This document shows positions 1 to 64,000 of a stretch of DNA of 64,000 nt, piece by piece. Source of the stretch: Kofleriaceae bacterium (lineage in GTDB: Bacteria; Myxococcota_A; Polyangia; Haliangiales; Haliangiaceae); NCBI GenBank assembly GCA_024762925.1, contig JANTGM010000022.1:1-64000 (forward strand), in the 5' to 3' direction. The translations under genes were made by a program, and so were the position numbers. Each line of letters begins with the position of its first letter. The stretch's first letter is position 1. Under the pieces are notes generated by a model. That model was not told the origin of the DNA. It worked only from the letters and a program-made list of their open reading frames with translations, and did not search any database.

Positions 1-35
1 GTGGTGCCTTTGAATACGGGTCTGGGGTTCACGCC

Positions 36-146
36 GGGGGTATCGGGAAACGCCCGGCATAGTTGCGTCGAAATGTTCCCCGGTCGGGGCTCGGGGGGGT
101 ATCGGGAAACGCCCGGCATAGTTGCGTCGAAATGTTCCCCGGTCGG
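36..146. repeat. Tandem 52-bp direct repeat, GC-rich, two copies
   Basis: Two essentially identical 52-bp copies lie at 36-87 and 95-146, a 59-bp period. Each runs from a G5 tract to CGGTCGG. The G/C-rich linker CGGTCGGGGCTCGGGGG follows copy 1 and recurs near 159-175, so a third partial unit is present. No convincing protein is encoded; the open frames across it only repeat the same short phrase. It sits at the window edge upstream of imuA, so it may be the end of a longer array. Confidence 0.85.
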
Positions 147-198
147 AGGCTCGGCCCCGGTCGGGGCTCGGGGGAAGAGATTCCTCGAGATGTCCCCG

Positions 199-219
199 TC
201 GGTCTACCGAGTATTTTTT
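199..219 (+). terminator. Weak possible intrinsic terminator
   Basis: A short inverted repeat (TCGG at 199-202, CCGA at 207-210, 4-nt loop) is followed by TATTTTTT at 212-219. The stem is only 4 bp, so this is a weak call. It would end a transcript entering from the left and separate it from the imuA promoter. Confidence 0.25.
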
Positions 220-301
220 CCTGCAGCGGGAGTGACGCGAAATTATTGCAAACCTCCGGATTCAATCAGCTTTGGGGGATCGACTGGGCAAATAACCAGT
301 A

Positions 302-328
302 CTGAACATCAGACCAGCATGGTATTCC
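302..328 (+). promoter_or_regulatory. imuA promoter, extended -10, possible LexA half-site
   Basis: TGG at 320-322 and TATTCC at 323-328 form an extended -10 with exactly 7 nt before the imuA ATG at 336, and no Shine-Dalgarno lies between. CTGAAC at 302-307, where a -35 would be, resembles one half of the GTTCAG-type LexA operator known from Myxococcus. The other half is poorly matched (CAG at 316-318), so LexA control is an inference supported mainly by the gene's known SOS role. Confidence 0.4.
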
Positions 329-335
329 TAAATGC

Positions 336-1196
336 ATGGTAAGAGAGGCAACATTGGCCGGGCTGCGAGACTCGATGCAGCGATTGGCCCCCGCAAAAGC
401 TCCAGCGATGCATGCCATGCAAAGCAGCTTGCACGGCAACGCGTTAGCCATCACTCCTGTCCCCAGCGGGGTTTCTCACCTCGATGAGATTCTGGCCTTG
501 GGTGGTCTGCCCGCTGGTCGCGTAAGCGAAATCGCCGGGCCGCTGTCTTCGGGCAAAACAGGCCTCGCGCTACGGCTTCTCGCAGAGCAAACCCGCGCCG
601 ACAAACTCGTGGCCATTGTCGATGGCACTGGGCAGTTTTACCCACCAGCGGCAGCGGCCATGGGCATCGACTTGCAGCGCACCTTATTGATAGCGCCTAG
701 CGCCTCACCTGATTCAGAAAACGAGAAGCACTCAGGGCGTATTCGTGCACGCACCTGCGCCAACGACCAAGCGGCAGCACTGGCTAGGGCTGCCGAGATC
801 ATTGCTCGCTCTAGGAGTTTTTCTATGGTCCTCATCGACTTACCCGCACACTGCAAAATGTATAGCAAGCCCGCTCGGCGTCTCTGTGTTGCGGCCCAAG
901 CAACCGGCACCACCATTGTCACGTTGAGTACACACAGTGGCGATGTCGAAGGTGCAGCTGCTCGCATCGAGGCAAGTCCGTGCCAAGCCCTTGGGGCCAA
1001 AACGCGACGCACACAATTGCGCATATCCAAAGGTGGCATCGGCCACTGTCCCAGCGTCGAACTTCCCTGCAAATCCCATCGCTTCGACAACAGCCCTCCC
1101 CTAGCTGTTGCACCCGTCCTCCATCGAGCTCTTCCCGGCGAAGAGGCTCCCAGCTACGAACGCTTTCGTGCAACGAAAGGGCTTTCAACACCATGA
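336..1196 (+). CDS. imuA: ImuA, RecA-like accessory protein of translesion synthesis
   Basis: This 286-residue protein is a RecA/SulA-like P-loop protein. The N-terminal half carries a Walker A-like segment GPLSSGKT (about residues 68-75) and a later hydrophobic strand ending in LIDLP that fits Walker B. The family acts with ImuB and DnaE2 (ImuC) in SOS-induced error-prone lesion bypass, probably by linking the mutasome to RecA. The stop overlaps the imuB start as ATGA (1193-1196), so the two are translationally coupled. The start is ATG 336, 7 nt after an extended -10. The identification rests on length, the P-loop and the diagnostic gene order imuA-imuB-dnaE2. Confidence 0.88.
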   Translation: MVREATLAGLRDSMQRLAPAKAPAMHAMQSSLHGNALAITPVPSGVSHLDEILALGGLPAGRVSEIAGPLSSGKTGLALRLLAEQTRADKLVAIVDGTGQFYPPAAAAMGIDLQRTLLIAPSASPDSENEKHSGRIRARTCANDQAAALARAAEIIARSRSFSMVLIDLPAHCKMYSKPARRLCVAAQATGTTIVTLSTHSGDVEGAAARIEASPCQALGAKTRRTQLRISKGGIGHCPSVELPCKSHRFDNSPPLAVAPVLHRALPGEEAPSYERFRATKGLSTP

Positions 1197-2842
1197 GAAT
1201 CGCCTGCATCTATCTCCCCGCCTTTGCCCTACAAGTGCAAGTACGGCAAGCGCCGCATCGCGCTGGTTCCGCCTTCGCGGTGGTCCACGGCCCTCGCGAT
1301 GATAAGGGCGAACTCACAAGTTCTGGGCGCAACCTACTAGTGTGCTCTAAAGCTGCATGGGATATGGGGCTTCGGCCCGGTATGAGTGCTCCCCAAGCGC
1401 GCGCATTGGCCCCCGATGTCGAACTGCTCATAGGCGATGTCACCCTCTACCAACGAGCTCTCGAAGCACTAGCAGAGAGTCTCATGGTGCACTCTCTTAG
1501 CATCGATATCGGAGCGGATGGCGCATGTGCAAATCAGGCCAACATCGCCGTCTACCTGCGCGTTCCCAAGAAATCGCGCGGTGATGACTTTGCCCAGACC
1601 TTGCTCACAAGGCTCGACAAACAGGGCTATAAAGGACGCATTGGCATTGCCGACAATCGCTTCACAGCCTGGGCGGCAGCATCACAAGGAGCACGAGCGG
1701 CCAAGGCCGGCGACCTCTTTCCCAAGGAGTACTGTACCGTGCCCACTGGTGGTAGCGCCGCATTTCTCGCGCCCTTGCCAATCGATCTATTGCCATTAAA
1801 CAGCGATGTGCAACACATGCTCGAAACCTTGGGCATCAAAACCTTGGGTGACTTTGCCAGTCTGCCACCTCCCTCAGTTGGCCGCCGCTGGAATGCTGAA
1901 GGTGTGGACTTTCAGAGCTTGGCGCAAGGCGAAGGCCCTACCCTTCTGCAAAGCTTCACGCCAAAGCAGGTCATTATCGAGAGCATCGATCTTGAGCATG
2001 AGATTCACGAAATTGAAGCGCTTGCCTTTAGTCTGCGTCCCCTAGCAGACCGAGCCTGCGATCGCCTGCAAGGCCGCAGCATGGCGGCAGCTCGTGCACT
2101 CTTGCGCCTCAAAGGACGAGAAGATTCCTGCACAGAATTTTCCCTAGATCCCGCGAGACCGACTGCCGATGGGCGAAGCTTATTCGAGCTCCTTCGGGCG
2201 GCTGTACAAGACCAGCGTCTGGATCACACGATTTGCGAGCTCGAACTCACCATCACCCAAGAAAGCGATCCAGAGCTCGAAGAACTCGACCTCTTTAGCC
2301 ACGGTGCTATCAACCATCACGGCCGGCCCTCCCCCGAGTCGGTTGATGTCGCCATCGCACGGCTTGAGTCGATGTTCGGCAAGGACTCGGTGAGTTCAGC
2401 CCAGCTCACCGAGTCCCACCGCCCCGAACGAGCGTTTCAGCTCACCCCATTTGCGCCTCCTCGCACTCATACCAAGCGCTCCACCAAACGCTCAAAGAAG
2501 CGTTCCCGAGCAAAGCGTACACGTCTTGCCAATCAGCAAGAAGTACTGCCCTTGGTTATGAATGGCACAAGCGGGGCACTTCGGCTGCTTGACCCTCCTA
2601 TGCCGCAAACAGGGGCGCCGCAATCCGGAGCAGGCTCTAGGGCCCTGTGCAACATCACGATTGAAGGAATTCAAAGCCCAGTTGTCGCCACCTTCGGCCC
2701 AACCAAGGTCAATACCGAGTGGTGGAGCAACACACCTGTATCCCGAGAGTATTACGAAGTAGAAACAGAAGACGGTGGTCGGTATTGGGTCTTTCGAAAA
2801 GACGAAGACGGACAGTACTACCTGCACGGAATTTTTGACTAG
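1193..2842 (+). CDS. imuB: ImuB, catalytically inactive Y-family polymerase-like protein
   Basis: The product is 549 aa, from the coupled ATG at 1193. The N-terminus begins MRIACIYLPAFALQV, where an active Y-family polymerase would have the IDMDCFFA-type catalytic aspartate; it is absent, as expected for ImuB. A polymerase-like palm and little-finger region follow, then a Lys/Arg-rich stretch (about residues 425-450). The C-terminus, with YYEVETEDGGRYWVF and ending in HGIFD, is typical of ImuB. The protein is thought to be the hub that contacts the beta clamp, ImuA and DnaE2. It is the second gene of the imuAB operon. Confidence 0.93.
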   Translation: MRIACIYLPAFALQVQVRQAPHRAGSAFAVVHGPRDDKGELTSSGRNLLVCSKAAWDMGLRPGMSAPQARALAPDVELLIGDVTLYQRALEALAESLMVHSLSIDIGADGACANQANIAVYLRVPKKSRGDDFAQTLLTRLDKQGYKGRIGIADNRFTAWAAASQGARAAKAGDLFPKEYCTVPTGGSAAFLAPLPIDLLPLNSDVQHMLETLGIKTLGDFASLPPPSVGRRWNAEGVDFQSLAQGEGPTLLQSFTPKQVIIESIDLEHEIHEIEALAFSLRPLADRACDRLQGRSMAAARALLRLKGREDSCTEFSLDPARPTADGRSLFELLRAAVQDQRLDHTICELELTITQESDPELEELDLFSHGAINHHGRPSPESVDVAIARLESMFGKDSVSSAQLTESHRPERAFQLTPFAPPRTHTKRSTKRSKKRSRAKRTRLANQQEVLPLVMNGTSGALRLLDPPMPQTGAPQSGAGSRALCNITIEGIQSPVVATFGPTKVNTEWWSNTPVSREYYEVETEDGGRYWVFRKDEDGQYYLHGIFD

Positions 2843-3124
2843 TGCGCGATCCATGGACATTGATTCGTGATCGCGAAGTCAGCTCGTTTGCTGGCGGGAA
2901 GAGGGAGTTTGCTGGGGCAAGCGACCGAGGAACAACGAAGAAGACTGGCTGAGCCAGTCTCTCCAGCGGGCGAGAAGACGAGTGCGTTCTATATTCATGA
3001 ATCGCGCACCAGGCAGAGATATGCCTTTGAACAGCTCTACACCTTGATACACGCCTAGCAGCAGCCTGCGGCGAATACTGGCAGGCAGCCTAGGCACAAG
3101 CACCACAACTCATATCACCTCATC
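2843..3124. other. Intergenic region between imuB and dnaE2, with palindrome
   Basis: This 282-bp gap has no convincing gene. A near-perfect 19-bp palindrome (AGACTGGCTGAGCCAGTCT, 2942-2960) folds as a 7-bp stem with a 5-nt loop, but no T-run follows it, so it may be an operator or mRNA hairpin rather than a terminator. Near the 3' end, TATCAC (3113-3118) lies 6 nt before the dnaE2 GTG, matching the spacing seen at other presumed leaderless starts here but lacking the TGN extension. Confidence 0.5.
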
Positions 3125-6100
3125 GTGTCTATCTCGCAAGCCCAACAGCGCTTTGCCGAGGTGCACTGTCGCTCGTATTACTCATTTCTCGGGGCAGCCT
3201 CGTCACCCGAGACATTGGTTCGGCGCGCACATGCCCTGGGCTACACAGCTCTGTGCCTCACCGATGTTGACGGGGTGCAAGGCATGGTGCAAGCGCATGG
3301 GGCTGCAACCGAGTTGGACTTTCACCTAGGCATCGGTGCCGAGATAACCGTGCGCAACGATTTGTTGCCGCTTGGAACAACATCCGCAGCCCATCGCATC
3401 GTGCTCTTGACGCAAAACTCCGAGGGCTACAAAAACCTCTGTCGCCTCGCCACTCTAGGCAGAACTCGCTGCGCCAAGGGGCAAGCTTGGGTCGACTGGG
3501 AGGACATCTGTGAAAACCACCAAGGACTGCTCCTCCTCTCCGGCGGTATTGGCGGGCCCATCGACGCTGCATGGCGACGCAGAGAGTTGCACGCCGCCTT
3601 TGAATGGGCGCAGCGGTTCAAAACAGCCTTTAACGACAGAGCCTATCTCGAGATCAATCACCACTTTGTGCCAGGTGATGACGACCGCATGCACGATCTC
3701 TTGCAACTTGCCGAGACCAGCAAGCTACCACCGGTCTTTTCGCAAAATGCGCGATTTGCCGACCCAAGCGAGCGCCGGATCTACGACGTACAAAGCTGCA
3801 TTCGAGAAAAGACGACGCTGCAAAACGCAGGGCAGCTTTTGCAAATCAATGCGCAAAGCTACCTACACAAAACAAGCGAGCTCTACTCCACATACCGCAA
3901 ACTGGCCCCGGCACTTGAGCGCAGCACCGAGGTCACGAGCCGGCTCGAATTTTCCCTAAGCGAAGTTAGCTACCAGTTTCCAACGTTCGACCTCGCGCCT
4001 GGGCAAACCCCTTTCGGCACACTGGCAGAGCTAACGCAAAAAGGCGTTACGGAGCGCTACTACCCCATAACCTCCAAAGTCACCGAACAAATCACTCACG
4101 AACTCGCCATCATCAAAAAGCTCAAACTCGCAGGCTACTTTCTTATCGTGCACGACATTGTGCGCTTTTGCCGTGAACGCAAAATCCTGTGCCAAGGACG
4201 AGGTTCGGCTGCCAACTCCGCTGTGTGTTACGCGCTCAGCATCACCGCCGTCGATCCGGTGGCAATGGAGCTGCTCTTTGAGCGGTTCTTATCGGAGGAG
4301 CGCAATGAGATGCCCGACATCGACTTGGACATCGATGCAAGGAGACGCGAAGAAGTTATTCAATACGTCTATCGGCGCTTTGGCAAAGAGCAGGTTGCTA
4401 TGGCGTGCAACATTAACAGCTACCACGCACGGTCGGCGATTCGCGATGTTGGCAAGGCCTTCGGCCTCTCCCTTGAACAAGTCGACAGGGCCGCCAAAGC
4501 CATGGATCGTCACATCACCGATTTAAGCCCTCAAGGCGTCGTCACCAATCACATGTATCAAGGCGTGCCCAAGACCGTCCCCGCAGCAAGAAAATCTGCG
4601 GAAAAATCAGAATTTCACTTACACAACGAATGGCGCATTCTGACTGGCCTCGATATGGGCGACCCCGTTGTGCGGCAAGTTTTCGAAATTGCCCGAGCCT
4701 TTGAAGGCTTGCCACGGCACATGGGCATTCACTCTGGCGGCATCGTAATCACCGCTGGCCCCACCAATGAAGTTGTGCCCGTAGAAAACGCCAGCATGGC
4801 TCAGCGCACTGTTGTGCAGTGGGACAAAGACGACCTCAATTTCATGGGCATCATCAAGATTGACTTGCTCGGCCTGGGCATGCTCAATGCGATAAGTGAT
4901 GCGCTTGCGCAGCTGCAGCGCTTCTGTGGCATCGCTCTCGATTTAGCCAAATTGCCAATGAATGACGCCGGCGTCTTCAACATGATTTGCGAGGCTGACA
5001 CCGTGGGCGTCTTTCAAATCGAATCGCGTGCACAAATGAACATGCTGCCGAGGCTCAGACCTCGCACCTTCTACGACTTAGTTGTCGAGGTCGCCATCAT
5101 TCGGCCAGGGCCCATTCAAGGCGACATGGTGCACCCGTACCTGCGACGCCGAGTTGGCGATGAGCGAGTGACCTACGAGCACCCTGCCCTTGAGCCCGTC
5201 TTGCGCCGAACCTTGGGTGTGCCACTCTTTCAAGAGCAAGGCATGAAGCTCGCCATTGCCTGTGCAGGATTTAGCGCCGGCGAGGCAGATGAGCTGCGCC
5301 GAGCCATGGGGCACAAGCGCTCCCATGCACGCATGCAAGAGCTACAAGCAAGGCTTGTCGAAGGCATGCAGGCCAATGGCATTTCCGAGGGACTTTCCAA
5401 CCGCATCTACAACCAGCTGTGCGCGTTTGCCGACTATGGGTTTCCCGAGAGCCATGCCGCGTCCTTTGCCCTTATTGTCTATGCGTCTTGTTATCTCAAA
5501 CACCATCATCCAGCAGCGATGCTGGCGGGGCTGCTCAATGCGCAGCCGATGGGGTTCTACTCACCCAACACCCTTATTGCCGATGCCCGGCGCCATGGTG
5601 TTGCGGTGCATGCACCCTGCGCCCAACGCAGCGAGTGGGCAACGACTCTCGAAGTTACCGGCGATGACCCACCAGCTGTCAGGCTCGGCATCAAGACGCT
5701 CCGCGGCATCTCAGAAAAGCACCGAGAGCACTACGAATCAGAGCTAGCGCGCGCGCCTTTCACATCCATCCCCGACTATGCCGCAAGATCTGGTGTCCCG
5801 CGAAGTGTGCTCGCTCGCCTGGCCACCGCCAATGGCTTTGCCTGCTTTGGATTTGGACGAAGAGAGGCTCTCTGGCAAGTGACCAGTCTGCCCTCGGACT
5901 TTGGCAAGCTGCCCTTGCTCGACGCCCTGCACGTCGAGATTAGCGAACCACCACCGCCTCTTCCCACGATGAGCCAGAGCGACCAAGTTCGCGCAGACTT
6001 CAGCGCGCTCGGGGCAAGCCTCGATAGTCACCCGCTCGCGGTGGTTCGCCCACTGCTGGCTAGCGCCAAGATGCCCGATGCCAAGACCCTGCGAACAAGC

Positions 6101-6394
6101 ATCGCGTCGGGCCAGCACATCATGATGGGTGGCATGGTCATCGCCAGGCAGCGCCCAGGCTCAGCAAAGGGAATGCTCTTTATGACAATCGAAGATGAAA
6201 CGGGGTTGGCAAACCTCGTCGTCACGCCCCCCATCTTCAGTCGCTACCGAAGCATCGCAAGGCAAGAACTCTTCATCCTCGCTCGCGGAATAGTCGAACG
6301 CCAAGGACAAGTGGTCAACCTCATCGTCGATCACCTTGAGCCGCTGCCCATGCTCAAGCAAACTCCCACACCACCTTCACGAGATTTTCGATAA
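3125..6394 (+). CDS. dnaE2: DnaE2/ImuC, error-prone DNA polymerase III alpha subunit
   Basis: The 1089-aa product is a C-family polymerase of the DnaE2 (ImuC) type, the catalytic subunit of the ImuABC mutasome. An N-terminal PHP domain begins FAEVHCRSYYSFL, and the catalytic palm motif PDIDLDID gives Asp398, Asp400 and Asp402. A helix-hairpin-helix region and an OB-fold-like C-terminus (about residues 980-1075) follow. The PHP metal-site motifs are altered: HCRS replaces the usual HCHS and LTDVDG replaces LTDHDG, so PHP catalysis is probably lost. The start is GTG 3125, because translation from there covers the whole PHP domain. The 282-bp gap after imuB suggests it may have its own promoter. 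Confidence 0.94.
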   Translation: MSISQAQQRFAEVHCRSYYSFLGAASSPETLVRRAHALGYTALCLTDVDGVQGMVQAHGAATELDFHLGIGAEITVRNDLLPLGTTSAAHRIVLLTQNSEGYKNLCRLATLGRTRCAKGQAWVDWEDICENHQGLLLLSGGIGGPIDAAWRRRELHAAFEWAQRFKTAFNDRAYLEINHHFVPGDDDRMHDLLQLAETSKLPPVFSQNARFADPSERRIYDVQSCIREKTTLQNAGQLLQINAQSYLHKTSELYSTYRKLAPALERSTEVTSRLEFSLSEVSYQFPTFDLAPGQTPFGTLAELTQKGVTERYYPITSKVTEQITHELAIIKKLKLAGYFLIVHDIVRFCRERKILCQGRGSAANSAVCYALSITAVDPVAMELLFERFLSEERNEMPDIDLDIDARRREEVIQYVYRRFGKEQVAMACNINSYHARSAIRDVGKAFGLSLEQVDRAAKAMDRHITDLSPQGVVTNHMYQGVPKTVPAARKSAEKSEFHLHNEWRILTGLDMGDPVVRQVFEIARAFEGLPRHMGIHSGGIVITAGPTNEVVPVENASMAQRTVVQWDKDDLNFMGIIKIDLLGLGMLNAISDALAQLQRFCGIALDLAKLPMNDAGVFNMICEADTVGVFQIESRAQMNMLPRLRPRTFYDLVVEVAIIRPGPIQGDMVHPYLRRRVGDERVTYEHPALEPVLRRTLGVPLFQEQGMKLAIACAGFSAGEADELRRAMGHKRSHARMQELQARLVEGMQANGISEGLSNRIYNQLCAFADYGFPESHAASFALIVYASCYLKHHHPAAMLAGLLNAQPMGFYSPNTLIADARRHGVAVHAPCAQRSEWATTLEVTGDDPPAVRLGIKTLRGISEKHREHYESELARAPFTSIPDYAARSGVPRSVLARLATANGFACFGFGRREALWQVTSLPSDFGKLPLLDALHVEISEPPPPLPTMSQSDQVRADFSALGASLDSHPLAVVRPLLASAKMPDAKTLRTSIASGQHIMMGGMVIARQRPGSAKGMLFMTIEDETGLANLVVTPPIFSRYRSIARQELFILARGIVERQGQVVNLIVDHLEPLPMLKQTPTPPSRDFR

Positions 6395-6399
6395 TTCCC

Positions 6400-6408
6400 T
6401 GCTACAAT
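6400..6408 (+). promoter_or_regulatory. Extended -10 promoter, leaderless start
   Basis: TGC plus TACAAT, with the hexamer at 6403-6408, lies 7 nt before ATG 6416, and no Shine-Dalgarno is present. Transcription would begin at or next to the start codon. Confidence 0.5.
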
Positions 6409-6415
6409 TTCCGCC

Positions 6416-7624
6416 ATGCGCCTAGGGGAGATTCTGGTTGCAGCCAATGCATGTGATGAAGCCGCCATCGCCAAGGCGCTAGAGCACTCGCGGTTTTCTG
6501 ATAGCCGCCTGGGCTCTTCTCTCATCGAATTGGGCTTGGTTGGCAGCGATATCATCGCCGCCGCCCTCGGCAAGCAGCACGGCATAGCTCCTGCCAAGGA
6601 AGCAAACTTCAAGGCGATTGAGCCAGCCACGCTTGCCCTGCTTAGCGGCACCGACGCCCATGCACGCAAGGCCCTTCCTCTGGGCATTCAGCGCACCACG
6701 GGCGAGTTGGCCGTAGCGATGCGCGACCCCGACGACCAAGGATCCATCGACGCCCTCAAGAAAGCCACTGGCAAGGAGATCATTGTGGCCGCCGCCAGTG
6801 AGCACCGAATTCGGCAAGGCTTGCTAGAGCACTACGGCGCGCCAGACTCCCTGCCAATCATTCCAGAAGAAGAACCTCTCGACCTTGAGCTGGCCGCCCC
6901 ACCAAAGCTTGAGGAGCGAGCCCACGTACCACTCGTTGCGGATACACCTCCCCCGCCGCAACCGCTCCCCGAAGCAAGAGTCGCCACTCCTGAACCCAAA
7001 TTCGACCTGCGCGCGTTTCTCGGCACAGGACGCGGCATGGTCATCGCAGGTGTTGCCTTCATTGCATTCCTGGTCATCGGAAAGTTTGCCTACGATTGGA
7101 TCATTGGCAAAGACATTCCGGTTGCAGGCTCCTTTGAAGCAGATCATGTAAACCTAAAACTCACTGTTCCAAAGACAGGATGGGTCTATGCACCCAGCGC
7201 TGACGTTGAGGAATCGCAAGGGCCCGTCAGCGTTCGCATCGCCATGCTCTATCGTGGTGACAACATCAAGAAGCCCGACGATGCTCTCTGGCTGATGCGC
7301 GTTACTGGGCCCATTCCCACTAGCATTTCGGAATCGCAGTTCGATACGCTCATCCGTGAGCTCAACCAAACCGGCGCGTCACGGATGGTCTTTACAGGCT
7401 TCCAAGCCCAGGAGTTCTCGTGTGATCGAAGCTCCCGACGTTCCGGTCTCACTACGGAGTGCGTTGGCAATGGGGATTACAAGGGCAAAAACTACCAGCT
7501 GAGTGCCTTTCTCTGGCAAGAGCAAGACGGCAGCATCGTTGCCGTCCTCTTTCTCACTCAAGGCGAATTCACCTCCTTCGATGACGAAATCGACAGCATT
7601 CTGTCGAGCATCCGATTGCTCTAG
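6416..7624 (+). CDS. MshEN-domain membrane protein, candidate c-di-GMP receptor
   Basis: This is a 402-residue protein. Residues 1-140 resemble the MshEN (GspE N-terminal) domain: two RLG-start repeats (RLGEILVAANAC at 2-13 and RLGSSLIELG at 31-40) each lead into a helix, the arrangement that binds c-di-GMP in MshE-type proteins. A Pro/Glu-rich linker (about 145-200) leads to a single membrane helix (about 207-230). A roughly 170-residue C-terminal domain containing two cysteines would lie outside the cytoplasm. The ATPase domain normally following MshEN is absent. A role in coupling c-di-GMP to an envelope process is inferred. It is likely first in a unit with the downstream lipoprotein. Confidence 0.75.
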   Translation: MRLGEILVAANACDEAAIAKALEHSRFSDSRLGSSLIELGLVGSDIIAAALGKQHGIAPAKEANFKAIEPATLALLSGTDAHARKALPLGIQRTTGELAVAMRDPDDQGSIDALKKATGKEIIVAAASEHRIRQGLLEHYGAPDSLPIIPEEEPLDLELAAPPKLEERAHVPLVADTPPPPQPLPEARVATPEPKFDLRAFLGTGRGMVIAGVAFIAFLVIGKFAYDWIIGKDIPVAGSFEADHVNLKLTVPKTGWVYAPSADVEESQGPVSVRIAMLYRGDNIKKPDDALWLMRVTGPIPTSISESQFDTLIRELNQTGASRMVFTGFQAQEFSCDRSSRRSGLTTECVGNGDYKGKNYQLSAFLWQEQDGSIVAVLFLTQGEFTSFDDEIDSILSSIRLL

Positions 7625-7638
7625 CGCTAGGCGCGCGG

Positions 7639-7647
7639 TGTTACTCT
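7639..7647 (+). promoter_or_regulatory. Extended -10 promoter, leaderless start
   Basis: TGT plus TACTCT (hexamer 7642-7647) lies 6 nt before ATG 7654; no Shine-Dalgarno is visible in the 29-bp intergenic gap. Confidence 0.45.
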
Positions 7648-7653
7648 CACCGC

Positions 7654-8196
7654 ATGCAACGTGGAACGGTAGAACGATGGCGTCGGTTTCTCACAGCGTC
7701 GATCGGTGCTTGTGCCATCATTGGCTTCGCGAGCTGTTCAGAACCACCCAAGAAGACGAAGACAAGAGCTGCCACTCCAACAGCGCCCACAACCACTGTG
7801 CATGACGCAGCACCTGCCACTGCTCTGGACGCCGTCCCCTCAATGCCCAAAGACACGATTCAAACCGTCTCGCTGACCGGGAAAACTCCGACCCCTGTGC
7901 CACAAAGCAACCTGCGCGTCTTCATCAGCGGCTCCTTTCACAAGGCAAGCGCCCCTGTCGTTGGCGTGAGCGTCCTAGTCACCAGTGGTGAAGAGAAGGC
8001 CGAGGTGAGCTGGAGAATCGAATCGGGCAACGTCAACTCAAACTGGCGGCCCATCGAGGGGCGTCGCTACGATGAAGAATCGAGCACGTATGTGGAGGAG
8101 GAGATTCCAGGCTGGGAAATCCGACTCGACTCGATTGAGGATCAATCCGCCGGAGGAGATCCGACAGCGATCACAATTTCTCTTAGACAACCTTAG
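7654..8196 (+). CDS. Small lipoprotein of unknown function
   Basis: The product has 180 residues with a basic N-terminus, a hydrophobic segment and the lipobox GFASC, so it is a predicted lipoprotein. The mature part starts with a Lys/Thr/Ala/Pro-rich linker. A beta-rich domain follows (about residues 85-180), with alternating hydrophobic strands such as LRVFISGSF and GVSVLVTSG. I recognise no family. The 3' end overlaps the stop codon of the convergent TPR lipoprotein gene by 4 bp (8193-8196). Confidence 0.75.
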   Translation: MQRGTVERWRRFLTASIGACAIIGFASCSEPPKKTKTRAATPTAPTTTVHDAAPATALDAVPSMPKDTIQTVSLTGKTPTPVPQSNLRVFISGSFHKASAPVVGVSVLVTSGEEKAEVSWRIESGNVNSNWRPIEGRRYDEESSTYVEEEIPGWEIRLDSIEDQSAGGDPTAITISLRQP

Positions 8197-9641
8197 TCTA
8201 CGGTTGGCGGCCGGGTTTCCTCAGGCCACGGAGCAAGCGTCGTCTTGGGCAGATGTCTGCGCAAGTCTTCGGGCTCAACGGCTTCGCATGGCACCGTCGA
8301 GAGCCGTGCAAGCAACGCATCCTCGTCCAGCAACGCTACAAGTCGTGCAGCCACCTCGTGACGGTGCCAGGGGCGGCCTCGTGAGCCGCAAACGAGCAGT
8401 TTCGCCAAGACCTTGGAGGCTTCGGGTATGCGCTTGGCCTCTTCGAGCCGATGTGCAAGCTCGGACTGCAGACGCCCCTCACCTGGCCTAAGCGCAAGAG
8501 CCTCTTTTGCAAGCGTCACCGCCATCGCGTGGTCACCTGCGTAGCGACTCGCCAGCGAAGCCAGATGCAGAGATTCAGAAGTATTCTTATCTCGTGCACG
8601 ACCCCGAATCTCTGCCGCTCGCTCAAGAGCGCTCGTTCCACCGCCCACCGAAGCGAGGAGGCGAATGGGCGTCAGAATTGGACGTTGTGCGCCAGGCGCC
8701 AAAGCCGCCGCTCTGTCCCATGCCTCAATCGCGACTCTCACATCTCCGGCCGCCTCTTCCATTTCTGCCAAAGCAATCCACAGCTCAGCGTTGTGTGGGT
8801 TCAAGGTTGTTGCGCGTCGCAAGAGCTCGGCTGCCTTGCTGGGAGCGATGCCATCGGAACGAGACAAAGCGAGCAACATCTCCGGGCCCGCATCGGGCGA
8901 CGCTGCAAGCTCAGCGACATTGCTCGAAGATGACACCGCGGCGGCCGCAGCATCGTGGCGAATGTGAAGGGATATGCTACCGATTTCGCGATGTACGTCT
9001 GGCACACGCCCAAGAGCTGCCAACGCCCCAATGCGTTCGATCGCGAGTGAGTCCCCTGTGCGTCCATCGGTCAGGGAAAGTGACCGCTCAAGTTCACCGG
9101 CATTTCGCAACAAACGAGCGGCGCGAACGCGAACATCGTAGTCATCATTGATCGAAAGTGAGTCGATCAGAATTTCTCTGCCCTCGCGGTCGCGGCCCAA
9201 GACAAAATTCAACTCGGCACGGCGCCAAAGCACGACGGCAACTCGTGGCGCATTGTCGAGGACAGCGATAGCGCGAGTCGCATCCTCCTCCATCAAAGAG
9301 CGCGCAAGGCTCGTTGCTGCCCCCACAGCCCAGGTTTCTGTCTCCGGCAAATCGCAATAGCTCCGACCGCGATGCAATATCTCTACAACGAGTCCGCGCA
9401 AGTCGGTTCCTGTCCACGAGCCCTCTTGCAAGGCAACCAATCCGCGCTCTAGGTCCTTGCACGACGAAACCTCGGTTGCAGCAATGGCGAGGGAGGCTCG
9501 AAGTGGCGTATCTGCCGCGTGCAGCGCTTCTGCGAGCAGAGAATCGCTTTGACGACGCTCCGCGTCACGCTTGCTACCGCATGCAACAAGCACCAAGCCC
9601 GCAAGCAAATGAATCCAAAGTTGCGCGAAGCTGTCTTGCAC
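8193..9641 (-). CDS. TPR-containing lipoprotein
   Basis: The product has 482 residues. The N-terminus has a signal peptide with lipobox VLVAC around residue 21, so the protein should be membrane-anchored and face the periplasm. The rest is Ala/Leu/Glu-rich helical sequence with TPR-like units, clearest at about residues 270-320 (LNPHNAELWIALAEMEEAAG) and 360-400. TPR lipoproteins usually scaffold envelope protein complexes; the partner here is unknown. The start is GTG 9641, 6 nt after an extended -10, which also removes overlap with the divergent TolB-like gene. Confidence 0.8.
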   Translation of the reverse strand: MQDSFAQLWIHLLAGLVLVACGSKRDAERRQSDSLLAEALHAADTPLRASLAIAATEVSSCKDLERGLVALQEGSWTGTDLRGLVVEILHRGRSYCDLPETETWAVGAATSLARSLMEEDATRAIAVLDNAPRVAVVLWRRAELNFVLGRDREGREILIDSLSINDDYDVRVRAARLLRNAGELERSLSLTDGRTGDSLAIERIGALAALGRVPDVHREIGSISLHIRHDAAAAAVSSSSNVAELAASPDAGPEMLLALSRSDGIAPSKAAELLRRATTLNPHNAELWIALAEMEEAAGDVRVAIEAWDRAAALAPGAQRPILTPIRLLASVGGGTSALERAAEIRGRARDKNTSESLHLASLASRYAGDHAMAVTLAKEALALRPGEGRLQSELAHRLEEAKRIPEASKVLAKLLVCGSRGRPWHRHEVAARLVALLDEDALLARLSTVPCEAVEPEDLRRHLPKTTLAPWPEETRPPTVD

Positions 9642-9647
9642 ACATGC

Positions 9648-9656
9648 ATCTTACCA
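9648..9656 (-). promoter_or_regulatory. Extended -10 promoter, leaderless start
   Basis: On the minus strand TGG plus TAAGAT (hexamer 9648-9653) lies 6 nt before GTG 9641. No Shine-Dalgarno is seen. Confidence 0.45.
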
Positions 9657-9707
9657 GCGCAATCGCATACCGACCTTGGTTGGCTTGCGCTACCTTTGCC
9701 CCACCTC

Positions 9708-10493
9708 ATGCGGCTACAAATCGGACTCCCATTGGCCTGCGTCCTCGCACTCACTTTGCCCTCATCATCTGCCTTGGCCGATGAGCCAACCATTAAGACG
9801 GTTGCCAAGGGCAGCTTCGTGGCGCCGCAGTTTTCCCCCGATGGCACTCACCTCCTTGTCACGGGTGAGCGCATGCATGGTATTGCGGAGATCTCGATTG
9901 CGTCGGGTGATGTTCGCTGGCACCTCGATGAAGCACGCGTCGGTGTGCACAGCCGATACCTCGAAGATGGCAGCATTGGCTTTCGTGCGAAACGAGCGGG
10001 ACGCATGCGCGATCTAGCACTCACTCGAACCGGAGCGATCACAGAGCGTCATGAGCAGAAACCCACTGTCTTTGCTCACGGCGACAAAATATACCTACGA
10101 GGTGCATCGGGTGTAACAAAGGTTGGGGAAGGAGATCGATTCTTCGCTCCGATTCTGTCGCCTGACGGAAACAAGATCGCCTTCACCGGTCTCGCCACAG
10201 GCGTGCACGTATACAACATCGCAACCCAGACACAGATTCGGGTTGGCGCTGGAACCTCGCCGGCTTGGGCACCGGATAGCAAACGTCTTGCCTTTGAGCG
10301 CACCGAAGATGACGGACACAACATCGTTGGATCGGACTTATGGGTCTGGACAGAAGATGCGGGTGCGACTGCGCTTACCAACACAGATGGCCGCATCGAG
10401 AGGCACCCATCCTGGTCATCAGACGGCAAGCGAATCGCATTTGACGATGACAAGGGCGCGATTTTCATCGCCACATTGAGAAGCAGCCGATGA
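9708..10493 (+). CDS. Secreted TolB-like PD40 beta-propeller protein
   Basis: The product has 261 residues from ATG 9708, chosen because it places a clean signal peptide (LPLACVLALTLPSSSALA) at the N-terminus; longer frames upstream overlap the divergent gene. Four PD40 (WD40-like) blades are visible by their signature: APQFSPDGTHLLVTG, APILSPDGNKIAFTG, SPAWAPDSKRLAFER and HPSWSSDGKRIAFDD. This is the TolB propeller type, but the N-terminal TolB domain is missing. The stop overlaps the amidase start as ATGA (10490-10493), so a propeller and a cell-wall amidase are made together. Confidence 0.85.
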   Translation: MRLQIGLPLACVLALTLPSSSALADEPTIKTVAKGSFVAPQFSPDGTHLLVTGERMHGIAEISIASGDVRWHLDEARVGVHSRYLEDGSIGFRAKRAGRMRDLALTRTGAITERHEQKPTVFAHGDKIYLRGASGVTKVGEGDRFFAPILSPDGNKIAFTGLATGVHVYNIATQTQIRVGAGTSPAWAPDSKRLAFERTEDDGHNIVGSDLWVWTEDAGATALTNTDGRIERHPSWSSDGKRIAFDDDKGAIFIATLRSSR

Positions 10494-11587
10494 AACTGCG
10501 CTGCACCCTACTACGACTTTCTCTTACCGCTGTTTTCACAGCTTTGCCCGCAGCGACTGGATTCGGCCTAAGCTACGCACAGGTGATCGTCATCGATCCG
10601 GGGCATGGTGGTGGCGATCCAGGCGGTACCGGGCTTGGACTCCAGGAAAAGAACATCGTACTCGACACGTCGGAGCGTTTTCGAGAGCTGCTCGAAGCGG
10701 ATACTCAGGACACAACGGGTGGTGGCAGCTGGACAACCCATCTCACGCGCGACTCCGATCAGTTTATCGAACTGGCAGCACGCTCAGCGTACGCCAATTC
10801 GCTAGATGCCGACCGATTCCTCTCCGTGCATGCCAATGCCTTTGGAACCGCAAGTGCCAATGGCACGGAGACGTTTTCCTACAGCGCAACAGGCAGCGGC
10901 GCCAACCTGCGCAACCTCATTCAAGAGGAAATGGTGACTGCCTGGCAGCTCACCGATAGAGGCAGCAAAACAGGCAACTTCTCGGTGCTTCGCAACACAG
11001 CCATGCCAGCGGAGTTGCACGAACTGGGCTTTGTCACAAACAGTGTGGATGCAGAAAAACTCGGAGACGCGGATGCCCGCCAGCAAGCGGCCCTGGCTCA
11101 CCTGCATGGACTCCAGCGCCACTACGGCTTGGCAGCTCACACTCCAGGTCCAGAAGTGCCACCAATCGCTCCAGCCATACCTCCTCCGCCTTCCACCATT
11201 GACGTGACGGTCGCCGACAAGCTCGGCCCTGTGGCCGATGCGGTCATCTTCCTCAACGGTATGGAGCAAGGTCGCACCAATAGCTCGGGCTTCTTTCGCA
11301 TCGATGAGCTCTCCGCAGAGAACTTCGTCGTCTCGGCACAAACACGTGAGCACCTTGGGGAGGAGCATGCAATTCAACTCCGAGTTGGTGAGGTCGCATC
11401 CGTGCAGTTTCGTCTCACGTCGGTTCCCAAGGTGCATGAGCCTATGATGGCGCCAGAGGATGAGGCGCCAGCGGAAGAAGCGGTGTCGGGGACCTGCTCC
11501 AGCTCTGGCGGCTCTGGCAGCTCATGGGCCGTGGCGCTCTTGGTTCTGCTCATACTTCGCTTTCGAAGAACGTCGCAGCGCTCCTAA
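10490..11587 (+). CDS. N-acetylmuramoyl-L-alanine amidase (Amidase_3) with MYXO-CTERM tail
   Basis: This 365-residue secreted zinc amidase should cleave the bond between MurNAc and the stem peptide in peptidoglycan. A signal peptide is followed by IDPGHGGGDPGG with zinc His39, Glu53, SVHANA with His114 and the catalytic ELGF Glu178, so all key residues are present. A Pro linker leads to a carboxypeptidase-regulatory/CNA-B-like beta domain (about 210-305). The tail has a Cys-Ser-Gly stretch from Cys336, a hydrophobic helix and RFRR, matching MYXO-CTERM, which is processed by a myxosortase and surface-anchored. A paralogue with the same architecture lies 1.1 kb downstream. Confidence 0.93.
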   Translation: MKLRCTLLRLSLTAVFTALPAATGFGLSYAQVIVIDPGHGGGDPGGTGLGLQEKNIVLDTSERFRELLEADTQDTTGGGSWTTHLTRDSDQFIELAARSAYANSLDADRFLSVHANAFGTASANGTETFSYSATGSGANLRNLIQEEMVTAWQLTDRGSKTGNFSVLRNTAMPAELHELGFVTNSVDAEKLGDADARQQAALAHLHGLQRHYGLAAHTPGPEVPPIAPAIPPPPSTIDVTVADKLGPVADAVIFLNGMEQGRTNSSGFFRIDELSAENFVVSAQTREHLGEEHAIQLRVGEVASVQFRLTSVPKVHEPMMAPEDEAPAEEAVSGTCSSSGGSGSSWAVALLVLLILRFRRTSQRS

Positions 11588-11702
11588 TCCAGCTTGACGA
11601 AAGCCAAGAACAGATTGGTGGCAAAAAAAATCGCAATTGGGAGAATCCTTTTGCGCGAGATCTGGCTCTCCTGGGCAAGCAATCAAATCCAAGGGAGCAC
11701 CA

Positions 11703-11927
11703 ATGAGCAATTCATTCCTAAAAAACAATGTCCACGTCATCGACCGAGCCCTGCGCCTTATTCTCGGAGCGGTCCTCATCGCTCTGGTCTTCGTCGGCCC
11801 AAAAACGCCTTTCGGCTGGATCGGGGCGATTCTCGTCGCGACGGGGCTTGCAGGCACCTGCCCCATCTACAGTATCATCGGCGTTAGTACGTGCCCGCTA
11901 CCGAGCAACAAGAGCAACCAGACCTAG
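11703..11927 (+). CDS. DUF2892-type small inner-membrane protein
   Basis: The product has 74 residues from ATG 11703, supported by a Shine-Dalgarno (AAGGGAG) 6 nt upstream. It opens with a short polar stretch (NNVHVIDRALRLILG), followed by two hydrophobic segments (about 18-34 and 39-58) and the GTCPIYSIIGVSTCP signature with two cysteines, as in DUF2892 and YgaP-like membrane domains. The 3' end overlaps the start of the ECF sigma gene by 37 bp, which suggests coupling. Its role is unknown; relatives often sit with sulfur-transfer or stress genes. Confidence 0.85.
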   Translation: MSNSFLKNNVHVIDRALRLILGAVLIALVFVGPKTPFGWIGAILVATGLAGTCPIYSIIGVSTCPLPSNKSNQT

Positions 11928-12466
11928 CGCTACTAGTGGCTTCATCGTCTGGAGACAAGGCGGCCTTCGAAGAATTCGTAGACCGCCACAAATCCGCGCT
12001 CTTTCGCTTCGCCCGAGCGATCAGTCCTTCGCTCACTGACGCAGAGGAAGCAATGCAGCAGACGTTCGTCTCCGCGTGGCAGCATGCTTCAACGTTTCGT
12101 GGAGAGGGACATGCACGCGGTTGGCTCTTTCAGATCGCACGCAATGCACAGAACAAGATGCATCGCCGGCGTGCTGGTGAGCCGCCACAACACGACGACC
12201 TCACCGACCTCGGCAACCAAGCAGGATGGGACTGTGGGCTCACGCCCCTAGCAGACGTTATCGAGAATCGCGAGTGGGTGCAGCACGCCCTCTCCTCCCT
12301 TCTTGTGGACGATCAGGAGATTCTTGTGTTGATTGAAGTCGAAGGCTTCTCCTTGCTCGAGGCAGGCGACATTCTCGGCCTCTCGCTTCCTGCAACCAAG
12401 AGCCGGCTTCACCGCGCTCGACTTCGCTTGCTCGCCGCACTTCGAAAGGAAGAACACCATGCCTGA
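11891..12466 (+). CDS. ECF-type RNA polymerase sigma factor
   Basis: The product has 191 residues. Region 2 spans about residues 20-90 (AFEEFVDRHKSALFRFA, then the acidic core-binding DAEEAMQQTFVSAW). Region 4 follows (about 135-185), with the helix-turn-helix FSLLEAGDILGLSLPATKSR. There is no region 1 or 3, which defines the ECF class. GTG 11891 lies inside the DUF2892 gene; a later GTG (11939) would cut into the N-terminus. The stop overlaps the anti-sigma start by 8 bp. Such pairs sense envelope stress or redox state, and the two neighbouring amidase genes are candidate targets. Confidence 0.92.
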   Translation: MPATEQQEQPDLALLVASSSGDKAAFEEFVDRHKSALFRFARAISPSLTDAEEAMQQTFVSAWQHASTFRGEGHARGWLFQIARNAQNKMHRRRAGEPPQHDDLTDLGNQAGWDCGLTPLADVIENREWVQHALSSLLVDDQEILVLIEVEGFSLLEAGDILGLSLPATKSRLHRARLRLLAALRKEEHHA

Positions 12467-12707
12467 TTCACTCATCGCCGGTGTACGTTGCAGCGAGGTG
12501 CTGGCAGAACTCTCCGACTTTCTTGACGGCCAACTAGAGATGGCACGAACCGAAACATTGCAGGCCCACGTGATCAAGTGTGATGCCTGCGAGCGGTTTG
12601 GTGCCGATGTGAGAGCTGCCCTCGATCTTCTGCGTGAAACCGGCACCCCCGAACCTCTGCCTGATGACGTGTCCAAACGGCTTGCCGAGTGTTTGCGCGC
12701 GCTCTAG
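12459..12707 (+). CDS. Zinc-finger anti-sigma factor (ZAS type)
   Basis: The product has 82 residues from ATG 12459, overlapping the sigma gene by 8 bp. It carries the ZAS signature His37-x3-Cys41-x2-Cys44 (AHVIKCDACERF) preceded by Cys11 and a helix (VLAELSDFLDGQL), the core fold of anti-sigma domains that hold ECF sigma factors. There is no membrane segment, so it is a soluble, possibly redox- or zinc-responsive inhibitor. The context leaves little doubt. Confidence 0.9.
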   Translation: MPDSLIAGVRCSEVLAELSDFLDGQLEMARTETLQAHVIKCDACERFGADVRAALDLLRETGTPEPLPDDVSKRLAECLRAL

Positions 12708-12733
12708 CACTCATGGCTTGGTATGGAAGAACG

Positions 12734-13771
12734 ATGAGGCGCAGGTTCGCAGGCGCACTTGTGATGCGTTTCGTCGCACTCCTTCTCGCATTCTTCGCGA
12801 TGTCGGTATCAAATCAGAGAGCTCAAGCACAGGCCATTGTGGTTGACCCCGGACATGGCGGTGAAGACCCTGGAGGAAGCGGCAACGGCATGGATGAGAA
12901 AGACATCGTGCTGGACACATCGCTCCGCTTCTTCGAGTTGCTTCGGGAATCTGGTGCACAAGGCGGTCGCAATTGGACTGCAGAGATTACCCGAGACACA
13001 GACGTCTTTATTCCGCTCGCCAATCGAGCGAGCTATGCCAACAGCCTGGGCGCTGATCGGTTTCTCTCCATTCATGCCAATGCCTTTGCCGATCCACAGG
13101 CGAACGGTACAGAGACCTTCTCCGCAGGCGAACCTACGACATCTTCTGAGATGCGAGATCTTGTGCAAGAGGAAATGATTGCCGAATGGGGCCTGACAGA
13201 TAGAGGTGGCAAGACCGCAAACTTCACCGTGCTCACGGCAACCTCGATGCCTGCGTCTCTCTCCGAGCTGGGCTTTGTGACCAATCCGGGCGATGCTGCT
13301 CTGCTCGCTTCTGACAACGCACGACAGCGCGCCGCCCAAGCGCATCTGCGTGCCCTTGAGCGTCATTTTGAAGGCGTTCCCGAACCCGAACCCCAGGTGG
13401 GAGCGATTCTCGTCCAGGTGAGTCTCAACACGGAACCGCTCCAAGGCATTCAAATTCATCTCGACGACACGGATGTCGGACTCACCGACGAAAACGGTTC
13501 GCTCCTGCTCGAAGACGTTGCTCCAGGCACCTATGTCGTCCGCGCAACGTTGGCAGGCAACAACCCGTTCGAACTCTCAACAACCGTTCGCGAAGGTGAG
13601 ACAGCGCGAGCAACCTTTGAGCTTGAACAAGAGCCCGAGCCAACCGACGCTGCGGGATGTGGATGCTCCTCGCAAGGCGGGAAACCAATGCAATCTCTTG
13701 TGCTGCTACTCGGCGCCCTGCTGCTCGTTCTTCGACGGAAAGCCAAACTTGCGCGAACACAGCCATTCTAA
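12734..13771 (+). CDS. Second MYXO-CTERM N-acetylmuramoyl-L-alanine amidase
   Basis: The product has 345 residues from ATG 12734, chosen because GGAAGA precedes it and it gives a compact signal peptide ending near QRAQA. Amidase_3 motifs are complete: VDPGHGGEDPGG (His41), Glu55, SIHANA (His114) and the catalytic Glu in LSELGFVTN. A short PEPEP linker leads to a beta-sandwich regulatory domain (about 220-300) with GLTDENGSLLLEDV, and then GCGCSS plus a hydrophobic helix plus RRK as a MYXO-CTERM tail. It closely parallels the upstream amidase, indicating duplication. It begins 27 bp after the anti-sigma gene. Confidence 0.92.
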   Translation: MRRRFAGALVMRFVALLLAFFAMSVSNQRAQAQAIVVDPGHGGEDPGGSGNGMDEKDIVLDTSLRFFELLRESGAQGGRNWTAEITRDTDVFIPLANRASYANSLGADRFLSIHANAFADPQANGTETFSAGEPTTSSEMRDLVQEEMIAEWGLTDRGGKTANFTVLTATSMPASLSELGFVTNPGDAALLASDNARQRAAQAHLRALERHFEGVPEPEPQVGAILVQVSLNTEPLQGIQIHLDDTDVGLTDENGSLLLEDVAPGTYVVRATLAGNNPFELSTTVREGETARATFELEQEPEPTDAAGCGCSSQGGKPMQSLVLLLGALLLVLRRKAKLARTQPF

Positions 13772-13880
13772 GTTCTAAGCAATGAGCCAGGTATCCAACG
13801 AACGATCTAGCCAACAGTCGCTGGCCTTGCACTCATACGATAGATGATGCCGGCGCCAAGATGCGCTACACAGGCGGGAT

Positions 13881-14615
13881 ATGAAAAACCATCAGCTACA
13901 CCGCGGGCGCCACCAGAGCGACACAAGGCTTTTTGATGACAACGCCTTGCAGCGTCTGCGCGTCGCTCTTGGTGAATTGTGCTGGCTCCTTTCCCGAGGC
14001 TATACGGAAACATCCGCGCTCAAGCTTGTTGGCGACCGACACAAACTAACAAAGCGTCAACGCATGGCACTGCGACGAAGCGCCTGCACTGACGACCAAC
14101 TGGAGCAGCGCCTCCCAAAGCGGCGTAACACACTCATCGGGGAAACTCTGGGGGTCGACGGATTCAACTGCATCATTGCGTTCGAGGCCATGCTCTCTGG
14201 CGGGCCTATCCTCCTCGGCCGCGACGGGGTGCGGCGCGACATTGCCAGCGTGCACGGTTCCTACCGGCGAGTCCAAGAGACCGACGCAGCCATCGACAGT
14301 ATCGCTCGCATCTTGCGGGAGGCGCGCTCGGTCACGTGGTTTCTTGATCGCCCCGTATCCAACAGCGGCAAGCTCGCTCAGCGTATTCGCGACAAGGCAG
14401 AAGATGATGGGCTGCCATGGACCGTGGAAGTTGTGAACAACCCCGATCGTGAACTTGTGGCCATGACAGGGGCAATCGTTGCCACCAGTGACAGTTGGAT
14501 TCTCGACAATTCCGATCGATGGGTGGACCTGAGCAGCATGTTCCAACCAGAGAGCCTCTGGTTGCTAGACCTTCAACTTGGGGCGACTCATGACGATCGC
14601 GCGACTACTGATTGA
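13881..14615 (+). CDS. DUF434 family protein
   Basis: The 244-residue protein matches the DUF434 pattern. An N-terminal RGRH motif is followed by a segment ending LLSRGYTETSALKLVGDRH, then GVDGFNCIIAFEAMLSGG and DGVRRDIASVHGSYR, and a C-terminal part with TWFLDRPVSNSGKLAQRI. Conserved acidic residues and the fold pattern hint at a PIN/NYN-like nuclease or sugar-nucleotide fold, but no activity is established and I do not assign one. The gene ends 11 bp inside the convergent ftsH gene (overlap 14605-14615). Confidence 0.85.
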   Translation: MKNHQLHRGRHQSDTRLFDDNALQRLRVALGELCWLLSRGYTETSALKLVGDRHKLTKRQRMALRRSACTDDQLEQRLPKRRNTLIGETLGVDGFNCIIAFEAMLSGGPILLGRDGVRRDIASVHGSYRRVQETDAAIDSIARILREARSVTWFLDRPVSNSGKLAQRIRDKAEDDGLPWTVEVVNNPDRELVAMTGAIVATSDSWILDNSDRWVDLSSMFQPESLWLLDLQLGATHDDRATTD

Positions 14616-16404
14616 GAGTCTTTAGCTCTGTAGCGTCAAGCGTTTCGTTCTCCAGAAGCCGTTCTGCCATTGTTTCCAGGACGCTTCGGCGTTTTGAGAG
14701 AATCGCGGCCGCACGTTCTTGTTGTTGTGACAAGAGTGTGCCGATCTCCTCGTCGATGCGCTGAGCGGTCTCTTCGCTGTAGTTTCGCTCCTCCGAGCCA
14801 CTAAGAGTATTACCTAGGAATCGTAGATCACGAGCGATGCCAAAGGTCTGAGCGCCGAGTTCGCTCATGCCATATCGGCAGACCATTTGCCGTGCAGTCT
14901 CCGTGGCACGCTCCAAATCGTTCTTCGCTCCGGTTGAGAGACTCTTGCAAACCAGATTCTCTGCCGCCCTACCCGCGAGCATCACACACACACGATCGAG
15001 GAGTTCTTCCTTTGTCATGAGATAGCGATCCTCGGTGGGCAGTTGCAGCGTGGCACCCAATGCCCCAATGCTACGAGGCACAATCGTCACCTTGTGAACA
15101 GGATCGGCATGCTCGAGCGACATCGCAACAAGGGCGTGGCCACCCTCGTGATATGCCACTCGTGTTCGCTCTGCCTCGTTCATCACTTTACCGGTTTTCT
15201 TGAGCCCCAGCTGAATTCGGTCAATAGCATTCTCAAAGTCGGCCACAGCGACGCGCTTTGAGGCACGTCTAGCAGCAGCTAGAGCAGCCTCGTTCACGAC
15301 ATTTGCGAGGTCGGCTCCGGACATTCCGGGCGTTCGCCGAGCCATCACTCCGAGGTCAACCGAGTCATCCAGTTCAATCTTCCGACTGTGAATTTCCAGG
15401 ATCTTCTCGCGCCCACGAACGTCCGGCGCATCCACCAGCACTTGTCGATCAAAGCGGCCTGCTCGGACCAGTGCTGCATCCAAGGTTTCGGGCCGATTGG
15501 TTGCAGCCATTACAATGACACCCGTATCGCTATTGAATCCGTCCATCTCAACGAGGAGCTGATTCAGCGTTTGTTCGCGCTCATCGTTCGTCGCCATGGT
15601 GCCCAAGCCTCCCCGGCTCTTGCCAATCGCATCGAGCTCATCGAGAAAGATAATGCAAGGGGAGCGTTTCTTTGCCTGCTCAAAGAGCGAGCGCATTCGA
15701 GAGGCTCCAACACCAACGAACATCTCGACGAACTCGGATCCAGACATGGAAAAGAACGGCACATCTGCTTCACCTGCAACCGCTCGAGCCAAGAGAGTCT
15801 TGCCAGAGCCCGGTGGGCCCACAAGCAACACACCACGCGGGATGTGGGCACCAATAGTTAGGTACTTTCCTGGGTTCTTCAGAAAATCGACGACTTCCCG
15901 AAGCTCGTCCTCCGCTTCATCGACTCCTGCAACATCTTCAAAGGTCACTCGATCGTCTTTGGCACGATCATAGATCTTCGCATCACTGTCGCCGAATTTC
16001 AGAGCTCCGCCTCGACCTCCCATGCGCTTTGCAAAGACCGAATAGAGCACAAACAGTAGACCTATGGGCAAAACCCACGCCAACAGCAAGCTCCTCCACC
16101 AAGAATCGTAGTCTCGATATCCCGAGAACTTGATTCCCTTTGCCGTGAGCTTGTCCACCAGAGCCTCGCCCTCAAGACCCGGAATTCGCTGGGCAATCAC
16201 CCTACTACTATCCGTCTTCGTTGCGCGAACCTCCGACTCGCGAACTTCGACGCTCTCAATGTCGCCAGCCTCCACGAGTGAGAGAAACTCTGAATATGCA
16301 ACGTTCTGCGGCGCGTTTGCATTTTTGATAATCGGTTGCAACAAGAGCACGACACCAAAGGCAAAGAACAACCAGTACAGCTGGCGTCGACGGTCACTAC
16401 TCAT
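14605..16404 (-). CDS. ftsH: FtsH, membrane AAA+ zinc metalloprotease
   Basis: The 599-residue FtsH degrades misassembled membrane proteins and selected cytosolic regulators. It has a first membrane helix (about 8-25), a small extracytoplasmic domain, a second helix (about 105-123) and an AAA+ domain with Walker A GPPGSGKT (196-203), Walker [11 protein letters not shown] (251-260) and the second region of homology [20 protein letters not shown]. The protease domain carries the zinc site HEGGH (419-423) with a third ligand Asp496. The start overlaps the upstream HhH gene by 4 bp. Myxobacteria commonly carry several ftsH genes, so this need not be the only one. Confidence 0.95.
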
Positions 16405-17339
16405 GGGTTCTCGCTATCTGATTCTTCTTTGGTGACATGGATATGCACTGCTGCGATGTCCATTGGGAGTGGCTTGGCGTAGTGCTCGTGACACTCCTCT
16501 TCCCTGCCTCGAACAACTCGTAGGCCATGCAGCTCTCCTCGATACTCTGTGACGACGGTATACTGCTCCTCGTGCCCTTCTTTTTCCAGCACAACGACAA
16601 CCCAATCGTGCGTCTTGCCTAGCTTGTGTGCGCGAGCAGTATTGCTAAAGAGCGCCGTGATCGCCCAGCCCAACCGATGCGTGTGCCAGACAGGAAGCCA
16701 AGCCTCTCCCGACGGATTAAAGCGACTGGGCGCGATGCAGTGCAGCTGGCCAAGTTCGGCCTTTTTGCGATAGGTGCGGTCAATAGAAAGCAGCATTGCC
16801 AGGCTGGGGCGTTCCCCGCCATCATGCCTCGAATGTCCTGGCCGCCCGCTCGCGCTGCGGCGTTTCGTGGTGTCGAGATACTCGGCTAGTGCAAGCGCTA
16901 TCCCTTTGCTGCGCTTGTCGCCAATACCACGAACACCTGCCAATCGACCGTCGTGCGCTGCGACCTCCAGCTCCTCCAGCGTCTCGACATGCAACTCATT
17001 GTGAATGCGGGCCGCCATCGTGGGGCCGATTCCCGGGAGCTTACAGAAGAGTTGCTCAGGATGCTCGTGTCCGCGCAGTCGCTCCAATGCCCGGTAGTGA
17101 CCTGTGCTCACGATTTCTTCGATGCTCGCCGCGAGACTGGGCCCTATGGTTGGCACCGTCTCCAAGGCATCCCGCCCACCACGCTCCCAGAGGTCTCTCA
17201 AGTTGGCGTTGAGATTCTCAACGCGGTCCGCCGCTCGCTCATAGGCTCTCCACACATAGGGGTCAGCGGATTGCAGCTTCAGCAACCCGGAGGTTTCGCG
17301 AAACAGTTTCGCGATCTCGGCATTGGTCTTGAACGACAT
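16401..17339 (-). CDS. Helix-hairpin-helix DNA-binding protein resembling the PolX N-terminal domain
   Basis: The product has 312 residues. The first 150 look like the 8-kDa and fingers part of family X polymerases: an N-terminal helix (NAEIAKLFRETSGLLKLQ) followed by HhH motifs PTIGPSLAASI (about 63-73), PGIGPTMAARI (about 101-111) and RGIGDKRSKGI (about 136-146). No nucleotidyltransferase GS...DxD motif follows. A distinct C-terminal domain (about 190-305) of unknown function is seen instead, with aromatic-rich strands such as AWLPVWHTHRLGWAI. A DNA repair or structure-binding role is plausible. It is translationally coupled to ftsH. Confidence 0.75.
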   Translation of the reverse strand: MSFKTNAEIAKLFRETSGLLKLQSADPYVWRAYERAADRVENLNANLRDLWERGGRDALETVPTIGPSLAASIEEIVSTGHYRALERLRGHEHPEQLFCKLPGIGPTMAARIHNELHVETLEELEVAAHDGRLAGVRGIGDKRSKGIALALAEYLDTTKRRSASGRPGHSRHDGGERPSLAMLLSIDRTYRKKAELGQLHCIAPSRFNPSGEAWLPVWHTHRLGWAITALFSNTARAHKLGKTHDWVVVVLEKEGHEEQYTVVTEYRGELHGLRVVRGREEECHEHYAKPLPMDIAAVHIHVTKEESDSENP

Positions 17340-17474
17340 TTCGAACGCCTAATCAGTGCAATTGGCCGGCCATTCTCTCGCATGCTGCTGACAACATTCC
17401 ACAACCTTTGCGGCAGTAGTTTGCGAAAATTCCGCGCGCAAGGACGAAGAAACGTCAATAATGGGCGCAAGATC

Positions 17475-18347
17475 ATGACGCTTCAATCGATCCTAGTAGG
17501 CACCGACTTCTCCCCAGAAAGTAACCTGGCCCAGGAGCATGCGTTTCAATTGGCATTAACGCAGGGGGCAGATGTGCACCTAATGCACGTCTTGTATCGG
17601 CCAACAATTCCACCAACTCTTGCAGCCTTGCCCAAGCTTGCAGAAGCAAGCAAGAACCTGGAAGACGCGCAGGTCGCGGAAGCGCAAGGTCAACTCGATG
17701 CAGTGAGCGAGGCGCAGAAAGCGCAAGGCCTCTCAATTTCCTCAACCATTGGGCAGGGCGAGGCTGCCCAGACTCTCATCGACGCTGCGACGCAGATGGC
17801 AGCTGACTTGCTCGTCTTGGGCACTCACGGACGCACCGGCTTTCGACGCCTTCGACTTGGAAGTGTTGCGGAGAGCGTCGCGCATCACGCGCCTTGTAGC
17901 GTGCTAGTTGCCCGCAGCCACAAGACCACTGCAGGTGGGTACAAGAACATCCTTGTTCCTACGGATTTTTCTGAGCCCTCACGAGCCGCACTAGAAATAG
18001 CGACCACGCTCGTAGCAAGAGATGGCGTAATTCGATTGCAGCATTTTTGGACTAACCCCTTCGAGGCACAGGCTCTCTACGCAGGTTCAGATCAAGCCGC
18101 CGAGTACAATCATTTCGTTGAAACGACGGTGCAGGAGCGGGGAAGCACACTTGCCAAAGAGATGCGGGAGCTTCACCCGACAATCGTCTTTGCACACAAA
18201 CAACAAAGTCCCACCGAAGGAATCCTAGATGCAAGCAAAGCGGCTCCAACGGATCTCGTCATTGTAGGTGCGAGCAAACACCGTTTAGGAGGAGTTGCAC
18301 GTTCCGTCGTTCGCCACGCGGATTGCTCAGTAATGGTCGTTCGCTAG
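17475..18347 (+). CDS. Tandem-domain universal stress protein (UspA)
   Basis: The product has 290 residues from ATG 17475, where the first UspA strand (SILVGTDFS) begins. It has two UspA domains, about 1-145 and 150-290. Domain 1 ends with an intact nucleotide-binding signature G-2x-G-9x-G-S (GTHGRTGFRRLRLGS). In domain 2 the equivalent stretch is GASKHRLGGVA, where the second Gly and the spacing are lost, so only the first domain is likely to bind ATP. Tandem Usps of this type act in stress survival. It ends 12 bp before the convergent HlyD gene. Confidence 0.92.
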   Translation: MTLQSILVGTDFSPESNLAQEHAFQLALTQGADVHLMHVLYRPTIPPTLAALPKLAEASKNLEDAQVAEAQGQLDAVSEAQKAQGLSISSTIGQGEAAQTLIDAATQMAADLLVLGTHGRTGFRRLRLGSVAESVAHHAPCSVLVARSHKTTAGGYKNILVPTDFSEPSRAALEIATTLVARDGVIRLQHFWTNPFEAQALYAGSDQAAEYNHFVETTVQERGSTLAKEMRELHPTIVFAHKQQSPTEGILDASKAAPTDLVIVGASKHRLGGVARSVVRHADCSVMVVR

Positions 18348-18359
18348 CAGATTTGCGTG

Positions 18360-19631
18360 CTACTCCAACGCGACGTCTACACCGTCCACCACACGGTCGC
18401 CGGGGTGAGCCACAACTTCGGCGCCCTCACTCAACCCGCTCAAGATTTCAACGCGAAGGTCATTGCGATGACCAACCTCGATCGGAGTGAGCTTTGCGAC
18501 ACCATCAACAACTTCGTACACGGCCCAAGCCCCTTCGTGACGGAACGCGGAACTGGCCGGCGCGGTGAGCACGTCTGAGCCCTCCCAAACCGAAATCTCT
18601 ACTTCAACTCGGTAGCCATCCCCAAGCGACTTCCACTCCTCTTTTGGGCTGTCGATGTCAATGATCGCGAGGACCCGCTGCTCCTCCACGCCAAGGGCGG
18701 AAATGCGTGTGAAGGCTGAGGGTTCGACTCGGCGAACATGCCCCATTAGGTCCCTCTCGCCGCCCCAGCGCACAATTCGAGTCTTTGCCCCTGCTTTGAT
18801 GTGCACCGCATCGGCCGTGAGAATGTCCGCTGTGATTTCGAGAGCTGAGAGGTCAGCGATCTCAACGAGAGGCGCCCCAGCAACCACGAGCCCCTGCTGA
18901 TCTTCCCGCAAAACGCGGAGGACCTTTCCCGAAACCGGGGCAGAAATGTCGAGTCTATCTTCGCTCGTCGCCTTGCCTCCCAAGAGCCCAAGAGCGGCTC
19001 GTGCCGAGGCTTCATCCTGCTTGCGCACCTTGGATGAGAAGTGTGCGGCTCGGAGTTCTTCTGTTCGAGATTTGACAACGAAGTTCGCTTGTTCGACATC
19101 ACTTTGTGAGGCGACTCCAGTTTCTACGAGCGCCGCAATCCGAGCAGCTTCTCGACGAGCTTGTTCAAGCCCCGCCGTTGCTCGTGCCACCTCAGCGCCT
19201 GCAAGCTGCAACCCGGCTTTCGCCGCACCCAAGCGAGCCTCGGCGTTGGCCTTGGTTCGCTTATCGAGTAGTGGTGCCGCACCCGGCACGATGTGGAGGA
19301 TTGCCTCGCCCTCGGCGACCGAGTCTCCGGCCTTGAGTCGGATCCGATTCATGTTGCCCGAGAGAGGAGCTGACAGCACATAGCGATTTGTCGCGGCGGT
19401 CTTGCCATCTTCATTGACCGTTACTCGCATGTCGCCTCGGGTCACCTTGGCAATGTCAACAATGACTGGCTTGGGAAGAAACGAGATCACGATGCCACCG
19501 ATCATGAGCAGCACAAAAGCACCGAGGACCAGCCGCTTGACCAGTCTTGCCAGCTTGCGCTTGCGCTCGACCTGGGCCCTGTGCTGCTCGGCTACTCTCG
19601 TTCGAGACATGTTCTTCGTATCTTTAGACAT
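18360..19631 (-). CDS. HlyD/MacA-type periplasmic adaptor
   Basis: The product has 423 residues: a basic cytoplasmic tail (1-32), one membrane helix (about 33-51), then a beta-barrel/lipoyl half (RYVLSAPLSGNMNRI), a coiled-coil hairpin of about 90 residues rich in Ala/Glu/Arg (about 120-210), the returning lipoyl half (DISAPVSGKVLRV) and a C-terminal membrane-proximal domain. This is the adaptor of a tripartite or MacAB-like ABC exporter. It is the last gene of the ATPase-permease-adaptor set, 4 bp after the permease. No TolC-type outer-membrane gene is seen here. Confidence 0.9.
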   Translation of the reverse strand: MSKDTKNMSRTRVAEQHRAQVERKRKLARLVKRLVLGAFVLLMIGGIVISFLPKPVIVDIAKVTRGDMRVTVNEDGKTAATNRYVLSAPLSGNMNRIRLKAGDSVAEGEAILHIVPGAAPLLDKRTKANAEARLGAAKAGLQLAGAEVARATAGLEQARREAARIAALVETGVASQSDVEQANFVVKSRTEELRAAHFSSKVRKQDEASARAALGLLGGKATSEDRLDISAPVSGKVLRVLREDQQGLVVAGAPLVEIADLSALEITADILTADAVHIKAGAKTRIVRWGGERDLMGHVRRVEPSAFTRISALGVEEQRVLAIIDIDSPKEEWKSLGDGYRVEVEISVWEGSDVLTAPASSAFRHEGAWAVYEVVDGVAKLTPIEVGHRNDLRVEILSGLSEGAEVVAHPGDRVVDGVDVALE

Positions 19632-19635
19632 GAGA

Positions 19636-21999
19636 CTATTCCCTAGTTTTCAGTACTTCGATGAGGTCTTGTCGACTGAGCTTGCGGCGCACAAGGAGGG
19701 CAGAGACTACTGCAGCCCCAATGGCCACCAGCGCTGCAAATGCGTAGGTTTGAGAGGATACGTGGAGGGCGAATCGAAACGTTTCCGGGTCGTTGGTATT
19801 CATGAGCGCATGACACCAATAGTTGCCGAGAAGCAGCCCCAGAGGAATTCCAACAATCATTTGCACAGCGAGTTCCCCAAGCAAGATTCCGGTCACCTCA
19901 CGTTGGCTGAAGCCAAGCACCCGCAAGCTCGCCAGGTCGCGTGCCCGCATAGAGAGTGCGACGCGAGCATTGTTGTAGACCACACCAATCGCAATGATTG
20001 CTCCAAAGAACGACAAGACGAGGGTTGTAACTCGCATGGTCTCAGCGCTCTTCCCCTTGAAGCGTTCGACCACAACGGCCTTCACGGTAACCTGTGCAAC
20101 TGTTGGCATCTTCTTCAGTCGCCGTCGCAGTTCATCGAGCTGCGTCGGGTCTACTCTTAGCTGAACCAGAGAAATACTTAGTTCCTGATGAAGCCTCCGA
20201 TGCAGGTCATCGATATTCATGTAGGCCTGCAGCCCAAAAGAATCGTCGATGAGAGCAACAATCGGCAGCGCAAGCACCGGCCTCTTGCCCTCTCGCACCT
20301 CTGCTTCCACAGCGTCGCCAACCTTCACAGCCAAGATTTCGGCGAGCTTGGCACTCATGACCAAGCCCTTCTCTGGGAGCGTGGTTGTATGCCCATTGCG
20401 ATCAACCAGCCCCCGCAATCGCGACGGCGTTGGGAGGCCGCTAATGGCCGATTCGCGCCATCTGGGCCCCGAGCGCAGGCGCACAGGCACCACGCGAAGC
20501 CCCTCCGCATCCAAGACACCTGGCAGAAGTTCAAGTTCGTGTTCGACGCCAACAGGTTGCGGGTTCAAGAAAGCAACCGTCAAGTCTCCGCGTTGCTCCT
20601 GATGAAAAATCACGTCGATGAGATTGTCCATCGAGTCGGTGCTAAAGCGCCCTACAACCATAATCCCCACAGCCGCCGCAATGCCAATCGACGAGAGCAC
20701 CAACCGAAGCGGTCGCCGGCGCAGCTCTCGCATCACCATCATCGAACTCACGCCAAACAGCCAGCTTATGCCAAGCCGGTCCAGTAGTCCGCGTCTATAC
20801 CGCGCTGGCGCTGCGGGTCGCATTGCCTCGGCCGGCGACAGACTTGTGACTTGTAGGACCGAGGTAATCGCCCCAATGCCAGCTGCCAGAAAACTCACGC
20901 CAACTCCCACGATGGCAACCCGCGCTGTGATACGGAAGACTAGTGTCGGGAATCGAAAGTACGTGCCATAGAGGTTTGTTAGACCACCTCCCATCCACGC
21001 ACCAAAGGCCAACCCAAGTAAGCTCCCCAGTGCCACAATCACAAAGGCGAGCTGCAGATAGTGAACAGTGACCTGTCCCGTCGTGTATCCCAGCGCCTTC
21101 AGGGCGGCAATCTGCTGCCGCTGCAAGAGAATCAGGCGCGAGAGCACGATGTTCAGCAAGAATGCTGCGACAGCAAGAAAGATCCCCGGTACGACCGTGG
21201 CCATTTGCTCTAGCTGTGCGAGTTCGCCATTGAGAAGAAAATCGGAAACCTGCTTTTCCCTAGGAATTGTTCCGAGACCACCGTAGGGCTCAAGCAAGAG
21301 ATCCAGTTGTCGCATAACCGCCTTCTCATCAGCCCCCGGTTGCAACGCTAGTGCGACGTTATTGAAGGCGCCATCCATCTCAAATGCCGGAGCTAAGACG
21401 TCGCGCTGCATCCAAAGAACCGCGATCTGCTTGTCGTCTGGCACAAAATCGCCCACCCCTCCCAGAAAAACGTATTCAGGCGAAAGACCGATGCCCACCA
21501 CGCGCACATTCCGAAGCCTGCTGTTGACAACAACAGGGATCGAATCGCCAGCAACCAAGCCATGTGCCTTGGCAAACGACTCCACGACTACGGCTTCGTT
21601 TTCTCGACCCCTGCGAGGAAACCGTCCCGAGCGCAGGTAGACGCCATTGAGCGTTGGCTCTCCATTGCTTGGCAGAGAGACCAGATACGCCCGAGCCACT
21701 TCGGTGAGTTCTGGCATGGGAACCGTCGCGACCGTAACAACGCGGCTGTAGACTCTATGAACGCCTGGTATTGCCTCGATACTCGGCACCAGGGACTCTG
21801 GGGCCCGCTTGAGACTGACGAATAGGTCCGCGAAGCGATAGCGTTCAAAGTAGGTATCCTTTGACTCATAGAGCGAACTCCAGGTGCTCCGCATCGTCAC
21901 GTAACTTGCGATTCCACAAGCAACCACCAAGGCAATCGTGAGTACCTGCCCTTTAAGACTATTTAGGTCACGGAGAAGCTTCGTGTTTAGCGGGGTCAC
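19636..21999 (-). CDS. FtsX-like ABC transporter permease
   Basis: The product has 787 residues. It begins with a membrane helix after [18 protein letters not shown], followed by a large periplasmic MacB-like domain and a block of three helices (about 265-390), then a second repeat with its own helix (about 430-450), a periplasmic part and three C-terminal helices (about 665-780). This duplicated FtsX architecture is typical of exporters that extract lipids, lipoproteins or drugs from the inner membrane. The start overlaps the ATPase stop by 4 bp. The substrate is unknown. Confidence 0.92.
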
Positions 22000-22712
22000 C
22001 AGCTCAGTTCCTCTGGTGGCATCCGGCTCTCATTTTTCACATCACTGGTGACGCGGCCGTCGGCCAACGTAATCACTCGATCCGCCATGGCGGCAATCGG
22101 GGCGTTGTGGGTAATCACTGCGGTCGCCGCGCCAAGCTCGCGATTGATCCGTTCGATTACCTGCAGAACAACCAGGCCTGTTTGAAAATCGAGCGCGCCC
22201 GTGGGCTCATCGCACAAGAGGATCGATGGACGCTTTGCCACCGCCCGCGCAATTGCCACGCGTTGTTGTTCGCCTCCGCTCAATTGCGCCGGAAAGTGAT
22301 CCACACGAGCACCCAGCCCAACGAGCTCAAGTGCCTCGGCGGGATCCAACGGGTCTTCGGCGATCTCTGTAACAAGTGCGACATTCTCCTTTGCCGTTAG
22401 ACTCGGAATTAGGTTGTAGAACTGAAAGACAAACCCCACGTGCTTTCGGCGGTACTGAGTGAGTTCGTAGTCGCCGGCATAGGAGAGGTCGGTGTCGCGA
22501 AAGTGCACCTGGCCGCTAGTCGCGCTATCAAGACCTCCAAGAATGTTGAGCAAGGTTGACTTGCCACTCCCCGAGGCACCCAGAAAAACTAGGAATTCTC
22601 CTTCACAAAGCTTCGCATCAACATCTTGAAGGGCGCGCACTTGCACATCGCCCATCTGATAGGTCTTTGTCACGCCCTTGGCCAAGAGAACGACTCTGCC
22701 CATTGGTGGCAC
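21996..22712 (-). CDS. ABC transporter ATP-binding protein, MacB/LolD class
   Basis: This 238-residue ATPase has all expected motifs: Walker [11 protein letters not shown]-loop [10 protein letters not shown], signature [14 protein letters not shown], Walker [13 protein letters not shown] and switch His in VITHN. The LTAKENVAL and EPTGALD sequences place it with LolD/MacB-type ATPases that pair with FtsX permeases. It is coupled to the permease (4-bp overlap). It starts 12 bp after the CbpM-like gene, so it may be co-transcribed with the chaperone genes upstream. Confidence 0.93.
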
Positions 22713-22724
22713 GAAGCCTACCGC

Positions 22725-22988
22725 CTATGGCTTCGGTTCTTGAGTTACCTGCGCCAATCTCATTCTAGTAACGAGAAGCTGCTTGCGCATTCTGAGAATC
22801 ACGTCAACGCCAGCCCAGTTGACATCCAATTCACGCACAAGTGTTCGCGAGACCAGCACGGTCTCTACATCTTCGGGGCCAAAGGCATTGCACTCTTTCG
22901 CGATGATGCCGTGCTCAGCGAGCGCGTCGAGCAATTCCTGATCACCACCAAGCAGCTCAAGTAGTGTTTCAATATCGATGACACTCAT
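22725..22988 (-). CDS. CbpM-like chaperone modulator
   Basis: The product has 87 residues, mostly helical, with a MerR-like first half ([19 protein letters not shown]) and a second helical half with [22 protein letters not shown], the pattern of CbpM proteins that inhibit the DnaJ paralogue CbpA. The start overlaps the stop of the adjacent cbpA-type gene by 4 bp, the arrangement expected for this pair. I assign it from length, fold pattern and neighbour. Confidence 0.82.
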
Positions 22989-23923
22989 AGTCGCAGGCCC
23001 TTTCGTGGTGACTCATCGTAGAGCTCATCACTCTTGCGTAGAAGCTCTGCAAACTCGCTGTCCTCTCGCTGTGGCATCCGCACTTCAAGCTCTACAAAGA
23101 AGTCGCCCTGCTTGTCTTTGCGGCGAATCCCCTTGTTTCGCAGCCGGAGTTTCGCGCCATTTTGGGTTCTCGGCGGTACCTTGACTTTGACGCTGCCACT
23201 GAACGTAGGCACTTCGATGCTCGCCCCGTTGTACGCTTCGTTCAGCGTTAGAGGCACTCCCATCGTCAGGTTAAGCCCATCCCGTCGAACCCTCGGATGA
23301 GGCCGCACACGGGTCTCAATAACAAGGTCACCAGCTGGGCCTCCGCCCATTCCAGGCCCGCCTTTGCCGCGCAAACGAATCGTGTCACCGGTCTGCGCGC
23401 CCATGGGAATTCGTACGCGTGTTGGCTTGCTCGCTCCCGGGGTCGTTATGGAAACCTCCGCTCCTTCGACCACTTGAGCGAGTTCCATCTCCGCGATCGC
23501 GTAAACGTCTTGGCCACGCATCTTTGGCTGCGCGCCCCCTCCAAATCCGCCGCTAGCATATGCCTGTCCTGCGAATGCACCACCGAAGAGGTCTTCTAGG
23601 TCGACGTATTCGCGCTCAAAGGGCCGGCCACTTTGTTCGCGGCGACCTTTCCATTGACTGTAGGCTCGAGCTTGCTCTGGATCAAAACCACCGCGAAGCG
23701 CATCCTCGCCAAACTCATCGTAGGCTTTGCGCTTCTCTGGGTCTGAGAGAATTTCGTAGGCCGAAGCAATCGCTTTGAAGTGCTCTTCAGCGGTCTTGTC
23801 ACCTGGATTGACGTCGGGATGATACTTGCGTGCGAGCTTGCGATATGTTGTGCGCAAGTCCTCATTGCTCACATCACGCGCAACGCCAAGAACGCTGTAG
23901 AGATCTTTTTCGTTGGGACTCAT
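22985..23923 (-). CDS. cbpA: DnaJ-type co-chaperone (CbpA class)
   Basis: The product has 312 residues. The J domain (about 6-72) has the HPD motif at 35-37, followed by a Gly/Phe-rich linker (about 100-135) and two C-terminal beta domains with no zinc-finger CxxCxGxG repeats, which makes it a class II (CbpA-like) J protein. It should stimulate an Hsp70 ATPase and hold unfolded clients. The adjacent CbpM-like gene overlaps its 3' end. TAGAAT lies 8 nt before the ATG, so an internal promoter is possible. Confidence 0.92.
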
Positions 23924-23934
23924 GCAGAAGTATT

Positions 23935-24174
23935 CTACTCACCGCCGCCAATGCGATCACGGATGCGGGCATATGCTTTGCCAAGTTCATCAATGAGCAC
24001 CTCCGCCGAGTCGGCAGCTTTGCCTGCTTCCTTGGCGAGGCTTTGCTCCAAGCTTAGCAGCTGTGGCTCGACATTCTCCCACCACTGTTTGATCTCCATC
24101 TCACCAAGGTGCACTTTCACACGTACCTCGTCGCGAAGCTTCTTCAATTCGTCTAGGGTCTTGTTCTCGCTCAT
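23935..24174 (-). CDS. Small coiled-coil protein upstream of cbpA
   Basis: The product has 79 residues, almost entirely helical with heptad-like spacing ([22 protein letters not shown], then helices ending [13 protein letters not shown]). It is charged and soluble, with no family I recognise. ATG 24174 is used; an in-frame ATG at 24270 would add a low-quality Ser/Thr/Pro-rich extension. It lies 11 bp before the cbpA start on the same strand and is probably co-transcribed with it, which suggests a chaperone-related job, though this is inference. Confidence 0.65.
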
Positions 24175-24428
24175 GGCCAAGCTACTTGCAGCCACCGAGC
24201 CAAGTCCGGATGCGGTAACAGCGGTGTGTTTCGGGGGAGTGCTGGGGATTCGCGCAGGCAATGCGCACATTTTACGGTCGTCGCGAACACGTTGCCGGCT
24301 CGGCTTGAGAATGTGTCACTGCTGTCAAGTGACTGCCAGTGCTCGCCGCTTGCCACCATTTGAGAGGCGCAAGCGGTCCTCGTCGCACGAGGAACCATCG
24401 CAGTCGAGCGAGCCTGCTGGCAGCGAAG
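24175..24428. other. Intergenic region with a short hairpin
   Basis: These 254 bp have no convincing gene. A perfect inverted repeat at 24377-24393 (7-bp stem TCCTCGT, 3-nt loop) could form a hairpin in the 3' region of the metzincin-like gene transcript, but no T-run follows on either strand, so a classical terminator is not supported. Confidence 0.4.
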
Positions 24429-25769
24429 CTAGCTATCTTGCTTGGCGGTGTGGCGTTGGCGTCGCCATGCGAAGACGCCCAAGAAAACCAACAGTGCGGA
24501 AAGCGGCGTTGTCGGAGGTGCCGAGCTGCAGAGCCCGCCACTGCCACCGCTGCCTTGGGGCCAACAAACCTCTCTGTCACCCGCTGCCAGGCACGCGGTC
24601 CCGTCTGGACAGGTGTCCTCTTCGGCCTCCAGGCTACAGGTCTCGGTGCAGCTGCCTGCACCATCGGAATCGGTTGCACAGAGGCGAGATGCGCAATCCG
24701 CATCGGCGTTGCACTCACCACCAAAGTCAACTGCAGTGTCATCGATGGTCACTGTCACGACAGAAGAAGAACTCTGAGCCCCGAGATTGTCAGTCGCTCG
24801 AGCTTCCACACGAACTTCACCGCTTAGTCCATCCGGCGCGTTGATTACCCATGGCTCTGACGTGAGCTCGGCCACGACCGCACCGTTGATGATGAACTCG
24901 ACGCTCGTGACCTCAACATCATCTACCGCACCCACTTCGAACGGAAAGTTAGAACGCACAACGGCGCCATCAGCTGGTCGATTGACTTGAACGGTAGGCG
25001 GGGTTACTTCTCCTGCGCCAAAGTGCCCGAGAAGGAATTGATGCGAGTTTTGTGTGTTGCCACCACAATAGCAGCCGCGAGCCTCAAACTCCCCACAGGG
25101 CGCGTTGACGTCCTGGAACCTCTTGTCGAACCCGCAATCGGATAAGTAGGTCATCGGGTCGCTGCAGAGAAACTCGTGATCCAAGCCAAAGGCGTGGGCG
25201 GTTTCTTGCGCAACGGTCCAACACATTTGCGAGAGACCACTCTGCCCTCCCTGATTCGCAAAGCTGAACGTGATGGCGTTGTTGATAACGCCACAACTCG
25301 CTGGAGCAATGCCTCCGGCACTGGTGTTGATCTCATCGTCGGTTCCCGCAACGATGGCTTCAAAGTGGGAAATGTTGGCGCCCGGATCTTGATCGGTAAT
25401 CACGATTCCATAGGGCTCGTACACTCTTGTTACGCAATCGACGATTGCATCCCACTCTGCCTGTCCATAGGCAAACTCACTAATGAATGCCGTCTGCCCG
25501 AGCGTTCCAGCGACCACACTTGATGTGTTCGTGCGAGAGTCGTCGTTGCCAGGGAAGATCGTGCACCCGCCCTCACACTTGTTGAGAAAGATAATGTTTG
25601 AGGTGTGCTGATTTGGTTCCGCAATGTCGACCATGCTGCTGTCGACTCGAAATACCTTGTTGGGTTTTCGGGTCTCTGCATGCGCCGATGATGGGTCCGC
25701 GCCAAGCATGAGTGCGGCGGAGCAAAACGCCAGGGTCAGGAAGGTTGTGGTGTTTGTGACTGGGGGCAT
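24429..25769 (-). CDS. Secreted metzincin-like protein with Ig-like domain and MYXO-CTERM tail
   Basis: The product has 446 residues from ATG 25769, which has AAGG upstream and puts the signal peptide first (ending near SSAHA). The N-terminal domain resembles a zinc metalloprotease: QETAHAFGLDH (188-198) matches HExxHxxGxxH except that the first zinc His is Gln188 (codon CAA), and a later DPMTY fits a Met-turn. A bacterial Ig-like domain follows (about 270-365), then a Cys-rich region and a C-terminal Cys-Ser, hydrophobic segment and RRQR tail of MYXO-CTERM type. The His-to-Gln change may lower or abolish activity, or reflect a variant subfamily. Confidence 0.85.
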   Translation of the reverse strand: MPPVTNTTTFLTLAFCSAALMLGADPSSAHAETRKPNKVFRVDSSMVDIAEPNQHTSNIIFLNKCEGGCTIFPGNDDSRTNTSSVVAGTLGQTAFISEFAYGQAEWDAIVDCVTRVYEPYGIVITDQDPGANISHFEAIVAGTDDEINTSAGGIAPASCGVINNAITFSFANQGGQSGLSQMCWTVAQETAHAFGLDHEFLCSDPMTYLSDCGFDKRFQDVNAPCGEFEARGCYCGGNTQNSHQFLLGHFGAGEVTPPTVQVNRPADGAVVRSNFPFEVGAVDDVEVTSVEFIINGAVVAELTSEPWVINAPDGLSGEVRVEARATDNLGAQSSSSVVTVTIDDTAVDFGGECNADADCASRLCATDSDGAGSCTETCSLEAEEDTCPDGTACLAAGDREVCWPQGSGGSGGLCSSAPPTTPLSALLVFLGVFAWRRQRHTAKQDS

Positions 25770-26016
25770 GGATGAGCCTTGAGAGGTGTGGTTTCGAGGA
25801 AACGTGGAGATGTGCGACACATAGTGACCAATGCCGCTGGGTAAGACTGTCATCGACATCACGTCGCAAGCCAAGATTCACTGCGTCTTGCACCTTACAT
25901 GGGCTTGCGTTTGCGCGAAAGATGGCGTGGATCCTGAGACGTCTAGGCATCAACCGCTGAAAATGGAACAAATGTGCCTGAGATCCGCTCAGTCCCTATC
26001 GTACAATAGATCTGTA
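25770..26016. other. Divergent intergenic region
   Basis: These 247 bp separate the metzincin-like gene (minus) from the lipoprotein operon (plus). TACAAT at 26002-26007 lies 9 nt before ATG 26017 and is the best -10 candidate for the plus side. I see no other structure or gene. Confidence 0.45.
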
Positions 26017-26538
26017 ATGAAATTCGCAGCGCTGCTATTGCTCCTTCTTGCGACACTGGTTGTATCAGGATGCGGCCCAGATGATGGCACACCGGAAGAT
26101 AGTCTCTGCAGTGCCGACGAAGCACCAACAGCAACGCTGGGCAAGGGCGTTGGCAGTGCCTTCATCCCTTATGAAGACAACGAAGAGGTTGGCATTCAAC
26201 CGGCATCCCAAGGCGGATTTGGCGTCCCCGTGTTGGTGCGAACCACGGGCTTGACGGCAGGCAGCGCGTCGGTCGCAGATGTACAACTCAACGTGGAAGA
26301 AGGAGGCGCGCTGGTTGGAGAATTCTTGCAAGAGAACACTGGGCTCTCTTGTCGTGGTGACGACATTGGAGGAGAAGTCCGCGGTGTTGTTGTTGGATTC
26401 GATCCCGAGGTCTATGCAACCAATGACGACCTCTTGGTGCTCGATGGAACCACAGTCGATCTTGTCGTTACGGTCATTGATGAAGAGGGAAACTCGGCCA
26501 CCGTTCGCAAACCTGTCATAATCCGGGTCGGCGGCTAG
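26017..26538 (+). CDS. Lipoprotein with beta-sandwich domain
   Basis: The product has 173 residues from ATG 26017. It has a clean lipoprotein signal peptide (LLLLLLATLVVSGC). The mature part is acidic and beta-rich, with strands ending in a VVTVIDEEGNSATVRKPVIIRV motif typical of Ig-like or PKD-like sandwiches. No catalytic residues are apparent. It is followed 29 bp later by the multihaem cytochrome gene, so it is probably part of the same unit and may serve as a surface partner. Confidence 0.75.
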   Translation: MKFAALLLLLLATLVVSGCGPDDGTPEDSLCSADEAPTATLGKGVGSAFIPYEDNEEVGIQPASQGGFGVPVLVRTTGLTAGSASVADVQLNVEEGGALVGEFLQENTGLSCRGDDIGGEVRGVVVGFDPEVYATNDDLLVLDGTTVDLVVTVIDEEGNSATVRKPVIIRVGG

Positions 26539-26567
26539 ACCGCCACAACCTTCTCGCGCGGAACGCC

Positions 26568-28604
26568 ATGCATTTCAGATTCGCTCTTCTTGTAGCCCTC
26601 ACGACCGCCACTCTCGGTTGCAACCCGCTGAATGGCAAAGACGTCAGTGACATCAACTCCTGCACTGACTGTCACCAGGGAATCGAACCTGCCCATCCAT
26701 TTCTGCCCGAACAAACGTGCACCTCCTGTCATGGTGGCAAGGAAGACGGTTCCAGCATGAAAGAGGCTCATGTGCCGATTCCCGCCGATTGGGCCGAGAT
26801 TCGCGGCACCGCACTGCCTCCAGCCCCAGAGGGTTTCATCAAGGACTTTGCGCCAAACCAGCTCGCAGCGCTCGACCCCGCCTACCTGCAATTCATCAAC
26901 CCATCCGACATTCGCGTCGTGGACAAGACTTGTGGTGTTTGTCATCCAGACAATGTCGCAACGATGCCCAACTCAGTGATGGTGACGAACGCAGGACACT
27001 ACTATCCAACCCTGTTCTTGGCCGGCCTCCAAAATGACACCTTGGCCCAGTACGGCTCCTACCCCGCCTCCGCAGACTCTTGTGATGAAGCCGAAGGTAG
27101 CGTGTGTGAGTTGTCGACCCTTTCCCCTTCAAGCGATGAAGAGATTCGGGCGGCAATCAACTCTGGTGACCCCACTCAACTCGAACAAGTCGCCTACGAA
27201 CATTACCTAGCCAAGAACTGCAACACCTGCCACCAAGCGGGCTACCCGCGGAACAACTCGCCAGGCCTCTACCGGTCAACAGGTTGCGCTTCCTGTCACA
27301 TGCTTTACGCGCAAGACGGCACGTACGGAGGCAATGACCCGATGATTCCGAAGGGGACCCCGGTGTATCCCAAGACCCACCGACTTACGACCGCCATCCC
27401 GTCACAACAGTGTGCAACCTGCCATTTTCAGGGCGGACGCATTGGGCTCACCTTCCGAGGAATCCGCGAGGGGGGCTTTGGCGCAAGCAACACACCTCCC
27501 AACGCCGCGCCAATCAATGAAACGCTCTACGGGCATGCTCCTGGTTACTACCTCAGCGATGAGGACACCACCAATGCCATCGACGAGACTCCGCCAGATG
27601 TGCACTTTGCCGCCGGCATGCACTGCGTGGACTGTCACGTAGGCAGCGATGTTCATGGAACCGACAAGGTGTACTCAAACTCGAAGCAGCAGTTTGATAT
27701 TCGCTGCGAAGATTGCCATGGCACGGTTCGGGATCGAGTGGTTCCAAACGAGAGCGGCGTTTTCGAAACCGCTGGTGGCCGGCCCCTTCCTCAGCTTTCG
27801 AGCCGCGAAGATGGAGCTATCACACTCAAGGGCCGGGTAGACGGAGCAATCCACATCGTTCCCCAGCCCGCAGATATGCTCGCAGAAGGCGGTTCGGCGA
27901 CCGAGTCAATGCATGTGGCCATGGGGGATGACAGACTCGGCTTTTCGCACGCAGACAAGCTCACCTGCGACACGTGTCACACCAGTTGGACGCTCAAGTG
28001 CATTGGCTGCCATGTGAGCTACGATCTCAGACTCAGCCAAATCGACTACCAAACGGGACAGTCGAGTTCGGGGCTCACTCGGGGCGGACGCAGCAATTAC
28101 AGTCTAGACACGGTGCTGTTAGCAACGTCTCTTGGCGGCCGTGTGCAATCCGCAGCACCATCACAGCAAGTACAGATGGCAATCATTGGCTCAGAAAAAT
28201 TCGGAACCGAAGACGGCGAGGTACTTCTTGGTGAGCGCGTCGACGATGGCAATGGTGGCACCAAGGTCCTCGGTAAGTTCCGCACAGGTGATGGCGGACG
28301 TGTCGCCAACAATGGCTTCTTGCCCTTCTTCCAACACACAACGTCGCGAGCTCCACGCAAGTGCTCTGCATGCCATCGAACTGCCGATACTCCAGAGGAA
28401 ACCACACGCGTGAGAGGCGTGTACGGCTTTGGGACCGGTGAGTTCATGCTGCAGGGAGCTGGCGGCGTGACGGTCGACGGCCTGCAGTTTCTCGACTCAG
28501 ACGGAAACCCTACCACTGACTGGGCCTATGAAGGAGCTGGCCCTGTCGCCCCAGAGATTCGACAGCGCGCCATCAACGTTGTTATCGATGAGGACCGCCC
28601 TTAG
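26568..28604 (+). CDS. Eleven-haem c-type cytochrome lipoprotein
   Basis: The product has 678 residues. The N-terminus is a lipoprotein signal peptide (VALTTATLGC). Eleven CxxCH haem c attachment motifs are visible: CTDCH, CTSCH, CGVCH, CNTCH, CASCH, CATCH, CVDCH, CEDCH, CDTCH, CIGCH and CSACH, grouped as two near the N-terminus, seven through the middle and the last about 60 residues before the end. Multihaem lipoproteins of this size move electrons across or outside the envelope. No porin partner or NapC-type quinol dehydrogenase gene is adjacent. It lies between two lipoprotein genes on the same strand and touches the downstream gene with no gap. Confidence 0.93.
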   Translation: MHFRFALLVALTTATLGCNPLNGKDVSDINSCTDCHQGIEPAHPFLPEQTCTSCHGGKEDGSSMKEAHVPIPADWAEIRGTALPPAPEGFIKDFAPNQLAALDPAYLQFINPSDIRVVDKTCGVCHPDNVATMPNSVMVTNAGHYYPTLFLAGLQNDTLAQYGSYPASADSCDEAEGSVCELSTLSPSSDEEIRAAINSGDPTQLEQVAYEHYLAKNCNTCHQAGYPRNNSPGLYRSTGCASCHMLYAQDGTYGGNDPMIPKGTPVYPKTHRLTTAIPSQQCATCHFQGGRIGLTFRGIREGGFGASNTPPNAAPINETLYGHAPGYYLSDEDTTNAIDETPPDVHFAAGMHCVDCHVGSDVHGTDKVYSNSKQQFDIRCEDCHGTVRDRVVPNESGVFETAGGRPLPQLSSREDGAITLKGRVDGAIHIVPQPADMLAEGGSATESMHVAMGDDRLGFSHADKLTCDTCHTSWTLKCIGCHVSYDLRLSQIDYQTGQSSSGLTRGGRSNYSLDTVLLATSLGGRVQSAAPSQQVQMAIIGSEKFGTEDGEVLLGERVDDGNGGTKVLGKFRTGDGGRVANNGFLPFFQHTTSRAPRKCSACHRTADTPEETTRVRGVYGFGTGEFMLQGAGGVTVDGLQFLDSDGNPTTDWAYEGAGPVAPEIRQRAINVVIDEDRP

Positions 28605-29603
28605 ATGAACATGGCAACAAAGCCTCTTGCGCTCTCTGTTCTCGCATTCGGAATTCTTCTTAGCTGCGATCCTTCGAGTGAGAAGAGCGAATTCTCAGTT
28701 GTCGCGGATCAAATTCCCGGCGGAACCCTGCTCTCGGTCGCAACCGTGGACGACGAGGCGGTCTTTGTTGGAGGACAGCTCGACCAGGGGACCGGAGTCA
28801 TGGTTCGCTACGATGGCACCAGCCTCTGCTACGAGCAGGATGTCACTGACCGCGCACTCTGGTGGATTCACTCTGCTCGCCAAGGGGAGTTCTATGCGGT
28901 GGGTGAAGCAGGAACGATTCTGCATTCTGTGAATGGGGAGCGAACCGATGAGAGCGTCGAAACCGATGCGACCTTTTTTGGAGTCTATGATTCCGGAGAT
29001 CGCGTGGTCGCTGTTGGGGGCGTGGTGCGCGGCGACGTTCGCGGCGAGGTGTGGATTCGGGAGAATGGAACGTGGAGTGTTCTTGCAGACGATCTTCCCG
29101 CTGTGGCGTTCAAGGTCTGGAACAACTGGATTGTGGGAGATGGAATTGCATATCACATCGAAGGAATCGCTTCGCCAACGTTACAGGAACGATTCCCCCC
29201 CGATGCCGCAAAACTCACGACCGTTGTTGGACGAAGTGACGACGAGGTCTATGCCGTTGGTGGCGCCGTTAGCCCCGTACTTCTAAAATGGGATGGCACT
29301 GCATGGCAGACTATCGACGTTGATCTTGCCTGCGCAAACATGGGGCTAAACGGCGTGTGGACCGACACCGGCGAAAGCATCTGGATCGCGGGCTTCTTTG
29401 GCACTATGGGCGAGTTGTCGGAGGATGGCGAGTGGAACTGTGCAACATCCCCTCCGACCTTTGAGACGTTTCATGTCGTTGCCAAATACGGCGATGAGTT
29501 TCTCTTTGGTGGTGGGAACTTCCTCGACATTGGCGGCAACTACGGCACGATCGGCCGATACGGCGAAGACAAGCAAACGCTTACAGCCACTCCTTGCGAA
29601 TAG
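28605..29603 (+). CDS. Lipoprotein with repeated propeller-like motifs
   Basis: The product has 332 residues. The lipobox is GILLSC. The mature protein holds repeating units with patterns such as YDGTSL, FYAVGEAGTILH, DEVYAVGGAVSP and KWDGTAW, spaced by roughly 45-55 residues, as in Kelch- or YVTN-like propellers that are widespread in Myxococcota. The start codon immediately follows the stop of the cytochrome gene, so co-expression is likely and it may be an outer-surface partner of the cytochrome. Confidence 0.8.
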   Translation: MNMATKPLALSVLAFGILLSCDPSSEKSEFSVVADQIPGGTLLSVATVDDEAVFVGGQLDQGTGVMVRYDGTSLCYEQDVTDRALWWIHSARQGEFYAVGEAGTILHSVNGERTDESVETDATFFGVYDSGDRVVAVGGVVRGDVRGEVWIRENGTWSVLADDLPAVAFKVWNNWIVGDGIAYHIEGIASPTLQERFPPDAAKLTTVVGRSDDEVYAVGGAVSPVLLKWDGTAWQTIDVDLACANMGLNGVWTDTGESIWIAGFFGTMGELSEDGEWNCATSPPTFETFHVVAKYGDEFLFGGGNFLDIGGNYGTIGRYGEDKQTLTATPCE

Positions 29604-29609
29604 CGCTTG

Positions 29610-30170
29610 CTAGAAGCTCGCGTCGGAGGGCCCAGCGTCGCGAAGTGCGCTGGGAAGGCTACCCTCAAAGCCAAGCCACATAAGGACTGAGGCCACGGCC
29701 GGGTTGGCATCTGGCCCAACCGAGATGGTGACCCTTGCAAGGTCACCCTCGACCAGAGGATATCGCATTTCGGCAAAGTACTCTTTGGTGATGCGCTCGG
29801 CTCCATCTTCGTAGGTTTGCAGAGCAATGGTGTTGGGATAGCTCGTATCCGGATCGACCGCGGTGCACAGTTCATCTAAGCATTTTTCGTAGACCATCGT
29901 CATTGCCATGCAGGCTGGCACATCGTTGCCACTCGCTCGCACGCGAAGGCGCACCATTGCCCCGCCCTGCGGCCCGAAGATAATCTCCTGAACATCATAA
30001 TCCTGCATCGGGCTGTCGACATCGGCATTCACAAGCTCAATCCTATCGACGATCGGTAGGGAGGCTTGCTGGCAGTCGTCATTTTCTGGTAGCGGTTCAT
30101 CGTTGGGATTGATCGAGGCGAAAGATGCTGCCATTGCAGCCACGAGTACCATAATTCGTAAACCAGTCAT
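29610..30170 (-). CDS. Secreted protein of unknown function
   Basis: The product has 186 residues with a signal peptide (IMVLVAAMAASFA). Four cysteines in the mature part (DDCQQ, VPACM, EKCLDELC) suggest disulfides, and beta-rich segments follow. No family is recognised. Its start overlaps the stop of the DUF4202 gene by 4 bp, so it forms the 3' end of a cysH-DUF4202 unit, a surprising partner for cytosolic sulfur genes. Confidence 0.7.
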   Translation of the reverse strand: MTGLRIMVLVAAMAASFASINPNDEPLPENDDCQQASLPIVDRIELVNADVDSPMQDYDVQEIIFGPQGGAMVRLRVRASGNDVPACMAMTMVYEKCLDELCTAVDPDTSYPNTIALQTYEDGAERITKEYFAEMRYPLVEGDLARVTISVGPDANPAVASVLMWLGFEGSLPSALRDAGPSDASF

Positions 30171-30760
30171 GCGATCGCCTCCTCAACAATACTACCGAGT
30201 TCTTCTGAGAGCTTCAGATTCAGAGCAGCAGCCCTTCCCTTCTCGGACATCTTTTTCCACGTCTTGCGCACAATGTGAATCAGTTTTGGTCGCTCGTGTT
30301 TCGTGGCGAATACGGCGAACTCGTGAGCCAGGAACACCAGGCAGGCAACGTCCTCAAGCGTTTGCGACTCAGCGTCTGTCATCCGATTCTCTTTGCCAAT
30401 GAGAAGCGCGACGCGCGCCTGCATCTCGTCGTCGTAGCCAACCTCTTTCATGAGTTCCGCAACCGCTTTGCCGTGGTGACGATACAACTCGCGCCGCCAC
30501 GCCTTGTAGCCGGCCCGGCCCTCTGGGAAGTCGGAACGCGGCCATCGCCACCGCGCCATGTGCTGTCCTCGACAAGCGATTTGCAACGCCTCAGATGCCT
30601 CAGGGGCAAGCCGAGTGAGCCATCGACTCATTCGCTGTCCATAGAGCAATTCTTTGGGGACCGGCCCTTCGACGATATTGGCGTCCATTCTCGGGTCCGT
30701 CGCATTGACCGCATCGATGCGACTCAGAACGCGGTCTAGATTTTCCGACGAGCTGGACAT
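30167..30760 (-). CDS. DUF4202 family protein
   Basis: The product has 197 residues from ATG 30760. It matches the DUF4202 pattern: an N-terminal helix with LSRIDAVNATDP, EGPVPKELLYGQRMSRWL, RGQHMARWRWPRSDFPEGRAGY, and a C-terminal part with EDVACLVFLAHEF. Conserved His, Arg and Asp residues suggest an enzyme, but the function is not established. It begins 7 bp after the APS reductase gene and overlaps the next gene by 4 bp, so a link to sulfate assimilation is inferred from context. Confidence 0.85.
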   Translation of the reverse strand: MSSSSENLDRVLSRIDAVNATDPRMDANIVEGPVPKELLYGQRMSRWLTRLAPEASEALQIACRGQHMARWRWPRSDFPEGRAGYKAWRRELYRHHGKAVAELMKEVGYDDEMQARVALLIGKENRMTDAESQTLEDVACLVFLAHEFAVFATKHERPKLIHIVRKTWKKMSEKGRAAALNLKLSEELGSIVEEAIA

Positions 30761-30767
30761 AGTGGTG

Positions 30768-31775
30768 TTACGCGCGGCCCTTTGCTGGGTGCAGACCACA
30801 CTCTTTGGCGCCTTCATCCTCCCACCACCAACGTCCTTCGCGCTCGTGCTGTCCAGGCAAAACGGCTCGGGTGCAAGGCTCACAGCCAATCGACGAAAAG
30901 CCTCGATGATGAAGTGCGTTGTGGGGAAGCTCGTGGTCGCGAATGTACTGCCAGAGAAGATCGCGACTCCAGTTTGCAATTGGGTTGAACTTGACGAGCG
31001 GTCCGCTGAGCCCATCGAAAGTCACGTCCTCTTCCACCAACTCCAAGTCTGCTCGCGTGCTCAGACTCTGGTCCTTGCGCTGCCCCGTCATCCAAGCTCG
31101 GTAGCCGCCAAGGGCTCGACGCAGTGGAAGCACTTTGCGGATGTGACAGCACTCTTCATGACCATCTTCAAAAAACGAGAACAGCCCCTTGTGTCGAACA
31201 AGGGGTTCGAGCTCGGAGGGTTTTGGCGCCGTGGTGTGAATCTCGATTCCATAGTGGTTGCGAACCTCTTCGATGAATCGGTAGGTCTCGGGATGAAGGC
31301 GGCCGGTATCAACCACGAGTACCGTGAACGGAAGCCCGGTTTGCGCTGCGAGTTCCAACAAGACGACATCGTCGGAGCCGCTAAACGCAATCGCACACTC
31401 CGCACCAAAGGCCTCGAGAGCGTGGCGGACAACCTCCTGAGGAGTCGCGTGAGCGAGGGTGGACCGAACCGCCTCAAATTTGAATTCCGCGGTGATAGGC
31501 TTGGCCGCCATTAGGTGGGTCTTGATGAGTTTGAGCGCACTCACAAAAATCGTCACCGAACCATCTTCGCCCCTCACCAAATAGAATGGCGCAGCCTCAA
31601 CCTTGTGCTCTCGTGCGAGCACCATGCCGGCAGATTTCGCGTTGGTCTCCTCGGCCCAAACCACCTCATCGATTTGGTCCCAAAGACCTCGTTTGCGCAG
31701 CAGGTCCTCGGCCTGCACACATTTGCGACATGGCTCCCCAGAGGCCAATCGCTTCTTCACCATCGTGATGTGCAT
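30768..31775 (-). CDS. cysH: Adenylyl-sulfate reductase (CysH) with N-terminal glutaredoxin-like domain
   Basis: The product has 335 residues. ATG 31775 is chosen because AGGGG sits just upstream. Residues 1-90 look like a glutaredoxin/thioredoxin fold with a CxxC pair (Cys16, Cys19). Residues 95-335 are a CysH-type reductase: the PP-loop SGSDD (132-136), Cys209-Cys210 and Cys298-Cys301, which together bind a [4Fe-4S] cluster and mark use of APS rather than PAPS, and the catalytic Cys326 in KECGLH. Sulfite is the product. Plant APS reductases carry such a domain at the C-terminus, so this reversed order is noteworthy. Confidence 0.88.
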   Translation of the reverse strand: MHITMVKKRLASGEPCRKCVQAEDLLRKRGLWDQIDEVVWAEETNAKSAGMVLAREHKVEAAPFYLVRGEDGSVTIFVSALKLIKTHLMAAKPITAEFKFEAVRSTLAHATPQEVVRHALEAFGAECAIAFSGSDDVVLLELAAQTGLPFTVLVVDTGRLHPETYRFIEEVRNHYGIEIHTTAPKPSELEPLVRHKGLFSFFEDGHEECCHIRKVLPLRRALGGYRAWMTGQRKDQSLSTRADLELVEEDVTFDGLSGPLVKFNPIANWSRDLLWQYIRDHELPHNALHHRGFSSIGCEPCTRAVLPGQHEREGRWWWEDEGAKECGLHPAKGRA

Positions 31776-31856
31776 CTGCCCCTGATTGTGACAGACAATT
31801 CCCCCAACTCGCTGGCTTTTTGGCGTCCTCCAAGCCGTGTACCGGCTGTTTTGGGC

Positions 31857-31865
31857 TGCTAAAGT
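31857..31865 (+). promoter_or_regulatory. Extended -10 upstream of aspS
   Basis: TGC plus TAAAGT (hexamer 31860-31865) lies 9 nt before ATG 31875, with no Shine-Dalgarno between. The 5' leader would be at most a few nucleotides. Confidence 0.4.
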
Positions 31866-31874
31866 CTCGCGTCT

Positions 31875-33674
31875 ATGGCCAGCTTTCTCAACGACCATCC
31901 CAAGACCCACAACTGCGGTGCACTCCGCAAGTCGGACGAGGGTCAATCCGTTTCTCTCACCGGATGGGTGAACAATCGCCGAGACCACGGTGGTTGCGTA
32001 TTTGTCGACCTTCGTGATCGCGATGGGCTCACCCAAGTTGTCTTTGATCCGACGATGAACAAAGAGGCCTTTGAGAAGGCGAGTCAGTTGCGCGGCGAGT
32101 TCTGCATCGGAGTCGTAGGCAAGGTGAGCTCACGCGGCGGCCAAGACAATCCAAACATGGCAACGGGTGAGATTGAGATTCATGCCGATGAGCTTGAGAT
32201 TTTCTCCACATCAGAAACGCCTCCCTTTCTCATCGAGGACGGAATCGAAACGAATGAGGCCCTGCGTCTGAAATACCGCTACCTCGATCTGCGACGTCCC
32301 GAGTTGCAAAAGAAGCTTCGAATTCGCTCAAAGGCGAGCCAAGCTGTTCGCTCATACCTAACCGGCAATGGATTCGATGAGGTTGAGACTCCCTTCATGG
32401 TGAAGTACACGCCCGGTGGGGCGCGCAACTTCGTGGTGCCTTCGCGACTCAATCCCGGTTCTTTTTACGCTCTCGCCGAGTCGCCGCAGATCTACAAACA
32501 GCTTCTGATGGTCTCGGGCTTTGAGCGCTACTTTCAAATCACGCGCTGTTTCCGAGACGAGGATCTTCGACAGGACCGTCAACCCGAGTTCACCCAAGTG
32601 GACATCGAGATGTCGTTCATCGATGAAGTGCAGCTGCAGACCATGATCGAGGGCATGCTCGCCAACGTCTGGAAGCACACGCTTGACGTCGATGTTCCGA
32701 CGCCATTTCTGCGCATGACGCACGAAGAAGCGATGGAGAAGTACGGCTGCGACAAGCCGGACCTGCGGCTCGATCTGCAACTCTGTGAAGTCACCAAGCC
32801 CGCCGCCAACAGCGGATTTAAGATCTTTGAAGGCGTTGTTGCCAAAGGCGGTATTGTGAAGTGCCTCTGCGTGCCTGGCGGCAACTCGCTCAGTCGCAAG
32901 CAGATGGATGAACTCACGCCCTTTGCAAAACCCTATGGCATTGCTGGGGTGGCGTTTGCTCGCGTCCAAGACGACCTCTCGTGGAAAGCTCCGTTTGCCA
33001 AAGTGTTTACCGACGAAGCCCGCGAGTCCGTCAACACAATCTCTGGCGCCAAACCAGGCGACACGTTGCTCTTCGTCGCTGATACTGCCAAGAAAGCCAA
33101 CACATGCATGGCTGCAATCCGCCTGCACATTGGTGATCTTATGAATCTCACGCGACACGATGAGTTCCGCTTCATGTGGCTCACAGACCCGCCCCTTTTC
33201 GAATACTCCGAGGCGGAAGGAAAATGGGCCTCGTCCCATCATCCATTCACCTGCCCGCGCCCCGAAGACGAAGACAAGCTACTCACCGACCCAGAACACG
33301 TGCTGGCACGTGCCTACGATGTCGTGCTCAATGGTGTCGAACTTGGTGGTGGCAGCATTCGTATTCACCGCGCCGATCTGCAGAGCAAGGTCTTCGAGGC
33401 CTTGGGGATTTCGAAAGAGGAAGCCCAGCAGAAGTTCGGATTCTTGTTGGAGGCGTTCCAGTACGGGCCGCCACCACACGGAGGCATCGCGCTTGGATTG
33501 GACCGCTTGGCCATGCTCATGACGGGGGCCCAGTCGCTGCGCGATGTGTTGGCGTTCCCGAAGACGCAAAAGGGCACCGACCTCATGTCAGAGGCACCAA
33601 CCCCGGTGGATGCAGGCCAACTTGAAGAGCTCTTCATCCAAAACACGGCGCTTCCAAACAAAGAAGAAGGCTAG
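31875..33674 (+). CDS. aspS: Aspartyl-tRNA synthetase
   Basis: The 599-residue class II synthetase charges tRNA with aspartate. It has an N-terminal OB anticodon-binding domain (LTGWVNNRRDHGGCVFVDLRD), motif 2 with FRDEDLRQDRQPEFTQVD, a bacterial-type GAD insertion and motif 3 GGIALGLDRLAML. Length and the closing SLRDVLAFPKTQKGTDLM are typical of bacterial AspRS. The glpD gene starts 4 bp after its stop. Confidence 0.97.
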   Translation: MASFLNDHPKTHNCGALRKSDEGQSVSLTGWVNNRRDHGGCVFVDLRDRDGLTQVVFDPTMNKEAFEKASQLRGEFCIGVVGKVSSRGGQDNPNMATGEIEIHADELEIFSTSETPPFLIEDGIETNEALRLKYRYLDLRRPELQKKLRIRSKASQAVRSYLTGNGFDEVETPFMVKYTPGGARNFVVPSRLNPGSFYALAESPQIYKQLLMVSGFERYFQITRCFRDEDLRQDRQPEFTQVDIEMSFIDEVQLQTMIEGMLANVWKHTLDVDVPTPFLRMTHEEAMEKYGCDKPDLRLDLQLCEVTKPAANSGFKIFEGVVAKGGIVKCLCVPGGNSLSRKQMDELTPFAKPYGIAGVAFARVQDDLSWKAPFAKVFTDEARESVNTISGAKPGDTLLFVADTAKKANTCMAAIRLHIGDLMNLTRHDEFRFMWLTDPPLFEYSEAEGKWASSHHPFTCPRPEDEDKLLTDPEHVLARAYDVVLNGVELGGGSIRIHRADLQSKVFEALGISKEEAQQKFGFLLEAFQYGPPPHGGIALGLDRLAMLMTGAQSLRDVLAFPKTQKGTDLMSEAPTPVDAGQLEELFIQNTALPNKEEG

Positions 33675-33678
33675 GCAG

Positions 33679-35322
33679 ATGGGAGAAGAGAAGACGGTCT
33701 ACGACATCGCCGTGATTGGTGGGGGAATCACGGGCGCGGGCATCGCCCGAGACGCTGCACTTCGTGGACTCAAGGTCGCGCTCTTCGAAAAGGACGACTA
33801 CGCCTCGGGTACCTCGAGCAAGTCATCCAAGCTCATCCACGGCGGACTCCGCTACCTCGAGCAAGCCGAACTTGGGCTCGTCTTTGAGAGCGTGAGTGAG
33901 CGCCGCGTTCAGATGCACATGGCGCCACACCTGGTGCGTCCTCTCTCGTTCCTTCTTCCGGTCTTCGAGGATAGCCGCGTCGGGCTTGAGCTCATGAACG
34001 TCGGGCTTTGGATCTACGACACACTCGCTCTCTTTCGCTCCCCCAAGCTTCACGACACCATCCGCGGAGCTGACAAGGTCATCGAGATGGAGCCCGACAT
34101 TCGCTCCGAGGGCCTGAAGGGTGCTATCGAATACCACGACTGCTACACCGACGACGCTCGGCTGGTTCTCGAGAACATCATCGCCGCTGAAGAGGCAGGT
34201 GCGCGCTGTGAGAACTATACTGAGGTTCTGGAAATTCAGCGCGACCGCAAGCAAGTGAGTGCGGTGCGCGTTCGAAACACAATCACCGGCGAAGAGGAAA
34301 CGGTAGAGACAACCTGCGTCATTATGGCAACCGGCCCTTGGAGCGATAAAGCGATTCCAAAGATTGGGGCCGGCATGAACACGCCGCTGCTCAGCCCGAC
34401 CAAGGGCGTCCACCTCGTCTTCCGCCACGAGAAGTTGCCGCTGAAGCGCGCTATGACCGTGATGAGTCCGGTTGATGGCCGAGTGATGTTTGCATTTCCA
34501 TGGCGTGGACGCACGGTTCTGGGCACCACAGACACGTACTTTGACGGCGACCCAGATGAGGTACACGCCGATGCGGAAGACGTCGAATACCTATGCAAGA
34601 GCGCCAACATCCTCTTCCCGCGAGCCGATCTTAAGGCGGAAGAAGTCATCTCAACGTGGGCCGGATTGCGCCCGCTAATTCACGAAGAGGCAGACAGCGC
34701 CTCGGACGTTTCGCGAGAGCACCAAATCTACGTCAACGATGACGGAGTTCTTCTGATCGCCGGAGGCAAGCTCACAACCTATCGACTGATGGCCAAAGAC
34801 ACTGTGAAGGCTGCAGTTCGCTGGATCAAGGATGCCAAGAATGACCACTTCGCCGATCGATCGCTACAACGGCCACGCACGAAGAAGCGACCACTACCCG
34901 GTGGAGAAGGCTTCTCCGATCCAAGCCCAAAGGCTGTGCGCAAGCTTGGCAAGAAACTCGCGAAGTCCTCGGGCCTCTCCGAAGAGCTAACCGATCATTG
35001 GGCGTTCACCTACGGAAGCCGTGCACATGCGCTCGCCGAACTCGTAAGAGATGACCCAACGCTCGCAGAGCCAATTCAGCCCGACCTGGTGCACACCTGG
35101 GCAGAAGTCGAATACGCCATCGGCAACGAGCGGGTGAAGACGATCGACGACATTCTCTCGAGACGAGTTCCGATGCTGCTCATCGGTGCGAACCAAGGCC
35201 TTGACGTTCTCGAATCCGTAGCGGACCGGATGGCAAGCGCCTTTGGTTGGGATGCTGAACGTCGCGCACAAGAAATCGAGCGCTACAAGACAACCGTCGC
35301 CAACAGTCGCCTGTTTCGATAG
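33679..35322 (+). CDS. glpD: FAD-dependent glycerol-3-phosphate dehydrogenase
   Basis: The product has 547 residues from ATG 33679. An N-terminal Rossmann fold (VIGGGITGAGIARDAALRG) binds FAD, and it carries the conserved SGTSSKSSKLIHGGLRYLE and GVHLVFRH segments and a C-terminal helical cap. It oxidises glycerol-3-phosphate to dihydroxyacetone phosphate and feeds electrons to quinones at the inner membrane. It lies 4 bp after aspS, so co-transcription is likely, an unrelated pairing. No glpK or glpF is seen nearby. Confidence 0.96.
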   Translation: MGEEKTVYDIAVIGGGITGAGIARDAALRGLKVALFEKDDYASGTSSKSSKLIHGGLRYLEQAELGLVFESVSERRVQMHMAPHLVRPLSFLLPVFEDSRVGLELMNVGLWIYDTLALFRSPKLHDTIRGADKVIEMEPDIRSEGLKGAIEYHDCYTDDARLVLENIIAAEEAGARCENYTEVLEIQRDRKQVSAVRVRNTITGEEETVETTCVIMATGPWSDKAIPKIGAGMNTPLLSPTKGVHLVFRHEKLPLKRAMTVMSPVDGRVMFAFPWRGRTVLGTTDTYFDGDPDEVHADAEDVEYLCKSANILFPRADLKAEEVISTWAGLRPLIHEEADSASDVSREHQIYVNDDGVLLIAGGKLTTYRLMAKDTVKAAVRWIKDAKNDHFADRSLQRPRTKKRPLPGGEGFSDPSPKAVRKLGKKLAKSSGLSEELTDHWAFTYGSRAHALAELVRDDPTLAEPIQPDLVHTWAEVEYAIGNERVKTIDDILSRRVPMLLIGANQGLDVLESVADRMASAFGWDAERRAQEIERYKTTVANSRLFR

Positions 35323-35345
35323 CGGGCGTTCTGGATCCAAGGCCG

Positions 35346-35759
35346 CTAGATATTGGCGTCTACACATTCCATCGGCACGGGAAGCGCCTCGACCGCCTCC
35401 CCATCATGCGTTTCCGAGACACAGATGGGGACTGCCAACGAGTCGATACATGACTGCAGCTGGCTTTCTTCTGAGCTTGCGCAGGTGAAGGATGTAAACG
35501 ATCGACAGTGATCGAAATCGTCATACTCAGCGGTCGCCACACCATCACCATAGACCGTGAAGCACCGCTCCGTCGGCTGGCAATCGCACGCTTGCGTACA
35601 GAGGATTTCAGCAGCTTGTTCGCACATCGTGAGTTCGGCTGTAGAGGCATCTGCGTCAGCGTCTGACTCGCTACCAACAACAGCGTCACATGCGCTGCCT
35701 CCTATGACGGCAAGCAATGCGGGGAATATCGTACGAAGGAATGAGTAAGCTAAGTTCAT
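35346..35759 (-). CDS. Cys-rich lipoprotein
   Basis: The product has 137 residues with a signal peptide and lipobox IGGSAC. An acidic linker (SESDADADAS) is followed by a Cys-rich module with CEQAAEILCTQACDCQPTERC, then two further pairs, seen in many Myxococcota surface proteins. GGGAAAG upstream of ATG 35759 acts as a Shine-Dalgarno. The function is unknown. Confidence 0.75.
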   Translation of the reverse strand: MNLAYSFLRTIFPALLAVIGGSACDAVVGSESDADADASTAELTMCEQAAEILCTQACDCQPTERCFTVYGDGVATAEYDDFDHCRSFTSFTCASSEESQLQSCIDSLAVPICVSETHDGEAVEALPVPMECVDANI

Positions 35760-36031
35760 GACCGTTCTTTCCCACTAGGCGAAAAAAGCTTCAGACAAAA
35801 GCCTCCAAAACACCGTTTCTTTGCCAATGCAGTACATGTGATCAGCGTGACATGTCAGCGACAAGACCGCACAAGCGCCGATACTCCAATCATAGCCACC
35901 TGAATCCATGGGCACAGAACTCTCGCACGTTCCTTTCTTACCCAGGCAGAAAAGACCCGGGCAGAGAGTGGTTCTCGCGGTACGCCGGAAAATCGAAGCC
36001 AAAGCAAGGGCTTGCGACATGGAGCATGGAC
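35760..36031. other. Intergenic region without a gene
   Basis: These 272 bp hold no convincing gene. Open frames on both strands here lack start signals and family resemblance. The only structure noticed is a pair of ACATGT blocks near 35830-35855. A terminator for the acyltransferase operon, which ends at 36032, is expected here, but no clear hairpin plus T-run is seen. Confidence 0.4.
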
Positions 36032-36742
36032 CTACCCCTTATTCCGAATCAAACGCGCAGGTGACCCCATAGCCGTCATATCAGCAGGAACATCACTAAT
36101 CACGACGGAACCCGCCCCAATGATTGCCCTATCGCCAATCGTAACGCCCTTGAGAATCTGCACATCACGACCAATCCAAACATAGTCCCCGATCGTAATG
36201 TCGCCAACCTCTTCAGCCGAAAGCTCATCGTGGTCCGCACGGCGGTCCCACTCCGTTGGATGCCCATCACTATCAGCAATGGTCGTGCCTCCCGCGATGT
36301 TGCAATACTCACCAATCTGCACCCGCCGATTCACGGTAAACATGCACCCATTTCCAATAAAGGTATGGCTGCCGATGATGAGTTGTGGGTTGTCAAAGAA
36401 CCGACCGCTCTTGATGCTTAGCGAGCCCGAAATTGAAACGTGATCACCAACGTGAATCTTCGTGTCACCAATAATGTAGGGAACCCGCTCAAGATAAAGA
36501 GAGTGGCCTGCGGTCTCACAGCGCGACCGAAAGAGCGGCTCGGCCCACAAGACCCCACGTGCGCGTTCGCTTGCCTCTCGAACCAAGACTTGGCCTGCAT
36601 AGGCCGCTTGTGCGACCTTTCTCACGACAGGTGTATCGGGGACGTTGAAGGTATTCACCCCTTTCGCGACCCGATAGATCATGTCGTAGACCGGGCTCTC
36701 GCGGCGACGGATTTTCAAGGCGATTGTATCTAGAAATGCCAC
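36032..36742 (-). CDS. Hexapeptide-repeat (LbH) acyltransferase
   Basis: The product has 236 residues. The second half is built of left-handed beta-helix hexapeptides ([LIV]-G-x4 units such as IGDTKIHVGDHVSI, IGSHTFIGNG, IGDYVWIGRDVQILKGVTIGDRAIIGAGSVV) with an acetyltransferase-type active-site loop GGTTIADSDGHPTE that contains the catalytic His. The N-terminal 80 residues are basic and helical. It lies 10 bp after the carrier-protein gene, so it probably moves the carrier-bound acyl or aminoacyl group to a sugar or amine acceptor rather than using acetyl-CoA, though acetyl-CoA cannot be excluded. Confidence 0.85.
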   Translation of the reverse strand: MAFLDTIALKIRRRESPVYDMIYRVAKGVNTFNVPDTPVVRKVAQAAYAGQVLVREASERARGVLWAEPLFRSRCETAGHSLYLERVPYIIGDTKIHVGDHVSISGSLSIKSGRFFDNPQLIIGSHTFIGNGCMFTVNRRVQIGEYCNIAGGTTIADSDGHPTEWDRRADHDELSAEEVGDITIGDYVWIGRDVQILKGVTIGDRAIIGAGSVVISDVPADMTAMGSPARLIRNKG

Positions 36743-36752
36743 AGAGAGCCCC

Positions 36753-36989
36753 TTATGCCACGAGCTTCGTTAGGAGCGCGACCAAATCATTGAGGTGTTC
36801 GCACTCGTTGTACTCAAGATCCGGTAGCGCAACTTCAAACTGATCCTCAATTTCAAAGAGAAGCTCTAGCGCCTTCGTCGATTCAATACCGAGATCCTTG
36901 AAGACATGTGCTGTCGGATCAAAATCGGCTGGAATGTCGTTGCCAAGCGCAACAATGATGGCCCGTAGGCGCTCTTCAATTGAATTCAT
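36753..36989 (-). CDS. Acyl/peptidyl carrier protein
   Basis: The product is 78 residues long, acidic and helical. The phosphopantetheine attachment site is Ser37 in DLGIESTKALELLFEIED; Glu replaces the usual Asp in the DSL-type motif. It lies between the adenylation gene (6 bp away) and the acyltransferase, which fits a discrete carrier loaded by the upstream enzyme. Confidence 0.92.
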   Translation of the reverse strand: MNSIEERLRAIIVALGNDIPADFDPTAHVFKDLGIESTKALELLFEIEDQFEVALPDLEYNECEHLNDLVALLTKLVA

Positions 36990-36995
36990 AGTGTC

Positions 36996-38582
36996 TTACC
37001 TGCTGAGCTCTTGAACCAAGGCCTTCTTGTTGATCTTACCACTGCTGGTCTGTGGCAGAGCATCGCGAAACTCCACGACGTCGGGAACCATGTAAGCAGG
37101 CAGGCGCTCCTTGCAGGCCGCTTTGATTTCCTTCTCGCCAATTTCTGATTCGGACTTGCGAACCACAACCGCGACGAGCTTGTTCTCGATGAGCTCATCG
37201 GGGATGGCGATGACGGCAAACGACTCCAAATCTTCAACTAGCATCGATAGCGCCAAGTCGATTTCGTTGAGCTCGATGCGGTAGCCGCGACTCTTGACCA
37301 TATCGTCATTGCGCCCAAGAAAGTGAAAAACTCCCGATTCGTCTTGGCGAGCAACATCACCCGTGTAATACACCGTCTCATTTAGATGTGGCTGCAGCGG
37401 GAAGTTCTTGAAGGCCGACGTTGTTTTTTCCTCGTTCCCAAAGTAGCCCAGTGCGATGTGAGATCCTCGCAGAATGAGTTCGCCCTCTTCTCCACGTGGT
37501 GCCTCCTTGCCGTCGGCAGTAACGACATAGGCCTCGGTGTTCTCAAACGGAATGCCGATCGGTAGAGGCTTGTCAACTTCGATAGAATCCGCGTTATCAA
37601 TGCGGTGGTACAGACAATAGATTGTTGCCTCGGTTGGTCCGTAGAGGTTGTAGAGGGTGGCATTGGGCAAGTGCTCGTGCAGCGACTTCATGAAAACCGG
37701 CGGGCACACAGCTGCGCCAGAAATAATCGTGCGCAGCGAGCTCAAGTCATAGCGCCCAAAGACGCGCGGGTTGTTGACCATTGTGCCGATGACGGTGGGC
37801 ACGGTTGCCATGAATGTTGCCTTGTGGCGTTGAGCTGCGTCGAGCACCGTGGTGATACGGGTTTGATTTTCGATGAGAATGATCTGTGCGCCACTCGCAG
37901 CCATTCCAAAGATTTCCATCCCCGAGATGTCGAACGTAAACGGCGCCACGTTGACCATAATGTCGTCTGGCCCCAACCCCAGCTCTGCCAGGCACCATTC
38001 CACGTAGGTAAGAATATTTCTATTCGACAGCATGACGCCCTTTGGCTTTCCGGTGGAACCAGAGGTGTACATAATATAGGCGAGGTCGGTATCCACGGGG
38101 CGATGCGCCGGGCTTGGATTATCAGAATACCTCTCAACACTGGAAAACCGATGGATCGCCACATTGTCATTTGCGTATTCGCCTTCATCGCTCCAAGCCA
38201 CGACATTCTTCAGGCAAGCCGGTTTTTCCTCTGCGGCGAGAATTCGCTCTATGTTGGCGGGATCAGCGAAGACGGTTCGAATCTGGCAGTCCTCAACAAT
38301 CTGAAAGGTGCGCTCAATCGGGAAGGTCTTGTCGATTGGCACATAGCAGGCCCCAGCCCGCAGCGTGCCAAACTGGGTGCACACAAACGCCTCGCTCTTT
38401 GGTCCCACCAGGCCAATGCGCTCCCCCTTCATGGTGCCGAGTTCAATGAGAAAACTCGCGATCTTCTTGTGGAGCGTGTCGGCCTGGGCAAACGTCATCT
38501 CGCGGTCGTCGACACGGATTGCAATGCGCTCTCCCTGCTCTTGGGCGCGCTGACTCAGCTGGTCAAAGATTAGATTGTGCAT
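36996..38582 (-). CDS. AMP-forming amino acid adenylation enzyme (stand-alone, DltA-like)
   Basis: The product has 528 residues from ATG 38582. ANL-superfamily core motifs are present: A3 YIMYTSGSTGKPKGVMLSN, A4 FTFDISGMEIF with the Asp that usually grips an amino group, A5 NLYGPTEATIYC, A7 YYTGDVAR, A8 GRNDDMVKSRGYRIELNEID and the C-terminal lysine motif SGKINKK. It has no fused condensation or carrier domain; the discrete carrier protein gene follows at once. This looks like loading of one amino acid (or acid) onto a carrier. The substrate cannot be read reliably by eye. Confidence 0.9.
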   Translation of the reverse strand: MHNLIFDQLSQRAQEQGERIAIRVDDREMTFAQADTLHKKIASFLIELGTMKGERIGLVGPKSEAFVCTQFGTLRAGACYVPIDKTFPIERTFQIVEDCQIRTVFADPANIERILAAEEKPACLKNVVAWSDEGEYANDNVAIHRFSSVERYSDNPSPAHRPVDTDLAYIMYTSGSTGKPKGVMLSNRNILTYVEWCLAELGLGPDDIMVNVAPFTFDISGMEIFGMAASGAQIILIENQTRITTVLDAAQRHKATFMATVPTVIGTMVNNPRVFGRYDLSSLRTIISGAAVCPPVFMKSLHEHLPNATLYNLYGPTEATIYCLYHRIDNADSIEVDKPLPIGIPFENTEAYVVTADGKEAPRGEEGELILRGSHIALGYFGNEEKTTSAFKNFPLQPHLNETVYYTGDVARQDESGVFHFLGRNDDMVKSRGYRIELNEIDLALSMLVEDLESFAVIAIPDELIENKLVAVVVRKSESEIGEKEIKAACKERLPAYMVPDVVEFRDALPQTSSGKINKKALVQELSR

Positions 38583-38736
38583 GGCTCGGCCGAGAGCATA
38601 ACAAAGGGCTCCACAGGCCCAATGACTTGGCTCAGTGAAGATTCGTGTATGCGATGCTACATTGGAGCCAAGGCAACCCAAGCTGCCTTCATAGAGTCAT
38701 AATCGCGAGCCAGGTTGCGCTCAGGAACACAGCTCG
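38583..38736. promoter_or_regulatory. Divergent promoter region
   Basis: These 154 bp separate the adenylation operon (minus) from the proline-rich protein (plus). On the plus strand CATAAT lies at about 38694-38699, and AGGAA (38723-38727) precedes TTG 38737 by 9 nt. On the minus strand TGT-TATGCT lies 12 nt before ATG 38582. Confidence 0.35.
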
Positions 38737-39792
38737 TTGGACAGAACACTCGTCAAAGCCGTGGGAGTTGCCGCGCTGCTCCACCTCCTGATGGGTGCGG
38801 CCGCATCGCAGCTACTCAACGAGAAGCTGCTACAAACCACCCTGCAAACTGCTGCGCCAGAGCCGCTCGCGCCCATTGCTATCGAGTTTCTGCCACCACC
38901 AAGCGAAGCGGATCCGCCTTCCGTCAAAACCGTGGCCACATCGGCCGAGGTTGCCTCAGCCAGTCAGATTGCACCAACCCGACGAACTCGGATGCGAAGA
39001 CGAACACGTCTGGGCGAAGACAGCCGGCCCCGAACGAGCAGTCCTGTGGAGCCTGGTCCAAGCGTGGAGGCGCACCCCATTCCAAAAGCAGGGAACGGCT
39101 CGCTATCGATGCGTTCAAGCTCTCACGCCGACGATGGCATGGGCGCACCACTCGATCTGCGTATCGCACGTTCACAACGACCAATAGCGAGCGCCAGGCC
39201 CGGTCATGAGCGACCCGACCTCGTTGCTGGCGTTCCCCAAAGAGAACGATCCTCGGCTTGGCGCCCATCGGGTGGCGGGACCATGCGAGCCACAGGCCAG
39301 CCCTTCGATGCCAAGATCCACGAGGATGGCACGATCGAATTTCGCGACAAGCCAAACGTCAAGGTTTATGGGCTAACCGGGAGCTTCGATGTGACCGATG
39401 CTGTAATGGCATCACTTGGAGAGAGTCTCTACCCCCACCGCAAGATGAAGCTCATGGACGAGAGCCGAGAGGTGCGGTCACAGATGGCCAAAACGAGCAA
39501 GGCGCAGAATCTCCGCCAAGCACCCAAGCACTACCAGAAGCACTTGCGGCGCGTATGGAGCCACCCTGGCCTCTCCATTGCTGAGAGACGCAGAGCGCTC
39601 TTTCTGCTCTGGGATGAGTGTGCTGAGACGGGCGGAGACACGGTTGTCGCGAGTGCCAGGGCCATACGCACGATGACGCTCGCTTTCATTCGCAGGACGA
39701 TTCCAAAGGGAAGTGAACACGCCTACACCAGCAGCGAGCTTCGAGAATTCAATCGGACACGTCGGTCCTCAGCGCGCTTCACCCCCTACTAA
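38737..39792 (+). CDS. Membrane-anchored proline/arginine-rich protein, TonB-like N-terminus
   Basis: The product has 351 residues from TTG 38737, supported by AGGAA 9 nt upstream. The N-terminus has one membrane anchor (VAALLHLLMGAAAS) then PIAIEFLPPPSEADPP, the layout of TonB-type or signal-anchored proteins. A low-complexity Arg/Ser/Pro region (about 60-160) follows. The C-terminal half (about 190-345) is a folded, basic, helical domain with LIWSHP-like helices that I do not recognise. An ATG at 38791 would remove the anchor. The function is unknown; it is probably a myxobacterial-specific protein. Confidence 0.7.
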   Translation: MDRTLVKAVGVAALLHLLMGAAASQLLNEKLLQTTLQTAAPEPLAPIAIEFLPPPSEADPPSVKTVATSAEVASASQIAPTRRTRMRRRTRLGEDSRPRTSSPVEPGPSVEAHPIPKAGNGSLSMRSSSHADDGMGAPLDLRIARSQRPIASARPGHERPDLVAGVPQRERSSAWRPSGGGTMRATGQPFDAKIHEDGTIEFRDKPNVKVYGLTGSFDVTDAVMASLGESLYPHRKMKLMDESREVRSQMAKTSKAQNLRQAPKHYQKHLRRVWSHPGLSIAERRRALFLLWDECAETGGDTVVASARAIRTMTLAFIRRTIPKGSEHAYTSSELREFNRTRRSSARFTPY

Positions 39793-39797
39793 GAGTT

Positions 39798-41384
39798 TTA
39801 CGTACTTCTGGGGTCGGGATGTTTGCGCTCGTCAGTTGGGGCTGATGATTCCGCTCGCTCACGTTTCCAAGGCCGCTCTTGATTGGGGCCCATGATCTGC
39901 GTTGGCGCTTCGGGGCGCATGGCTGCCTCAAGAGCAACTTCCAGCTCAGAAGCACTCTGAAATCGCTTGTTCGGATCCTTTTCGAGACAGTGCATCACCA
40001 CGTCTTCCAGCCTTGCGTGCACAGGCTGGGAGATTCGAATCGAGGGGCGCTTTGGAGTCTCCTTGCGATGTGCTCGCATGACTTTAGAGATTTCGTGCTC
40101 ACCGTACGGAGATTGTGCGCAGAGCAGAAAGTAGAGAATCGCTCCGAGTCCGTAAATGTCTGAGCGAACGTCGGCATCCTCGCCCAGCATCACTTCCGGT
40201 GATACCCACTGCGGCGTGCCTACGGCCCATCCTACTTGGGTAAGGCCCTCTTGGCTTTCGGTTCGCGTATCCATGAGCTTGGCCAAGCCGAAGTCGAGAA
40301 TCTTGATGAATTCGCCCTGCCCAACAATGTTGGTGAGAAAGAGATTTTCGGGCTTGAGGTCCCGGTGGATGATGCCACGACTGTGGGCCTCGCTCAGCGC
40401 GCGACAGGCTTGGCCGATGAGCAGTGCTGCCCGAGCAGGGGGGAATGGACCGCGCCTACTCACTTCGGCATGCAGGTCGCTTCCCTGCAGAAGTTCCATC
40501 GCGTAGTACCAGAGCCCATCATTGGTGACGCCGTAGTCGAAGACCCGCACTGTATTGGGGTGCACAAGCTCACTGGTTGCTCTCACCTCGCGCTCAAACC
40601 GCGCGATCGCTCGAGGGTCGCCCACGTTTTCTGGTCGTAGAATCTTGACGGCAACATCGCGTCGGAGCGCGTTGTGATGAGCGAGCCAGATTTCGCCCAT
40701 ACCACCTGCGCCGATGCGTTTCTTGAGTTTGTATCGCCCTAATGCACGGGACTGATAGAGCTGCCGTCGCAGGGTCCAGACGAGGTGACTGCCCGCGACA
40801 GCAATAGCACCGGTCGCAGTAATGAAGATCAGATTGAGCAAGAAGGCGGCGACAACCTGAGAGTCGGCAAACTGAGCAGCGATCTCGGGTTTGAACATCG
40901 CCATTCCAATGAGCGTTATCGGAAAGCTAAGCACCACCATACCAACGGGCAAAATGCCTCGCTTCCAGTGGTCGGTAAAGACGAAACCTCGGGCAGCGAT
41001 CACGAGAACCACACCCACCGAAACCGGGCTGGCAATTCCCCCAAGCTCCGAGCTCGAAACCGCGATCAGAATCGTCAAGAAGGAAGACACCGAAGCATCG
41101 ACAATGCGCATCTTGCGGCTCGACGGGTCTTTGCGCCCGAAGGTCTGCATCACTGCGATGAGGAGCGCGAGAAGACCGAGGCCTCGCAAGGCAAGGCAAA
41201 ACCAAAGTCGGCCTGGTGTCACGAATTGGATCATGTACCAGTCAACGAGGCCAAAGAACGGCCATGCCAGAACAGCGATCGTGGCAGCTCGTCGGAAGCG
41301 ACGGAGTTGGTCTTGATGCTCCTCGGTGCGCTTGCCGTCGGTCTTAAACTCCGCCCCTTGCTGAACCTCTGTTGACCGCCCCAA
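39798..41384 (-). CDS. Multi-pass membrane Ser/Thr protein kinase
   Basis: The product has 528 residues from TTG 41384, which follows a strong GGAGGGG. About six membrane helices occupy residues 35-205, so the sensor part is in the membrane. The kinase domain (about 218-490) has glycine loop IGAGGMGEIWLA, Lys247, catalytic HRDLKPEN (340-347), DFG (364-366) and SPE in place of APE. Placing the membrane domain at the N-terminus is unusual among bacterial Hanks-type kinases, which normally have a cytosolic N-terminal kinase domain. It ends 6 bp from the convergent 38737-39792 gene. Confidence 0.92.
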   Translation of the reverse strand: MGRSTEVQQGAEFKTDGKRTEEHQDQLRRFRRAATIAVLAWPFFGLVDWYMIQFVTPGRLWFCLALRGLGLLALLIAVMQTFGRKDPSSRKMRIVDASVSSFLTILIAVSSSELGGIASPVSVGVVLVIAARGFVFTDHWKRGILPVGMVVLSFPITLIGMAMFKPEIAAQFADSQVVAAFLLNLIFITATGAIAVAGSHLVWTLRRQLYQSRALGRYKLKKRIGAGGMGEIWLAHHNALRRDVAVKILRPENVGDPRAIARFEREVRATSELVHPNTVRVFDYGVTNDGLWYYAMELLQGSDLHAEVSRRGPFPPARAALLIGQACRALSEAHSRGIIHRDLKPENLFLTNIVGQGEFIKILDFGLAKLMDTRTESQEGLTQVGWAVGTPQWVSPEVMLGEDADVRSDIYGLGAILYFLLCAQSPYGEHEISKVMRAHRKETPKRPSIRISQPVHARLEDVVMHCLEKDPNKRFQSASELEVALEAAMRPEAPTQIMGPNQERPWKRERAESSAPTDERKHPDPRST

Positions 41385-41411
41385 TGCCCCTCCAGTGATC
41401 GATTCGCAGCG

Positions 41412-42122
41412 TTAGAAGCGCTGGGTCCAATCGATGTCGACCAGCTCAGGATTCGGCCGCTGCAGCAAGTATCCCTGTCCAAAGTGCACGCCTGCATCAA
41501 TGACTGCCGCGAGCTCTTCTTCGGTTTCGATTCCCTCAGCAACAACGCGTGCGTCCAGCTGCGTGCACAGCTCTACCAGTGCTGCAACCAAGCGGTGCAG
41601 ACGTGATTCGTTGCGCAGGTTGGCAACCAATTCGCGATCGAGCTTCACAACCTCAGGTTCGAGGTCAACGATGTACTTGAGGTTTGAGTAGCCGGCTCCA
41701 AGATCATCGACCGCAATCTTTGCTCCACGTGCTCGCATCTCAGCAAGCACCGAGTGGCAGTGCTCGTAGTGGGAGAGAGGCACCGACTCCGTGATCTCAA
41801 GATAGATGTCGCGCCCATGTGTGGTCACCGAATCATCGGGGCGGATCAGCCACGGCTCACTAAACTCATCAGGATGAACGTTGAGGAAGAGCCTATGTGT
41901 GGGGCAGCCATCAACAGCGAGTCGTCGCAAATACCGACCGAGTTTGCCCATGGCGCGCTGTTCGACAGCGGCCTCAATGAGCACGAAAGGATTTGGGAAC
42001 TCTTCGGCGTGACTGCGCACCAAGGCCTCATAGGCGAAGACCTCTTTTCGATTTAGATCGACAACAGGCTGGTACGCAATGAACAGCTCGTCAGCATCAA
42101 TGACCTCTTCTACGGTTCTCAT
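41412..42122 (-). CDS. EAL-domain cyclic-di-GMP phosphodiesterase
   Basis: This 236-residue protein is a single EAL domain. Catalytic and metal residues are present: EALVR (Glu32), FLNVHP Asn, YLEITES Glu, IAVDDLGAGYSNL with its double Asp, VKLDR Lys, VAEGIET Glu and FGQGYLL. It should hydrolyse c-di-GMP to pGpG. There is no visible sensor domain. The stop is 28 bp from the membrane kinase start on the same strand, so they may form a unit that links kinase signalling and c-di-GMP. Confidence 0.95.
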   Translation of the reverse strand: MRTVEEVIDADELFIAYQPVVDLNRKEVFAYEALVRSHAEEFPNPFVLIEAAVEQRAMGKLGRYLRRLAVDGCPTHRLFLNVHPDEFSEPWLIRPDDSVTTHGRDIYLEITESVPLSHYEHCHSVLAEMRARGAKIAVDDLGAGYSNLKYIVDLEPEVVKLDRELVANLRNESRLHRLVAALVELCTQLDARVVAEGIETEEELAAVIDAGVHFGQGYLLQRPNPELVDIDWTQRF

Positions 42123-42246
42123 CGAAGTGTCCCGCCCTGGTACAGCATTGCAGTTAGTGTACGCGGATTTGCCTTGTGTGTGGGGCCAAGTCCCCGACTT
42201 CTGGGTCGTCTGCCAGAAATCGCTGCTCCAGGAAATCGGGAAAGCC

Positions 42247-42255
42247 TGCTACAAT
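42247..42255 (+). promoter_or_regulatory. Extended -10 promoter, leaderless start
   Basis: TGC plus TACAAT (hexamer 42250-42255) is 7 nt before ATG 42263. The hexamer and spacing are identical to those at 6400-6408. No Shine-Dalgarno is present. Confidence 0.5.
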
Positions 42256-42262
42256 CTGGCCC

Positions 42263-43609
42263 ATGGCAAGGTGGCTGACCTATGCGCGCAGGGCCTCTGT
42301 CGCGACTATGATTTCGCTCGGTGGGTGCACATTCAATACATCGACCAACGCCGATCTTTCGATCATCGATGGCGGCCCCTCAATTGGCACGCGCCCAGAT
42401 GCCATTGCACCTGAAGACTGTCCTGCCGACATCCACATTGTTGTGAGTGTGGATGGAGTCGATGCCCCACCAGTTGCCAACGCCCCATATGTCCACACCA
42501 TCATTGGTGACACGGTGGAGCTAAGCGCGATCGGAACCTGCACCAAATCAGGCGAAATCCAATATCAGTGGAGCATTGAACCGTCCACGGGCCAAGTTGA
42601 GGGCACGGCCCTTCCCGACTTGGCAAGTGAGACCATACGTGTGTACTCAGTTCGGGCGGACATGTACACCGTGACTCTGGAGATTAGCGACGGGAGTCGA
42701 ACCGAGAGCCTGCAGTTTTATGGTTTTGATGCCCATGGATTCGCACAACTCGACTCGTATCCCGGCAACAAGATTCTTGATCTCAGCGCTGGCGCAGACT
42801 TCCTGTGGGTTGGTGCTGACAATGGGGGGTATCGGGGAAGCCTTGCCACACCAACCGAACCATTTGTCTCCGTAGACACCCAGTATTTCGGAGACCAGGA
42901 CGACCTCCCTTCAAAACTGCATGTTCACGAAACGAATGATGGTTCCCAGGTTTGGTTTGGCTCTGAAGATGCTGATGGGACAGCATACAGGCTTACCCTG
43001 GCCGATGAACAAACCGCTTCCTTTCCAACCTTGGGCGGTGCAAAGACTCGTGAAATCGATGACGCCGAAACCGGCATTCGCATTGCCACAGACAAGGGCG
43101 TGGCGATTGCACCAGACTCTCAGAACTTTACTGAAGAGCGCAATAATGATGCGTCAGCGCTGTCCTTCGGCGCCACTGGCTCTTGGGCAGGTAAGGAACG
43201 GCTCTACCGATTGCCAGATGGCGATGAGTTCGACCTCTTCGGCGGTGATGATAAGCTCCAAGCTCTCGACGATGACGGCACATTGCTTTGGATTGGTAGC
43301 GACTCCGATGGTGTCGTGACCTTTGCGAACCAGCAAATTCAGGCAAGTTACAAAGACAACAACAGCAACATCCCGTCGAACGATGTGGAGAGCATCTCCA
43401 TCGATTCGTCGCGGGACGTCTGGGTCGGTACGTCAAAAGGCGTGGGTCGCTTCAAACGCGATCGCCAGGTTTGGGTCACCATTGCTGGCGAAGGCACAGG
43501 CCTAAGTGGCACCGTAGACATCGATGCCATTGATGTTGATGAGGTGGGCGGGCGTCGCGCCATATACGCAGGTGGCCCCGATGGGCTGTTCATCATGACG
43601 GCTCCCTAG
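42263..43609 (+). CDS. Lipoprotein with PKD-like domain and two-component-regulator-type propeller
   Basis: The product has 448 residues from ATG 42263, where a basic N-terminus and the lipobox MISLGGC appear. A PKD/Ig-like domain (about 60-150) with VEL, QYQWSIEP and YTVTLEISDG follows. The rest has repeats with signatures like FLWVGADNGG, QVWFGSEDADG, LLWIGSDSDGV and DVWVGTSKGVG, which resemble the propeller blades of large sensor proteins. It is probably surface-exposed and binds polysaccharide or protein; this is inference. Confidence 0.8.
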   Translation: MARWLTYARRASVATMISLGGCTFNTSTNADLSIIDGGPSIGTRPDAIAPEDCPADIHIVVSVDGVDAPPVANAPYVHTIIGDTVELSAIGTCTKSGEIQYQWSIEPSTGQVEGTALPDLASETIRVYSVRADMYTVTLEISDGSRTESLQFYGFDAHGFAQLDSYPGNKILDLSAGADFLWVGADNGGYRGSLATPTEPFVSVDTQYFGDQDDLPSKLHVHETNDGSQVWFGSEDADGTAYRLTLADEQTASFPTLGGAKTREIDDAETGIRIATDKGVAIAPDSQNFTEERNNDASALSFGATGSWAGKERLYRLPDGDEFDLFGGDDKLQALDDDGTLLWIGSDSDGVVTFANQQIQASYKDNNSNIPSNDVESISIDSSRDVWVGTSKGVGRFKRDRQVWVTIAGEGTGLSGTVDIDAIDVDEVGGRRAIYAGGPDGLFIMTAP

Positions 43610-43629
43610 CGAGCTCTGCGTGCTGGCCC

Positions 43630-44901
43630 ATGTCCATTCTGCAATACCTTGCGAACTACGCCGAACCCGAGTCTGCTTGCGCCCCCCCGACCGACCGGCA
43701 ATACACCGATGTGGTAGTCGTTCCTGCGTTCGACGAAACGCCCTCATTTCTCGATGGCTTGCTTCCCGTAGGCTCCCCCACAACGCTGTGGATCGTGGTT
43801 GCCAATTGCAGCGTGGATCGCACAGACGGGGAGAAACAGCGCACGCGATACCTTGCCAAAGCCTTGGCTCAGGGGGGTGAGGCGCTCTCCGATGGAATGG
43901 CTCTGAGTCACTCGACCCATGGCGACATACTCGTCATCGACCGCTGCACAGAGGGACGAGAGTTGCCCTCCAGGCAGGGCGTCGGGCTGGCGCGCAAGAT
44001 TGGCTGCGATGTGGCTCTTGCTTGGCAGCGACAGGACGTCATTGTCACCTCTTGGTTGCACTGTACTGACGCCGATGTGACCCTGCCCCCTGGGTACTTC
44101 AAGGCAGCTCACGAGTTCGACAAAGAGACTGATGTGGTAGCTCTTTGCTACCCGTTCTGGCACCAAACTGAGTCCGCATCACAGGCTGGGCGCGCCCTGG
44201 AACTCTACGAAATGTCCCTACGCTACTACGTCTTGGGATTGCGCTGGGCGGGTTCCCAATACGCCTTCCACAGCATTGGCAGCACCATGGCTGTGCGATT
44301 TCGCGGCTACCTGCAGGTTCGAGGCATGCCCAAGCGTGAAGCAGGCGAAGACTTTTATCTGCTTGGCAAGATCGCAAAACTCGGAGTCGTCCGCACCCCT
44401 GAGTGTGAACCTCTGCACATCACACAGCGCGATTCTCAGCGAACGCCGTTTGGTACCGGCCCCGCCACAAGTGCAATCCAAGCGGATATGCGCGATGGCA
44501 AGGAGTTCACCGTCTACAACCCTAGGAGTTTTGCGTTGGTCCGTGAGTGGCTCGAGGTACTCGATGAGTACGCCAAGACGTGCGACTTGACGCTACTCGA
44601 CCGATTGAGTCACGAGACACTTAAGCAGTCGCTCCCGCTCGACACAGAAAAACACTTACGAGCGACAGCCCAGCAGTGCAAGACGCAACGGGCACGGGCA
44701 CAACGGCTGCATTCCTGGTTTGACGCGTTTCGAACCCTAAAACTCATACACGCTCTACGTGATCATGGGCTTGCGGACGTACCCTGGCCTGACGCTGTCG
44801 ACTCTGCTCCATTCATCCCTGAACCGCAAGAGGGTGAGAAACTTCGGGAGTGCCTCGCTCGAACAGAGTCGCACCAGGCGTTGCACAGCCGAAGACTGTA
44901 A
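43630..44901 (+). CDS. Family 2-like glycosyltransferase
   Basis: The product has 423 residues. The N-terminal domain has a GT-A start (DVVVVPAFDE), a segment with TRYLAKALAQGGE, and a DxD-type motif HCTDADVTLPPGYF (about 139-152) that binds metal and nucleotide sugar. A second half (about 230-423) with EAGEDFYLLGKI and C-terminal helices completes it. The acceptor and sugar are unknown. It starts 20 bp after the lipoprotein gene on the same strand. Confidence 0.8.
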   Translation: MSILQYLANYAEPESACAPPTDRQYTDVVVVPAFDETPSFLDGLLPVGSPTTLWIVVANCSVDRTDGEKQRTRYLAKALAQGGEALSDGMALSHSTHGDILVIDRCTEGRELPSRQGVGLARKIGCDVALAWQRQDVIVTSWLHCTDADVTLPPGYFKAAHEFDKETDVVALCYPFWHQTESASQAGRALELYEMSLRYYVLGLRWAGSQYAFHSIGSTMAVRFRGYLQVRGMPKREAGEDFYLLGKIAKLGVVRTPECEPLHITQRDSQRTPFGTGPATSAIQADMRDGKEFTVYNPRSFALVREWLEVLDEYAKTCDLTLLDRLSHETLKQSLPLDTEKHLRATAQQCKTQRARAQRLHSWFDAFRTLKLIHALRDHGLADVPWPDAVDSAPFIPEPQEGEKLRECLARTESHQALHSRRL

Positions 44902-44910
44902 GAATTCCTC

Positions 44911-45087
44911 TCACAAAGCCCCTGAGCGGGCCTGCGCTCTCCAGACAGCCAGCCTTTCGAAATAGTCGAGAATCTTGAGCATCGCAGATTCGCCCCATCG
45001 CGTGCCAGGCGCTATCAACTCCTGCAATCGATCGAAGAGCCTTCGACGCTGGGTTGCCTTTGGTGTCGAATGAGGCAGCGATGCCAA
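44911..45087 (-). CDS. Small 58-aa protein, unrecognised
   Basis: This was read directly from the minus strand. The start is TTG 45087, preceded at 3 nt by a near-ideal GGAAGGGAG Shine-Dalgarno, and it ends at TGA 44911-44913. The protein is basic and helical: an Arg cluster (TPKATQRRRLFDRLQ), then LIAPGTRWG and a helix ILDYFERLAVWRAQA. The open frame continues upstream into the antisense strand of the lipoprotein gene with protein-like sequence (VGAHALRIGYQ), so a longer ancestral gene may have decayed. No family is recognised. The convergent neighbour on the left (glycosyltransferase) ends at 44901. Confidence 0.5.
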   Translation of the reverse strand: MASLPHSTPKATQRRRLFDRLQELIAPGTRWGESAMLKILDYFERLAVWRAQARSGAL

Positions 45088-45130
45088 GTCTCCCTTCCAC
45101 CATCCGTTGGTTCCCTGATCGCACGATGCC

Positions 45131-45139
45131 TGGTATCCT
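45131..45139 (+). promoter_or_regulatory. Extended -10 promoter, leaderless start
   Basis: TGG plus TATCCT (hexamer 45134-45139) lies 7 nt before ATG 45147 and no Shine-Dalgarno is present. It decides the start of the small lipoprotein. Confidence 0.5.
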
Positions 45140-45146
45140 ATTCGTA

Positions 45147-45464
45147 ATGCGTGGGCTCCAACGAACCGTGTCGATCTTGCTCTTGGGCATCCCTCTCCTG
45201 GTCAGCTGCTCGGGTGATGATGATGATGATGGCTCGCCGCAAGCAGATGCGGACATCGCAACTCCCGATGCGGATCCTGCCGTCGTACTTGAGTTTATGG
45301 CCACTTGCGACGTTTCCAACGACCAGTGCGACATGGCCAACGACCACTTCTGCTTTGCGTTCAATAGCAAAGGGCCGCACTGCACGCACGCGTGCGTGGG
45401 GCCGGAGGACTGCGAGGCTCCCTCGACAGGCTGCAACAATCGAGGGGTTTGCAAGGCGCCGTAG
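45147..45464 (+). CDS. Small Cys-rich lipoprotein
   Basis: The product has 105 residues from ATG 45147. It has a lipoprotein signal peptide (ILLLGIPLLVSC) followed by a run of five aspartates encoded by repeated GAT codons, an Asp/Ala/Pro linker and a domain with eight cysteines (CDVSNDQC ... HACVGPEDC ... GCNNRGVC). The spacing is typical of the disulfide-rich modules in Myxococcota lipoproteins. An ATG at 45126 would add seven residues but would ignore the -10 element. The role is unknown. Confidence 0.75.
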   Translation: MRGLQRTVSILLLGIPLLVSCSGDDDDDGSPQADADIATPDADPAVVLEFMATCDVSNDQCDMANDHFCFAFNSKGPHCTHACVGPEDCEAPSTGCNNRGVCKAP

Positions 45465-45491
45465 ACTCGACTAGCCAACCGCGTCCGGGCA

Positions 45492-46862
45492 ATGCACACT
45501 CCGAGCATGACGATGCTCCAATCCCACAATCCAGCCACCGGTGAGCTGGTCGGCGAAGTTGCCACAACTCCAGTTTCAGAGATTGACGCGATCGTTGAGC
45601 GCGCCAGAGCGGCTCAAGTCGAGTGGGACGCAATGGGAGTCGAGGCACGCGGAGCTCTGCTCGTCACCGCCTGCAAGCGTCTCGTTGACCGCAGCGAGGA
45701 TCTAGGTAAACTTCTCACTCGTGAGATGGGCAAGCCACTCGCTTCAGGCATTGGCGAGGTCAAGAGCTGTGGTTCTTCCATTGCTGCGGATGTTGAAGGC
45801 ATGATTGCAGCGCTGCGCCCCGAAGTGGTCGAGGATAAGCACATCCGCACAACCCAGTACCGAGATCCCTACGGAGTCTGTGCAGCCATCACCCCATGGA
45901 ATTTCCCCATTTCGATGCCGCATTGGATGTGCCTACCGGCACTCATGGCCGGCAACGCGGTCGTTCTCAAGCCCTCAGAAGAAACCCCACTTATCGCCCA
46001 AGCGTACGTGGATGTTCTCAACGAGGTGCTACCCACCGGCGTGCTTCAGTGCATTCACGGAGCTGATGATCAAGGCAAGGCGCTCGTAGCCGCCAACGTT
46101 GACCTCATCGCCTTTACCGGGTCGCGCGAAGTGGGCAAGAAGATCCTGCAGAGCTGTGCTGGTGATCTCAAACGGGTCGTTCTAGAGCTTGGCGGCAAAG
46201 ATCCAATGCTCGTTCTCGACGGAGCTGACCTTGAGTCCTGCGGTGTGTTTGCGGCGAACAACAGCTTTCGCAATGCTGGCCAAGTCTGCGTGAGCACCGA
46301 ACGTATCTACGTCGGCAAGTCTTCGGCAGATGCCTTCATTCGCCACCTTTGCAATGCTGCCGCAGCCAAGACCGTTGGTGACGGAATGAATTCCGAGACC
46401 GATGTTGGCCCGATGATCAGCACACGGCAGCGTGACCATGTTCTCGAACAAATCGATGCAGCAATCGCAGACGGAGCAACACTTGCCCACGGAGGACAAG
46501 GCCATCACGGTCAGTTCATCATGCCAACCGTCCTTCGTGGGGTGACACACGATATGGCAATCGCCAAGGAAGAGACCTTCGGTCCGGTTGCTTGCGTCAT
46601 CGAGGTTGAGGATGATGCCGAGGCCATTCGCTTGGCCAATGACACCCCCTTCGGACTTGGCGCGGTTGTCTTCGGTCCACAAAAAGCTGCCGAGGCCGCT
46701 GGTCGCAAACTTCGAGCTGGCATGATCGGTGTCAACAAGAGCTGTGGTGGGGCCGAAGGCACGCCTTGGGTCGGTGCGCAGGAAAGTGGCTACGGGTTTC
46801 ACGGTGGCAAAGAAGGCCATCGACAGTTCGCTCAGGTCCGCCTGGTTTCGACGCGCAAATAG
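45492..46862 (+). CDS. NAD(P)-dependent aldehyde dehydrogenase (succinate-semialdehyde type)
   Basis: The product has 456 residues. Aldehyde dehydrogenase signatures are intact: ITPWNFPI and KPSEETP for cofactor, FTGS, the catalytic base Glu232 in LELGGKDP and nucleophile Cys266 in NAGQVCVSTER. The WVGAQESGYGFHGGKEGHRQF end and the NPATGELVGEV start are closest to short succinate-semialdehyde or related dehydrogenases, but substrate cannot be fixed from motifs. ATG 45507 is an alternative start. Confidence 0.9.
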   Translation: MHTPSMTMLQSHNPATGELVGEVATTPVSEIDAIVERARAAQVEWDAMGVEARGALLVTACKRLVDRSEDLGKLLTREMGKPLASGIGEVKSCGSSIAADVEGMIAALRPEVVEDKHIRTTQYRDPYGVCAAITPWNFPISMPHWMCLPALMAGNAVVLKPSEETPLIAQAYVDVLNEVLPTGVLQCIHGADDQGKALVAANVDLIAFTGSREVGKKILQSCAGDLKRVVLELGGKDPMLVLDGADLESCGVFAANNSFRNAGQVCVSTERIYVGKSSADAFIRHLCNAAAAKTVGDGMNSETDVGPMISTRQRDHVLEQIDAAIADGATLAHGGQGHHGQFIMPTVLRGVTHDMAIAKEETFGPVACVIEVEDDAEAIRLANDTPFGLGAVVFGPQKAAEAAGRKLRAGMIGVNKSCGGAEGTPWVGAQESGYGFHGGKEGHRQFAQVRLVSTRK

Positions 46863-46895
46863 CAACTCACGGCTCTCGCGCCCGATACGACTGGC

Positions 46896-47612
46896 GTGAT
46901 TGCCCTTGCCCACCTTCGAAGCGCCCTTCTCAATTCACTCTATGCCCCACGTTGTGTGGCGTGCGATGCAAAGCTCCAGATCGGCTTGGGGCTCTGTGCA
47001 TCATGCATAGAAACGTGTGAGAGCATCGGCGCGGCATGCTCTCGATGCGCGCGCCCGATGCCTGCGAACGTGACCTCGACAAACTGCATCGCCTGTGCTT
47101 CGGGGCGCTCCCCCCTCACGAGTTGTACAGCCTGCTTCGAATACGGCGGCCAAATCGCCGTGGCGTTGCGACGTCTCAAATTCTCAGGACGCAATGACAT
47201 CGCAAAGTCCCTTCGATGTCTTGTGCAAGAGCGCTTCAACATGGCCAGTCGCCAATGCGACCTCGCGGTCGCGATTCCACTACATCGAGTACGTCTTCGA
47301 AAGCGCGGTTTCAACCAAGCGCAACGGCTCCTCGCCCCCCTCGCTGCGAGCGCGGGTATTCCGGAGGCCCGAAGCCGATTGTGGCGCGTTCGCGAGACAC
47401 CAGCCCAAAGCAGACTCTCGCGCGCTCAGCGGCGGGCAAATCTCCAAGGAGCCTTTCAGGCGGACGGCAAGGTTCAGGGCAAGCGTATTCTGCTTCTCGA
47501 CGACATTCGCACGACTGGAGCTACACTGGAAGCCGGAGCAAGAGCCCTGCTTCGAGCGGGGGCGCGCGAAATCCACGGTTTTGTGGTGGCGCGAACGGAG
47601 TGGGAGGGCTAG
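46896..47612 (+). CDS. comF: ComF family phosphoribosyltransferase-like protein
   Basis: The product has 238 residues. An N-terminal zinc-ribbon-like part with several CxxC pairs (CVAC, CASC, CSRC, CIAC) is followed by a PRTase fold with LRKRGFNQAQ and the PRPP loop ILLLDDIRTTGATL. ComF proteins are needed for DNA uptake in some bacteria; in others their role is unclear. GTG 46896 is the start. It is followed 13 bp later by smpB, so co-transcription is likely. Confidence 0.9.
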   Translation: MIALAHLRSALLNSLYAPRCVACDAKLQIGLGLCASCIETCESIGAACSRCARPMPANVTSTNCIACASGRSPLTSCTACFEYGGQIAVALRRLKFSGRNDIAKSLRCLVQERFNMASRQCDLAVAIPLHRVRLRKRGFNQAQRLLAPLAASAGIPEARSRLWRVRETPAQSRLSRAQRRANLQGAFQADGKVQGKRILLLDDIRTTGATLEAGARALLRAGAREIHGFVVARTEWEG

Positions 47613-47625
47613 CCTCCTGCTGCTC

Positions 47626-48117
47626 ATGGCCAAGCAAGGCACAAGAAAGAAAGGCGCGCTCCCCGAGGGCGCCAAAGTGCTGCTGCGCAACAAGCGCGCT
47701 TCGCACGACTATGAACTCAGTGATTTTCTGGAGGCCGGTTTGGTCCTCCAAGGTTCCGAGGTCAAGAGCTTGCGCGATGCCCGCGGCTCCATACAGGAAG
47801 CGTATGTGCAGCTCAAGGACGGCGAAGTCTGGTTGGTCGGTGCCACAATTCGAGAGTACCCATGGGCAAACAAATTCAATCACGCACCAACACGTGAACG
47901 AAAGCTGCTCCTAAACGCGGACGAGATTCGCAAGATCGCCATTCGCGTTGAGCAAAAGGGCTTCACCATCGTCCCAATTCAGCTCTACCTCCGCGATGGC
48001 CGAATCAAGCTTCAGATCGCCTTGGGAAAGGGCAAAAAAGAGTTCGAGAAACGCCAGAGCCAAAAGCAAGCCGACGACCGCCGAGAAATGGACCGCGCGC
48101 TCAAAGATCACCGCTAG
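47626..48117 (+). CDS. smpB: SmpB, tmRNA-binding protein
   Basis: The product has 163 residues from ATG 47626. It matches SmpB: NKRASHDYELSDFLEAGLVLQGSEVKSLR, a beta-barrel with ATIREYPWANKFNHAPTRERKLLL and a basic C-terminal tail (KKEFEKRQSQKQADDRREMDRALK) that takes the place of an mRNA in the ribosome. It works with tmRNA in trans-translation. No ssrA gene is seen next to it. Confidence 0.96.
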   Translation: MAKQGTRKKGALPEGAKVLLRNKRASHDYELSDFLEAGLVLQGSEVKSLRDARGSIQEAYVQLKDGEVWLVGATIREYPWANKFNHAPTRERKLLLNADEIRKIAIRVEQKGFTIVPIQLYLRDGRIKLQIALGKGKKEFEKRQSQKQADDRREMDRALKDHR

Positions 48118-48128
48118 CAATCGCTGCG

Positions 48129-48137
48129 TGGTAGCTT
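48129..48137 (+). promoter_or_regulatory. Extended -10 upstream of the TPR gene
   Basis: TGG plus TAGCTT (hexamer 48132-48137). The hexamer covers the alternative TTG start at 48136, so transcripts from here would begin after that codon and use ATG 48166. Confidence 0.35.
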
Positions 48138-48165
48138 GGCCCTCAAATTTCAAGCGTTTCATTTC

Positions 48166-49194
48166 ATGCTGCAAGATTCCGATAGCTGGCTCGATTTGCT
48201 CCAGGAGGGCCTTGCCCTCGCTCGCGCTGGAGAATTTGACGACGCACTGGACCACTTCGAGAGAGCTCGGCGGCTCGCGCCTACACGACCAGAAACCGCC
48301 TGTGCCCTCGGTCGCGAACATATGCGTCGCGGCCAGCTGGAAAAGGCGCTGGAGTTGCTTGAGGAGGCTTGGAACCAAGACCGCTCACTGGTCACAGCTG
48401 GCACTAGTTTGGCTCGCTGCCTTGGGCTTGATCTTGAGAAGTTCGAGCGAGCGCACAGCGTGTTAGATGATGTCGACGCACAATTCCCTCACGAGTCCAC
48501 AAGCAAGCTGATTCGCGCGGAAGTGCTGCTCGCTGAGGGGCGTCACGAAGAAGCAGCTGTGGTTTCGGAAGCGCTTCTCAACACAGAGTCAGAGCGCGTT
48601 TCCCAAAGCGCCACCTTGCTTATGGCGCGCGTTGAAAACGAGCGCGGATTGCGAGCAATTCGCACCGGTGGACTAGAGCGAGCCATCTTTGCCTTCAAGC
48701 GTGCTGGTGACCTCGACCCAGCTTGGGCAGCTCCCAAAAGCAACCTGGGTGCCACGTTTGAAAAGCTCGGTAAGCTTAGGCGCGCGGAAGCCGCGTACCG
48801 CTCGGCACTCGACGCCGACCCAAGCTACGCCCGTGGCTGGCACAATCTCTTTCTGCTATATCAACGCCAGAACGACACTCGTGCAGGAGATTGCATCGAG
48901 CGGGCGTTTCGCGCCGACACCGCTAGTGTTGTCATCACTGCCGACTTTGCCATGGCTCTTCTTGGAGATGGTGACCCAGACAGTGCACGAGCAGTTCTCG
49001 CCTGTCATGCCCACGGCTTGGGTGACTTGAGCGACTCGTGGGCCAGCCTTGTCGTGCCACTGATGGCCGCGGGAAGCCGCGAGCTGGCCTCATTTTGCCT
49101 GGGGAATGCCAAGGAACGCAGCACCGATCCTGAGCTGATTCGGCGTACCGAAGCACTTCTCGACAGCGTGACGCCGGGAGATGCCCAGGCTTGA
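48166..49194 (+). CDS. Tetratricopeptide-repeat protein
   Basis: The product has 342 residues from ATG 48166. It consists of TPR units almost throughout: GLALARAGEFDDALDHFERARRLAP (about 12-36), HMRRGQLEKALELLEEAW, RTGGLERAIFAFKRAGDLDPAW, FEKLGKLRRAEAAYRSALDADP and further degenerate ones. There is no signal peptide, so it is cytosolic. It likely mediates protein-protein contacts; the partner is unknown. The upstream TTG at 48136 is an alternative but lies inside a -10-like element. Confidence 0.8.
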   Translation: MLQDSDSWLDLLQEGLALARAGEFDDALDHFERARRLAPTRPETACALGREHMRRGQLEKALELLEEAWNQDRSLVTAGTSLARCLGLDLEKFERAHSVLDDVDAQFPHESTSKLIRAEVLLAEGRHEEAAVVSEALLNTESERVSQSATLLMARVENERGLRAIRTGGLERAIFAFKRAGDLDPAWAAPKSNLGATFEKLGKLRRAEAAYRSALDADPSYARGWHNLFLLYQRQNDTRAGDCIERAFRADTASVVITADFAMALLGDGDPDSARAVLACHAHGLGDLSDSWASLVVPLMAAGSRELASFCLGNAKERSTDPELIRRTEALLDSVTPGDAQA

Positions 49195-49243
49195 TACACT
49201 CACCGGACCCGCGGACGAGAAACTCACACCGTACCCATCTGCC

Positions 49244-49789
49244 ATGAGCAACAAGAACGACTGGACATCGGGCAAGACCCAACAAGGCGTCGCAATCCCA
49301 GGCCGAAGAAAGAGCAACCAGGCCTACGATGACACCTTGCCTGGCACCCAGGAGCCACCGAGCAGACCCGCAAATCCAGACGCCGACGTGGTGACGTCAG
49401 CCCCTGTTGCGACTCTCGCGGCAACCGCCCAGACATCCGGCTCGGTTTCCCTCAGTGGCGAACGAGTCGCTGAGCCACTGGCCCGCGAACTCATCGTCCG
49501 CCGTATGGCCAAGTCGGGAATTCACCTCCAGGCGGACTTCGCCTTTTCCTACGACGACTTGCTGCTACATCTTGATGGCTTCGATCCTGAGACGCGCATT
49601 GGCTACCAATACGTCTCTCACGCCGGGGCCGATGTGGTCACCGACTTTGACAGCACAGCAGAAAACCGACTGGCGGAACTCGGAGCACAAGGTCTTGTCC
49701 ACATCCTCGTGATTCACGATCACCAAGCGCCAGACTCTGACGAGGTCTTGCGGCGCGTGGAAGCGTTCCTGGATAGTTTCGCGCCGTAG
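49244..49789 (+). CDS. Hypothetical protein with disordered N-terminus
   Basis: The product has 181 residues from ATG 49244. An in-frame ATG at 49181 would overlap the end of the TPR gene. The first 90 residues are low-complexity and polar (Gly, Pro, Thr, Ala). The C-terminal 90 form a compact alpha/beta domain with LLLHLDGFDPETRIGYQYVS and LVHILVIHDHQAPDSDEVLRRVEAFL. No family is recognised. It converges with upp, 11 bp apart. Confidence 0.7.
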   Translation: MSNKNDWTSGKTQQGVAIPGRRKSNQAYDDTLPGTQEPPSRPANPDADVVTSAPVATLAATAQTSGSVSLSGERVAEPLARELIVRRMAKSGIHLQADFAFSYDDLLLHLDGFDPETRIGYQYVSHAGADVVTDFDSTAENRLAELGAQGLVHILVIHDHQAPDSDEVLRRVEAFLDSFAP

Positions 49790-49800
49790 CGCGACTTCGC

Positions 49801-50430
49801 CTACTTGGTCCCGAAGAGCCTATCGCCAGCGTCGCCGAGGCCCGGCAGAATGTAGCCCTTCTCGTTTAGGCGCTCATCGATTGCAGCAGTGTAGATCTCA
49901 ATATCCGGAAAGGCTTTGCTGAGCGTCTCTACACCTTCGGGAGCGGCCAAGAGGCAAACAAATTTCATCGAACGCGGCTTGTCCTTTTGGATGCGCTCTA
50001 ACGCCGACACAGCCGAGTTTCCTGTCGCAAGCATTGGATCCACAACGATTGCGTCCCGGTCACTCATGTTGGGAGGCATCTTGTAGTAGTACTCCACCGC
50101 CTGCAGCGTTTTGGGATCTCGGTAGAGTCCAACGTGGCCAACCCTTGCCGAGGGAAGGATCTTGAGAATCCCGTCGACGATTCCACCGCCTGCGCGAAGA
50201 ATTGAAACGACCACGACTTTCTTGCCATCGATGGTCGGCGCATCCATCTCCATGAGCGGAGTTTCCACACGCTCGTTGGTGAGGGGCATGTCGCGAGTAA
50301 CCTCATACCCAAGTAGCATGCTGATTTCTTGGAGCAGCAATCGAAACTTGGCGACGCTCGTGTCCTTGCGACGCATGATGGTCAGCTTGTGCTGAACCAG
50401 AGGGTGATCAATAACGTGAACCGAGCCCAT
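49801..50430 (-). CDS. upp: Uracil phosphoribosyltransferase
   Basis: This 209-residue pyrimidine-salvage enzyme makes UMP from uracil and PRPP. The PRPP loop [13 protein letters not shown], the N-terminal [22 protein letters not shown], and the C-terminal [17 protein letters not shown] uracil-binding end are all present at full length. ATG 50430 has an extended -10 (TGA-TACCTA, hexamer 50437-50442) exactly 6 nt upstream, with no Shine-Dalgarno. Confidence 0.97.
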
Positions 50431-50436
50431 AGCTGC

Positions 50437-50445
50437 TAGGTATCA
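50437..50445 (-). promoter_or_regulatory. Extended -10 upstream of upp
   Basis: On the minus strand TGA plus TACCTA, 6 nt before the upp ATG. The hexamer lacks the final T of the consensus. Confidence 0.35.
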
Positions 50446-50545
50446 TGCCACTGGGCGTCGACACAAAGGCCAGTGCCCAATGTCTGTTGCTAACGCAGCG
50501 GTTCTCGCGGAAACGAGACCGCGAGCAACAGTGAACTGCGAAGAC

Positions 50546-50950
50546 TTATTCCTTGCCAGGCGCCAACGCATCAACGTTGAAGCCCTCTTTCGGATCAATA
50601 TAGGTATAGGCTTCGGGGTTTTTGTGTTCCCGGCCATCGCTGAAGATGACATGCACATCAACCGTTTGGCCCACCTCGCCCGGAGGAGGCACAACGACCA
50701 TCTTGGTGTCGCCTTCAAATCGAAGAAAGCGGGCCTTCTTGTCCCCAAAGTAGATCTTTGGGCCAAGAGCACCGCCCTCCTTGAAGCCATTGCCGTGGAT
50801 GGTGACATTGCCAGCACCATCGGCAGGACCTGTCTTCGGAGAGATAGATTTGATCTTTAGCCCCTTCTCATCCTCACAGGCTGTGGAGCCTAGAGCCATG
50901 CTGAGAAGAGCGGCCAACAGAAGAACTCGTCTTGAGATTGAAGCGACCAT
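50546..50950 (-). CDS. IPT/TIG-domain lipoprotein
   Basis: The product has 134 residues with a lipoprotein signal peptide (LLSMALGSTAC). The mature part is a single IPT/TIG beta-sandwich (about 35-115) with ISPKTGPADGAGNVTIHGNGF and VVVPPPGEVGQTVDVHV. Such domains bind protein or sugar at the cell surface. The gene is flanked by short gaps: 115 bp to upp and 127 bp to the sigma gene. Confidence 0.85.
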   Translation of the reverse strand: MVASISRRVLLLAALLSMALGSTACEDEKGLKIKSISPKTGPADGAGNVTIHGNGFKEGGALGPKIYFGDKKARFLRFEGDTKMVVVPPPGEVGQTVDVHVIFSDGREHKNPEAYTYIDPKEGFNVDALAPGKE

Positions 50951-51077
50951 GGGGGTGCAGCAAGACTATCGCCTTTCTGAAGGTGTCCGCAAGCAGACGC
51001 AAGTTACTTGAATCGCAAGTGAAACGAGTAGCTCACCCCCGCGCAGTCGGAGGGCTGTGTTGGCAGTCGTGCTCTTG

Positions 51078-52373
51078 CTAGCCGGCCGCCGAGGGTGCCT
51101 CAAACACTGGCCGGGCCATGGCACGACGCATCTTGTCGAGAGCCTGCTCCTGAAGCTGGCGAATACGCTCGCGAGAGAGGTTGTAGCGCATGCCGATTTC
51201 CTTGAGCGTGTGCTCCTGGTCGTCATCAAACCCAAAGCGGTGACGCAAAATGTCGGCTTCAATCGGCTTTAGATCCTGCAGAAGATGATGCACCCGACGA
51301 CTGTTCTTGGCGCTGCTAATTCGATCAATGATCTCGTCCCCCATCGTCTTGGGGTCTTCGAGCACCTCGGCCAAACTACGACCATCTTCGTCGTTCATGG
51401 GTTTGTCGAGCGAGAGCGAGCCATCAAGCAGATAGCCGCGCATTTTCTCAATCTTGTTGATGCCAATCTCGGTGGCCTCCGAAATCTCTTCCGAGGTTGG
51501 AGGCCTTGAGAGTTTTGCGGTGAGCTCGCGTTTGGCTTTCGTGATGCGATGATACGCATCAATCATGTGCACAGGAAGTCGAACCTCGCGGCCCTTGTCG
51601 GCAAGTGCTCGGCTCACGGCGTGGCGAATCCACCAACTCGCATAGGTCGAGAAGCGAAACCCTCGACGATAGTCATAGCGCTCCACAGCCTTGATCAGGC
51701 CGAGGTTGCCTTCTTGAATGAGATCGGCAAGTGACATGCGACCATGATTAAAGCGGCGTGCAATGCTGACCACGAGTCGTAAGTTTGCCTTCACAAACTC
51801 GTTGCGGGCAAGCTGGGCAGCGCGGTCGGCAGCATCGACGGATCTAAGGTACGAGTCGAATCGAGCGTTGGTAGCCTCGAAGCAAGCTTCGCGCTCGCTA
51901 GCCGATCGCAGCTCGTGAAGGTGTCGAATGCACTCTTCGAGCACAAGCCTGTCTTTGTCGCTGTCGCGAAGAGCTACACCGATTTTAAGGACAGCATTGT
52001 TTAGGGCCTGCCGATTTGCCTTGGTGGACGACTTGCGGGCAATTGTTGCAGCCCGGCGCACTGAGCGAAAACTTGGTGGCTCTTGCAACTTGGGCGCAGC
52101 GCGCTTGAGCAGGTAGTCCACAGCCGATGGCAGTGAAAGCAAACGAACCCAAATGTTGACCTCAAGCGCTTCAATGTCCTGGGCGCACTGCAGTTCTTCC
52201 TCGGGCTTTAGAATGTCGAGACTCGACATCTCTCGGAAGTAGACGGATAGGAAATTCGCAGAATCGTCCCTAGAAGAGTTCTGATTGCGAGCCTTGGCGG
52301 GAGTGGTCTTCTTCGCTGCAGCACCTGCAGAGTTGCGAACTCTACGCTTCACGATTGGGGAGTTTGTAGGCAT
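51078..52373 (-). CDS. Group 2 RNA polymerase sigma-70 factor (RpoD/RpoS-like)
   Basis: The product has 431 residues from ATG 52373, supported by AAGGA 7 nt upstream. A basic Lys-rich N-terminus (about 1-40) replaces region 1.1. Region 1.2 (YFREMSSLDILKPEEELQ) is followed by a non-conserved insert (about 75-165), then region 2 (NLRLVVSIARRF, LADLIQEGNLGLIKAVERYDYRRGFRFSTYASWWIRH split across 2.1-2.4), region 3 and region 4 with HTLKEIGMRYNLSRERIRQLQEQ. It belongs to the stress or developmental sigma factors of Myxococcota and is not the housekeeping factor. Confidence 0.93.
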   Translation of the reverse strand: MPTNSPIVKRRVRNSAGAAAKKTTPAKARNQNSSRDDSANFLSVYFREMSSLDILKPEEELQCAQDIEALEVNIWVRLLSLPSAVDYLLKRAAPKLQEPPSFRSVRRAATIARKSSTKANRQALNNAVLKIGVALRDSDKDRLVLEECIRHLHELRSASEREACFEATNARFDSYLRSVDAADRAAQLARNEFVKANLRLVVSIARRFNHGRMSLADLIQEGNLGLIKAVERYDYRRGFRFSTYASWWIRHAVSRALADKGREVRLPVHMIDAYHRITKAKRELTAKLSRPPTSEEISEATEIGINKIEKMRGYLLDGSLSLDKPMNDEDGRSLAEVLEDPKTMGDEIIDRISSAKNSRRVHHLLQDLKPIEADILRHRFGFDDDQEHTLKEIGMRYNLSRERIRQLQEQALDKMRRAMARPVFEAPSAAG

Positions 52374-52656
52374 TGGCGATTCCTTCAGTAACGAATTTCG
52401 GCGGAAAGCGACTGCTTCCTTAAGTATTGAGACGCCCAACGACCCAAAAAGTTGCTACTTGGGGTGCACTTTCTGGAGACCGTGATACGTATCTAGGTCC
52501 TGCTCTCTAATACCGATGGCACGGCGGATCTATTCCTGAGCTTGGAACTTCCGTGTTGTTTCCAGGGCTTAAGACGAAACTGGGAGCTTGGACACAGTGA
52601 TCCCTCCAGTACTTCGAGGCACGAGTTTGACGTGCTCGTGGTCGTGGCCGAGAAAT
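52374..52656. other. Intergenic region upstream of the sigma gene
   Basis: These 283 bp separate the sigma gene and the methyltransferase gene, both minus. I see no gene or strong hairpin. The sigma gene's promoter must lie here, but no clear -35/-10 pair is visible. Confidence 0.4.
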
Positions 52657-54675
52657 CTAGCTTTCGTCGGGCTTGGTTGCGCGCTTTTCGGCAACCACTA
52701 CAATGTCGCGGGAGTGAGCCCCAAAGAAACGACCTCGGGTCGACATGCTTCCCGAGATTTCCAAGACTCGGAACCCGACCGCATGTAGAAACTTGCCTAG
52801 CTCATGTAGGGAGAATGAGCGCAGTGAGATTTCGTGCTCAAGTTGCCGACCATCATCGAAGACAACCGAACGATTCGACACAATCCGAGATGAGAAGTAA
52901 TTGAACTCCACTTCCTCCAAGACCACGCATCCATCGCCTTCCCACCACACTCGCGATGGCAAGTCGGCGACTAAGTAGTCTCGATTGAGTACCTCGACAA
53001 CGAATCGCGCTCCAGGCTTGAGCGCCTTCGCGATGTTTTGCGCTGTGCGCTTGTTCGTCTCGTCGTCGAAGTAGCCGAATGAAGAGAACAAGCAGTAAGC
53101 ACCATCGAATTGGGATTCGAAGGTCATCTCACGCATATCGCCGTGTACGAAATTGATGGTCAAACCGCGACGCTGGGCTTCGTCGGCACCTCGAAGCAGC
53201 AACGGTAGGGAGCTATCGAGACCAACAAGATGGTAGCCACGTGCCGCCAACTCCATCGCATGACGACCATAGCCACAACCCACATCGAGAAGTTGAGCGC
53301 CTGGTTCGACTCCCAAAGATTCCATCACGAAGTTCGCTTCGAATTTCGTAGCCTGGGGTGTGAGGAATGGAAGAGTTCGTAGGTAATCCTCGTCGAAGAT
53401 TTCTTCAAACCAGGGCTTGCGACCTCGTCGTTTTCCATCCTCTTCCGTTGAGACTTCCACCTTTGGCCTTGGAGCAGGCGTGGCAGGTTTAGGAGCGGGC
53501 TTGGGCGCAGGTGGGGCCTTGCTTGGACCTTTCGCTTTGGCTGGAGGCGGAGGAGGCTCAGCGGTATCAGCGCGCTTCTTGGCAGCTCGCGGTGGCGGGG
53601 GAGCTTCTGAAGCCTCGGGTGTAGGAGTCTGCGTTGTGGGTGCCTCAATCGGCTTCGCGGGCTTCGCCTTGACCTCAACTGGCGGCGACACCTCTTCTAG
53701 TTCACTGTCGTCGAGCAGCTCACCAGACTCCGCACGTGATGCCTGAGCTGCTGGGGCACCACCCTCAGGTTTGGCGGGTGCGGAAATGCGGCTTCCATCT
53801 TCCAAGCGAACTTCTTCCAAGTCCGAATCACTGAGCGCCATCGTTAGCGCCCGATTGAACCGAGGTTTCTTGGGTTTGCCCTGCCCTGCAGCAGCAAGGT
53901 CACCAAGCGCCGGAATGGCCTTCTTTGGCGCCGACTCTTCGTTCACCACCGTCTTGGCTCGATCACGGGTGTCCGTTGCGGCTTTCTCATCTGCATCGGA
54001 GGCAACGGGGATCGATGCTGTCAGAGTTGTCTCATCACTGTCATCAAACGGAATGTCGACACTTTCGCCCGACTCCTCATCTTCGGTGACGTTCGCCGTG
54101 TTGGCGTCAGCACCAAAGGTAACGCTCACCGGCGCATCCTCGTCTTGAATCGCTCTAATCTCACCTGTCACCAGGGATGAGCCTTCGAGTTCCTCGATCA
54201 CTTCCTCGTCTTCGGATGTGTCGTCTTCGGATGCGTCTTGCTCGGATGCGTCTTGCTCGGATGTGTCTTGCTCGGATGTGTCTTGCTCGGACTGCGTCCT
54301 GGGCTCGCCGTCCTCTTCTATGTGTGCAGGCCGAGTATGCATTGGCAGCGTCGACCGTAAATCCACAGGAGCAGCCATTAGGTCGTTGGAAGCCTTAACT
54401 GAGGCTTCGGCCAAGTCTGCGGCCGTTCTGTCGTTTACAACCGTTGGCAACTCGTCCATGTCCTCTTCGGTGCTCAAGTCGGTTCCAACCATGGTCGTGT
54501 CATCTGCTGGCTCCATCACGCCAAAGGACTCGGAAACCGATGCCGCCAGCCCCACAGCTTCTGGAACGGGAACAGGGACTTCGGCACTTGCTCGACGAGG
54601 CACCTCATCTGAAGGCACCCGCAGGCCACCACGACGCTTGCGACGAGAGCCATCGCTCTCCGGTCCCTTGCTCAT
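52657..54675 (-). CDS. SAM-dependent methyltransferase with a 430-residue disordered acidic N-terminus
   Basis: The product has 672 residues. Residues 1-430 are low-complexity: Glu/Asp/Ser/Thr-rich with tandem five-residue SEQD[TA] repeats (about 127-150), then Pro/Ala/Lys-rich sequence. The C-terminal class I methyltransferase (about 440-665) has motif I LLDVGCGYGRHAMELAARG, the acidic VGLDSS and motif NFVHGDMREM. The substrate is unknown, perhaps a small molecule or lipid given the downstream psd. Its ATG has AGAAGGGG upstream. The unusual fusion of an acidic tail and enzyme recalls scaffolding or surface-interaction roles. Confidence 0.85.
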   Translation of the reverse strand: MSKGPESDGSRRKRRGGLRVPSDEVPRRASAEVPVPVPEAVGLAASVSESFGVMEPADDTTMVGTDLSTEEDMDELPTVVNDRTAADLAEASVKASNDLMAAPVDLRSTLPMHTRPAHIEEDGEPRTQSEQDTSEQDTSEQDASEQDASEDDTSEDEEVIEELEGSSLVTGEIRAIQDEDAPVSVTFGADANTANVTEDEESGESVDIPFDDSDETTLTASIPVASDADEKAATDTRDRAKTVVNEESAPKKAIPALGDLAAAGQGKPKKPRFNRALTMALSDSDLEEVRLEDGSRISAPAKPEGGAPAAQASRAESGELLDDSELEEVSPPVEVKAKPAKPIEAPTTQTPTPEASEAPPPPRAAKKRADTAEPPPPPAKAKGPSKAPPAPKPAPKPATPAPRPKVEVSTEEDGKRRGRKPWFEEIFDEDYLRTLPFLTPQATKFEANFVMESLGVEPGAQLLDVGCGYGRHAMELAARGYHLVGLDSSLPLLLRGADEAQRRGLTINFVHGDMREMTFESQFDGAYCLFSSFGYFDDETNKRTAQNIAKALKPGARFVVEVLNRDYLVADLPSRVWWEGDGCVVLEEVEFNYFSSRIVSNRSVVFDDGRQLEHEISLRSFSLHELGKFLHAVGFRVLEISGSMSTRGRFFGAHSRDIVVVAEKRATKPDES
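54210..54295. repeat. 15-bp tandem repeats encoding SEQDT/SEQDA
   Basis: About five imperfect 15-bp units (form TCTTGCTCGGATGTG or ...GCG on the plus strand) encode SEQDT/SEQDA on the minus strand inside the methyltransferase gene. In-frame 15-bp steps mean copy number can change without a frameshift. Confidence 0.85.
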
Positions 54676-55574
54676 GCTATCCCCTTCTCGGGTGATGAGG
54701 TGGTTCCAATTGCGTCACCGAATTGCAGAACTTGGCCAACCGATGCCCGAATGCTGAGAGCTCCACTTGGTGTGCAAAGAATTACGGTCGAGCCTAGCTC
54801 AAACGCACCGAGTTCCTGGCCTCGATGAAGAAGCAATGGCTCGGCAAGCTCAACTCGGTGAGGCCCTGAGGAGTTCTTCGCAAGGGGAAACACCGACGCA
54901 CGCATGTGGCGGCTTTCAAACTCGGGTGAAGTAAGTCGCATATTGCCAACACCCGCGGCTCCGACCATGACGAGGGCGAAAACACCAATTTCGCTTTCGA
55001 GTTCGAGAACAATGCGCTCATTCACCGAGAAGATATTGCCAATGTGCTTTCGATAAAATGGGGCGACTGGATAGAGGCTGCCCGGAATATAGGTATACCG
55101 AATGAGCTGACAATCGGTTGGAGCGTGCACGCGGTGGTAGTCACGAGGCGAGAGATAGAGCGTAAGAAAATCACCGGACTGTAGCTTGTCAGCAAGAGCA
55201 GTATCACCAAGTAGCGATGTCAGCGAAAAGCTATGTCCCTTGGCGCTGAGCGCACGTTCATCAAGCGGTCCAGCTTCTGCGACGTTACAATCGCAGGGTG
55301 CGGCCCAATCGCCAGCAGCTTCGGGAAGACTTCTTGCACCGTTTTTTAGTCCTCGAGAAAAGAAGGCACCAAAGCTTTTGTAGTCGTCAAGAGAGTGCTC
55401 GACCTCACCAAGTTCGGCGCCAACAGCATTGGCAAAGGCACCATAGAGAGGAGCGCGAAGCACTTTGGGAAGCGTTCGCCTAGCCCCCCAACCAACCACT
55501 CCAGAGAATGCCGACTTGGGAGCCAAGCGAATTGCATCGACGGCCACACGCTCTCGTATCGCGCTTAGTTTCAA
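54672..55574 (-). CDS. psd: Phosphatidylserine decarboxylase proenzyme
   Basis: The product has 300 residues from TTG 55574 (no ATG is available further upstream). The protein self-cleaves at LGST (260-263) and Ser262 becomes the pyruvoyl cofactor that converts phosphatidylserine to phosphatidylethanolamine. YHRVHAP contributes the active-site His, and Asp95 fits the self-cleavage triad. Full length for the bacterial class I enzyme. The stop overlaps the methyltransferase start by 4 bp. Association with the inner membrane is expected. Confidence 0.95.
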   Translation of the reverse strand: MKLSAIRERVAVDAIRLAPKSAFSGVVGWGARRTLPKVLRAPLYGAFANAVGAELGEVEHSLDDYKSFGAFFSRGLKNGARSLPEAAGDWAAPCDCNVAEAGPLDERALSAKGHSFSLTSLLGDTALADKLQSGDFLTLYLSPRDYHRVHAPTDCQLIRYTYIPGSLYPVAPFYRKHIGNIFSVNERIVLELESEIGVFALVMVGAAGVGNMRLTSPEFESRHMRASVFPLAKNSSGPHRVELAEPLLLHRGQELGAFELGSTVILCTPSGALSIRASVGQVLQFGDAIGTTSSPEKGIA

Positions 55575-55703
55575 GTCTCAGTTCCCATACGAGATGGCCC
55601 TCATGGCCGGCTCTCGATTCAGAGAAAGTATATGAAAGCCCCCCTGGTAACACAATCAAGCCAAGCTATTCTCGGTGCTTAGAGGCTCAGCTTCGCTGCA
55701 ACA

Positions 55704-55741
55704 CCCCGAAAACACGTCGGGGCAGACCTAGGGCCTGCCCC
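55704..55741 (-). terminator. Overlapping hairpins 3' of glnA
   Basis: On the minus strand, downstream of the glnA stop, a 7-bp stem (GGGGCAG/CTGCCCC, 55719-55741) is followed by a second 6-bp stem (CCCCGA/TCGGGG, 55704-55722). The two share the CCCC at 55719-55722, so they cannot both form. No long T-run follows, only TGTTTTC. A terminator or 3' stabiliser is likely. Confidence 0.45.
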
Positions 55742-55765
55742 AATCGGGATCTAACGCACGAAGCG

Positions 55766-57178
55766 CTAACAATCGTAGTAGAGGCCAAATTCCGTTGGCG
55801 TTGGTCGCAGACGGGTTGGTGCGACCTCATTTTCCATCTTGTAGTCGATCCACCCATCGAGAAGATCGGCGCTAAAGACATCCCCCTTCAGGAGAAAGGC
55901 ATGGTCTTCACGAAGCGCTTCGAGGGCACCCTCTAGTGTGTGCGGCACGTGCGGCACCTCTTTGAGCTCCTCTGGCGAAAGTGAATAGATGTCCTTGTCG
56001 AGTGCCTCGCCAGGATTGATCTTGTTTTCGATCCCATCGAGACCAGCCATTAGCATTGCTGAGAAAGCGAGGTAGGGATTGCAAGCTGGATCGGGCGAAC
56101 GCAGCTCGAGACGCTTGGCTTTTGGCGATGAGCTGTACATTGGAATGCGCACAGCGGCCGATCGGTTGCGAGCAGAGTACGCGAGGTTCACTGGAGCTTC
56201 GTAACCTGGAACGAGTCGGCGGTAGCTGTTGGTCGTTGGATTCGCAAACGCGCAGATTGCACCAGCGTGTTTCAGAATTCCACCGATGTAATACATCGCC
56301 ATCTCCGACATGCCAGCGTAGGCCTCGCCCGCGAAGAGCGGCTTCTCATTTTTCCAAAGCGACATATGGGTGTGCATGCCACTACCGTTGTCGCCGTACA
56401 CAGGCTTGGGCATGAACGTTGCCGTCTTGCCCGCCTCCTTCGCGACGTTCTTAACGATGTACTTGTACCACATCACCTGATCACCCATGTTGAGCATAGA
56501 ATCAAACTTCATATCGATCTCTGCTTGGCCGGCAGTGCCAACCTCGTGGTGGTGGGTCTCAACAATGATGCCGCACTCCTGCATCACCATGACCATTCGG
56601 CTTCGCAAGTCACTCATTGAGTCGACGGGGGAACACGGGAAGTAGCCACCCTTGTAGCGAGGCTTGTGGCCGAGGTTGCGTCCTCCCTCATCGTCACCGG
56701 TATTCCACGCTCCCTCGATCGAATCGACCATATGGAACATATGATTGGGTGCCTCTTCGTACTGGACATTGTCGAATACGAAAAACTCTGCTTCGGGCCC
56801 AAAGTAGGCCGTATCCGCAATCCCTGTCGACTTGAGGTATGCCTCTGCTCGACGCGCAAGACCTCGAGGATCGCGATTGTAGGGTTCCCGGGTGATCGGA
56901 TCGACGATGTCGCAAATCATCGACAGAGTTGGGATTTCCGCAAAGGGATCCATCTGTGCAGATGCTGGCTCAGGAAGCATCAACATGTCGGAGTTGTTGA
57001 TCGACTTCCATCCACGGATGGAGGATCCATCGAATCCAAAGCCATCCTCAAAGCAACCATCGAGGCGCCAAATCGGGTAGGTGATGTGCTGCCAAGAACC
57101 AACAAAATCGACAAACTTGCAGTCAATGAACTGCGCGTTGTTCTTCTCAGCGTACCGTTTCACGTCTTCGCTCTTCAT
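55766..57178 (-). CDS. glnA: Glutamine synthetase, type I
   Basis: The 470-residue GlnA makes glutamine from glutamate, ammonia and ATP. Residues visible include [11 protein letters not shown] (around 48-57), the metal-site [18 protein letters not shown] (264-273) and the Arg loop with NRSAAVRIP. The adenylylation site Tyr398 ([10 protein letters not shown]) is present, so control by GlnE is possible. AGAAGAAAAGAG upstream serves as Shine-Dalgarno. It follows glnB by 44 bp. Confidence 0.98.
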
Positions 57179-57222
57179 ATCTTGCTCTTTTCTTCTTCCG
57201 TTTTCACTCGTAAGAGTTTTAC

Positions 57223-58100
<878 letters not shown>

Positions 58101-58123
58101 CGCTTACTCACAAAGCGCGCTAC

Positions 58124-58711
58124 TCACAAGACGGCATGGACGACTCGCCAAAGGTCCGCCAGGCCTTCGTTCGTTTCCGCAGATGTCATGATGGGGGGCC
58201 TTGGTAAGCCAAGCTCTCGCTTAATCGTGAGGGCCGCTGGCTTGCGTTTGGACTTGCTGAGTTTGTCGGTCTTGGTCATGACGATACACGCGGGAAGGTC
58301 ACACTCGCCGAGCCACTCAAGCAGCTCGGCTTCTTCATCTTGCACCCCACGTCGTGCGTCGACCAGAATAAATACGAGTCGAAGCGTCTCGCGCTTCGTT
58401 AGGTATGACTCGACCATAGGCCGCCACGCGTCCCGCATCTCTCTTGGAACTCTCGCGTAGCCAAAGCCCGGCAAGTCCACGAAGTTTACCTTGGGCCCCT
58501 TCTGTGGCTGCACTTCGAACCAATTGAGCAACCGAGTACGCCCCGGAGTGTTTGAAGCCCTCGCGAGTTTGGGCACGCCAACAAGGGTGTTGATAAGCGA
58601 CGACTTTCCCACATTGGAGCGCCCCGCAAAGGCGAACTCAGGTGCCCCTGCTGGAGGGAATCCCGCTTCACCGGTTGCCGACGTTACATAGGTTGCGCTG
58701 CGAGCCTTCAA
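58124..58711 (-). CDS. engB: EngB/YsxC ribosome-biogenesis GTPase
   Basis: The product has 195 residues from TTG 58711, the start that gives family length and the typical opening KARSATYVTSA. G-motifs are present: G1 GRSNVGKSS, G3 DLPGFG, G4 TKTDK and G5 SAETNEG. It helps assemble the 50S ribosomal subunit. ATG 58780 would add 23 residues and overlap the divergent coaE start. An extended -10 (TGC-TATTCG, hexamer 58718-58723) lies 6 nt upstream of the TTG with TTGACC at 58742-58747 as -35, spaced 18 bp. Confidence 0.9.
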   Translation of the reverse strand: MKARSATYVTSATGEAGFPPAGAPEFAFAGRSNVGKSSLINTLVGVPKLARASNTPGRTRLLNWFEVQPQKGPKVNFVDLPGFGYARVPREMRDAWRPMVESYLTKRETLRLVFILVDARRGVQDEEAELLEWLGECDLPACIVMTKTDKLSKSKRKPAALTIKRELGLPRPPIMTSAETNEGLADLWRVVHAVL

Positions 58712-58717
58712 GCGGAT

Positions 58718-58747
58718 CGAATAGCACGACCGGCAAAGCTCGGTCAA
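58718..58747 (-). promoter_or_regulatory. engB promoter, -35 and extended -10
   Basis: On the minus strand TTGACC (58742-58747), an 18-bp spacer, TGC then TATTCG (58718-58723), 6 nt before the chosen TTG. This is the only one of the leaderless-type promoters with a good -35. Confidence 0.45.
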
Positions 58748-58757
58748 AGTGCTTTCG

Positions 58758-58766
58758 TGGTACCAA
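58758..58766 (+). promoter_or_regulatory. Extended -10 upstream of coaE
   Basis: TGG plus TACCAA (hexamer 58761-58766), exactly 6 nt before the coaE GTG. It lies inside the divergent engB promoter region. Confidence 0.35.
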
Positions 58767-58772
58767 GCCAAG

Positions 58773-59387
58773 GTGCGCATCTTTGGACTCACAGGCGGCA
58801 TTGCAAGCGGCAAATCAACAGTGGCTAGACTGCTTCGCAAGCTTGGAGCACCCATCGTCGATGCAGATCGACTAGCACGAGAGGTTGTGGCGCCGGGAAG
58901 CGAAGCTCTGGCCGAAATCGTCGCGGTCTTTGGCAACGACATGCTACTAGCGAGTGGAGAATTGGACCGCAAGGCATTGGGCGCCAACGTCTTTGCCGAC
59001 GCCAGTGCTCGAGAGAAGCTCGATGCCATCACCCATCCGCGCATTGCCAAGGCGGGTCAGGACGCGATGGCTGCCTTTGCGGCAAACGGCGAGCCCATCG
59101 CATTTTATGAAGCCGCTCTCATTGTGGAGAAAAACCTACAAAGCGGTATGCATGGACTCATCGTAGTAGCTGTCCCAAAAGACGTTCAGCTCGACCGACT
59201 GCTTGCCCGCGATGACATCGACGCGGATGAAGCAAGGGCGCGGATTGCCTCGCAACTACCGCTGGCTGACAAGCTCGCCGTTGCCGACTTCGTCATCGAT
59301 AACGGGGGTACGCCAGAAGACACCGAGCGCCAAGTTCAGGCGCTCTGGGACCAGCTGCACAATGACACTCAGACAACTTCTAAGTAG
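58773..59387 (+). CDS. coaE: Dephospho-CoA kinase
   Basis: The product has 204 residues from GTG 58773. Walker [13 protein letters not shown] and [18 protein letters not shown] are clear, as is the C-terminal [17 protein letters not shown]. It phosphorylates dephospho-CoA in the last step of coenzyme A synthesis. The gene is divergent from engB, and its 3' end overlaps the convergent acidic-protein gene by 19 bp (59369-59387). Confidence 0.95.
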
Positions 59388-61255
59388 TTCAAGACGTGTA
59401 GCGCGCACAAATGACTAAGAGCCTCAAGCTTTGGCATCCCCGAGACATCGAGCAACTCATCGAGCGTCAAGGCCTGCTCAAGTCTCGTTAGAAGAAACGC
59501 TGCACGATGATTGATGTGCTCAGCAGGGATCTCTGAAAGCGGACACAGAAGCCTTGGAATCTGGCCCGCATCGCCGAGGCTTGAGATCAGAATTTGTACG
59601 AGCCTGCGCTCATTCTCAAAAATGATCTTCTGAGCAACAGCGCTATCGGATGCATAGTCGAGCGCGTGACACACATCTGCCGCCGCCGCAGCTCCGCGCC
59701 CTTCGACGAACTCTTCATCCGCATGGTCGATTAAGCGCCTTACGATGTAGAGCACCCGCTCGCCCAGGTCGTCTCTTGGAGCGTCTCGAGTAACCTCAGC
59801 GAGAAAGCCGTCATCCTTCGACTCGGTCGCACTATCATGACGTGCAAACTCTTGTTCCTGAAGGTTCTCTCCAGGCGCGGTCTCAAGCTCAGACGACCGC
59901 CCAATCCGAATATCCACTTCCTCGAGTTCAGCCTCGTCAGCTCCATCCTGATCTTCCGACTCGTCTCCTGGCAGGGCGAGGCCCATGTCTCCCAAGTCTA
60001 GCTCTCGCGTCGAGTCCTGCAGCGACAGGAGCGCATCATCAATGCGAATCGAGGCCTCCGAGATGCCATGATCTTGGGTGGGTGCACGCGAGTGCGGCGG
60101 CCGATTCGCCATCGATGACCGGTCGATCGTCATTTCCTCATCAATTGCGAAATGCTTGGAGGTCTCGCTGCGATCCGACACTTCGCCACCCGACGCCTCG
60201 CCAAGCGAGTCCAGATCTTCGGGTTCATCCAACCCAGAAATTGAGATTTCTTCTGAAGCGGGATTGTCATCAAAATCGATCGTTGCTTCGCCGTCGCCTA
60301 TAGCGTCTTCACTTGGTAGCGCTGGCAAGCTGGGGATCGAGGCCTCCGTACCTCCGCCCAACTCACCTAGGCCCATTCCATCGAGTTCAAGATCCGCAAA
60401 GTCACTCGTCGCTGCCGTATGAGACACACCTACGCGGTTGGCGCTATCGTGGCATCCCGTGCGTTCCTCCTCTTCCTGGTCCTCTTCCTCAGGATCAAGC
60501 TCCAGCTCATTGGCTGCCAGACGTGCCGAACGCGTTCCAGAAGTGGGTCTCTCACCGAGAAGTGCGTGGGTTGGCTCCTCCTCTTCCTCCTGCTCAGGCG
60601 TGTGCTCTTCCTCCCCCTCCGTGTCCAACTCCAACTCGTCGAAGCCCGCGAGAGAACGAACCTTTGCGCTGGGTCGGTGCACGTGCGTTTGCACCTCCTC
60701 TTTCACGTCGGTGGGTGGGTCCACCGTGTCAAGTGGCTGGGTCTCCTCGGAACTATCAGCATAGAGATCAATGGCAAGACTCACGTCCACTGTTGCCTCG
60801 GGATCCGACGATGGACCGGCCGGCGGGCTGGGCGTGAATGCCGTCTCGCTCTTCTGAACGAGGTCGGCGACCCAACCCTCATCGACAGTCCAGCCATCGT
60901 CCACAGTCGCACGCTCGCGAGCAGCAGGCTCTTTGGCCGCAGTATCGACAATCTCAAACGATTCGTAATCGTCCAACTCCTCATCGCTGAGCTTTGCCAA
61001 CCCGAGAGTTGAGATGCCAAATGGATAGTCGAGTTCAACAGTAGCTCCGGACTTCCCGCCAGGATTCAAGTCATGGTGCTCTTCTACGTACTCTAGGTAA
61101 TTTGCTGCCCGCTCGTTTTCTGGGTCGAGCGCCAACGCGTGCTTCCATTGCGAGAGGGCACCCTCCATATCTCCGGCGCCATAACACTCAAGGCCGCGAT
61201 CGATGAGTTCACCGATTCGCCGCTCGATCTGCATGTCGTCGTCGGTGATTTCCAA
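59369..61255 (-). CDS. Large acidic TPR-like protein
   Basis: The product has 628 residues from TTG 61255, preceded by AGGAGGTG at 8 nt; GTG 61264 would leave no spacing. The N-terminus is a TPR-like unit ([35 protein letters not shown], split across about 25-60). Residues 65-480 are low-complexity, Glu/Asp/Ser-rich and probably disordered. The C-terminus (about 500-628) is a folded helical domain with [16 protein letters not shown] and [20 protein letters not shown]. It follows the dnaK-like gene by 16 bp. It may serve as a client or adaptor of that Hsp70; this is inference. Confidence 0.8.
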
Positions 61256-61271
61256 CCCAAGCACCTCCTAC

Positions 61272-63098
61272 TTAGCGCGTTTTTGAGACCACACCGCGGA
61301 ACATATTGGAGGTTCGCCCTAGGGCTTCAATGCACTCCAACAGCTGTGGCAGGTTCTTTGACTCAATCGCTGCCCGAGCCTTGTCACAGACAGTTCGCGC
61401 CTTTGTCACGGCATCTTGACCAAAGTCGGAACCACTGATGATTTGCTCCACATCTGGGAACATCTTTTCGATGTCGCGAAGCAGTGTTTGTGCTTCGTGC
61501 TCGGCCTTGTCGAACTCCTTGTCTGAGCGAACATCAACCATGTGGTCTTGATTGGCATCGATCATATCGCGGAGCTCGTCATCGGTGAGCCCGCTCGTCG
61601 CTGTCACTGTGATGCTCTGCTCAAGGCCTGTCTCTAGGTCCTTGGCCGTGACACTCACAATACCATCGGCACTAATTGCGAAGGCGACATCAACCTCAAC
61701 CTCGCCCTTTGCGGCGCGGCGCAATCCGGTGAGGATAAACTCGCCAAGAAGCTCGTTCTCCTCGGCACGGTCACTCTCACCTTGCAGCACTAAGATTTTT
61801 ACCGAGGTCTGAAAGTCCTTGACGGTGGTGAATGTGTGACTCTCCGAGGTTGGCACTGTGGAGTTTTGCTCGATGAGCTTGTGGAAGTATCCACCAACGA
61901 TCATGATGCCCAAGGAGTGCGGGGTCACATCGAGTAGCAATACGTCACAGCTGTTGTCGGTAAGTGCGGTACCTTGGATGGCGGCACCAAGCGCCACAAC
62001 TTCGTCGGGATGCACCCCTTTGCACGGTTCAAAGCCAAAGAAGTTCGCGACGGCCTGCTGAACTCGTGGCATTCGGGTCATGCCGCCCACTAGAATAACG
62101 TCTTCCAGCTCGCTCTTGTCGAGTTCGGCGTCTTGAAGCGCTTGCGTACAAATTCCAAGAGTGCGTTCGACCAAGTCATCGCAGAGCTCTTCAAGCTTCT
62201 CGCGGGTAAGTTTTGTTTGCACGTGAAGTGCCTCGTTGCGCCCGGTCGAGATAATGAAGGGCAGATTGATCTCGGTCTCTTTGACACTGGAGAGCTCGCA
62301 CTTGGCCTTCTCTGCGACGTCCTTGAGCCGCTGCAACGCCATCTTGTCCTTGCGGAGATCGATGTTGTGTTCCTTCTGAAAGTCAAAGACCAACCAATCG
62401 ATGATGCGCCTGTCGAAGTCTTCGCCGCCGAGGAATGTATCGCCAGCCGTGGCGATAACCTCGAAGACACTGTTGCCGATTTCGAGAATCGAGACGTCGA
62501 AAGTCCCACCTCCAAGATCGAATACCGCGACCTTTCGCTCGATGTTGCGTCCAAAACCGTAGGCGAGAGCTGCAGCGGTAGGCTCGTTGATGATGCGGAT
62601 AACGTCAAGGCCGGCTACCAACCCGGCGTCCTTGGTCGCCTGACGTTGCCCATCATTGAAGTAGGCGGGCACTGTGATGACGACCTTCTCGACCTCCTCA
62701 CCAAGGTATTCCTCGGTGAGAATCTTCATCTCCTGGAGGATGTATGCGGACAGCTCAGGAATCGAGAAAACCTGATCGCGCAGCATGATACGAACATCGT
62801 GATGCGGTCCCTCGACAATGCGATACGGCATCGTTTCAATCGAAGAGCGAACGGCCGCCGACCCCCATTTTCGGCCAATCAAGCGCTTGGCGGCATAGAC
62901 GGTGTTCTCTGCATTTGTGATCGCTTGGCGCTTTGCGATGTGTCCAACAAGGCGTTTGCCATTTTCGGCCATAGCAACCATGGATGGGGTCGTTTTATAG
63001 CCACCACGATTGGGAATCACGACAGGGGTGCCGTCCTCAACAATTGCCACACACGAATTCGTCGTGCCCAAGTCGATACCAATAACTTTTTCCGCCAT
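61272..63098 (-). CDS. DnaK-type Hsp70 chaperone, paralogue
   Basis: The product has 608 residues. The nucleotide-binding domain has [53 protein letters not shown] and [13 protein letters not shown], with the substrate-binding domain starting near residue 385 ([15 protein letters not shown]). The lid is shortened and the C-terminus ends VSKTR with no EEVD-like tail. It is probably not the housekeeping dnaK, since it lies between a J-TPR and an acidic TPR gene instead of next to grpE/dnaJ. Confidence 0.93.
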
Positions 63099-63190
63099 TT
63101 CGTGCCTATTTTCTGATTGCTAGTCGTGAAGCTCGGGGTTCGAGGCTTCGGTCGTATGTGGTGCGCAGATCTGCGCAACCTAGTGGGTCA

Positions 63191-64000
63191 TTATTCTTGA
63201 GCTTGCGCTTCCAGTTCCGCAATGCTTGCCTGCACGGAGGCCAAATCGGCCTTGAGTTCAGTGAAGAGGACATCGCTCTCTGTGTCCAATTTGAGGGCCT
63301 GCAAGAGCACCTGGTGTGCCTCTTCTAAGCGTCGCCCTGCGCGATACACATCGGCCAATGTGCGGAGATAGGATGCATCGTTGGCGCATAAGTGCGCTGC
63401 CTTCTTAGCATAATCCTCCGCAACGCTCAATTCCCGGGCCTGCACGGCACACATCGCCGCACGCCGTAGCACACGCGCTTGCTCGTCCATTCGAATCGAA
63501 GCAGCGAAGTACTTCAGCGCTTGTTCGCTCTCACCGTGCAGCTCAGCATCACACGCGTTCAAGAAAAGCGCGTGTGCATGCTCTTGCTTAGTCTGCGGTT
63601 TCTGTCCACCCGCATCTCCACGTAGGTCGGCTTCATAACGAGCCCGTTTTTTGTTGTCGCCAAGAACGTTGAATGCATCGGTCACAGCCTTGAACACCTC
63701 GGCCAGCCAACCGCCAAACGGTCCCAGCTCTTCGCCGTAATACCGGTCAGGATGAAACTCTTTGCTCAACCGGTAGTATGCGCGCTTGATCGATCGCTTG
63801 TCGGCCTCCTCCGCTTCGATCTCAAGCAACTCAAAGAGCGTCGCCTGGCCGAGCTGGCGTCGGTACATAAGAATGCGCACGCGTTCGTCATGCGGCAATG
63901 GCAAGGTGAGACCGAGTGCTTCTTCTTCCTCAGCGGATGGCTTGGAGAGCTTGGGCGAAGGCTTGGGCTTGGGGGCAGCTTTGGGCTTGGGGGCGGGCTT
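63191..64000 (-). CDS. J-domain/TPR protein, 5' end truncated by window
   Basis: This partial gene shows 269 residues. The reading frame stays open to the window edge with a Lys/Pro/Ala-rich linker, so the true start is beyond 64000. A J domain follows (LFELLEIEAEEADKRSIKRAYYR, HPD in KEFHPDRYYG). The C-terminal part (about 135-265) holds TPR-like units (ACDAELHGESEQALKYFAASIRMDE, DVYRAGRRLEEAHQVLLQALKLD). The fusion of J and TPR modules suits a dedicated co-chaperone for the Hsp70 gene that follows 92 bp later. The missing N-terminus may carry further domains. Confidence 0.85.
   Translation of the reverse strand, partial: KPAPKPKAAPKPKPSPKLSKPSAEEEEALGLTLPLPHDERVRILMYRRQLGQATLFELLEIEAEEADKRSIKRAYYRLSKEFHPDRYYGEELGPFGGWLAEVFKAVTDAFNVLGDNKKRARYEADLRGDAGGQKPQTKQEHAHALFLNACDAELHGESEQALKYFAASIRMDEQARVLRRAAMCAVQARELSVAEDYAKKAAHLCANDASYLRTLADVYRAGRRLEEAHQVLLQALKLDTESDVLFTELKADLASVQASIAELEAQAQE

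Follow-up and report, generated by a model that had tools for sequence, protein, structure and literature searches.

A three-gene operon of a Kofleriaceae bacterium that probably transfers an amino acid from a carrier protein by a left-handed beta-helix acyltransferase

An operon comprising a stand-alone adenylation enzyme of the NRPS type, a free-standing carrier protein and an acyltransferase of the left-handed beta-helix (LbH, hexapeptide) fold probably forms an aminoacyl-carrier protein, which would be used by the LbH enzyme as acyl donor toward a glycan or lipid. The operon is located in the window, as the whole stretch of 64,000 nucleotides analysed here is called. In the proposed mechanism, the adenylation enzyme would activate one alpha-amino acid with ATP and attach it to the carrier's phosphopantetheine through a thioester bond, as its family, its motifs and its exchange for other enzymes in relatives suggest; the carrier would be primed by an AcpS-type PPTase, the gene for which is present in the genome of the window. 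The LbH enzyme would then take the aminoacyl group over from the carrier and attach it to a hydroxyl or amine, which may belong to a glycan of the cell surface, to a glycan precursor or to a lipid; recurrent linkage and operon structure, a fusion found in one relative (G403), an invariant histidine (His161) and the neighbourhoods of relatives all point to this role. Such a system would resemble AlmEFG and Dlt, with the LbH enzyme standing where those systems have AlmG, an LPLAT transferase, or DltB, an MBOAT-type one. In relatives, the carrier and the LbH enzyme are kept, and the activating enzyme gives way either to a SerRS-like amino-acid:[carrier-protein] ligase or to an AMP ligase together with a PLP decarboxylase. 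In a wider reading, the chances of which appear evenly balanced, a family of LbH enzymes are tRNA-independent aminoacyl-carrier-protein transferases for surface glycans or lipids, served by interchangeable activating enzymes and giving one or more branches of the amino-acid:[carrier-protein] ligases a physiological outlet.

All three genes are encoded on the minus strand. In the 5' to 3' order, the adenylation enzyme (36996..38582, 528 aa, ATG start) is followed by the carrier protein (36753..36989, 78 aa, ATG start) and the LbH acyltransferase (36032..36742, 236 aa, GTG start), and the intergenic gaps of 6 and 10 bp given in the initial annotation are borne out by these coordinates. The frame of the adenylation enzyme can be extended upstream to a TTG start at 38681, but it is the ATG at 38582 that matches the start of the same-genus homologue. 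The operon consists of these three genes only. According to the Pfam scan or to reading of the sequence, its flanking genes encode a kinase and an EAL protein, beside others of no relation to it; genes resembling aspS and glpD, identified by reading the sequence, are among the neighbours, and no recognised sugar-nucleotide gene or glycan locus was found beside it in the window. Elsewhere in the window, positions 43630-44901 encode a 423-aa protein whose start resembles a family-2 glycosyltransferase and which has no Pfam or NCBIfam match, and positions 26568-28604 encode a protein of 678 aa that gave multihaem matches of the cytochrome c7/c3 type; at 52657-55574, a phosphatidylserine decarboxylase gene overlaps, on the same strand, the gene of a 672-aa protein whose C-terminal part is a methyltransferase domain.

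The enzyme types first assigned to the trio were confirmed, with the Pfam families AMP-binding, PP-binding and Hexapep all matched above their curated cut-offs. In the adenylation enzyme, the AMP-binding match (1.6e-88) is accompanied by AMP-binding_C and by the NCBIfam AA-adenyl-dom model TIGR01733, at 333.3 bits against a cut-off of 317.4. The Asp previously pointed out in the FTFDIS motif is present as residue 218 and corresponds, by motif anchoring, to position 235 of GrsA, Lys516 being the equivalent of Lys517; the two residues concerned with the alpha-amino and carboxylate groups are both present. The pocket code obtained by the same anchoring is DIMAIGLIYK, identical in one of the two other genomes of the genus (G019) and, over the nine positions covered, in the second (G020). 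In G500, a genome of another family, the code read by eye is DITSVGHIYK, and because it differs from that of the genus the activated amino acid may differ between the two lineages. A literature search for a glycine pocket code found nothing. To check the procedure, the codes of the relatives G095 and G380, located beside acyl-CoA dehydrogenase-like genes, were read as DLLYLALV and DLFYLALV, which are close to the proline code. The genome of the window also contains, on contig C46 (L048:8116-12189), an operon of carrier, acyl-CoA dehydrogenase-like protein, adenylation enzyme and 356-aa protein. Related sets are found in both other genomes of the genus, G019 and G020, whereas those of G095 and G380, which bear the proline-like code, are more distant. 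Outside the genus, the adenylation enzymes of the phylum sample reached at most about 36% identity, and G500 surfaced only in the later class sample, via its LbH protein. Among the weaker sequence matches of the adenylation core was PDB 4oxi, presumably AlmE.

The carrier protein matches PF00550 (36.9 bits; PP-binding 4.5e-9) above the curated cut-off. Its Ser37, attributed beforehand to a GIES motif, is indeed found there, within LGIES, and the corresponding codon (36879..36881, minus strand; position derived from the start of the gene, 36989) is the predicted phosphopantetheine attachment site. The genome of the window has four PP-binding matches in 6.8 Mb (E <= 1e-3). On contig C204 of the same genome (L049:2592-6448), an asparagine-synthetase-like gene (N-terminus), a TIGR03098-like AMP ligase and a carrier stand in a row, in a cluster that opens like locus L041.

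The resemblance of the carrier to fatty-acid ACPs fits a different reading, in which the adenylation enzyme takes a hydroxy, aryl or small fatty acid and an acyl rather than an aminoacyl group is transferred, as do the TIGR03098-type AMP ligases located beside related LbH genes. The attachment of tetronate to the perosamine of a Vibrio O-antigen is a proposed precedent for such a transfer; a literature search for an O-antigen system with phosphopantetheine, an AMP-dependent ligase and an acyltransferase found none. Acyl transfer is nevertheless quite improbable in view of the TIGR01733 score above cut-off, the Asp235 and Lys517 equivalents and the substitution, in relatives, of a dedicated amino-acid:[carrier-protein] ligase, and an aminoacyl donor is preferred.

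As for the transferase, its description as a hexapeptide protein instead of a condensation domain agrees with its PF00132 match (54.7 bits; Hexapep 5.8e-15, above the curated cut-off) and with the fact that no condensation domain was reported. The protein has an N-terminal extension of about 85 aa and a catalytic-type histidine, His161, in a GHP motif (codon at 36260..36262, minus strand, as counted from the first position of the gene, 36742); this predicted catalytic base is kept in 33/33 aligned members of the LbH family. Having hexapeptide repeats and such a histidine, the protein belongs to the LbH acyltransferases in general, and, by its scores, falls outside the LbH sugar acetyltransferases (NeuD/PglB/VioB, LacA, WbbJ). 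No NCBIfam equivalog or subfamily model was matched above its cut-off, the best score being that of LacA (70 bits vs 347), with NeuD/VioB at 62 vs 161. Of the comparison suggested at the outset, with DltA and with VioB-like systems, the first half stands, AlmEFG/Dlt being the nearest working analogue, and the second does not, a VioB-type activity (CoA-dependent N-acetylation of a nucleotide sugar) being unsupported by the family scores. An AlphaFold2 model of the LbH protein built from a two-sequence alignment had a pLDDT of 45.6 and was excluded from fold searches. Weak similarity to LpxA/LpxD was also observed. The latter are LbH enzymes which move an acyl group from a carrier protein onto a UDP-amino sugar; their donor is a fatty acyl group, and their acceptor a UDP-sugar, in which they differ from the system proposed here.

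The closest solved structures to the LbH protein are acetyl-CoA O-acetyltransferases, and several family members are located in exopolysaccharide loci without a carrier, among them the relatives from Plesiomonas and a Nitratidesulfovibrio plasmid, whose loci have no listed carrier gene. Both observations would be expected if the adenylation enzyme and the carrier served another enzyme, and the LbH protein were an acetyl-CoA-dependent acetyltransferase acting on the amino acid or on the end product. This is unlikely: the operon is without any other enzyme to consume the aminoacyl-carrier, and the LbH protein is the recurrent partner of the carrier whatever the activating enzyme, and in G403 even forms one polypeptide with both carrier and ligase. 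Direct transfer from the carrier by the LbH enzyme is the interpretation followed below.

The trio had been expected to be conserved, and it is kept in two genomes of the same genus and in G500. Matches to the LbH protein at E <= 1e-20 were found in only 3 of 30 genomes of the family, all of the window's own genus. Both other genomes of the genus preserve the order adenylation enzyme, carrier, LbH, with protein identities of 71-85% (71% and 81% for the carrier), although both contigs break off within the LbH gene or close to it. In G019, the LbH frame (L012:86-802) is unmatched after residue 212, where, close to the end of the contig, it passes into sequence of no relation, a divergence which is probably an assembly artefact. 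A scan of genome contigs yielded only one fragmentary ortholog and a weak match. Copies from the same genus differ at 68-94% of synonymous and 10-21% of non-synonymous sites; since synonymous change far exceeds non-synonymous change, all three proteins are, on the evidence of their sequences, constrained by purifying selection. In G500, found in the class sample of 318 genomes, the order is carrier, LbH, adenylation enzyme, with identities of 54, 55 and 57%, respectively. The trio is not a chance assembly, a conclusion that rests on the constraint and on G500, where the three genes are still grouped although their order differs. Moreover, the contig of G500 contains a Bac_transf sugar transferase, a GT4 glycosyltransferase and a UDP-GlcNAc 2-epimerase, as well as a PLP decarboxylase in two frames and a weak polysaccharide-deacetylase match. 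Thus the suggestion that the trio might stand next to sugar-nucleotide genes holds for G500 (epimerase, glycosyltransferase), but not for the window itself.

LbH relatives were gathered by similarity from samples of the phylum, the class, the order and one large family, and are mostly from Myxococcota; their neighbouring DNA was scanned with small profiles (LbH, carrier, AMP ligase, PLP decarboxylase and amino-acid:[carrier-protein] ligase) built from the same loci. Because the LbH fold is common, orthology by the LbH protein alone was judged insufficient, and trees and control LbH genes of the same genome were used. A carrier was found fused to the LbH gene, or no more than about 3 kb away from it, in 21/33 loci, which, in a set collected by similarity and including near relatives instead of random independent genomes, is read as a clear association and not as a rate. 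The five other LbH loci of the window's genome have no PP-binding match within 1.5 kb. In the remaining 12/33 relatives, that from Plesiomonas among them, there is no carrier within 3 kb, contig ends limiting the view in some (G552, G521), and these carrier-less relatives may be ordinary acetyl-CoA enzymes.

Three arrangements were distinguished. In the first, that of the window, G019, G020 and G500, an adenylation enzyme accompanies the carrier and the LbH gene. In the second, found in nine other myxobacterial genomes (G284, G547, G076, five of genus g265 and G403), the place of the adenylation enzyme is taken by a SerRS-like amino-acid:[carrier-protein] ligase. Thus, G284 has the order carrier, ligase, LbH, LbH, with a 4-bp overlap followed by gaps of 16 and 1 bp; in G547, a glycosyltransferase-like gene precedes carrier, ligase and LbH, and a polysaccharide deacetylase gene follows; in G076, LbH and carrier are adjacent and the ligase is convergent. 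One ORF of the single-contig genome G403 (L138:9112-12597, the start at 9112 being read from the frame) comprises segments of four kinds: LbH, PP-binding, ligase and GNAT. In the third arrangement, the LbH gene is found with a PLP decarboxylase of the TIGR03099 type and a carrier, in several cases with a TIGR03098-type AMP ligase (G372, G438, G405, G441, G428, G071 and G173, with G360 more loosely organised).

The ligase core of G284 aligns to the solved amino-acid:[carrier-protein] ligase Bll0957 (3.6e-32) with the Cys, Glu and Cys motifs kept, and the relatives' ligase combines a SerRS-like core with an adjacent carrier gene, as this class does. The LbH-linked ligases tested against NF005479 scored 131-164 bits; these values being far below the cut-off of 357, they are, by score, a divergent branch of the class. 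Their presence beside a similar carrier and LbH gene supports the earlier proposal that an amino acid is loaded. The ligase is unrelated to the adenylation enzyme but has an aminoacyl-carrier as product, and their exchange is the strongest indication available that the adenylation enzyme of the window makes one too, as we infer.

In a tree of 33 LbH proteins, the adenylation-type group forms one clade (99/96), as does the ligase-type group of G284, G076 and G547 (100/98); one supported fork (96/92) unites these two clades and the decarboxylase-type group, and the ligase-type group of g265 and G403 is placed apart. From this topology, the activating enzyme has probably changed at least twice while the carrier and the LbH protein stayed.

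The nature of the acceptor is a sub-question of the main explanation. In 6/6 operons of g265 and G403 (L139, L141, L143, L146, L148 and L138), a PF03706 (LPG_synthase_TM) gene is located just upstream of the LbH gene, which suggests a lipid link and makes a lipid a possible acceptor in that group. A membrane lipid as the acceptor of the window's system, making the latter a tRNA-independent counterpart of MprF-type lipid aminoacylation, is unlikely: the family is broad, occurring in 11/14 control genomes, none of the five PF03706 genes of the window's genome is at the trio, and in the closer relatives, G500 and G547, the genes around the system encode a sugar transferase, glycosyltransferases, an epimerase and deacetylases. 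For these closest relatives, a glycan is the favoured acceptor.

Among the known systems, AlmEFG, responsible for lipid A glycylation in Vibrio cholerae, comprises an adenylating glycine ligase, a small carrier and an acyltransferase to a surface molecule (PMC3783018, where the names AlmE and AlmF are printed swapped). The window shares with it an adenylation enzyme and a free carrier in one operon; however, AlmG is an LPLAT-domain transferase, whereas that of the window is of the Hexapep/LbH type, with no LPLAT Pfam match. In Dlt, which carries out the D-alanylation of teichoic acids, a DltA-type ligase and the DltC carrier likewise feed an amino acid to a surface polymer, and the DltA models PRK04813 (270.8 bits, below the cut-off of 476) and TIGR01734 (257.6 vs 559.85) both score on the adenylation enzyme below their cut-offs; the operon of the window lacks DltB (MBOAT) and DltD, its transferase being a soluble-type LbH protein. 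Because there is no LPLAT- or MBOAT-type transferase and the DltA scores are below cut-off, the system of the window is, as its sequence stands, a member of neither. The amino-acid:[carrier-protein] ligases (Bll0957 family, NF005479) also charge a free carrier with an amino acid, and replace the adenylation enzyme beside LbH genes in relatives, although they have a class II aaRS fold unrelated to that enzyme; the canonical members adjoin acyl-CoA dehydrogenase genes instead. Finally, in the butirosin (BtrI/J/K/H) and clorobiocin (CloN4/CloN5) pathways, an amino acid on a free carrier, with optional PLP-dependent decarboxylation, is passed by acyl transfer to a sugar, which recalls the operons of LbH, PLP decarboxylase, carrier and ligase in relatives; the products there are secondary metabolites, and the acyltransferases have other folds. 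None of the literature covered by a non-exhaustive search describes an LbH aminoacyl-carrier transferase.

Carrier-bound amino acids transferred to surface molecules by Dlt and Alm alter charge and susceptibility to antimicrobial peptides. If the proposal is true, the LbH enzyme would be a third transferase fold for aminoacylation from carrier to surface, and the class would be widened. The biological role of amino-acid attachment by amino-acid:[carrier-protein] ligases was described as unknown in a 2022 review (PMC9437257). The LbH transferases would provide these ligases with a physiological outlet, and the LbH-linked operons, together with the four-part fusion of G403, would offer a concrete enzyme and an assay with which the question of their role could be addressed.
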